From the NCBI GenBank assembly GCA_013696315.1, contig JACCYU010000033.1, positions 1 through 36,906 of the forward strand: a DNA stretch of 36,906 nucleotides, written 5' to 3'. Origin of the DNA: Gammaproteobacteria bacterium. Lineage in GTDB: Bacteria; Pseudomonadota; Gammaproteobacteria; JACCYU01. The position numbers and the translations under genes are program-made. The notes below the pieces were generated by a model. It was not told the origin of the DNA and made no database searches. It saw only the letters and a list, made by a program, of their open reading frames with translations. Below are positions 1 through 36,906 of the stretch, piece after piece (position 1 is the stretch's first letter; each line of letters opens with the position of its first letter).

Positions 1-36
1 AAGAGTCAGCTGCTCTACCAATTGAGCTAACGGCCC
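1..36 (-). tRNA. tRNA-Lys (CTT), partial at window edge
   Basis: Read on the minus strand this starts with a 7-base acceptor arm (GGGCCGT), then TA, a GCTC...GAGC D-arm and the 5' half of the anticodon arm. The window ends exactly on the anticodon CTT, so the rest lies outside. The sequence follows the usual bacterial tRNA-Lys pattern, but with CTT where E. coli has TTT. It is the last tRNA of the array, 9 bases after tRNA-His. Confidence 0.85.
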
Positions 37-45
37 CTAAGGAGA

Positions 46-122
46 TGGGGTGAACGATGGGACTCGAACCCACGACAACCGGAATCACAATCCGGGGCTC
101 TACCAACTGAGCTACGCTCACC
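46..122 (-). tRNA. tRNA-His (GTG)
   Basis: A complete cloverleaf on the minus strand. The anticodon loop TTGTGAT carries GTG, the T-arm reads GGTTCGAGTCC, and the 3' CCA is encoded at 46-48. Two hallmarks of histidine tRNA are visible: an extra G (position 122) before the first acceptor pair, and a C discriminator base opposite it. It is probably cotranscribed with the neighbouring tRNAs. Confidence 0.96.
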
Positions 123-149
123 ATAACTTGATTTGAACCAGCCGTCCCT

Positions 150-243
150 GGCGAGACTCATTGCATGTCGCAAACACCTGCCCCGTCTTCCCTGACGGGT
201 CGTTCGACGGGCAGCTCCGCCTCACTCAACTGAGCTACTCGCC
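150..243 (-). other. tRNA-like structured element inside the tRNA array
   Basis: Between tRNA-Arg and tRNA-His the minus strand opens like a tRNA: GGCGAG, then TA, GCTC and AGTTGAG. No anticodon arm or T-arm of normal form follows. The 94-base segment is closed by GGCGAG at 243-238 pairing with CTCGCC at 155-150. Inside is a perfect CCCGTC/GACGGG hairpin with loop AGGGAA. Just beyond the closing stem (about 130-140) is a T-loop-like GGTTCAAATC. It may be a tRNA wrecked by insertion of a structured repeat, a tRNA-like small RNA, or a dispersed repeat. No function is claimed. Confidence 0.4.
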
Positions 244-253
244 ATAAATGCGC

Positions 254-330
<77 letters not shown>

Positions 331-380
331 AGATTTCGCTTCCGATATCGGCGCTGATCGCGCAACAGTCGATACCAAAC

Positions 381-457
<77 letters not shown>

Positions 458-519
458 AAGCAATCACTATCAAGCCGTGCTCATGATCCCTCAGAAGCAG
501 GTATCCCGCAAGGCGCCGT

Positions 520-549
520 ATGGTACGTTTCGGCGGCGATAACGGTCAA
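520..549 (-). promoter_or_regulatory. Candidate sigma-70 promoter for the tRNA array
   Basis: On the minus strand TTGACC (549-544) and TACCAT (525-520) are separated by 18 bases, about 60 bases before tRNA-Pro. The stretch after the -10 is GC-rich (CGGCGCC), as is known for stringently controlled stable-RNA promoters. A GGCGGCG/CGCCGCC hairpin without a T tract overlaps the cysS stop codon just upstream (551-571) and might separate the two units. This is pattern matching only. Confidence 0.4.
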
Positions 550-557
550 CGGCGGCG

Positions 558-2024
558 CTAGCCTCGCCGCCAGGTCGTGCCTTCTGGGCCGTCCTCCAAA
601 ATGATATCAGCGCCCTCCAGATCTTTGCGAATACGATCGGCTGCCACCCAGTTTTTAGCTTTTCGGGCATCGGAGCGTTGTTGCATCAGGTCGTCGATTT
701 TCTCATCAGAGAAATCAATCACGGCATCAACGCCAACGGTGACCGTCTTTTCGCTTGAGTGGAGGATAGCGTCGACATCAAGCGTGAGCGTTCTTTTTGC
801 CTTCAAAAACGCATCCGGGTCGTTCTGCAACAAGCCCAGGATGGCGCCCAGTTTGCGAAGTCCGGCGCCGAGTACCGCCGCATCGTCCAGCCGCTTTTCC
901 CTCTTAGCAACATTGATCTTGTTCGCCAACTCGGATAGCACGACGCGCGCCTCCGGCACGTTGAAATCATCGTTCATGGCCGCGTCGAAGCGAAGTTCGT
1001 AGTCTGTATTAACTTCGGGTTCGACCTCCGGCAATCCATGCAGCGCGGTGTACCAGCGGGTCAGCGCCGCACGCGCGCCCTCCAGTTGCTCGTACGAGAA
1101 ATTCAGCGGGCTGCGATAGTGGCTTCTGATGATGAAATACCGAACGATCTCGGGCACGCGCGGATCATTCTTGTAGCAATCGAACACATCACGCACCGTA
1201 ACAAAATTGCCCAGAGACTTGGACATCTTCTCGTCGTCCACGCGCACGAAGCCGTTGTGCATCCAGTAATTGACGAACGGTTCGCCCGACCACGCCTCGC
1301 TCTGCGCGATCTCGTTTTCGTGATGCGGGAACTGCAGGTCCATGCCGCCGCCGTGGATGTCGAAGTGCGCCCCCAACTTATCTGTCGCCATCGTCGAGCA
1401 CTCGATGTGCCAGCCCGGACGGCCTAGCCCCCAGGGCGAGTCCCACGCCGGCTCGTCCGCTTTGGCCGCTTTCCACAGCACGAAATCCAGCGGATCGTCC
1501 TTGGCTTCGGCCACTTCGACCCGCGCACCGGCGCGTAACGACTGCGGGTCCTTGCCGGAGAGCTTGCCGTAGCCCTCGAACCGCGACACGTCGTAATACA
1601 CATCATTGTTGGCGCCGACATACGCGTAGCGCTTGGCTACCAGGCTCTCCACCATCGCGATGATCCGCGGCATAAACTCGGTCGCGCGGGGTTCGAAATC
1701 GGGCGGCAAATTGCCTAGAGCGGCGGAGTCATCGCGCATCGCGTCGATGAACCGCGCGGTGAGCGCCTGAATGCTTTCGCCGTTTTCCTGCGCGCGACGG
1801 ATAATCTTGTCGTCGATATCGGTGATGTTGCGCACGTAAGTAACCTTGAATCCGCGCGCGCGCAGGTAACGCAGCACCACGTCGAAAGCGATCAACACCC
1901 GTGCGTGGCCGATGTGACAGTAGTCATACACGGTCATGCCGCACACGTACATGCGCACTTTGCCCGCTTCGATGGGACGGAAGGGTTCCTTGCGCCGGGT
2001 GAGACTGTTGTAGATTTGCAGCAT
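558..2024 (-). CDS. cysS: Cysteinyl-tRNA synthetase
   Basis: The 488-residue class I aminoacyl-tRNA synthetase charges tRNA-Cys with cysteine in the cytoplasm. The HIGH motif is at residues 37-40 and KMSKS at 266-270. The zinc ligands known from the E. coli enzyme are all present at the same numbers (C28, C209, H234, E238). The length is slightly above the usual 460 because of extra sequence near the C-terminus. The ATG start fits the conserved N-terminus ([10 protein letters not shown]). The gene follows gltX with a 7-base gap and so probably shares its transcript. The tRNA array lies downstream on the same strand. Confidence 0.97.
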
Positions 2025-2031
2025 GGACGTC

Positions 2032-3474
2032 TTAATCTTTAGCTTTCGCCTGCGCCGTCTGCAATCGCGTTCGCGCGCGCTCGATGCCGATTAGCGGGAA
2101 CACGCGCGCCATCTCCGGGCCGTGCAAGGCGCCAGTCAGCGCCGCGCGCAACGGCATGAAAAGCGCTTTGCCCTTAATGCCGGCCGCTTCGCCGACCGCG
2201 CGCGCATACGCCTTGAAATCGTCTGGCGACGGCGGTAGCTGAGCTGCCGCGATCTCGAAGAAATGCGCTTCCGCCTGCCGGATTGTTGCTTCCGCCTCGT
2301 CAGTCACGTGAAGTGTATCGTCGAATAAATCGCAGGCCAGCCGGTAAGCATCCAGCGGCAGCTCGATATTGTCGTGCACGGCGCGCACGAAGTTTAAGTG
2401 ATGTTCCGCGGGCACAAGGGCTTCGATTCGCGTCTTAGCAGCATTACAACCTGCCTTGAGCCAATCCCACACTTCGGCGTCCGCGCTGCGCAGCACCGCC
2501 TCTTTCTGCCAGTATCGCAAGTGACCCTCGTCAAACTGCGCGGATGCACGTCCCAGACGCGAGAGATCGAACTGTTCCGACAGCTCAGGCGGCGACAACA
2601 AATCATTGCGTTCATATACGTTCCCCAGCCGCGCCAGATAATTATTGATGGCCAGCGGCAGATAACCCGCCTCGCGCAGCTCACGTACGCTTCGCGCGCC
2701 GCGCCGTTTGGAAAGCGGGCTGCCCGCCGGACCGGTGAGCAGCGCGATGTGGCCATATCGCGGCGCTTCGTAGCCCAATGCGTTCAACAGCAGCAACTGG
2801 CGCGGCGTGTTGCTCAGATGATCTTCACCGCGCAACACCAGAGTTACGCCCATGAGCGCATCGTCCACCGCGTTGCAGAAGAAAAACGCGGGCGTGCCGT
2901 CAGAGCGGCGAATAACGAAATCGCCGATAGCGCTGCCATGATAACGCTGGGGCCCGCGCACGAGATCGTCGAATTCGATCATGCCTTCTTTGGGCACGCA
3001 GAACCGCAGGCTGGGCTCCATACCGCCCGTAAGCCGAGCTTCCACCTCTGGCGCGGTCAATCGCGCGCAGGTGCCGGGATAACGGGGCGGCTGACCCGCC
3101 GCGAGCTGGCTTTTTCGTATCTGCTTCAGTTCCTGCGTGGAGCAAAAGCAGGGATACGCGCGATCCTGCTCGATCAGCGCATCGTAGTGTTTGCGATAGA
3201 TATCGCCACGCTGAGACTGCGCGTAAGGGCCGTTATGCAAATCTTTCTCCGGCCCCTCCTGCCAATCGAGACCCAGCCAGCGCAAGTCTTCGATCAGCGC
3301 CTGCCGATAAATTTCCGCGCTGCGTTGCGCATCGGTATCCTCGATGCGCAACAGAAACACGCCGCCGCGCTTGCGCGCCACCAGGGCGTTGAACAATGCG
3401 GTGCGCGCGTTGCCGAGGTGCATATAACCTGTCGGGCTAGGCGCAAAGCGGGTCTTGATCGGGGTGTGCTCCAT
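2032..3474 (-). CDS. gltX: Glutamyl-tRNA synthetase
   Basis: The 480-residue class I synthetase joins glutamate to tRNA-Glu, or to tRNA-Gln as well if it is non-discriminating. The N-terminal signature [15 protein letters not shown] holds the HIGH-equivalent HLGN. The second signature reads PLSKRRG, a variant of the usual KLSKRHG. A zinc-knuckle-like CFC...C is present near residue 105. The ATG at 3474 starts right before the conserved core. The reading frame stays open 40 codons further upstream, but that part resembles nothing in the family and crosses the divergent ppiB promoter. It sits between ppiB and cysS, the place held by glnS in Pseudomonas, so its tRNA specificity is an open question. 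Confidence 0.95.
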
Positions 3475-3519
3475 GACTGAATGGTAAAAGTAAACACCTG
3501 ACTCGCAATGACTGACGCG

Positions 3520-3547
3520 TTGACGCGGCACAATGCGCCGGTATGAT
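3520..3547 (+). promoter_or_regulatory. Sigma-70 promoter for ppiB-lpxH
   Basis: TTGACG (3520-3525) and TATGAT (3542-3547) are spaced by 16 bases on the plus strand, a near-consensus pair. The predicted transcript start near 3554 lies upstream of both possible ppiB start codons. It falls in the divergent gap between gltX and ppiB. Confidence 0.6.
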
Positions 3548-3642
3548 ACCCGCATCGTCAACCAGCGACCCACCTCATGAAAATCACAACGCACGGCGCG
3601 CTCATTGCGAGCATCCTCAGTTTAAACCTCGGAGCAAACGAC

Positions 3643-4155
3643 ATGACCCACGCGGACACCACGGTCAATATGGAGACCAGCAAAGGCCCCATCACCCTGG
3701 AGCTATACGAAGGCAAGGCGCCGGTTACGGTGGAAAATTTTGTCGCCTACGCGCGCGATGGCTTCTACGATGGCACTGTCTTCCATCGCGTGATTCCCGG
3801 ATTCATGATCCAGGGCGGCGGTTTCACGCCTAAAATGTCCGAAAAGGATACCCGCGATCCGGTCAAAAACGAAGCGGACAACGGACTGCAAAACACTCAG
3901 GGTTCGATCGCCATGGCGCGCACGCCCGATCCTGATTCCGCCAGTTCGCAGTTTTTTATCAATCTGCAGAATAATGATTTCTTGAACTTCAAGTCGAAAA
4001 CACCGCAGGGCTGGGGCTACGCGGTGTTCGGCAAAGTGACGCAAGGTCTGGATGTGGTCGAAGCGATCGCCAAGGTCGCCACCGGCAATCAAGGTCCACA
4101 TCAGAACGTGCCACGGGAGCCGGTGATTATCGAGAAGGTGAGCGTCGTCGATTAA
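3643..4155 (+). CDS. ppiB: Peptidyl-prolyl cis-trans isomerase, cyclophilin type (PpiB)
   Basis: This cyclophilin catalyses cis-trans isomerisation of peptide bonds before proline. The core has the family signatures FHRVIPGFMIQGGGF and SQFFINLQNNDFLNF, and ends in the PpiB-type VPREPVIIEKV. The start at 3643 (170 residues) is chosen because GGAG lies 8 bases upstream and the product then matches cytoplasmic PpiB in length. An in-frame ATG at 3577 would add 22 residues (MKITTHGALIASILSLNLGA...) resembling a weak signal peptide. It has no ribosome site, but a secreted form cannot be excluded. lpxH follows after 14 bases, a gene order known from other gammaproteobacteria. Confidence 0.94.
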   Translation: MTHADTTVNMETSKGPITLELYEGKAPVTVENFVAYARDGFYDGTVFHRVIPGFMIQGGGFTPKMSEKDTRDPVKNEADNGLQNTQGSIAMARTPDPDSASSQFFINLQNNDFLNFKSKTPQGWGYAVFGKVTQGLDVVEAIAKVATGNQGPHQNVPREPVIIEKVSVVD

Positions 4156-4169
4156 ACGCGCCGCGGCCC

Positions 4170-4898
4170 GTGGGAGGCGCGACGCTGTTTATCGCCGATC
4201 TGCATCTTGATGGCGCGCGGCCGCACATCATCGAGTGCTTCGCCAAGTTTCTGCGGGTAGACGCTGGCGACGCAGACGCCCTTTATATTCTCGGTGATCT
4301 GTACGAATACTGGCTGGGTGACGATGATCCTGCCGCCGCGCTTCAGCCTACCATCGGCGCCCTCGCGGCGTTGACCGCGCGCGGTGTACCCGTCTATTTC
4401 ATTCATGGCAATCGCGACTTTTTAATCGGACGCGAGTTCGCGAAGCAAAGCGGCTGCACGCTGTTGCCGGAAGCGAGCGTGATCGATTTGTACGGCGAAC
4501 CCACGTTGATAATGCACGGCGATACCTTGTGCACCGACGACAAGTCGTACCAGTCGTTCCGCAAGAAAATCCGCCACCCGTTGACGCGAAAGCTCCTGCT
4601 ATCGTTGAGTGTCAACATGCGGCGCAAGATTGCGGGCGGTCTGCGCGGGCAAAGTCGGCAGGCCGTGGGTGAAAAACGGCCCCGGATTATGGATGTAAAC
4701 GCGCAAGCGGTGGAAGACGTGATGAGGCAACGCGGCGTGCGCCGCCTGATCCACGGGCATACTCATCGCCCCGCGGTGCATGCACTGAACATCGATGGAC
4801 GATCCGCGATCCGCTATGTGCTGGGCGACTGGTATGAACAAGGCAGCGTGCTGCGTTGTACACCGTGGGGCTGCGAACTGACCTCGCTGCCGGTTTAG
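4170..4898 (+). CDS. lpxH: UDP-2,3-diacylglucosamine diphosphatase (LpxH)
   Basis: LpxH is the lipid A pathway enzyme that cuts UDP-2,3-diacylglucosamine to lipid X and UMP at the inner membrane. The 242-residue protein has the calcineurin-like metallophosphatase motifs in order: D10-x-H12, GDLYEYW with D43, GNRD with N81, MHGD with H116, and HGHTHRP with H195, H197 and H199. These form the two-metal site. The start is GTG, 14 bases after the ppiB stop, so the two genes are probably cotranscribed. Its presence implies a lipid A-containing outer membrane. Confidence 0.95.
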   Translation: MGGATLFIADLHLDGARPHIIECFAKFLRVDAGDADALYILGDLYEYWLGDDDPAAALQPTIGALAALTARGVPVYFIHGNRDFLIGREFAKQSGCTLLPEASVIDLYGEPTLIMHGDTLCTDDKSYQSFRKKIRHPLTRKLLLSLSVNMRRKIAGGLRGQSRQAVGEKRPRIMDVNAQAVEDVMRQRGVRRLIHGHTHRPAVHALNIDGRSAIRYVLGDWYEQGSVLRCTPWGCELTSLPV

Positions 4899-4945
4899 CG
4901 ACACGTGTTGCCGCCAACGATCCGGACGCGCGGTCTCCGCAAGTC

Positions 4946-4975
4946 CTGAGGTCGCCAAGCCCTTGGCGACCTCAG
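4946..4975. terminator. Perfect 13-bp hairpin between convergent genes
   Basis: CTGAGGTCGCCAA and TTGGCGACCTCAG pair perfectly around a GCCC loop, between the ends of lpxH (plus) and the glycerate kinase gene (minus). No long T tract follows on either strand. It may be a bidirectional transcript end or a 3' stabilising hairpin rather than a classical intrinsic terminator. Confidence 0.5.
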
Positions 4976-5053
4976 TGCGTCAGGAATGGATTCCCGACCT
5001 ACAACTGGTCGATGCCGGAGTAGCGCCGCGGGGCAAGACGCCGTCGCGGTAGC

Positions 5054-6283
5054 TTACATCTTGAGACCGATGACCAGATCCATAACATTGGTGCCGGACG
5101 GGCCGGTGCGGATCAGATCGCCGCTCGCCTCCAGAAACGTGCCGCCATCCGCGCGCTTGAGTGCATCTTCGGCCGAAAGACCGCTCTCTTCGCCGCGCGC
5201 TACGGTCTCCCCGTCCACCAGCGCGCCCGCGTCCTCGGTGGGCCCGTCGGTGCCGTCGGTGCCCGCCGCCAGCAGGTACAAGCCTTGTTTACCTTTCAAT
5301 TCGAGTGCCGCCGCCAATGCCAGGTGCTGATTACGTCCACCGCGCCCTGGATTTGATGGCAAGGTGACCGCCGTCTCGCCGCCCCAGATGTGAATGCCGT
5401 CCGCGGCATCGGCAAGCTGGGCAGTCAACGAGCGCGCCGCCGCCGCAGCGTCGTCCTCTAAAAACTCGGGGTAAACCTTCGTGGCGTAGCCCAGACGCCC
5501 GGCTTCGGCGGCGGCAGCGGTCTTGGCGTCTTCGAGCGTAGCGATCACCTCGATGTCGATCGAATCGAAAACGCTCGCATCGGGAGCGGGCACCAGTCGT
5601 ACGTTCTCAAGCAGGCGCGTGACATTCGCCGGTAGATTTTCAAGCGCCGACTCGCCCTCGATACGAACCAGCGGCCCGGAGCCGATCACTGCGGGATCAT
5701 CGCCCGGCACGTCCGAGATCAGCAGACACAGTGTCTCGCGCCTCTTGAGGAAGGTCGCCAAGTGCCCGCCCTTGATCCGCGAAATACCGCGGCGCACCTG
5801 ATTCATTTTGGTGATGCTTAAACCCCCGGCCAGCAGCGCATCGGTCAGCTTGCGCAGGTTCTCGAGATCCATGCCTTCCGCCAACACCTCCGCGAGACTC
5901 GACGCGCCGCCGGAGATCAGAAACAGAAACCGCGCGTCGGCTGGCGCTTGCTCAATGAATTCCAGTAGTTCAGCGCCCGCCGCCAGACTGTCCTCGCCGG
6001 GCACCGGATGGTCTGATTCCAGACAGCGCACGTGCGGGTATTTATCCAGCGCGGGGTCCAGGTGATCGTGCTTGGTGATGACCAGGCCAGCCTTGATCAG
6101 ATCACCGCCCACGGCCAGCGCGCCCAGACTCATGGACGCCGCGGCCTTGCCGATCGCGATCAGCCGATGCTCGACCTGCAGCGGACGCTCTTCGAGACGC
6201 CGTTTTACGGCATCGAAACCCGATACGCGTTTCAGCGCGGCCTGATAAATATGCAGCAAATCGTCGCGGACTGCATTGTTCAT
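5054..6283 (-). CDS. Glycerate 2-kinase (DUF4147/MOFRL family)
   Basis: The 409-residue protein matches the type of glycerate kinase often mis-annotated as hydroxypyruvate reductase (TtuD/GckA). These phosphorylate D-glycerate to 2-phosphoglycerate. Seen in the sequence are an N-terminal domain with IAIGKAAASM near residue 45, LISGGASSL near 135, and KMNQVRRGISRIKGG. The C-terminal MOFRL part has GGRNQHLALAAAL and AAGTDGTDGPTEDAGA. The start at 6283 begins the family-like N-terminus; the frame is open much further upstream, but that part lies inside metZ and is not protein-like. It follows metZ by 29 bases, so it may be cotranscribed, although a metabolic link to methionine synthesis is not obvious. 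Confidence 0.9.
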   Translation of the reverse strand: MNNAVRDDLLHIYQAALKRVSGFDAVKRRLEERPLQVEHRLIAIGKAAASMSLGALAVGGDLIKAGLVITKHDHLDPALDKYPHVRCLESDHPVPGEDSLAAGAELLEFIEQAPADARFLFLISGGASSLAEVLAEGMDLENLRKLTDALLAGGLSITKMNQVRRGISRIKGGHLATFLKRRETLCLLISDVPGDDPAVIGSGPLVRIEGESALENLPANVTRLLENVRLVPAPDASVFDSIDIEVIATLEDAKTAAAAEAGRLGYATKVYPEFLEDDAAAAARSLTAQLADAADGIHIWGGETAVTLPSNPGRGGRNQHLALAAALELKGKQGLYLLAAGTDGTDGPTEDAGALVDGETVARGEESGLSAEDALKRADGGTFLEASGDLIRTGPSGTNVMDLVIGLKM

Positions 6284-6312
6284 TGGAGCACCCGTATTTT
6301 TTTGAATTGCGC

Positions 6313-7506
6313 CTACTGTAGCGCGTCGAAGCCGCGCTGCAAATCCGCCTTGAGATCTTCCACGTTTTCCAGCCCAACGGCTATGCGCAACAGGTTGGGT
6401 TTGATGCCGGCTAGTTCCCGCAGCTCGTCGGTCAGGCGCCCGTGCGTGGTGGTAGCCGGATGCGTAATCGTGGTCTTGGTGTCGCCAAGGTTTGCGGTGA
6501 TCGAAATCAGGCGCGTGCTGTCGATCAGCCGCCAGGCCACCTCGCGCCCGCCATCGATCTCGAAAGACACGATGCCGCCGAATCCGCTCTGCTGCCGCAT
6601 CGCCAGCTCGTGCTGAGGATGCGACGCGAGCCCGGGATAATAAACATGAGTTACGCGCGGCTGTTCCTCCAGCCATTCGGCAAGCGTCTGCGCCGTGGCG
6701 CACATCGCGCGCATGCGCAGGCTCAAGGTTTCCAGCCCCTTGGTGAAATTCCACGCATTGAAGGCGCTTAAAGTGGGCCCGGCGGTGCGCAGAAACGCGA
6801 ACACTTCCTTGCCAACCAGCTCCGCATCGCCGACCACCGCGCCGCCAACGCAGCGCCCCTGCCCGTCCAGATATTTGGTGGCCGAGTGGATCACGATGTC
6901 GGCGCCCAGACTCAGCGGCTTCTGCAAAACCGGCGTGCAGAAGCAATTATCCACCACCAGCAGGCAATCGCGCTCGTGAGTGATGTCGGCCAGCGCCCGG
7001 ATATCCACCAGTTCCACCAGCGGATTCGACGGCGTTTCCAGATACAGCAGACGCGTGTTCGGCTTGATCGCATCGCGCCAGATGTCGAGATCCGTGAGCG
7101 GCACGAAATCCACCTCCACGCCGAACTTCAGAAAATAAGTATTGAACAGGCTGGTGGTGGCGCCAAACACGCCGCGCGACGTGACGACATGATCGCCGCT
7201 TTTCAGCAATGCCATACAGGTCGCGAGGATCGCCGCCATGCCGGAAGAAGTCGCCACGCAGGTCGCGCCGCCTTCCAGCGCGGCGAGGCGGTTCTGGAAA
7301 GTACGCACGGTGGGATTGGTGAAACGCGAATAAATGTTGCCGGCTTCCTCGCCCTTGAAACGCGCCGCCGCCTGCGCCGCATTCTCGAAGATGAAGCTGG
7401 AGGTCTGGAAGATCGGCTCCGAGTGCTCGCCCTCTTGTGTGCGCACCTGCCCGGCACGCACCGCCAGGGTTTCGAATCGATAGTCGTGTGGGTTGTCGAT
7501 ACTCAT
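6313..7506 (-). CDS. metZ: O-succinylhomoserine sulfhydrylase (MetZ)
   Basis: This PLP enzyme makes homocysteine from O-succinylhomoserine and sulfide, the direct sulfhydrylation route to methionine. The 397-residue protein has the Cys/Met-metabolism fold signatures: RFTNPTVRTFQNRLAALEGG, the SSGMAA loop near residue 88, and the PLP lysine in SATKYLDGQG (K211). The start at 7506 (MSIDNPHDYRFETLAVRAG) is the conserved one; 18 further upstream codons run into the leader. The long leader holds a SAM-II riboswitch, so expression should fall when S-adenosylmethionine is plentiful. metZ close to purF is the known Pseudomonas order; here two extra genes separate them. Confidence 0.94.
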   Translation of the reverse strand: MSIDNPHDYRFETLAVRAGQVRTQEGEHSEPIFQTSSFIFENAAQAAARFKGEEAGNIYSRFTNPTVRTFQNRLAALEGGATCVATSSGMAAILATCMALLKSGDHVVTSRGVFGATTSLFNTYFLKFGVEVDFVPLTDLDIWRDAIKPNTRLLYLETPSNPLVELVDIRALADITHERDCLLVVDNCFCTPVLQKPLSLGADIVIHSATKYLDGQGRCVGGAVVGDAELVGKEVFAFLRTAGPTLSAFNAWNFTKGLETLSLRMRAMCATAQTLAEWLEEQPRVTHVYYPGLASHPQHELAMRQQSGFGGIVSFEIDGGREVAWRLIDSTRLISITANLGDTKTTITHPATTTHGRLTDELRELAGIKPNLLRIAVGLENVEDLKADLQRGFDALQ

Positions 7507-7546
7507 AGCGCACTGCAAGTCATTGGCTGCATACACCCACGGGCAC

Positions 7547-7580
7547 AAAAAAACCCGCAAGCCGAATAGCTAAAGCGGGG
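7547..7580 (-). terminator. Intrinsic terminator in the metZ leader
   Basis: On the minus strand CCCGC (7579-7575) pairs with GCGGG (7558-7554), with an inner AGC/GCT helix, followed directly by seven T (7553-7547). It lies between the SAM-II aptamer and the metZ start, about 40 bases before the start codon, as expected for a riboswitch-controlled terminator. Confidence 0.75.
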
Positions 7581-7599
7581 TCTCTGACCTCTCTTTAGC
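7569..7599 (-). promoter_or_regulatory. Candidate antiterminator hairpin of the metZ leader
   Basis: GCTAAAG at 7599-7593, the conserved 3' end of the aptamer, is perfectly complementary to CTTTAGC at 7575-7569 in the 5' arm of the terminator. A short GGTC/GACC helix lies inside. The two folds cannot both form fully. Inference: with ligand bound, GCTAAAG is held by the aptamer and the terminator forms; without ligand this hairpin forms and transcription continues. Confidence 0.55.
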
Positions 7600-7644
7600 C
7601 GCATTTATCAAGCGCCCGCAATCTGAGATCAAATCGGCGCTGAT
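7588..7644 (-). ncRNA. SAM-II riboswitch aptamer
   Basis: The minus strand shows the SAM-II consensus in order. A P1 stem AGCGCC/GGCGCT encloses GATTT...ATTGC. Then come TGATAAATG, two bases, GCTAAA and a G-rich end (GAGAGG). This matches, segment by segment, the structurally characterised SAM-II RNA of a marine metX gene. It precedes metZ, a typical target. The aptamer ends about 80 bases before the metZ start and is followed by a terminator, so control is probably at transcription elongation rather than by masking the ribosome site. Confidence 0.9.
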
Positions 7645-7705
7645 TGGAAGGCTATGTCAGCTTCGCAGGGATGTCAAACAATGATGGCGTGCTTTGGCTG
7701 TCACG

Positions 7706-7915
7706 TCAGGTCAGCGAACGTGGATTGTCATCGGAGTGAAGCCTTTCCTTGATCTCTTCCAGGGATGTTGCCTCGAAGAACAGCTCCAACGCCTCCTTCA
7801 GGTTGTTCCGAGCCTCGTCCACCGTATCTCCCTGACTGGCAATGTCAAGCTCCGGGCATAGCGCAACGTATCCATCGCCCTCGCGCTCGATAATTGCGGT
7901 CCATTGTTTAGCCAT
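7706..7915 (-). CDS. Solitary HicB-family protein
   Basis: The 69-residue protein has the HicB/UPF0150 partial RNase-H-like fold pattern: WTAIIEREGDGYVALCPELDIASQGDTVDEARNNLKEALELFF. Family members are usually antitoxins of HicA RNA-cutting toxins. No HicA-like gene (about 60 residues, with a GSHH motif) is seen in the 60 bases upstream or in the riboswitch leader downstream. It is therefore an orphan, and a toxin-antitoxin role is not supported here. It lies between the L,D-transpeptidase gene and metZ, and its transcript would run into the metZ leader. Confidence 0.75.
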   Translation of the reverse strand: MAKQWTAIIEREGDGYVALCPELDIASQGDTVDEARNNLKEALELFFEATSLEEIKERLHSDDNPRSLT

Positions 7916-7973
7916 ACATTTCTCTGATCATTGATAGTCCTTCGGGAAATCGCATTCGTGCAGTACGGAAACG

Positions 7974-8594
7974 CTACTCCACAATCATCACCAGATCACC
8001 CTCCCGCATCCAGTCGTACAGCTCGACCACGTCGCGGTTGCGCATGCGGATGCAGCCGATGGAGACGGGCTGACCGATGAGTGCCTCTTCGTGCGTACCG
8101 TGGATGTAGATGTAGCGCGCATAGCTGTCGATGTCTTCGCCGCGATTGATGCCTGGTTCCTGGCCTTCCAGCCATAAGATGCGCGAAGTGATGAAATCAT
8201 CCATGGTCTTGGTCTGGTCGCTGACGATCTGCGCGACCTGGTGGGTGTTCTTGCGTCCCTTGAAGATCGTGCCGAATGGCGCATCGCCGCCGATCTTTTC
8301 TTTGATGCTGTGTACGCCGAGCGGTGTCCTGTGGCTGCCGTCCCGGTTGCCCGCGCCATACTTCGAGGTCGAAACGGGATAAGTCTTGATCAGATTGCCG
8401 TCTCGATAGAGCGAGAGCGTTTGCTTCGCCAGACTGACAACAGCCAGCACCTTGTGCGCGGACGACGGCAAGCGCTGCAACGCTTCGATGCTGTCGGGCA
8501 ATGGGTCGCGCGGCATCAACTCAGCGGGGTATGTGCGGCATGGACGAGCGGTACCGCCGTACAGCCCAGGAATACAACAATGACCGATAACCAC
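7974..8594 (-). CDS. L,D-transpeptidase (YkuD domain), possibly frameshifted at its N-terminus
   Basis: The YkuD domain covers about residues 48-206 and carries the catalytic signature HGTHEEALIGQPVSIGCIRMRN with the nucleophilic cysteine. Such enzymes cross-link peptidoglycan or attach lipoproteins in the periplasm. The reading frame starts with GTG 9 bases after purF; an ATG at 8516 would give a 180-residue protein. Neither start gives a signal peptide. The +1 frame across 8603-8520 encodes an excellent one (LSVIVVFLGCTAVPLVHAAH, preceded by basic residues), reachable from a GTG at 8647 inside the end of purF. A one-base loss around 8520-8545 in the sequence or the genome would explain this. 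Confidence 0.8.
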   Translation of the reverse strand: MVIGHCCIPGLYGGTARPCRTYPAELMPRDPLPDSIEALQRLPSSAHKVLAVVSLAKQTLSLYRDGNLIKTYPVSTSKYGAGNRDGSHRTPLGVHSIKEKIGGDAPFGTIFKGRKNTHQVAQIVSDQTKTMDDFITSRILWLEGQEPGINRGEDIDSYARYIYIHGTHEEALIGQPVSIGCIRMRNRDVVELYDWMREGDLVMIVE

Positions 8595-8603
8595 GGCCTG
8601 AGG

Positions 8604-10109
8604 TTACGCGCTGTGGTGCAGGTCGATATCCACGTATTTTCTGGCACGTTCCTGCTTGGCTCCGTCGTTACGGTCGCGCGCGACCGAATCCAGATATTCG
8701 CGGCTCACGTCGGTGACGTATTCGCCGGTAAAAATCGAACAGTCGAAGTGTTGCAGTCTGGGGTTGCCCTTGCGCACCGACTGCTCCAGATCGTCCAGTT
8801 CCTGATAAATGAGCCGGTCGGCGCCCAGCGCCTCGCGCACCTGCTCCTCGGTACGGCCGTGGGCGATCAGCTCATGGGGGGATGGCATATCGATACCGTA
8901 CACGTTGGGATACCGTATCGGCGGCGCGGCGGACGCGAAGAACACGTTGCGCGCGCCGGCTTCGCGCGCCATCTGCACGATCTCCGTCGAAGTCGTACCG
9001 CGCACGATGGAATCATCCACCAGCAGCACGTTCTTGCGCTTGTATTCGATGTCCAGCGGGTTGAGCTTCTGGCGCACGGAGCGCTCGCGCTGTTCCTGAC
9101 CTGGCATGATGAAGGTGCGGCCGATGTAACGGTTCTTGATAAAGCCCTCGCGATATTTCACGTTTAACTGAAACGCGATTTCCTGCGCGGCGGTGCGGCT
9201 GGTGTCGGGAATCGGGATCACCACGTCGATGCCGTGATCCGGCCATTCGCGCAGGATTTTCTGCCCGAGTTTTTTGCCCATGCGCATGCGCGCCTTGTGC
9301 ACGAACACCTCGTCAATGATCGAGTCGGGCCGCGAAAAGTAAACGTATTCGAAAATGCACGGCGAATAAACGGGATTGTCGGCGCACTGCCGCGTGTGCA
9401 GTTTGCCGTTGTTTTCGATGAACACGGCCTCGCCGGGCGCCAGATCGCGGATCAGTTCGAAGCCCAGCATGTCCAGCGCGACGCTTTCCGACGCGACCAT
9501 GAACTCCGGGCCGTCCGCGGTCTCGCGCCGGCCGTATACCACCGGGCGGATACCGTAAGGGTCGCGAAACGCGAGTACGCCGTAGCCGGTAATCATGGCG
9601 ACCACGGCATACGCGCCCCGACAACGTCGGTGCACGCCGGCGACCGCGGCGAACACGTCCTTGGGACTGATCTTGAGTTTTTCCTGGCGGAGCAGTTCTT
9701 GGGCGAATACGTTCAGCAGGATCTCGCTGTCGGAATCCGTGTTGATATGGCGCCGGTCTTCCTTGAACAGTCCGCGCTTGAGCTGCGCCGCGTTGGAGAG
9801 ATTGCCGTTGTGACCCAGCGCGATGCCGTAGGGGGAATTGACGTAAAACGGCTGCGCCTCGGCGGAAGCGGATGTGCCGGCGGTGGGATAACGTACCTGA
9901 CCGATACCGATGTTGCCCGGCAGGCGATCCATATGCCGGGACTGAAAAACGTCGCGCACGAGCCCGTTATCCTTGCGCAAAAACAGCCGCCCCTGGTGAT
10001 AGGTCACGATCCCGGCGGCGTCCTGCCCGCGATGCTGCATTACGGTAAGCCCATCGTATAGGGAATGATTGACGGGCTGGCGTCCGACGATGCCGATGAT
10101 TCCGCACAC
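8604..10109 (-). CDS. purF: Amidophosphoribosyltransferase (PurF)
   Basis: PurF catalyses the first step of purine synthesis: PRPP plus glutamine to phosphoribosylamine, in the cytoplasm. The 501-residue protein begins MCGIIGIVG, so Cys2 becomes the N-terminal nucleophile of the glutamine amidotransferase domain without a propeptide. The C-terminal phosphoribosyltransferase domain has the PRPP loop [14 protein letters not shown] around residues 360-375, and [12 protein letters not shown] after it. It follows cvpA by 31 bases, the classical cvpA-purF operon. Confidence 0.97.
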
Positions 10110-10140
10110 GGATGCGTTAAATTCCTGTCATGGGTTCACG

Positions 10141-10677
10141 TCAGACCGTTGCATCCCACGAAAAGTGCCGGGCGATGTCGGCCGGCAGCAGTTCGACGAT
10201 GCGAATGGCGGTCCGCTCGAACGGCGGCAGCAGATGAGCTTCATGCCACCACTCCGACAGCGGCGCTCTGGTAAGCCCCGCGGCCAGCACCATTATGACG
10301 ATAACCGCGGCGCCGCGCACGATTCCAAACGCGAGCCCCAGCAAGCGATCGGCACCCTTGACCACCCGCGCGCTCGTGATCTTAGCAAGCAGCATGTTGA
10401 CGACGGCGCCCGCAATCAGGGTCGCCACCACGAGCAGGACAAACGCGATGCCAATCCGAATGTTGCGGATCTCGAAGTCAGTGCCGCCCAATGAAAACGC
10501 TGCATGCTCCAGCGATTGCGGCAGCATGGCTGCGACCTCGCCTGAGAACAGCACGGCCAGCCAGATGGCGGCCACCCAGGTGATAACGGAAACGGCTTCC
10601 TTGACAAACCCGCGGGTGAGCCCGATCAGCCCCGAGATGACGATGACCAGAACGATGACGGCATCCAGCCACGACAT
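10141..10677 (-). CDS. cvpA: CvpA family membrane protein
   Basis: The 178-residue protein has about four hydrophobic segments (near 5-25, 30-50, 65-90 and 100-125), starting MSWLDAVIVLVIVISGLIGLTRGFVKE, the typical CvpA N-terminus. In E. coli cvpA is needed for colicin V production and affects envelope stress tolerance; the molecular role is not settled. It lies directly before purF, its usual partner. The start ATG at 10677 is the only sensible one. Confidence 0.92.
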   Translation of the reverse strand: MSWLDAVIVLVIVISGLIGLTRGFVKEAVSVITWVAAIWLAVLFSGEVAAMLPQSLEHAAFSLGGTDFEIRNIRIGIAFVLLVVATLIAGAVVNMLLAKITSARVVKGADRLLGLAFGIVRGAAVIVIMVLAAGLTRAPLSEWWHEAHLLPPFERTAIRIVELLPADIARHFSWDATV

Positions 10678-10782
10678 GTCAGTTACGGCCCTCCCGTCAG
10701 CGGTTTAGCGCGAAAATGCTTTCGAATGTCTGCCGCGACGCGGATCGCCGCATGGCTCATCTGACCGCTAGCGACCGTGCTG

Positions 10783-11568
10783 TCAGCCGCCTCCACGTAA
10801 AACGATCGGCGCGGCGTCACGCGGATGGCTGACCACGATGCCCCGCAAATCCTTTTGACTCCGAAGTTTGCCCTGTAGCGCCTCGGCGTGCGCGCGATCG
10901 TCTTCCGGACCGACCTTGACACGGAAAACCTGTTCGCCGCCGGTTTTAACCTGTTCCTCGAATGCCGCGAAACCCGAAGCGCGTAGCTGGTTCCGCAGAG
11001 TCCGCGCGTTTTCCTGCTCGCTGAAACTGCCCACTTGCACGGCCCAGGCCGGGGTCCGCGCGGCCGCCTGCTCGCCCGCGGACGGGGACTCAGCGGCGGC
11101 GGGTTCCGATACCGCCGGCGGCGGAGACCGGCGCGCGGATTCAGGGTCTGACGCCGGAACTTCAGCGGCCGGATCGACGGCCGCGGTCTCGGCGCCAGCC
11201 GGCGCAATCGCGGCCGTACTCGCGGCAGGATTTGCGACCGCCGGAGGATTCATCGAAGCGTCCTTTGGCTTGCTGGCAGAATTCGCCTGCGCGGAACCTG
11301 CCGCGGGTAGTCGCGCCTCGGAGGGTCTGGCGGGTGGCTGTTTGTCAGGTGCTGCCGGTCGGTCTGACTCAGGTCTGATACCGGCCTGCTTTTCCTTCGC
11401 CGCATCCGGCGGCGGCGCGAAGCTGTAATTGGGTTCGGGTGGAACATCCATGTCCAGCGCGACCGGTTTCTCGCGTGACGAACCATCGAAAATCATGGGT
11501 AGGAAAACCACAGCGACGGCCACCAGCACGGCGCCGCCGATTAGGCGTTGTTTGAGTGTGATATCCAC
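10783..11568 (-). CDS. dedD: SPOR-domain protein, DedD-like
   Basis: The 261-residue protein has a short cytoplasmic N-terminus, one membrane segment (about residues 10-26) and a long Ala/Pro-rich linker (about 30-170). A C-terminal SPOR domain (about 173-250) begins WAVQVGSFSEQENARTLRNQL. SPOR domains bind denuded glycan strands at the septum, and DedD helps cell constriction. Its place between folC and cvpA is that of dedD in E. coli and its homologue in Pseudomonas. An overlapping frame of 174 codons is a composition shadow of the linker. Confidence 0.88.
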   Translation of the reverse strand: MDITLKQRLIGGAVLVAVAVVFLPMIFDGSSREKPVALDMDVPPEPNYSFAPPPDAAKEKQAGIRPESDRPAAPDKQPPARPSEARLPAAGSAQANSASKPKDASMNPPAVANPAASTAAIAPAGAETAAVDPAAEVPASDPESARRSPPPAVSEPAAAESPSAGEQAAARTPAWAVQVGSFSEQENARTLRNQLRASGFAAFEEQVKTGGEQVFRVKVGPEDDRAHAEALQGKLRSQKDLRGIVVSHPRDAAPIVLRGGG

Positions 11569-11651
11569 GATTGCTATCCCCTGCGTAAGACGAGTGAAAC
11601 CGGACTATACCCTTTCCTTATTACCAAGTTGGGAAAAGATTATCCAGTAAA

Positions 11652-12911
11652 TTAGACGTGCAGCGCGAGCACTTCCGCAACGGTAAACGCAGAGCCGAAC
11701 ACAACGACGCGATCGCTTTTCGCCGCGGCTTCGCGGGCCGCGCGATATGCTTGCGCCACGCCGCCGAAAGCTTCTATGCGCGCCGCGACTTTTTCATCCA
11801 GTAAAGTCCGTAGCGCCGCAATCGGCAATGCCCTCTCGGAATGATTGGCCGCGAGATACCAGTGATCTACCTGGCGTTCAAGCGCATCCACCATGCTGGC
11901 CGCGTCCTTGTCGGCCAGCACCGCAAACACAGCCAGCGTGCGTCCAGCAGCAGGCATGGCGCTTAAGGTCGAGGCGAGCGCTCTGGCGCCGGCCGGGTTG
12001 TGCGCGACATCCAGAATTACTTCCGGCGTGCCGGCCAGCCGCTGATAGCGGCCCGCCAGAGATACACATCGCAGACCATTGCGGACGCCGCCCTGGTCCA
12101 CCCGCAGTTGCGGGCTCAGTAGCGACAACCCCATCAACACGGCCGCGGCGTTCTGCAATTGAATATCGCCGCGCAGCGCGGGCAGGGGCAGGTGCGCGTA
12201 ACCGGCCGATGCAGCGCGCCAGCACCAGCTGTCGCCTTCGCGGCGATAGCTGAAATCGACGCCAAGCTGGTATATCCGCGCACCGACCGCTGCCGCGTGC
12301 GCGGCAATGCTGTCGGGTGGCTCCGGGTCACCGCACACCACGGGCTTGCCCGCGCGCATGATGCCGGCCTTCTCGTAGCCGATCGATTCGCGGGTTGCCC
12401 CCAGCCACTCGGTGTGATCCAGGTCGATACTGGTGATCAGGGCAAGGTCGGCATCCAGCAGGTTCACGGCGTCGAGGCGTCCGCCCATGCCCACCTCCAT
12501 GATGGCGACATCGAGATCAATGTCCGCGAAAATCAGCATGGCCGCCAAAGTGCCGAACTCGAAGTAGCTGAGACTGACGGCCTGTCGGGCGCCGTCGATC
12601 CGCTCGAAAGCCTTGCTCAGCGCGGTATCGGTAACCGGTTGCCGCTGCACGCGCACGCGCTCGTTATAGTGCAGCAGATGCGGCGAAGTATAACTGCCGA
12701 CCCGGTAACCAGCATCGATGAGGATCGCCTCGAGCATTGCCACGCAGGAACCTTTGCCGTTGGTGCCGGCGACCGTAATCACTTTGTGACGCGGATTCTG
12801 GACTCCCAGCCGGCGCGCGACCACACCCACCCGCTCCAGGCCAAGCTCGATCGTGTGCGGATGCAGCGACTGCTGCCAGTGCAGCCAGTCGTCGAGCTTA
12901 TCGAAGCGCAA
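11652..12911 (-). CDS. folC: Dihydrofolate synthase / folylpolyglutamate synthase (FolC)
   Basis: FolC adds glutamate to dihydropteroate and then further glutamates to folates. The 419-residue Mur-ligase-like enzyme has the ATP loop ITVAGTNGKGSCVAMLEAIL near residue 45, TSPHLLHYNERV near 75, and DLDHTEWLG near 165. Its C-terminal domain has EVILDVAHNPAGA. The only usable start before the conserved N-terminus is TTG, 27 bases after accD. accD-folC-dedD is the conserved order. Confidence 0.94.
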   Translation of the reverse strand: MRFDKLDDWLHWQQSLHPHTIELGLERVGVVARRLGVQNPRHKVITVAGTNGKGSCVAMLEAILIDAGYRVGSYTSPHLLHYNERVRVQRQPVTDTALSKAFERIDGARQAVSLSYFEFGTLAAMLIFADIDLDVAIMEVGMGGRLDAVNLLDADLALITSIDLDHTEWLGATRESIGYEKAGIMRAGKPVVCGDPEPPDSIAAHAAAVGARIYQLGVDFSYRREGDSWCWRAASAGYAHLPLPALRGDIQLQNAAAVLMGLSLLSPQLRVDQGGVRNGLRCVSLAGRYQRLAGTPEVILDVAHNPAGARALASTLSAMPAAGRTLAVFAVLADKDAASMVDALERQVDHWYLAANHSERALPIAALRTLLDEKVAARIEAFGGVAQAYRAAREAAAKSDRVVVFGSAFTVAEVLALHV

Positions 12912-12938
12912 TTTGATATTAACCCGGATGCGCCGTGC

Positions 12939-13880
12939 TTATGCCGGCTGTTGCGCGGTGTCGAGCTCGGGCTCCTGCACGTCCCGCGCTTCGGCAATGA
13001 CCGCGGCATCCGCGTCTTTCTGGCCCATTGCATGCTGGCTCAGCATCGATAACAGGGAGGAAATACGGTCGCGCAACTGGCGGCGATCGACAATCATGTC
13101 GATGGCGCCGTGCTCAAGCAGAAATTCGGCGCGCTGAAATCCTTCCGGCAGGGTCTCGCGTACGGTCTGCTCAATGACTCGCGGTCCGGCGAATCCAATC
13201 AGCGCGCCAGGCTCGGCGATATGCAGATCGCCCAGCATCGCGAAACTCGCCGATACGCCGCCCATGGTCGGGTCGGTCAACACCGACAGAAAAGGAATTC
13301 CGCGTTCCACAAGACGCCCCAGCGCCGCGCTGGTCTTGGCCATCTGCATCAGCGAGGTCAGCGCCTCCTGCATGCGTGCGCCGCCGCTGGCTGAAAAGCA
13401 CACCAGCGGAATGGTTTCCTCCAGACAGGCATTGACGCCGCGCACGAAGCGTTCGCCGACCACCGACCCCATGGAACCGCCCATGAACTCGAATTCGAAC
13501 GCGGCCGCCACCACTGGCAGACCTTTCAGCTCCCCGCGAATGACCACCAGCGCGTCTTTTTCGCCGGTGGCCCTCTGCGCGGCGTTCAGTCTGTCCTTGT
13601 ATTTTTTTTCGTCCCGAAACCTTAAGAAATCAATCGGCTGCAAACCGGCGCCAAGCTCATCGCGCGGGCCGCTGTCCAGAAACATATCGAGCCGCTTGCG
13701 CGCGCCGATGCGCCGGTGATGGCCGCACTTGGGGCACACGTTCAGATTCCGCTCCAGCTCGACGCGGTAGAGGATCGCGCCGCATTCCTCGCATTTGTCC
13801 CATAGACCTTCGGGCACGTTGCGCTTGTTGTTGCCTTCCGTGCGGATGCGGGACGGCATTAATTTCTCGTACCAGCTCAA
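12939..13880 (-). CDS. accD: Acetyl-CoA carboxylase carboxyltransferase subunit beta (AccD)
   Basis: AccD pairs with AccA (not in this window) to move carboxyl from biotin to acetyl-CoA, giving malonyl-CoA for fatty acid synthesis. The 313-residue protein has the N-terminal zinc ribbon with C30, C33, C49 and C52. The crotonase-type core has [24 protein letters not shown] and the [11 protein letters not shown] signature. The C-terminal tail after about residue 285 is acidic and variable, as in relatives. It lies 94 bases after trpA. Confidence 0.96.
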
Positions 13881-13974
13881 GTCATTTTTCCTGCCGTTAT
13901 TTACACTGTTCGGATTTATCCAGGTCGTGATTCACCGATCGAGGCCGATCAGCCGGCAATGTCTGTCCGGTGCG

Positions 13975-14802
13975 TCACGCCACCTGCACGTCGCTTGCAC
14001 GCGCGTCCATCGCGTCCCGCATCCCGCGCAACAGGGCGGCGACTTCCGCCTGCGCGGCATCGGCATCGGCGGCATTGTCGGCAATGCGCTCGACCAGCGC
14101 GCTGCCAACCACCACGGCGTCGGCGATTTGCGCCATACGCCCCGCGGACGCGGCATCCTTTATTCCGAAGCCGACGCCAATCGGCGTTGTCGCGCGGGCG
14201 CGAATCTCATCGAGCTTGCGTGCTACCGCGGCGACATCCAGGGTCGCGGCGCCTGTCACACCTTTAAGTGACACGTAATAAATGAACCCGCGCGCCGCCG
14301 CGCAGATCGTTTCAATGCGCGCCGGCGTCGTGGTCGGCGCCAGGAGGAAGATCGGATCGATATCGACCTGTGCCAGCGCCTGCACAAGCTCATCGGCTTC
14401 TTCGGGCGGCAGATCCACGGTGATGACGCCGTCCACGCCAGCCTGCGCGGCGCTTTGCGCGAATGTGTGGCAGCCCATCGTCTCGATGGGATTGAGATAG
14501 CCCATCAACACCACCGGCGTGTGCGGATCGCGCTCACGAAACGACTGAAGCATGTCAAGCGTATCGCGCAGGGTCACGCGGTTTCGCAAGGCGCGTTCAC
14601 CGGCTGCCTGGATAACCGGCCCGTCGGCCATGGGATCGGAAAACGGCACGCCCAGCTCCAGGATATCGGCCCCCGCCGCGACCATCGTGTGCATCAGCGG
14701 CACCGTCGAATCGCGCTCCGGGTCGCCGGCCATGAGGTAGGCGACCAGCGCGCAGCGCCGCCGCGGCTTCAAGCGCTCGAAAGCCGTCGCGATACGGCTC
14801 AT
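13975..14802 (-). CDS. trpA: Tryptophan synthase alpha subunit
   Basis: TrpA cleaves indole-glycerol phosphate to indole and glyceraldehyde 3-phosphate, passing indole to TrpB through a tunnel. The 275-residue TIM barrel has the catalytic E49 and D60 in [16 protein letters not shown], at the same numbers as in the Salmonella enzyme. Its ATG overlaps the trpB stop by 4 bases (ATGA), which suggests coupled translation and equal subunit amounts. Confidence 0.97.
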
Positions 14803-16031
14803 AGCTCTAGCCCTGCGTGACGCGCGACGGTGTCGATGTCCTTGTCGCCGCGGCCGGAAAGGTTGACGATGATGCGCTGATCCTTATCCATGGTCTTAGC
14901 AAGCTTCGCGGCATACGCCAGCGCGTGGCTGCTTTCCAGCGCCGGGATAATGCCCTCGATGCGCGTGAGGGCGTGAAAGCCGTCCAGCGCCTCGTCGTCG
15001 GTTACCGCCACGTAACGGGCGCGGCCGGTATCTTTCAGCCAGGCGTGTTCGGGACCTACGCCAGGATAGTCCAACCCCGCGGAGATCGAGTGCGTGTCGA
15101 GAATCTGGCCGTCCGGGCTCTGCATCAGATATGTGCGATTGCCGTGCAGCACACCAGCCTTGCCCGCACACAGCGACGCCGCATGCTTGCCGGTGCTCAA
15201 GCCCTTGCCCGCGGCCTCGACGCCATAAAGTGCCACGCCTGTATCGTTCAGAAACGGGTGAAAAAGTCCCAGCGCGTTGGAACCGCCACCCACGCAGGCC
15301 ACCAGCGCATCCGGCAATTCACCGGTCTGATCGAGGCACTGCGCGCGCGCCTCGCGACCGATTACGGCCTGGAAATCGCGCACCATCAACGGGTAAGGAT
15401 GCGGTCCGGCGACGGTGCCGATGATATAAAACGTGTTATCGACATTGCTGACCCAGTCGCGCATGGCCTCGTTGAGCGCGTCTTTCAGCGTGCGCGAACC
15501 CGACACGACCGGCACCACCTCGGCGCCCAGCAAACGCATCCGAAACACGTTCGGCGACTGGCGTTTGATATCGTCGGTGCCCATATATATCACGCATTCG
15601 AAGCCCAGCCGTGCCGCGACGGTGGCGGTCGCCACGCCATGCTGTCCCGCGCCGGTCTCGGCGATGATGCGCGTCTTGCCCATGCGCCTGGCCAGCAGCG
15701 CCTGACCCACGGTGTTGTTGACCTTGTGCGCGCCGGTGTGATTCAGGTCTTCGCGCTTAAGGTAAATCTGCGCGCCGCCCAGTTTGCGGCTCCAGCTTGC
15801 CGCGTAATAAAGCGGGCTGGGCCGGCCGACATAGTGTGCAAGATCAGCGTCCAGTTCGGCCTGAAAATCCTTGTCGACGCGATAGTGTTCGTAAGCCGCG
15901 CGCAGCGCATCCAGCGGCTCCATCAGCGTCTCGGAGACAAAACGGCCTCCGTAAATCCCGAAGTGGCCTTTCTGATCCGGAAGCTGCTCTGGCGTTGACA
16001 CCGGGGCTTTAGTTTCGATCACAGTCGACAC
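14799..16031 (-). CDS. trpB: Tryptophan synthase beta subunit
   Basis: TrpB is the PLP enzyme that joins indole and serine to make tryptophan. The 410-residue protein has the PLP lysine in HTGAHKVNN (K103), the TGAGQHGVA loop and the phosphate-binding GGGSNALG. The chosen GTG start at 16031 has GAGG 6 bases upstream and gives the usual length; it overlaps the end of trpF by 23 bases. Earlier in-frame codons lie inside trpF and are not family-like. An alternative GTG sits 3 codons later. Confidence 0.96.
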
Positions 16032-16659
16032 GCTTGACCTCTTTGATAAATTCCGCGATTTTTGCCGCGTCCTTGATGCCGCCGGCAGCTTCAACGCCGC
16101 TACTGACGTCCACGCCGTACGGGTGGGTGCGGCGCACGGCGTGCGCGATGTTGATGACGTTCAGGCCGCCCGCCAGGATGAGCGGGCGCGAGCTTGACTC
16201 TGGAATCCGCGCGAAATCGACCGCCAACCCGGAACCGCCGGCCTGACCGGGCGCATGGCTGTCCAGCAGAAATCCCGATGCGCTGGCATAACGGGCCAGA
16301 TAGGGCTCGATGTCGTCGACTTCGGCAACCTCGGCCTCGGGGCCCATCGCAATAGCCTTGAGATAAGGCTTGCCCAGGCGGCGGCAAAACGTTTCGGATT
16401 CCTCGCCGTGAAACTGCAACATGTCCAGCTGTATGCTCGCCAGCACCTCTTCGATATACGCCGCATCCGCATCCAGAAATACACCGACGCGCGTAACGAA
16501 AGGCCCGGCGGCAAGCGCCAGCTCACGGGCCTGCGCGATCGAAACATAGCGGGAACTGGCAGGATAAAATACCAGACCGATTGCATCGGCGCCCAGCTCA
16601 ACAGCAGCCCGTGCGTCCTCAGCCCGGGTAATGCCGCATATCTTGATCCGTGTACGCAA
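16009..16659 (-). CDS. trpF: Phosphoribosylanthranilate isomerase (TrpF)
   Basis: TrpF performs the Amadori rearrangement of phosphoribosylanthranilate in tryptophan synthesis. The 216-residue barrel begins [11 protein letters not shown] with the catalytic Cys8; the general acid aspartate lies in GVDVSSGVE. No ATG fits. The TTG at 16659 has GGAAAG upstream and begins exactly at the family N-terminus; a second TTG at 16689 would add 10 unconserved residues. trpF-trpB-trpA form a tight overlapping unit inside the truA-accD block. Confidence 0.94.
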
Positions 16660-16742
16660 CGGTCGCTTTCCATAGGGTAAACAACGCAAAAGCGTATCAC
16701 AAATGGCCGCGCCTTAACGAACGACAGCCTATCCGTGATGGC

Positions 16743-17522
16743 CTACCTGTAACGGGGCAGCGCGATCTCGCCGGGAAGCCCAAAACACGGATCGTAGGCG
16801 ACGTGTACGAGGTAAAGCCCGTCGGGCGGTGCGGTTACGCCACATTGCGCACGATTTTCCAGCGCCAGCAGTTCCTTAACCCATGGGGGTTGCCGCTCGC
16901 CGGCGCCGATGCTCATCAATACACCAGCGATATTTCGCACCATATGGTAAAGGAATCCGTTGGCGTGAATGTCAATGTAAACGGTGTCGGCCGCGCGGCT
17001 CACGCGCAGTTCGTACACGCGCCGCACCGGCGATTTCGCCTGGCATGCCAGCGCGCGGAAACTGGTGAAATCGTGCTCGCCGACCAGGTATGCGGCCGCC
17101 TCGCGCATGCGCATTTCGTCCAAAGGCCGGCGCTGCCAGGTAACGCGGGCGCGCAATAACGCGGGGCGCGTCCAGCGGTTGAGGATCACATAGCGATAAC
17201 GACGCGAAAGCGCGCGAAAACGGGCGTGAAAATCCGACGCGACCGCCTGCGCCCAGATGACCGCAATGCCTGGTGGCAGATTGACATTGGCGCCCAGCAC
17301 CCAGGATCTTGGCGTGCGGGCGGCGGCACTTTCGAAATGCACGACCTGTCCCGCGGCATGCACCCCGGCATCGGTGCGGCCGGCGCAGAAAACCCTCACA
17401 GGGTGATCCGCGACTCTGGACAGCGCGGTCTCCAGGCTTTGCTGCACCGTGATGACGCCGGGTTGCGACTGCCAGCCGCTGAATCCGCTCCCGTCGTATT
17501 CGAGTCCAAGCGCGATAATCAT
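16743..17522 (-). CDS. truA: tRNA pseudouridine synthase A
   Basis: TruA makes pseudouridine at positions 38-40 in the anticodon arm of many tRNAs. The 259-residue protein has the catalytic aspartate D51 in AGRTDAGVHA, the N-terminal LGLEYDGSGFSGWQ, and the C-terminal NGFLYHMVRNIAG motif. It lies between fimV and trpF, as in Pseudomonas. Confidence 0.96.
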   Translation of the reverse strand: MIIALGLEYDGSGFSGWQSQPGVITVQQSLETALSRVADHPVRVFCAGRTDAGVHAAGQVVHFESAAARTPRSWVLGANVNLPPGIAVIWAQAVASDFHARFRALSRRYRYVILNRWTRPALLRARVTWQRRPLDEMRMREAAAYLVGEHDFTSFRALACQAKSPVRRVYELRVSRAADTVYIDIHANGFLYHMVRNIAGVLMSIGAGERQPPWVKELLALENRAQCGVTAPPDGLYLVHVAYDPCFGLPGEIALPRYR

Positions 17523-17579
17523 GCAATAAACGATTAAAGGCGAGAAGCAGTGGGCTCATGCGGACGCCATAAAAGCGCA

Positions 17580-17604
17580 AGGCCGGCCGGACTGCTTCCG
17601 GCCT
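17580..17604 (-). terminator. Hairpin after fimV, weak terminator
   Basis: AGGCCGG (17604-17598 on minus) can pair with CCGGCCT (17586-17580), or GGCCGG with a nearer CCGGCC. The hairpin lies 28 bases after the fimV stop. Only a broken T run (TTGCGCTTTT) follows, so termination would be partial at best and truA may still be read from upstream. Confidence 0.4.
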
Positions 17605-17631
17605 CCTGAATCCAGGCGGGATTTCGCGGCG

Positions 17632-20382
17632 TCAGGCGATCTGCCGCATCAGGGTCTCCGCCTGTTCACGCTGATCGTCATCGCCTTCCTGTAATACTTC
17701 TTCCAGCGTGCTCAACGCGCCATCGGCGTCGCCCATATCGATGAAAGCCCTGGCCAAATCCAGTTTTGTACCCACTTCGTTGATGTCCGACAGGTCTTCC
17801 GTGTTATCGGGGTTCAGGTCCCGCTCGATGAACGCACCGCTGGACAAATGTATAGTGCTTCGCGCGTCTTCCGTCTCGCTCGGGGTGAGTTCGATCGAGA
17901 ATGACGTGTCATCGATACTGTCGGCGTCCAGCTCGATCAACGATGCCGGCGCGTCAGGCGGCGACGCATGCGGATTATCGCCATCCTCGGTCCCGGAAAG
18001 TTGGCGCGTCGGAGTCTGACTAAATGAATCGGCCGATTCATCCGCGCCATCCAGTTCGGATAAATCAAAACTTAAGTCATCTTTGCGGTCGCTCGAAAAA
18101 GTGTCTGACGAGGCGGCTGACGCATCGGCGGCAATTTCGGCGTCAAAGTCGCCAAGATCGAATTCCAGGATCTTGCTGTGATACGTATTAGCCGGGGACT
18201 CGGAAGGCTGGCTGGCGCCTCTATCAGCCCGCGCGCCAAGGAGCGGATCCTGTGCGGCGACAAGGCCGGCCGCCGCGTCTGTGGCTTCCGTGGTCATGCC
18301 GGACGTTGTTCTGGTGACCTGATCCCCGCTGACCGCCGCTTGCGAAGGCGCGTTTGCATCCGCTTCGCTGCCCGCGAACATTGGATTGCGCGGATTGAGT
18401 TCCAGTCCCATCGCTACGACCCGTTCCCAAGCCGCATCGTATCTGCCACCCGTCGTGTCGTACAGGGCTTGTGCCTGGTCATCGAACGCCCCGTGGTTCC
18501 TGCCAGCATAATAGATTTCCAGCAGCTTCAAACGGTAATCGATGCGCTCGGGGTCTCGCGCGATCGCCTCTTGAAGAAGATCTTCACCCTGCTGATGCAT
18601 CCCGTAAGCGATGTAAACGTCGGCTTCGGCGAGCGTATCGTCATTGCCCGTTCTCGCCGCCTGTTCGCCGACCTGAACGCGACCCTGGTTGGCCGATGGC
18701 ATTCTCATCGGCTCCTCGTTTATCGCCTCCGTGGGCGCATGAGCGCGCGCGACCGTAGCGGTTTTCGCGGGTTCGGTCGCACCGGCGCCTGGCGTTATCG
18801 CAGCAGCTTGATGCTGGTTATCGCCGTCATCGTCCACGTAGCTTGTCAGATCAATCGTTTGAGTGCGCGACGCGGCCCGTTTAACAACAAGCCATATAAG
18901 CGCCAGCAACAGCAAACCGACTGCGCCGGCGCCAACCAGCATCACCGGGTTGGCCAGTAACGCGTTCGGAGTGTCGGACCCCGCCGGCGGCGAGGCTGGC
19001 TCATCCAGCGCGGCACGGTCCGGCCCTCCGGACGCTATTCCCGTTGACACCTCAGGGTCATCGGCGGCGGCATCAGGCTGCACCTGCGTGTCGGCCTCCG
19101 CGACGACTCCGGCTTGCGGCGCGCCGCCATCGTACTGCGCCACGTCGGCGCCATTCGCGCCCAGACGCGCCTGCAAGTCGGCAAGCGCCTCGCTCTGCAG
19201 GCTTATAACGCGCGCCTGCTTGGCGAGCATGGATTCGAGTTCCGCAACCCTGGTCTGCATCGAATCGATTTCCATCTGTCGCGATACCGCCGCTTCCCGC
19301 GCGAGCAGTTGCTCGTTCTCCGCGTCGCTGCGGGGCCGCGGTTCAGCCGTATCGATTGCGTCTTCGCCCTTGGCAGCCGCGCCGCTTTCGCTGGCGGCCG
19401 CGATTTTCAGCCGTCCGGGATTGTCGTTCGCCTGGGCGCGCGAATCCTTGGGCTCGGTGGCCATGGTATCCGCCGCCGGCTGCTCGCCGATGGACTCCCC
19501 GGCTTGAGCGGATGGTTCTTCCACCACAGATTCGGTCGGCATCGGCTCGCTGGATTCACTCCAGGCAGCATTGTGACGGCCGACCTCGGCGACTGCCGCT
19601 TCGCTGTCCACCGCCGCGATCTCCTGCGCATCCGGCATTCGCAGGGTCATGCCGGCCACAAGGCCGTTGAGGTTGCCCTGCGCGAACGCCTCTGGATTAG
19701 CGCGATATATCGCCACCATCATGCGCGACAATCGAATACTCCCGTCCGGACGGTAACGCTGCGCGATCTTGTACAAGGTGTCGCCGAATACCACGGTGTA
19801 GCTCGTCGGAGAATTACCTGCAGGCGCGGATTGCGATGCAACCGCATTTGCGCGCGCCGACGGCGGCGAACTGGCCGCGCGCCCGTTGTCAGTCACGGAC
19901 GCCGAACCCGCCGCGGCTTGTGCACGCCCGGCCTCCCTCGGCACAACCGGCGCGTTAGAGATCACGATGCCCTGTTCATCCGTCAGCACCGGCGGATCCA
20001 GCAGTACCGTGTACTCGCGCACCAGCCGGCCATTCGGCCACCGCATTTCGATGAGAAAATTTAGAAACGGCTCACGCACCGGTTCCCTGGTCGTCACCTG
20101 TATGATTGCGCCGCCATCGGTGGCGGGCACGACGTTGAATCGCAACTGGGTCAGCGCGAACGGACGTTGAATGCCTGCCCGATCGAAAACCTGCTGCGAA
20201 GCGAGCGTGGTCCGCATGTTTTCGATGTCGTCCGGCTCCGCCGAAAGAACGCGGATGTCGGCGCGCAACGGCTGGTTGAGCGCGGTGCTGACCGTGATGT
20301 CCCCGAGTCCCAGACACCAGGTGGTGCCGGGCGTAAGAACCGCCAGCAGGGGCAGACCCCGAGCAAGATTACGCACTTTCAT
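17632..20382 (-). CDS. fimV: FimV family pilus/polar-hub protein
   Basis: In Pseudomonas FimV supports type IV pilus secretin assembly, cell polarity and cAMP signalling. The 916-residue protein has a signal peptide (about 1-25) and the FimV N-terminal domain (LGDITVSTALNQPLRADI onward). A periplasmic LysM peptidoglycan-binding domain follows (about 193-249), then a coiled coil (about 355-406) and one membrane helix (about 478-503). An acidic cytoplasmic region holds a TPR-like stretch (about 590-660) and ends in the conserved FimV C-terminal domain (TKLDLARAFIDMGDADGA). The ATG at 20382 has a strong GGGGA ribosome site. asd lies upstream and truA downstream, as in Pseudomonas. Confidence 0.94.
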   Translation of the reverse strand: MKVRNLARGLPLLAVLTPGTTWCLGLGDITVSTALNQPLRADIRVLSAEPDDIENMRTTLASQQVFDRAGIQRPFALTQLRFNVVPATDGGAIIQVTTREPVREPFLNFLIEMRWPNGRLVREYTVLLDPPVLTDEQGIVISNAPVVPREAGRAQAAAGSASVTDNGRAASSPPSARANAVASQSAPAGNSPTSYTVVFGDTLYKIAQRYRPDGSIRLSRMMVAIYRANPEAFAQGNLNGLVAGMTLRMPDAQEIAAVDSEAAVAEVGRHNAAWSESSEPMPTESVVEEPSAQAGESIGEQPAADTMATEPKDSRAQANDNPGRLKIAAASESGAAAKGEDAIDTAEPRPRSDAENEQLLAREAAVSRQMEIDSMQTRVAELESMLAKQARVISLQSEALADLQARLGANGADVAQYDGGAPQAGVVAEADTQVQPDAAADDPEVSTGIASGGPDRAALDEPASPPAGSDTPNALLANPVMLVGAGAVGLLLLALIWLVVKRAASRTQTIDLTSYVDDDGDNQHQAAAITPGAGATEPAKTATVARAHAPTEAINEEPMRMPSANQGRVQVGEQAARTGNDDTLAEADVYIAYGMHQQGEDLLQEAIARDPERIDYRLKLLEIYYAGRNHGAFDDQAQALYDTTGGRYDAAWERVVAMGLELNPRNPMFAGSEADANAPSQAAVSGDQVTRTTSGMTTEATDAAAGLVAAQDPLLGARADRGASQPSESPANTYHSKILEFDLGDFDAEIAADASAASSDTFSSDRKDDLSFDLSELDGADESADSFSQTPTRQLSGTEDGDNPHASPPDAPASLIELDADSIDDTSFSIELTPSETEDARSTIHLSSGAFIERDLNPDNTEDLSDINEVGTKLDLARAFIDMGDADGALSTLEEVLQEGDDDQREQAETLMRQIA

Positions 20383-20477
20383 TCGTGTCCCCTTCCCCGA
20401 AATTATCAATGTTCATTCCCGCGACAGTAATTCTGCGCGTTTATCAGGAACGGCCCGCAGTCGCGGCGTGACTGCGC

Positions 20478-21500
20478 TTATAAGAATTTTTTAATCAATA
20501 GTTCCGCAACCTGCACACTGTTGAGGGCCGCACCCTTGCGGACATTGTCGCTCACTACCCACAAATCAAGCCCGCGTGGATGCGAAATATCCTCGCGGAT
20601 GCGACCCACGAACACGGCGTCGTGGCCGGTGGCGTCGGTAACCGGCGTCGGATAACCGCCATCGAGGGGCTCGTCGATAACGCTAACACCTGGCGCCCTG
20701 GCCAGTAATTTACGCGCGGCAGCGGCGCTGATTTTGTCGCGGGTTTCAATGTGCACAGCCTCGCAATGCCCGTAAAACACGGGCACCCGCACCGCGGTAG
20801 CATTGACCTGAATGCACTCATCGCCCATGATCTTGCGGGTCTCCCACACCATCTTCATTTCTTCTCTGGTGTAGCCGTTGTCCTGGAACTGATCGATGTG
20901 CGGCAGCACGTTGAAGGCGATCTGTCGCGGATAAACCTCGCAGTTGGCCGGCTGACCGTTGAGTAGCCGGGCCGTCTGCCCCGCCAGTTCCTCGATCGCT
21001 TCCCTGCCGGTTCCCGATACCGCCTGATAGGTGGCCACGTTAATGCGTTCGATCCCGACCACATCGTAGATGGGTTTTAGCGCCACCACCATCTGGATGG
21101 TGGAGCAATTCGGGTTGGCAATGATGCCGCGTATTTTGTAGCCCGTAATGGCTTGCGGGTTCACTTCCGGCACGATCAGCGGAATGTCGTCGTCGTTGCG
21201 AAAACACGATGTGTTGTCGATCACTACGCAGCCGGCCGCCGCCGCGCGCGGCGCGTACTCGGCGGACACCGAGGCGCCGGGCGAAAACAAACCGATCTGC
21301 ACTTTCGAAAAGTCAAAGGTGCTTAAATCTTCCACCAGCAACGACTTGCCGTTGAACATCACCCGGCCACCCGCCGAACGCTGGCTCGCCAGCGCATACA
21401 CGTTGCCCACCGGGAACTTGCGCTCCGCCAGGATCGACAGCATGGTCTCACCCACCGCGCCGGTCGCGCCCACCACGGCTATGTCGTACTGTCTGCTCAC
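20478..21500 (-). CDS. asd: Aspartate-semialdehyde dehydrogenase
   Basis: Asd reduces aspartyl phosphate to aspartate semialdehyde, the branch point to lysine/diaminopimelate, threonine and methionine. The 340-residue form has the NADP loop VVGATGAVGETM, the nucleophile Cys132 in NPNCSTIQM, and GTGREAIEEL. The GTG start at 21500 begins next to the conserved core. In-frame TTG codons up to 14 codons earlier exist and one follows an AGGTGA sequence, so the true start may be slightly upstream. It lies between leuB and fimV. Confidence 0.95.
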   Translation of the reverse strand: MSRQYDIAVVGATGAVGETMLSILAERKFPVGNVYALASQRSAGGRVMFNGKSLLVEDLSTFDFSKVQIGLFSPGASVSAEYAPRAAAAGCVVIDNTSCFRNDDDIPLIVPEVNPQAITGYKIRGIIANPNCSTIQMVVALKPIYDVVGIERINVATYQAVSGTGREAIEELAGQTARLLNGQPANCEVYPRQIAFNVLPHIDQFQDNGYTREEMKMVWETRKIMGDECIQVNATAVRVPVFYGHCEAVHIETRDKISAAAARKLLARAPGVSVIDEPLDGGYPTPVTDATGHDAVFVGRIREDISHPRGLDLWVVSDNVRKGAALNSVQVAELLIKKFL

Positions 21501-21554
21501 ATTGTCGATCGGTCGTAGCAAGTCATCACCTGATAAGTACAATTTCCGCGCACG

Positions 21555-22655
21555 TCATCCCGCCTTGGCGGCGCCTGCTTCTCGCAGCGCGAGGACGATT
21601 GCGTTGCCCATCTGCGCCGTCGTTGCGGGCCGGCTACCGCCGACAAAAATGTCCGCCGTGCGCCAGCCCCGGTCCAGCACCGTTCCGACCGCGGCCTCCA
21701 CGCGCAGCGCGAGCTCCGGTTCGTTCAGGCTGTAACGCAACATCATCGCGACCGAGAGGATGGTCGCAAGGGGGTTCGCGACATTCCGCCCGGCGATGTC
21801 GGGCGCTGAACCGTGAATCGGTTCGTACAGGCCGCCGCGCTCGGCATTCAGCGAAGCGGACGGCAACATGCCGATCGATCCCGTCAACATGGCGGCGGCA
21901 TCCGACAGAATATCGCCGAACATGTTGTCAGCCAGCATGACGTCGAACTGCCTGGGGGCCCGCACCAGCTGCATAGCGGCATTGTCCACATACATATGGC
22001 TGAGCTGCACATCCGGATATTCAGCGGCCACGCGTTGTACGACTTCGCGCCACAACTCCGATACTTCCAGCACGTTCGCCTTGTCGACTGAACACAAACG
22101 CCTGCCGCGGCGCATGGCGATATCGAACGCCGAGCGCGCGATCCGCTCGATCTCCGATTCGCGATAAGTCAGCGTGTTGAAGCCTTCGCGTTCGCCGCTG
22201 TCCAGGGTGCGCAATCCGCGTGGCTGGCCGAAATAAATCCCGCCTGTCAGCTCCCGCACGATCATCAGGTCCAGACCCGCCACCAGCTCAGGCTTGAGCG
22301 CGGATGCGTGCGCCAGTTGCGGATACAGCAGCGCCGGGCGCAGATTCGAGAAAAATCCCAGCTCATGCCGCAGCGACAAGAGACCACGCTCCGGACGCAG
22401 CTCGCGTTCGCAACTTTCGTATTCCGGCCCTCCGACCGCGCCCAGCAGAATCGCGTCGCTTTCCCGCGCAAGCGCCAGAATTTCTTGTGGCAGCGGACGC
22501 CCGGTCGCGTCCAACGCGGCGCCGCCGATCAATCCTTGCTCGGCCTCGAAGTTGAACGCGAACTCGCGCTTGAGCACCTCAAGCACCTTAAGCGCTTCGG
22601 CGACGATTTCCGGACCGATGCCGTCACCGGCGAGAAGCAGAACCTTATGCATCAT
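21555..22655 (-). CDS. leuB: 3-isopropylmalate dehydrogenase
   Basis: LeuB oxidatively decarboxylates 3-isopropylmalate in leucine synthesis with NAD and Mg or Mn. The 366-residue protein has [26 protein letters not shown], the metal/substrate segment [11 protein letters not shown], and [15 protein letters not shown]. The start codon is the first of two adjacent ATG codons. It follows leuD by 21 bases and precedes asd by about 54. Confidence 0.96.
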
Positions 22656-22676
22656 CGCGGGTGCGGGCGCCTAAAG

Positions 22677-23312
22677 CTAGAACAGCCAGGGCGCTGACGC
22701 GTGATGGCGCGCTTCATATGCACGGATGGTCTCGGCGTGCCGCAAAGTGAGCGCGATATGATCCAGGCCGTGCAGCAAACGATGCTTATGGGATGCATCG
22801 ATATCAAAGTGTGAGCGTTGTCCGTCAGGCATTTCCACAGTCTGGTCCATAAGGTCTATCCACAATTTAAGACCATCCGTAGCCGCCACCGCACCAAAAA
22901 GCCGATCAATGGCCGCATCGTCCATGACAATCGGCAACAGGCCGTTTTTGAAACTGTTGCTGAAAAAAATGTCCGCAAAGCTCGGCGCGATCACGGCGCG
23001 GAAGCCCGCGTCGAGCAACGCCCACACCGCATGCTCGCGCGAAGAACCGCAACCGAAATTCTTGCGCGCGAGCAGAATCTGCGCGTCGCGATAACGCGGC
23101 TTGTTCAGCACGAAATCCGGATTCAGCCGGCGGGCGTCATGATCCTGACCCGGCTCGCCGGAATCCAGATAGCGCCAGTCATCGAACAGGTTCTGCCCGA
23201 AGCCGCTACGTTTGACCGATTTCAGGTACTGCTTCGGGATGATGGCGTCGGTGTCGACGTTGGCGCGGTCCAGAGGTGCGACCACGCCATGGAGAGTGCC
23301 GAACGGCTCCAT
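22677..23312 (-). CDS. leuD: 3-isopropylmalate dehydratase small subunit
   Basis: LeuD completes the isopropylmalate isomerase with LeuC. The 211-residue swivel-domain protein has the signature [35 protein letters not shown]. Its ATG shares one base with the stop codon of the small lipoprotein gene before it (TGATG), so translation is likely coupled to that gene. Confidence 0.96.
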
Positions 23313-23452
23313 CAGTAACCTTTCTTCTCCTCGGCTTTTTCATCGATGCCCTCGCCCGCGGCTTTCATGTCCTCGCCCACGCCTTCCATGGTGTTGCAGC
23401 CACTCAGAAGCGCCACGTAGGCGGCGAACAGCGTCACATATAAAACTCTCAT
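23312..23452 (-). CDS. Small entericidin-type lipoprotein
   Basis: A 46-residue reading frame lies between leuC and leuD. It has a lysine-free but arginine-bearing signal ([19 protein letters not shown]) ending in a lipobox (LSGC). The mature Glu/Lys-rich peptide ([20 protein letters not shown]...) matches the entericidin EcnA/EcnB pattern. A strong GGAGG lies 8 bases before the ATG. Entericidins are small outer-membrane lipoproteins studied as a toxin-antidote pair in enteric bacteria, where EcnB affects stationary-phase lysis. Only one member is seen here and its role is unknown. Its stop overlaps the leuD start, and it begins 26 bases after leuC, so it is inside the leu operon. Confidence 0.85.
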
Positions 23453-23478
23453 CGTCTTTCCTCCCGTGTAGATAATGG

Positions 23479-24894
23479 TTACGCGCGATTTTGCAGTTCG
23501 CGCACATCGACAAAATGACCCGCGATACCCGCGGCGGCGGCCATCGCGGGACTGACCAGATGCGTACGTCCGCCGTGACCCTGACGTCCTTCAAAATTTC
23601 GGTTGGATGTCGAGGCGCAACGCTCACCCGGCGAAAGACGATCGTCGTTCATGCCCAGACACATGGAGCAACCCGGTTCGCGCCATTCAAACCCGGCCCG
23701 CATAAAAATATGGTGCAGCCCTTCGGCTTCGGCCTGCTGTTTGACGAGCCCCGACCCCGGCACGACCAGCGCCTGCTTGATTGACGTCGCCAGCCTGCGC
23801 CCATTGACGACGGCCGCGGCCGCGCGCAAATCCTCGATACGCGCATTGGTGCAGGAGCCAATGAAAATCTTGTCCAGGACGATATCGGTAATGGCGGCAC
23901 CCGGCTCGAGATCCATATATTTCAGCGCGTGCCGCATGCCGTCGGCCTTGGTCGGGTCGCTCTCGGTATCCGGGTCGGGCACCCGCGCGCCCACCGGCAC
24001 GACCATCTCAGGCGAGGTGCCCCAGCTGACCTGCGGCTCGATAGTGTGCGCGGCGAGGCGTACCTCGCGGTCGAACCTCGCGTTGTCATCCGATTTCAGA
24101 TCCCGCCAGGCTGTAACCGCCGCGTCCCAGAGTTCGCCTTTGGGCGCGAGCGGGCGGCCGCGCAGATAATCGATGGTGGTCTGATCCACCGCCACTAAGC
24201 CTGCGCGCGCGCCGGCCTCAATGGTCATGTTGCATACCGTCATGCGCGCTTCCATCGACAGCGCGCGGATTGCATCGCCGCCGAACTCAATTGCGTAACC
24301 GGTGCCGCCCGCGGTGCCAATTTCGCCGATAATGGCGAGCATGATGTCCTTAGCGGTAACGCCGGGGCCGACGTGCCCGTCGACCATGATTCGCATATTA
24401 CTGGCCTTGCGCTGGTGCAGACACTGCGTGGCAAGCACGTGTTCGACCTCGGAGGTGCCGATGCCGAAGGCGAGCGCGCCGAACGCGCCGTGCGTAGAAG
24501 TATGAGAATCCCCGCACACCACCGTCATGCCCGGCAGCGTTGCGCCCTGTTCGGGGCCGATTATGTGCACAATCCCCTGCCGCCGGTCGCTCAGGCCGTA
24601 ATACCTGAGCTTATGTTGCGCCACATTCGCGTCAAGCGTCTCCAGTTGCAGGCGTGAGACCGGGTCGGCGGTGCTCAAATCCCTTACGCGGGTCGAGACG
24701 TTATGATCGGCTGTCGCCAGAATCGAGTCGGCGCGCCAGACCTTGCGTCCGGCCAGTCGCAGCCCCTCGAAGGCCTGCGGCGAGGTGACTTCGTGCAACA
24801 GGTGCCGATCGATGTACAACAGCGTCAAACCATGTTCATCGATCCGCACCACGTGGGCGTCCCACAATTTGTCGTAAAGCGTGCCGCCAGCCAT
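23479..24894 (-). CDS. leuC: 3-isopropylmalate dehydratase large subunit
   Basis: LeuC carries the 4Fe-4S cluster of isopropylmalate isomerase. The 471-residue protein begins [16 protein letters not shown]. It has [32 protein letters not shown], and the three cluster cysteines in [13 protein letters not shown] and CSMCLGMN. It is the first gene of the leu block and has its own promoter immediately upstream. Confidence 0.97.
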
Positions 24895-24924
24895 TGTCCG
24901 ATTGATCGTAAATTAAGACCGCGC

Positions 24925-24953
24925 ATCATAGCTCTCCGCGCCTGCTAAGACAA
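24925..24953 (-). promoter_or_regulatory. Sigma-70 promoter of the leuC block
   Basis: TTGTCT (24953-24948) and TATGAT (24930-24925) on the minus strand are spaced by exactly 17 bases, about 30 bases before the leuC ATG. No leucine-codon-rich leader peptide fits in the short remaining leader, so attenuation of the enteric type is unlikely. Confidence 0.6.
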
Positions 24954-25239
24954 AACACCGCTGCTGAAGGCGCACCTGCGCGCGCCACCGCCACGCCCAT
25001 TAGTGGTTACCCAGATCCCTCGCCGCAAACCTACCGCTGGTCGGTCACGCATTGCCACTCATCGGTCGTGCCAAGATTAATGTTTCACGCGTTCCCGCTC
25101 GGCGCTATACCTACCGTGGAGCCCAATGACCGATACGTGACAATTATCAGTAGACGGCTTTCATTACCGTACCTGTCGCCAATCTAGAAGTACGACAAGC
25201 AAAACCAGGGGCTTAAATCGTTATGTGGGGAAAAAATTC
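24954..25239. other. Divergent gap between leuC and the di-heme oxidoreductase gene
   Basis: With the leuC leader this gap is about 345 bases. I see no coding frame, RNA gene or repeat. No convincing -35/-10 pair for the plus-strand oxidoreductase gene was found. The only clear plus-strand signal is the GGGGAA ribosome site just before 25240. Confidence 0.5.
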
Positions 25240-26840
25240 ATGAAAGTTATACGAGAAATGCCATGCCGCATTGCGTCCGGCTTTTTGTTCATCGCGTTCG
25301 CCTGCTCCACGCAGGCCCAGCTTACCGATATCACGCAGACACCCAATCCGATTAACGCTGGCATCGCGAAGTCGCTGCGTCAGCAGGTCGACGCCGGCCA
25401 AGGGGACGCGTTTACGCCGGGATCGTCAATCTACCTCATTAAGCGCGATCCCGCGCGCTCGGTGCGGCGCGGGCGTCAGCTCTTCCAGCGCACCTTCACC
25501 AAAAATCAGGGGTTCGGTCCGCGCGTGAACGACGACTCAATCGGCGATATCACGGTCATGCGTAACCTGGGCGCGGGATTATCGAATAGCTGCGCGGCCT
25601 GTCATGGACGCCCGCGAGGTTCGGCCGGGTTCGGTGGCGATGTGGTAACGCGCCCCGACAGTCGCGATGCCCCTCACCTGTTCGGCGCCGGGCTTGTAGA
25701 AATGCTGGGCGACGAGATCACCCATGATCTGCGCAGTATCCGGGGCCAGGCAGTGCAACGTGCCAAAACTTCAGCACGGTCCGTCACGCAGCGACTGCAA
25801 AGTAAAGGCATCGACTACGGCCAGATCACGGTCTGTCCGGATGGCGATGTAGATACCTCGCAAGTGCAAGGCGTAAACCCGGATCTTCGCGTTCGCCCCT
25901 TCTTCGCCCATGGTGCATCGTTCGCACTTCGCGAGTTCATCGTCGGCGCCTTCAAGGACGAAATGGGGCTGGAATCTCCCGATACAATCCTTTGTCGGGC
26001 CACCGATCCGGCCAATGCGGTGGCGGTGACAAGCCCCTCTGGCATGGTTTTCGACCCCGCGCTTGACAGCATGGTGCGCCCGCCCGTATGCGATCGCAGC
26101 GAAGATGGAGATTTCGACCTCGCGGTCAATGAGATCGATCCGGCGGTGGTCGACCATATGGAATTCTACTGTTGAACTACTTCAAGCCCGGCACGGGTGA
26201 AGTCACACAGCAGTCTCAACAGGGCCTAAAACTGATGGAGCGGATCGGATGCACGAGCTGTCATGTCCAGGACCTCCGCATCGAGCGCGACCGGCGCATA
26301 GCCGACGTAGAAACACGTTTCGATCCGGCAAGGGGAATCTTCAATCGCCTGTATGCAACGGCCACGACCTTGTTCAAGATCGTAGAGGACGGCGATCAGT
26401 ACCCGCAACTGCTGCCCAAGGGAAAGCCATTTCTCGTAGAGAATATCTTCGCTGACTTCAAGCGACACGATCTGGGGCCGGCCTTTCACGAGCGGGAATA
26501 TGACGGGTCGTTAGTCACGGAATTCGTGACCGAGCCGCTGTGGGGCGTGGGCAGCACCCCATCATATGGTCATGACGGGCGCAGCATCAACCTGGAGGAA
26601 GTCATTATGCGTCATGGCGGCGAAGCGCAGGAAACTCGCGACGCCTTCGCGTCCTTGAACTGGCTCAACCAGCGCAAGATCCTCGTATTCCTCGAGACTT
26701 TGGTCATCTTCCCGCCAGACGATACAGCGTCCAACCTGAATCCAGGCGTACCGGGCACCGTCAGTCCGCAGAATCCTTCAGAGCACGGCAGCATCAACCT
26801 GGGCGCGCTTTTTCAGATCCCATCGGAAGGTCGAGAGTAA
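25240..26840 (+). pseudogene. Di-heme oxidoreductase (DHOR/DUF1111), split by a frameshift
   Basis: The two reading frames are halves of one exported c-type cytochrome of the DHOR ('thiol oxidoreductase', DUF1111) family. The first half (25240-26175) has a signal peptide ending TQAQ and a heme site CAACH (C118, C121, H122). The second (from about 26172 to 26840) has a heme site CTSCH and the family's WGVGSTPSYGHDGRS. The first frame ends TAC TGT TGA. One extra base after 26169 would give EFY-LLNYFKPG, the sequence expected in this family, and join the halves. So one base is missing, by mutation or sequencing error. The redox partner is unknown. The gene converges on the DUF192 remnant. Confidence 0.85.
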
Positions 26841-26846
26841 GCTCGG

Positions 26847-27343
26847 TCACAGGGCGCGTCGGGCAAGCGCCTTCCAATCGAGACGCAACTTGTGGCCGGG
26901 GGCAACGCCGAGTTCGACGAGCCGGCCCCCGGCTATTTCCAGCACAAAAAGCACCGGAAAGCGACTCGAATAATGCGGCAACCGCGCTTCGTATTCGGCG
27001 TCGCTTTCTCCCGCTCTGCGTGGCGATTCCGGTGGCATGGTGTACGTAACAAGCACTTGGCCGTCCGCATCCAGAAACGCTACGTCGATAGGCACCCAAC
27101 TGTCGCGCATGAACGCCGCGACGATCTCTGGTTTCGGCAACACCATCAGCATTCCTTGACGCGGATCGATAAACCTGCGCCCGCCTAGACCCCTGCCGCA
27201 CTCGCGGAATCGAGCGCGAGATCAAGCGTGAGCCTTTCCTTTGCGATCGCAAACTGCACCGTCTCGCGCGATTCCGTCTCGACCGCATGCTCTCCCGCCG
27301 CCACCAAGCAGAAAATCACCATGCATTGAACCATGGGTCTCAT
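26847..27343 (-). pseudogene. DUF192 family protein, frameshifted
   Basis: The downstream frame (to 26847) carries the DUF192 core: RFIDPRQGMLMVLPKPEIVAAFM, VPIDVAFLDADG, FVLEIAGG and a final GVAPGHKLRL. The start of the domain (VQFAIAKERLTLDLALDSASAAG) lies in another frame, which stops at 27185 (GTC TAG). The two join naturally at GGTCTAGGC with a change of reading frame, giving the usual 'A..GL..R' transition. A possible signal peptide (MRPMVQCMVIFCLVAAGEHA) begins at 27343. DUF192 proteins are small exported proteins of unsettled function. It lies 106 bases after the truncated hemoglobin gene and may be the last gene of that run. Confidence 0.7.
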
Positions 27344-27449
27344 GCAACGCCCGCCAGGCTTGTCTGGCATCGCGCTCTCAGGAACATGGATCGACGGCAA
27401 AAACATAGTTACGGATTTGCTAGGCGTGTAAGAACTCGCCGCAAGCCGT

Positions 27450-27893
27450 TTATCGATAGATAATTTCTCGGCGTAATGGAGCAAGCCTAGCGAGCAAACG
27501 ATTCTGCGTTGCCTCAGGAAGGTTGAGGCGCGCCATCGCCTCCTGTAGGTTCTCTACTCCGGCGTTGAACTGAGCCTCAGTGATGTTCAAGCCACCGTGC
27601 ACGACGTCCATGGGATCGCCCGTGTATTCGCACGGTCCGCCGCTCAGCACGCAGATGTACTCGACCAGTTTTTCCCGAAGATGCGGTATATCACTGTGGG
27701 CGAAGACCGGCCCCACGCGACTGTCGTTGGCGCATACTTCGAGATAGCCATCCACCAGCCCCGCTATGCCGCCTTGTTTGACCAGGCCCTGGAAGAGAGC
27801 GTCATCAGCCGCTTGCGCCGATGAGTAACCTGTCAGCCCAACTGCCAACGATAGGACTAATACATTTAGTAGCGCAGGTTTTGACCGTAGCAT
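27450..27893 (-). CDS. Exported group I truncated hemoglobin
   Basis: The 147-residue protein has a signal peptide (basic MLRSK, hydrophobic core, cleavage after AQA at about residue 28) and a 2-on-2 globin domain. The pattern fits TrHb1: LFQGLVKQGGIAGLVDGYLEV with a tyrosine at the B10-like place (Y50), LREKLVEYICVLSGGPCEYTG, and the proximal histidine H99 in MDVVHGGLNIT. Such globins bind O2 or NO; some detoxify NO. Most known members are cytoplasmic, so the signal peptide is notable. Cysteines at about 54, 81 and 88 could form a disulfide. It starts 21 bases after the DUF3034 gene on the same strand. Confidence 0.9.
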   Translation of the reverse strand: MLRSKPALLNVLVLSLAVGLTGYSSAQAADDALFQGLVKQGGIAGLVDGYLEVCANDSRVGPVFAHSDIPHLREKLVEYICVLSGGPCEYTGDPMDVVHGGLNITEAQFNAGVENLQEAMARLNLPEATQNRLLARLAPLRREIIYR

Positions 27894-27914
27894 GTCATCT
27901 CACTCCAGTAAGGT

Positions 27915-28790
27915 TCAGTAGCTCGCTTCCACGGACAAATACAAGCCAGTCTGGCGGCCAAGGCCGGCGATAGTCCCGAGGTCGGCATACGCCGCCACGA
28001 AAGAAAGATGCTTGTTGGGAAAGTAGCCGATGAACACATCCCACCAGTCTTCTTCGCGCGCGAAAGCGAGGTTGTCGGGCTTCTGCCGATACTCCACGCC
28101 GAGCGCCGTGAAGCGGTCGAGTAATACGGCGACGCTACCTTCGAATACCAGGTCACGCCCACCTTTGCCGCCACCAAACCCCAGTAGTCCAAGCTGATTC
28201 GCCTCGGTAGAGCGCACTGTCGTATTCAACAACAGGTTGCGGCCGGCAAGGGCGCCGAGAAACAGCTTGCTGGCGGCGAGGTAAACGTCAACGCCGCTGT
28301 CGTCTTCCGCGCCGACGGCGTTCGGAATGTCGAAATCCAGATTATGTTTGTATTGCGCGCCGAGCGAGATCTGCGGCCAGGGCGTGTAAATCAAATCGCC
28401 CAGAAGCCGCAACTTGGCGCCAAAGATATTCTGCCGCAGCACCGCGTCGGGTTGCTCCAGCATGACGCCTAACGTGCCGAGATCGAATTCCTGACGCGCG
28501 AACGAGAGCTCGACACGGTTGAATAACGTAATCCCCCCACCCAGCACATCAAGAGTGTAATCGCCGGTGTCGACGCGCGAAATGGCGAACGCGCTGCCGT
28601 ATTCGTCGCGCGTACCGTAACCCGCGAGCACCGCCCACGGCACCAGCCCCCCGCCCGCGGAGCCCTCGATCTGCAACGCACCGCCGGTGGCCAGCAGACG
28701 GCCATCCGCCTGCGCGGCCGGCAAACAAGCCAGCGCAATCGATAAATGAAACAAGTAACCGGCAACGCAAAGCATCCGCCGACATATCAT
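27915..28790 (-). CDS. DUF3034 family exported protein
   Basis: The 291-residue protein has a signal peptide (ending about AAQA, residue 27). The rest is an alternating pattern rich in Gly, Leu, Tyr and Phe, ending in aromatic SVEASY, as in outer-membrane beta-barrels. It matches what I recall as DUF3034, a family without an assigned function: GGALQIEGSAGGGLVPWAVLAGY near the N-terminus and ISLGAQYKHNLDFDIP in the middle. The ATG at 28790 has GGAGG 6 bases upstream. It lies 17 bases after the GGDEF-EAL gene and 21 before the truncated hemoglobin gene, so the three are surely cotranscribed. Inference: an outer-membrane porin-like partner of the cluster. Confidence 0.8.
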   Translation of the reverse strand: MICRRMLCVAGYLFHLSIALACLPAAQADGRLLATGGALQIEGSAGGGLVPWAVLAGYGTRDEYGSAFAISRVDTGDYTLDVLGGGITLFNRVELSFARQEFDLGTLGVMLEQPDAVLRQNIFGAKLRLLGDLIYTPWPQISLGAQYKHNLDFDIPNAVGAEDDSGVDVYLAASKLFLGALAGRNLLLNTTVRSTEANQLGLLGFGGGKGGRDLVFEGSVAVLLDRFTALGVEYRQKPDNLAFAREEDWWDVFIGYFPNKHLSFVAAYADLGTIAGLGRQTGLYLSVEASY

Positions 28791-28807
28791 TTTTGCCTCC
28801 CCAATAT

Positions 28808-31210
28808 TCACAGGACCTTTATGCGCGAAATCTCTGTGGCGGGCGGCGCACTGGCAGTCCGTAGTTGTTCGTATTGCTTGAACCACGCGATAAACTCAAT
28901 CAGCGGTAGCGCTTTGCTGATGTGGAACCCCTGCGCCATGTCACAGCTATAACTCCGCAACAACTTCAGGGATTCCTCGCTTTCCACGCCCTCGGCCACC
29001 ACGCGCAGCCCCATGTTGTGGCCCAGATCGATGGTGGATTTCACGATCACCGCGTCGCTGGTGTTGTTCATCAGGTCCAGCACGAAGGACTTATCGATCT
29101 TCAGTTCATGTACCGGCAGGCGTTTCAGGTGCGAAAGCGAGGAATAGCCGGTGCCGAAGTCGTCGATCGACAGCCGCACGCCACATTTATCCAGGCTTTC
29201 CAGCATGAGGATAATTTTGCCCGAGTCGCGCATGACCGAGCTTTCGGTAACTTCCAGGGTCAGGTGTCCGGGTTCGAGACCGTGTTCTCGCAACCGCCCC
29301 TCCACGATCGACGGCAGATCCACGCTGGTCAGGTCCGTGACGGAGATATTGATCGCCACGCCCACCTCGATGCCCTCGCGACGCCACACGCTGCAATCGC
29401 GCACCACTGTGTCCAGCAGCCAATGGGTCAGTGCCCGGATATGTCCAGACTGCTCGGCCAGCGGGATAAACTCGTCCGGCGGTACCATACCGTAGCGCGG
29501 ATGTCGCCAGCGCATTAGCGCCTCCACTTGCGTGACCGCACGCGTGCCGAGCTCGATCTTGGGCTGGTAATGCACCACCAGCTCGTTATTGGGCGCCGCG
29601 CGGCGCAGATCGTTGACCAGCGCCAGTCGGTGCAAGTGCTCTTCCTCGCGGCCCGCCTTATAAGCGGTAGGCGATTGTCGCGTCCGTTTGCCTTCGTACA
29701 TGGCGATGTCCGCGCGGCGAAGCAAGGCTTCCGCGTCCTCGCCATGATCGGGATACACGGACACACCGATACTGACTTCCGTCACCACTTCAACCGTGCC
29801 TAGTTTCACGGGCTCGGCCATGACCGCTTTCAGTTTCGCTCCCACGAGCAGGGCCGCTTCCAGATTCTGGCCTTCCACCAGAGTGAGAAACTCATCGCCG
29901 CCCAGTCGCGCCACCGTGTCGCTGGCGCGCACCGTGGCGCGCAGGCGCCGACCCAGCTCGATCAGCAACTGATCGCCGGTGTGATGCCCGAGGAGTGTGT
30001 CGTTGATCTCCTTGAAGCGATCCACATCTATCATCAACACACCCACCGTATTGCCATTGCGGCGCGCGTGCTCGATAGCCGAGCGCAGCCGGTCATGGGC
30101 CAGCGCGCGATTCGGCAAACCTGTAAGTGTGTCGTGAAACGCCTGATGCGCGATCCTGTCCTCGCGTTCGGCAATCGCGCTCTGCATCGTGTTCAACGAC
30201 GTTGCGAGGGCCCCCAGCTCATCCGAGCGCTGTATCTCGACGGTGTGCCGATAATCACCCTGCGCGATTCGCTGCGTGGCGGTGACCAGCCGATTCAGCG
30301 GTCGTGCTACCCCATGCGCCAAAATAAAAGCCGCAACCAGCGCAACACCCAGCGCCAGCAGCGAAATCAGGACCAGTCGATTGCCAAGGGCGCGAAACTG
30401 CCCACCGTGCTCAAGCGGAATTTGCAGCACCGCGCCGACCTCGTGCCGGCCGCCAGCTTCCAAGGGTATCTTCAACGTCAGATATTCCGCGTCTCGCAGA
30501 TGCATGACGTAAGGTTCGCTGACCTCGGCGTTCGTGCCCAGGGTGCTCGCCAGCGCATCGCGCAGCGGAGGCACCAAAGTGGAAGGTAATGGCATAACAG
30601 CATTGCGGCCGCGCTTGCCGTAACCGACAAAGGATATCTCCAGCCCGGTGAGCGCCTTGAGTATCGCGACGAGCGTCTCGTCCATCACGAAGCCCATGAC
30701 CGCCCACGCAACACGCTCCGGGGCCTCCACCGGCACCGCCATTAGCTGATGCGGCGCGCCGCCGAACACCACCGTCGCCCGCGCGAATGGTGTGTCCTCG
30801 GCTTCTCGTATCAGCTCGGACAGCACTGGGTAAATCGGGCTGCCGGGTAACTCCACGATGGTCGAGGCCACGACCTCGCCCTCCAGCGAGAGCACCAGCG
30901 CCTCGCTCGCGCCGATGCGCTTGTTGTAATTCTCCAGCGCCGAGCGGATGGTCGGTACGTCACCGGTCGCCACCGCCTCCTTGAATCCGAAGTCGCTGGC
31001 CGCCTGCCGCACGGCATAGAGCAACTGCTCGTCGCGCTCGCGCATTGATTGGGCGAATACTCGCGCGCCGGTCTCCAGGCTGACTTCCGCATGCTCGATC
31101 ATGCTGGCGCGGATTGCGGAGTACACGACCACGAAGATCGGCGCCAGCACGCAAGCGATCACGCACGCCAGCGCCGCGAGAATTCGCGTTCGAAAACTCA
31201 AGGCCCTCAT
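28808..31210 (-). CDS. Membrane GGDEF-EAL c-di-GMP enzyme with periplasmic sensor and HAMP
   Basis: The 800-residue protein makes and/or breaks c-di-GMP. In order it has a membrane helix (about 10-32), a periplasmic Cache-like sensor (about 35-275), a second helix (about 279-300) and a HAMP domain (about 300-355). A GGDEF domain follows with intact GGDEF at 437-441 and an inhibitory I-site RASD at 428-431. The EAL domain has EAL at 563-565, then IDDFGTGYSSL, LKIDKSF and VVAEGVES. Both catalytic signatures are intact, so either activity is possible. Its ATG overlaps the stop of the cupredoxin gene by 4 bases (ATGA). The sensor probably reads a periplasmic state set by its exported neighbours (inference). 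Confidence 0.94.
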   Translation of the reverse strand: MRALSFRTRILAALACVIACVLAPIFVVVYSAIRASMIEHAEVSLETGARVFAQSMRERDEQLLYAVRQAASDFGFKEAVATGDVPTIRSALENYNKRIGASEALVLSLEGEVVASTIVELPGSPIYPVLSELIREAEDTPFARATVVFGGAPHQLMAVPVEAPERVAWAVMGFVMDETLVAILKALTGLEISFVGYGKRGRNAVMPLPSTLVPPLRDALASTLGTNAEVSEPYVMHLRDAEYLTLKIPLEAGGRHEVGAVLQIPLEHGGQFRALGNRLVLISLLALGVALVAAFILAHGVARPLNRLVTATQRIAQGDYRHTVEIQRSDELGALATSLNTMQSAIAEREDRIAHQAFHDTLTGLPNRALAHDRLRSAIEHARRNGNTVGVLMIDVDRFKEINDTLLGHHTGDQLLIELGRRLRATVRASDTVARLGGDEFLTLVEGQNLEAALLVGAKLKAVMAEPVKLGTVEVVTEVSIGVSVYPDHGEDAEALLRRADIAMYEGKRTRQSPTAYKAGREEEHLHRLALVNDLRRAAPNNELVVHYQPKIELGTRAVTQVEALMRWRHPRYGMVPPDEFIPLAEQSGHIRALTHWLLDTVVRDCSVWRREGIEVGVAINISVTDLTSVDLPSIVEGRLREHGLEPGHLTLEVTESSVMRDSGKIILMLESLDKCGVRLSIDDFGTGYSSLSHLKRLPVHELKIDKSFVLDLMNNTSDAVIVKSTIDLGHNMGLRVVAEGVESEESLKLLRSYSCDMAQGFHISKALPLIEFIAWFKQYEQLRTASAPPATEISRIKVL

Positions 31211-31866
31211 TGTCTCCAGCGCTTGAACTTATCTTCCACGGAAGGGACGGATGACGTGGGTTGAGAGTTTTGGGGCGCTGAGCGCATCTCCAGCGAGTAG
31301 ACCCGCGCCAGCGCGGAGACATCGACTGGCGCCGTCTCCATCACTTGCGGCGTGCGCGACCTGGCCTGTGGATGCCATAACGTAACTTCGTAACGGCCGG
31401 CCGGCAATCCCTCGATATCCACCTTGCCTTGCGCATCAGCCTTGCCGAAATAAGGCGTGTCGGCGACGTAGATATATCCCAGCATCCAGTCGTGGATATT
31501 GCAGCCCAGCACCACCACACCCGGCTGGTCGAATATGATTGGCGCGGAGGGCGTGTCCTTGTACAGCGGCAGTTTGAATCGCTTGGGCGCGGAGAATGAG
31601 TAGACGCTGTGGCGGATGTCGTCGCTGTTGGGAAATTTTACCAGAGTACCAAGCCGCACCGGCAGCACGTAGGGGTCGAAGCGCCGGTTGCGCTGATCCA
31701 TGCTGGCGCGGGGCGTATCCGCCACCGCGGGCGGGGTGAAGTCCAGGGCATGCAGCGACAGCACGGCGTCCGCCACGGGCGCGCCTTCAGCATCGGTGAT
31801 CCGCGCCTCGAAGGCACCAGCGGCCAGACATGGCATCAAGATCAACGGCTGCGCCAGCCAGACCAA
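31207..31866 (-). CDS. Cupredoxin-like exported protein ('methylamine utilization protein' type)
   Basis: The protein has a cupredoxin core with a full set of type-1 copper ligands: H86 in IRHSVYSFS, and C122, H125 and M128 in GCNIHDWMLG. A carboxypeptidase-regulatory-like region precedes (ARITDAEGAPVADAVLSLHAL). A short beta-sandwich tail follows (GKVDIEGLPAGRYEVTLWHP). Relatives are often labelled methylamine utilization proteins, but no mau genes are present here. The only standard start is TTG at 31866, which lacks a ribosome site. The frame is open upstream to GGAGG at 31910-31906, and translating from about 31899 would give a better signal peptide with a basic residue (VINRITTIAGTLVWLAQP...). 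It is the first gene of the GGDEF-EAL/DUF3034/hemoglobin run. Confidence 0.82.
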   Translation of the reverse strand: MVWLAQPLILMPCLAAGAFEARITDAEGAPVADAVLSLHALDFTPPAVADTPRASMDQRNRRFDPYVLPVRLGTLVKFPNSDDIRHSVYSFSAPKRFKLPLYKDTPSAPIIFDQPGVVVLGCNIHDWMLGYIYVADTPYFGKADAQGKVDIEGLPAGRYEVTLWHPQARSRTPQVMETAPVDVSALARVYSLEMRSAPQNSQPTSSVPSVEDKFKRWRQ

Positions 31867-32112
31867 CGTCCCGGCAATAGTGGTGATACGGTTGATGACC
31901 GGCGTCCTCCGCTGCTCAGGCGGACGAATTTAACCAACCGGCGGCGGGAGCGTCTGACGGTAATGGACGAAGGACTCGATATGACCGACCAGCGGTCAGA
32001 GGATTTTCAGTACGCGACGCAGCCCGCCCGTAACGCAGCCGCGCGAATGTTCGCAGAGGGCGCGGGTTTTACGGAGTCGTTATGGAGAGTTTCTGGATGA
32101 CTCGGCGACGAA

Positions 32113-33969
32113 TCAGTTATCGCTGTAGCAGCCCGCTACCGCGAGCGCGTTGCCGGCCTTGATGGTCTGATATTTTTCCCAGAACGCTGCGTCTATAGCC
32201 ATCAGCGACTCCTCTGTCGCAGAATCGCGGTAACGTGACATCTGACCGGGGCCGCCGTTGTACATGGCATAGGCCGCCCGCGCCAGGTTCTGGATGTCGC
32301 CGCTCACTATGTCTTCTTTTTTCGCGATCGCATAATCGATCAGATAGTGGCGCAGGATGTCGGCGCCCGCGCGGGCGTTATAACCGATGTCCCACTGCAG
32401 ACCGTTGAGGTCGTAAAAGCCGCGCCAGACGTGCTGGTTAATCTGCATGACGCCGATCGACCCCGTGCCCGAGCTGATCGGGACGTATTTATCGCCGCGC
32501 TCCACGAACTGGCGCCAGCAGCTTTCCTGCCAGGCGGTGGCCAGCACCAGCGGTTCGAACAATGGCCGGTACCCGGACGCTATTTCGCCCTCGCTCAACA
32601 CATCGCGCGCCACCAGGGCCAGCAACTCCTTAACTATCGGCAGGTATTCGTCTAGGTCGTCAAGGCCAGGCAGCCAGCCGGTGAGGCGCTCGACCAGTGC
32701 ATCGTATCGGCTGTCCGCGGCGTACGCCGACGGGATGAGCGACAGCCCGCTTAAGTCCAGTCCGATCGGACGGCGGCGGGGCGGCGGCAGCGGCGCGCCG
32801 AAACCCAACGCGCGGCGCAGTTCCGGATCGACTTGAATGCTGTAGTCCAGCGCCTCTATGGGAAGATCGGGGGCCGCGATGCGCGCCATGCGCCGCAGCG
32901 CATCCGCCGATAAGGTAAAGCCGAGATTCGGCGCGAGCCGATCCAGGATCTGCAACGCGTCGCCCGCGGCAATGAAACTCAGCCAGCGTAGCGCGGAGTC
33001 AGGTGGCAGCCCGCTGCTTTGCGCGCGCAACGCCGGAGCCAGGCGCGACCAGGTAGATACAAACAGGCGCCGCACCGGGTCAACACCGTCCGAGGGCGAC
33101 GCCGCGAGGATATCGAGCACATCCTGCCGCGCCTGCAGCAATACCGCGAGCAGTTCCGCGCGCAGTTCCAATGACGCATTCGCGCTCGCGCGCTTGATCA
33201 GCGTGGTCACGAAAGAGTCCCAATGGTGGGAAGCCTGCCGCCATCGCCGCAGTTCCTCGCCGAACAGGGCCGGTTCCGCGCGATCAGGCGCCGGCGTGAC
33301 CGCCAGGCCGTCCGGCGCCTCTATCCTGACGCCCAACGTGAGTGCGCCATTACCCGCCTCGACATGTGACAGTGCGATTGAATCCAGCAGTTCGCGCACC
33401 AGCGCCTCGTCATGCGGAAATACGACCGGCAGCAACGACTCCAGCTCCGCGAGCGCCGGGGTTAAATCCAGTTGCAGGCGTTCCATGCGTGGATGCACAT
33501 GGCTTTTTACCTGGTCCCACAAGGTGCCGGCGACACTGGCGCTGCTACCGTCCGCGGCGTAAATGTTGGACTCGACGACCCGAAACTCGACCGTGCCGGC
33601 CGCGGCGTCGAGCACCGGCTCTTCGAAAACCTCCACGAAGCCGGTCCAGTCGAGTATCGTCAGGCAGCGTGCCCCTAGCACCGTACCCACCCGCGCCTCG
33701 CCCGCGCTGATCACCTGCACGACGCCGGCGCGAACATCGACTTGCGGATCGGAAAGCGTAAGGTAATTACAACCGCTGCCGTCGTCCCACGCGCGCGCGA
33801 CGCCGTCGGCATCCGTGTACACCTGACTAACGAGAAACTGACGGATCAGTTCCTCGTTAAAGCGCACCGGGATGTCGGCCTCACGCGCCTGGGCGACGGT
33901 CGTCACCCAGCACAAGACGATCACAATGAGTAGGTTTTCGGCAACACGCAGGAAAGGCGGATTAATCAT
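32113..33969 (-). CDS. Large exported lytic transglycosylase (SLT domain)
   Basis: The 618-residue protein has a signal peptide (cleavage after VAQA, about residue 28) and a long N-terminal region of about 400 residues that I do not recognise. A C-terminal SLT-type lysozyme fold (about 465-600) follows. The catalytic glutamate is E482 in ATAWQESCWRQF, followed by GSIGVMQIN (503-511) and AAYAMYNGGPGQ. It would cut peptidoglycan glycan strands to 1,6-anhydro ends in the periplasm. Family members are usually shorter; the large N-terminal part may position or regulate it. It is on the same strand as the cupredoxin run but separated by about 250 bases, so cotranscription is uncertain. Confidence 0.9.
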   Translation of the reverse strand: MINPPFLRVAENLLIVIVLCWVTTVAQAREADIPVRFNEELIRQFLVSQVYTDADGVARAWDDGSGCNYLTLSDPQVDVRAGVVQVISAGEARVGTVLGARCLTILDWTGFVEVFEEPVLDAAAGTVEFRVVESNIYAADGSSASVAGTLWDQVKSHVHPRMERLQLDLTPALAELESLLPVVFPHDEALVRELLDSIALSHVEAGNGALTLGVRIEAPDGLAVTPAPDRAEPALFGEELRRWRQASHHWDSFVTTLIKRASANASLELRAELLAVLLQARQDVLDILAASPSDGVDPVRRLFVSTWSRLAPALRAQSSGLPPDSALRWLSFIAAGDALQILDRLAPNLGFTLSADALRRMARIAAPDLPIEALDYSIQVDPELRRALGFGAPLPPPRRRPIGLDLSGLSLIPSAYAADSRYDALVERLTGWLPGLDDLDEYLPIVKELLALVARDVLSEGEIASGYRPLFEPLVLATAWQESCWRQFVERGDKYVPISSGTGSIGVMQINQHVWRGFYDLNGLQWDIGYNARAGADILRHYLIDYAIAKKEDIVSGDIQNLARAAYAMYNGGPGQMSRYRDSATEESLMAIDAAFWEKYQTIKAGNALAVAGCYSDN

Positions 33970-34050
33970 TATGGTTGTTACTGATCGCTTGGTACCCTCG
34001 CGCGTCCGAATCTTAAGGTCAAAATCGACGGCGCGCGCCTCTTATTGTTT

Positions 34051-34084
34051 TTGTTTACAAACATTTATTGTTTACAAACATTTA
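34051..34084. repeat. Two perfect tandem 17-base repeats with an inner palindrome
   Basis: TTGTTTACAAACATTTA occurs twice head to tail (34051-34067 and 34068-34084). Each copy contains the interrupted palindrome TGTTT-AC-AAACA. A looser partial copy (TTTATAAACA) follows. The array lies about 80 bases before the lytic transglycosylase start. It could be an operator for a dimeric regulator of that gene or an iteron-like leftover of a mobile element. Confidence 0.75.
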
Positions 34085-34127
34085 CCACTATTTATAAACA
34101 CACCGCATGCGTCGCCATTGATACATT

Positions 34128-34160
34128 AAAAAAGCCCGCACTGCAAAGCAGGAGGCGGGC
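34128..34160 (-). terminator. Orphan intrinsic terminator
   Basis: On the minus strand GCCCGC (34160-34155) pairs with GCGGGC (34139-34134), with an inner CTGC-TTT-GCAG helix, followed by six T (34133-34128). This is a textbook terminator for a minus-strand transcript arriving from the right. No minus-strand gene is seen to the right, so the gene was lost, displaced by the insertions, or is a small RNA between 34161 and about 34390. Confidence 0.75.
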
Positions 34161-34392
34161 ATTGTCGGCACGCTGGAGGAAAATGGATTACTAACTGATT
34201 TATTGCCGGTGCGCAAAACGTGCCAACTTTATTAATCTTCAGATTCATAAACTTATCTTGTTACAAGTCCAGACAGAGCTATTTTATTGCACTGCAACGT
34301 AGCCGCCGCGCGCCGCAATGGTGCAGAGTGCGGCCGGTGACGACTAGCGTGAATAGTGCCCCGAAAGAAAAGGCAAAGCCTATTAGCCCTAG

Positions 34393-35185
34393 GGAGACTC
34401 TGATTTATTAGCTGATGTTGTGATAATAGGGATTCGATAATAGGAATTATTGAATCACGCCACTCGGAGTTTTGACTGATGCGCCAGCGAACGTTTGCCG
34501 CGGATGATTTTGAGACCTATCGCAAGTCCACGCGGCGAGAACGCTTTCTGGATTGAGATGGAGCGGGTGGTGCCGTGGGCTGAATTGTGTGCGTTGATCG
34601 AGCCGGTGTATCCGTGTGAGCCCGTGGGTGCGGGCCGTCGGCCGGTGGGTCTTGAGCGGATGCGTATCTACTTTATCCAGCAGTGGTTCAATCTGTCGGA
34701 TCCGGCGGTGGAGGAGGCGCTGTACGACAGCCGCGCGCTGCGGGCGTTTGTCGGCATTGATCTGGGGTGAGAGCCGGCGCCGGATGAGACCACGGTGTGC
34801 AAATTCCGTCACCTGCTGGAAGCCCATAATTTGGGTGAGCGGCTGTTTGCGGCCGTGGGTGAGCACCTGCAAGCGCAGGGTTTGCGGATCAGCACCGGCA
34901 CCATCGTCGATGCCACGATCATCAACGCACCGGCCTCGACCAAGAACCGAGCGCAACAACGCGATCCCGAGATGCACCAGACGAAGAGGGGCAACCAGTG
35001 GGACAACGGCCATGAAGGCGCATCTCGGCACGGATAGCAAGACCACGCTCATTCATGCGGTCGTGGCCACGGCTGCGAACGTGCACGATTCTCAGCTGCT
35101 CACCGATTTGTTGCATGGCGCGGAGACGCGGGTGTGGGGCGATGCGGCGTATGCCGGCCAGGGCGACGTGATCCGTGCATGTGCA
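34393..35185 (+). mobile_element. IS5-family element, left part only
   Basis: The likely left end is GGAGACTCTGATTTATT at 34393, directly after CTAG (34389-34392), which fits the YTAR target used by IS5. A decayed transposase gene follows. The right part is missing because an IS256-type element begins at about 35186, within the codons for the transposase middle. Confidence 0.65.
34479..35185 (+). pseudogene. IS5-family transposase remnant
   Basis: Translation across frames gives a recognisable IS5-type DDE transposase: [92 protein letters not shown] and the later [24 protein letters not shown]. Three lesions are visible. An extra T gives a stop at 34554, a TGA lies in frame at 34768, and an extra C near 35015 shifts the frame (GGC-C-ATGAAGGCG). 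The gene is then cut after GDAAYAGQGDVIRACA by the IS256-type end. It has a GGAG ribosome site 9 bases before its ATG. It cannot make an active enzyme. Confidence 0.88.
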
Positions 35186-35899
35186 GAGACTGTAATTCAA
35201 ATTGTGTAACTGCTTATTTGCCCAATAGCCTGAGATTAGGAGGATATGGACCATGAGCAGTATGATCGATCGAGAAAAGCTTGAAGCGATGGCCAAGGAA
35301 TTGGCCATGGACATTAGGACGGAGAAGGATCTGTCGGATTTGAGCCGTGCGCTCATGAAGCTGACGGTGGAGACCGCGCTGGGCGCGGAGCTGGAAGCCC
35401 ATCTGGGCTACGCCAAGCATGACCCCAGCGGGCGCAACTCCGGCAACAGCCGCAACGGCGTCAGCAGCAAGCGTCTGCAAGGCGCCCATGGCGAAGTCGA
35501 GATCGACACCCCACGGGATCGCAACGGCGATTTCGAGCCCATGCTGGTGCGCAAGTGGCAGACTCGGCTGACCCAGTTCGATGACCAGATTCTGTCGCTG
35601 TATGCCAAGGGCATGAGCACGCGCGATATCGTCGCGGCCTTCCAGGAGATGTATGGCGCACAGGTCTCGCCGACCCTGGTTTCCAAGGTGACCGAGTCGG
35701 TGCTGGAGCGGGTCGTGGCGTGGCAATCGCGCCCACTGGATGAGCTTTATCCGAGCGTCTATCTGGACTGCATCGTGGTGAAAGTGCGCCAGGACAAGCG
35801 GGTGATCAACAAGGCCGTGTACCTGGCGCTCGGCATCAACCTGGAGGGCAACAAGGAGTTGCTGGGACTGTGGCTGGCCGCGACCGAGGGGGCCAAATT
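35186..35899 (+). mobile_element. IS256-family element, left part only
   Basis: GAGACTGTAATTCAAATTGTGTAA at 35186 resembles the TTGTGTAA-type ends of IS256 members and interrupts the IS5-type gene. The element is itself cut off at about 35899, where the transposase frame leaves the family sequence and RAYT-associated sequence begins. The right end is not seen. Confidence 0.7.
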
Positions 35900-35996
35900 A
35901 AAGAGGTCAGGCTCAGTATTTCTGATAGCTCGCGGGCATGCCCCGCCGCATCCGAATTCATCTGGACGGTATTCCCTTGCACGTTGTGGCGCGTAG
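35253..35996 (+). pseudogene. IS256-family (mutator-type) transposase, truncated
   Basis: The first 215 residues or so (to about 35897) are a clean IS256 transposase N-terminal half: LTVETALGAELEAHLGYAKHD, NSRNGVSSKRLQGAHGEVEIDTP, FDDQILSLYAKGMSTRDI and YPSVYLDCIVVKVRQD. The last holds the first catalytic aspartate (LD, usually LDAIVVKV). The second aspartate and the glutamate of the DDE triad are missing. The final 32 codons after TEGAK read foreign sequence. An AGGAGG-type ribosome site precedes the ATG, so a truncated protein could still be made. Confidence 0.88.
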
Positions 35997-36635
35997 CCAC
36001 AACCGCGAGCACTGCTTCTTCTGCGAGGAAGACTACACCGTTTAACCTTACTGGCTGGGCAAAGCGCTTAACGAATGCGGCTGCGAGCTCCATGCCCACG
36101 CTTTGATGACTAACCAAGTACACCTGCTGCTTACACCGCGGAAGGCGGCAACAGTGCCGAAGCTCATCATTCCCTGGGACGGCGCTATGTGCAGTACATC
36201 AACCGTAGCTACCGGCGTACCGACACTTGGTGGGACAGCCGCTACAATCCCAAGCTGTGCAAGCGAATTACCTGCTGGCCTGTCAGCGTTACATCGAACT
36301 CAACCCGGGCCGCGATGGTGGACGATCCGGCCCACTATCGCTGGAGTAGTTACCGGAATAATGCGCTGGTAGAAACGGATCCTCGGCTCACATGTCACCC
36401 ACTGTATCAATCGCTTGCCAGCAGCGATAATCGTGCCCTCTTTCGAACAGAGCCGGATCAAATAGCTGTCGATGACATCCGCCTGGCACTGAACCAGAAT
36501 CAGCCCGTTGGCAACGAGCGATTTCTCGCCAGGATTGAGAGAATGACGGGCATCCGTCGCGAGGCCGGTCGTGCGGCAGGCCACGGCTGGAGCCGGGTGC
36601 TAAAAGTACCGCAATGGAGGGAGCTGGGGCTGTGA
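35938..36635 (+). pseudogene. REP-associated tyrosine transposase (RAYT, Y1/IS200-like) remnant
   Basis: The pieces match a RAYT: MPRRIRIHLDGIPLHVVARSHNREHCFF, YWLGKALNECGCELHAHALMTNQVHLLLTP, YVQYINRSYRRTDTWWDSRYN, LLACQRYIELNP, AAMVDDPAHYRWSSYRNNAL and a C-terminal DDIRLALNQNQPVGNERF. Lesions: a TAA at 36043, a frameshift near 36170, and frame changes near 36250-36310. The metal-binding HUH motif, normally NHVHLL, reads NQVHLL, so one catalytic histidine is lost. Sequence AAAGAGGTCAGGCTCAGTATTT at about 35899 may be its original left border. No REP array is seen nearby. Confidence 0.85.
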
Positions 36636-36906
36636 GAATTTTCGAGCTTGGCTCCTTTGGTTCGCAAACCCTGCCATGAGCGCGTCGCTGGGGCGAGGAG
36701 TTTCCGCCATCGTCGAAGGTACTGAAAACGATATCCAACGCCCCTTAGAACAACGCCTCAAGCTGATGTGGATCGTCGCCTAGCAGGCTGTTGAAAATCA
36801 CTCTGAAATGCGATGAACCATCTATCTGAACGGGTTTGCCGATGGGCGAGAACAGCCGCTTCGGTGTGATTGCTGCGGATCGCGTTGATGTTCATCGATT
36901 CATGGT
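36636..36906. other. Unassigned right end with an IS-end-like motif
   Basis: No gene is recognised. CAGGCTGTTGAAAA at 36785 resembles the tips of several DDE insertion sequences, and a minus-strand frame without a start codon reaches the window edge through it. This may be the beginning of another IS that continues outside the window; the evidence is weak. Confidence 0.3.

Follow-up and report, generated by a model that had tools for sequence, protein, structure and literature searches.

An exported cupredoxin, a dCache_3-HAMP receptor and a predicted outer-membrane barrel as a candidate trans-envelope sensing module

Why should an exported copper protein, a barrel-like protein and an exported haemoglobin be encoded together with a membrane c-di-GMP enzyme? 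Four genes of this kind stand on the minus strand of the window (the whole stretch of DNA analysed, 36,906 nucleotides) and are listed below with the site that precedes them. The reading that we favour, with a probability of about one in two, is that they may form the DUF3034 version of a barrel-cupredoxin-receptor relay across the cell envelope.

31906..31910, minus strand: GGAGG Shine-Dalgarno-like site, read in the sequence, nine bases ahead of the ATC at which the cupredoxin gene probably starts
31207..31896, minus strand: cupredoxin (CUP), start probably the ATC at 31896 (the TTG at 31866 in the preliminary description)
28808..31210, minus strand: GGDEF-EAL membrane receptor, 800 aa
27915..28790, minus strand: DUF3034 protein, 291 aa
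27450..27893, minus strand: exported group 1 truncated haemoglobin (TrHb), 147 aa

These coordinates agree with the spacings of -4, 17 and 21 bases given in the preliminary description: the cupredoxin and GGDEF-EAL genes share an ATGA overlap at 31207-31210, the DUF3034 gene begins 17 bases past the stop of the EAL gene and the TrHb gene 21 bases past the DUF3034 gene. The ATC is a likelier start for the cupredoxin than the TTG. This codon and its context are also present in a same-genus relative (L040), where the TTG reads CTG, and the GGAGG site is likewise kept in the same-genus relative. Initiation at the ATC would provide the cupredoxin with a normal signal peptide. A scan of positions 26700-32300 found no sigma-70-like promoter, and terminators near the chance level; without clear sites, it speaks neither for nor against separate promoters.

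The cupredoxin had no Pfam match above threshold. Its predicted structure (pLDDT 90) has its best fold matches in amicyanin and copper nitrite reductase, and a profile search agrees weakly with the assignment. The ligands proposed previously, H86, C122, H125 and M128 (numbered from the TTG start), are invariant in an alignment of 25 sequences. The ligand loop C-x2-H-x2-M, which is amicyanin-like, was found in all 135 core cupredoxins, 132 of which carry the first His motif and the other 3 a spacing variant of it. With His, Cys, His and Met in this order on a predicted Greek-key beta barrel, the exported protein would qualify as a type 1 copper protein. The cupredoxin domain is followed by a carboxypeptidase-regulatory-like domain, and one could suppose that the protein is a structural or ligand-binding adaptor acting through this second beta domain, copper being incidental or structural. 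We consider this very unlikely, since the second domain varies among relatives whereas all copper ligands are invariant. Besides the extra C-terminal domain, the protein differs from amicyanin, with which it shares fold and ligand loop, in having a receptor as constant neighbour and no recurring methylamine dehydrogenase genes. The NCBI name of the cupredoxin in relatives (Caballeronia record) is 'methylamine utilization protein'. A role in methylamine metabolism was rejected: this annotation name is misleading, and neither methylamine dehydrogenase nor mau genes recur nearby.

The receptor, described before as a membrane GGDEF-EAL protein with a periplasmic sensor, matched dCache_3, HAMP, GGDEF and EAL in Pfam over the cut-off. 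A transmembrane helix at residues ~10-32 precedes the periplasmic dCache_3 domain and a second one (~278-300) follows it, with HAMP (297-346), GGDEF (357-512) and EAL (533-766) thereafter, the layout of a dCache_3-HAMP receptor. The sensor region had no sequence match among solved structures. In the window, the GGDEF motif is intact with its RxxD site, and so are the EAL catalytic residues. Among 87 aligned receptors, the metal and catalytic residues of EAL (E, N, E, DD, K, E, Q) are kept in every one, and a canonical GGDEF in just 19, the window's receptor included. Since the EAL residues are universal and GGDEF is mostly degenerate, the common output would usually be c-di-GMP hydrolysis, or binding.

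Two known systems offer comparisons. In NspS-MbaA of Vibrio cholerae, a periplasmic protein sets the activity of a GGDEF-EAL membrane receptor encoded beside it, and the window shares this arrangement of adjoining genes. NspS, however, is a polyamine substrate-binding protein; the partner in the window is a cupredoxin with barrel and globin, and its receptor output is exchangeable. Membership of the NspS-MbaA type was rejected on the ground that the partner is a cupredoxin instead of a substrate-binding protein. YfiBNR / TpbB of Pseudomonas is a relay across the envelope that links an outer-membrane lipoprotein, a periplasmic protein and a HAMP-containing c-di-GMP enzyme, and redox plays a part in it. 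The likeness to this system would lie in the relay and the type of enzyme, but that enzyme makes c-di-GMP whereas the activity conserved in the module would be its hydrolysis; family searches found no homology of the module proteins to the YfiBNR / TpbB proteins. By analogy, the module may resemble both systems in mechanism, and it belongs to neither.

The DUF3034 protein (Pfam match 2e-107) has a signal peptide, and its model (pLDDT 78) contains 12 strands, in line with the earlier mention of a barrel-like protein. In fold it comes closest to outer-membrane barrels, the C-termini of the family are mostly F or Y, and the window protein too ends in an aromatic residue. By its even number of strands, signal peptide and C-terminal aromatic, the protein is predicted to be an outer-membrane beta barrel. 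The model shares its fold class with FapF, a COG4313 channel, OmpG and NanC, but at ~10-13% identity and TM-scores near 0.5 these are distinct from the DUF3034 family, which has its own conserved GGG segment.

The identification of the TrHb as an exported truncated haemoglobin also held (Bac_globin Pfam match, 4e-13). Positions assigned by alignment to the solved Tetrahymena globin place the proximal His at residue 99, hydrophobic residues at B10, E7 and E11 (L51, L72 and L76) and Lys75 at E10; two cysteines are found at 81 and 88. The proximal His is kept in 110 of 110 globins, B10 is L, I, V or M in 109, hydrophobic residues occupy E7 and E11 in each of the 110, and Cys81 and Cys88 are each kept in 108. 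By these residues the protein would be a group 1 truncated haemoglobin, N-2-like in subgroup (for the globin residues, see PMC4720485). Lys at E10, present in 59/110 globins, could make the haem hexacoordinate. A role as NO dioxygenase is unlikely, distal Tyr and Gln being missing in 110/110. A Cys occupies the lipobox position in 97/110 globins, which suggests that DUF3034-associated globins are mostly lipoproteins; the window TrHb has a Tyr there and is probably soluble. The best solved matches are of the TrHbN-2 type (Shewanella benthica HbN, PMC11904497), which share the proximal His and the hydrophobic B10, E7 and E11; the module globins differ in their signal peptide, the usual lipobox and the near-invariant pair Cys81/Cys88, and PMC11904497 mentions no export, lipoprotein or operon for TrHbN-2.

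The co-occurrence across genomes that the preliminary description had proposed to look for was found. The complete four-gene set is present in 94 of 116 DUF3034 loci (93 by script, plus L040, where the receptor gene is split over several frames), and a globin gene adjoins the DUF3034 gene in 110 of the 116. Since Pseudomonas and Xanthomonas weigh heavily among these named loci, an even draw of genomes is the better measure; there the full set stands in 21 of 35 loci, from 14 families and two classes, either colinear or arranged in divergent pairs. DUF3034 itself occurs in 25/299 genomes drawn evenly from the phylum and in 14/274 drawn from the class. The same four genes also stand on annotated plasmid records of Caballeronia and Novosphingobium. 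In 24 of the 25 DUF3034-bearing genomes (of 299) the cupredoxin is present as well (p 6e-26, a value that ignores the kinship of the genomes); the cupredoxin, at 100 bits or more, occurs in 35/299. One or two of the four genes are missing at some DUF3034 loci, among them L047 and L067, where DUF3034, globin and cupredoxin stand without a receptor nearby, and such gaps are what chance or plain inheritance of a neighbourhood, with no functional link, would lead one to expect. We regard this explanation as practically negligible: complete sets persist in rearranged form, divergent or reordered, the profile test contradicts it, and in three genomes (G473, G485, G521) both pairs, DUF3034 with globin and cupredoxin with receptor, are present on separate contigs, so that the link exceeds operon inheritance. 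These results demonstrate that the four genes make up a single conserved module and have a common phylogenetic profile, contrary to the refuting case set out in the preliminary description (neighbours not conserved in relatives, or separate promoters and no shared profile).

A cupredoxin profile search with reading of the neighbours further revealed that cupredoxin-receptor pairs without DUF3034 or globin are common, and that the receptor beside the same cupredoxin may carry another output. Six partners are Ser/Thr kinases (L043, L123, L197, L244, L246, L251; L043 and L123 in DUF3034 loci), six are class III cyclases (L186, L188, L233, L236, L239, L240) and three are histidine kinases (L201, L202, L237). 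The periplasmic profile of the EAL-type receptors, HAMP excluded, matches all fifteen, at 1e-44 or better for the cyclases and L237 and at 1e-6 to 1e-16 for the remaining ones, which points to a single sensor family with exchanged outputs. An unlinked EAL protein in L055 falls outside this family. In the tree of the cupredoxins, those with EAL and those with cyclase partners intermingle and those with kinase partners cluster; many forks are weak. The sensor was found in 32/299 genomes, 31 of which also contain the cupredoxin (p ~1e-36, again ignoring kinship); G380 has a sensor match and no cupredoxin match. Of 36 sensor matches in the 299 genomes, 29 adjoin a cupredoxin gene (a hand count from two tables), and sensors apart from it occur in G285, G387, G403 and G419.

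Three further, unrelated families of exported barrel-like proteins, assigned by weak Pfam matches together with signal-peptide and C-terminus features, adjoin many cupredoxin-receptor pairs:

~410 residues: 8 loci, beside both EAL and cyclase receptor types
~300 residues: 5 loci, beside both EAL and cyclase receptor types
Porin_5-like barrel: 2 loci, beside the kinase receptor type

Across these loci, cupredoxin and sensor appear as the constant partners, the barrel family varies and the output is exchangeable. The globin is confined to the DUF3034 versions of the module. The earlier proposal, in which exported redox proteins pass a signal to the receptor, gains strength from the other outputs found on receptors next to this cupredoxin, though the conserved output is EAL, and the signal would usually bear on the removal of c-di-GMP. 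As a general partner of the receptor the globin had to be given up; the dedicated partner is the cupredoxin with some outer-membrane barrel.

The constancy of the pair bears on two other explanations. Cupredoxins are known as electron carriers, and cupredoxin and globin could transfer electrons as a pair and thereby clear NO, peroxide or a radical, the receptor being merely co-regulated and responding to its own dCache signal. Deeper relatives of the cupredoxin adjoin MauG/CcP-like di-haem peroxidases (L201, L204, L249), which weakly suggests electron transfer and hints at peroxide, and the possible haem ligand Lys E10 is of a kind favouring electron transfer (PMC11904497). Such a redox or detoxification operon is nevertheless quite unlikely, given that cupredoxin-receptor pairs devoid of globin are common, that the sensor family is nearly restricted to cupredoxin-bearing genomes and that the pair is kept while outputs swap. 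The cupredoxin could instead report copper availability, loaded or empty like a binding protein, with a barrel that lets in copper, free or in a complex, and a receptor that adjusts lifestyle to the copper supply without electron transfer. In favour of this, the copper site is the best-conserved feature of the one constant partner and a barrel gene adjoins; but type 1 sites, whose build suits electron transfer, hold their copper tightly, genes for copper transporters or chaperones do not recur among the neighbours of the module, and the globin fits poorly. We judge a copper-supply sensor unlikely.

In the favoured relay, a small molecule would pass the barrel or act in the periplasm, the barrel admitting or exporting whatever sets the redox or copper state of the cupredoxin. 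The state of the copper site (oxidised or reduced, loaded or empty) would alter the contact of the cupredoxin with the sensor domain, and HAMP would pass the change to the EAL domain, altering c-di-GMP. En route, the globin may act as source or sink of a haem ligand or electron (NO, O2, peroxide). On this reading the cupredoxin would bear the signal and would be in physical contact with the sensor domain. Sensors remote from the cupredoxin gene, the sensor of G380 and the receptor-less loci L047 and L067 weigh against the relay. More broadly, and with slightly under even confidence, we propose that these loci represent a class of receptors acting across the envelope that has not been described before. 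A type 1 copper protein devoted to the dCache_3-HAMP receptor would be its signal-carrying subunit, and the outputs would be interchangeable: c-di-GMP hydrolysis, Ser/Thr phosphorylation, cyclic nucleotide synthesis or a histidine phosphorelay. An outer-membrane barrel would be the gate and, in the DUF3034 branch, an exported haemoglobin an extra haem-based input. Haem-regulated c-di-GMP enzymes such as DosP/DosC and the partners of H-NOX or NosP have cytoplasmic haem domains; here too a haem protein is encoded with a c-di-GMP enzyme, but it is an exported globin from a different fold subgroup.

No description of such a module was found in the literature searched, which takes in little subscription literature. 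DUF3034 is named there in passing only; no paper joins truncated hemoglobin, methylamine utilization protein and GGDEF, nor methylamine utilization protein and c-di-GMP, and by title and abstract none of the papers on cupredoxin, c-di-GMP and sensors describes such a system. If the reading is true, the use of a copper protein as the dedicated partner of a receptor would be a new principle of sensing. Many receptors that carry no annotation beyond EAL protein, Ser/Thr kinase or adenylate cyclase would then have an input open to testing, DUF3034 would acquire a function, and the exported truncated haemoglobins would be given a context. As the outputs are exchanged, the question lends itself to direct tests: the cupredoxin can be altered and any of several outputs read.

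It should be noted that no recurrent neighbours beyond the module genes were found around the module. The DUF192 and di-haem genes that the preliminary description had placed with the operon are present:

26847-27152: DUF192 gene, looks frameshifted or truncated in the window
25225-26840: di-haem gene, looks frameshifted or truncated in the window

Together with a transglycosylase gene they were rejected as members of the module, as they adjoin the operon in the same genus only.

The start codon of the cupredoxin gene is probably an ATC, located within positions 31894-31910 of the window. In this interval, the sequence GGAGG is followed, after nine bases, by the candidate ATC, which is kept in L040, the locus of a same-genus relative, and the TTG start annotated by ORF rules is a CTG in that relative. 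The cupredoxin and globin genes of L040 are intact, unlike its DUF3034 and receptor genes (7986-11563), each of which is found in several broken frames that would result from either decay or assembly errors.

The two neighbours of the module also look interrupted in the window:

25225-26840, di-haem oxidoreductase gene, two overlapping frames
26847-27484, DUF192 gene, two pieces (26847-27152 and 27185-27484)

The DUF192 gene appears to be truncated via a frameshift; in L040 its frame is intact (6931-7458, 175 codons). Similarly, the di-haem oxidoreductase is encoded by a single open frame in L040 (5257-6924), and its split in the window would correspond to a frameshift or a sequencing error.

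All four module genes are present in L095, a MAG labelled Acidobacteria, whose DUF3034 is 58% identical to that of the window; this occurrence would reflect either a misassigned bin or horizontal transfer. A cupredoxin-EAL pair is carried by a plasmid of Comamonas aquatica (L264, 3931-7885), with a DUF4394 gene immediately upstream.

Cupredoxin loci (L186, L188, L192, L194-L196, L199, L233, L235, L236, L238, L241 and L242) are linked to two families of exported proteins, one of about 410 residues and one of about 300. Pfam gives no family over threshold for either of them, and they are probably outer-membrane barrels.

The window's own genome encodes a second homologue of the cupredoxin (L250; G000 C245), which is distant (80 bits) and is followed by proteins of about 401 and 154 residues. 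L203 and Sinorhizobium pSymA (L266) show a comparable arrangement that includes a metallophosphoesterase. Genes encoding MauG/CcP-like di-haem peroxidases adjoin deeper cupredoxin relatives at three loci (L201, L204 and L249).
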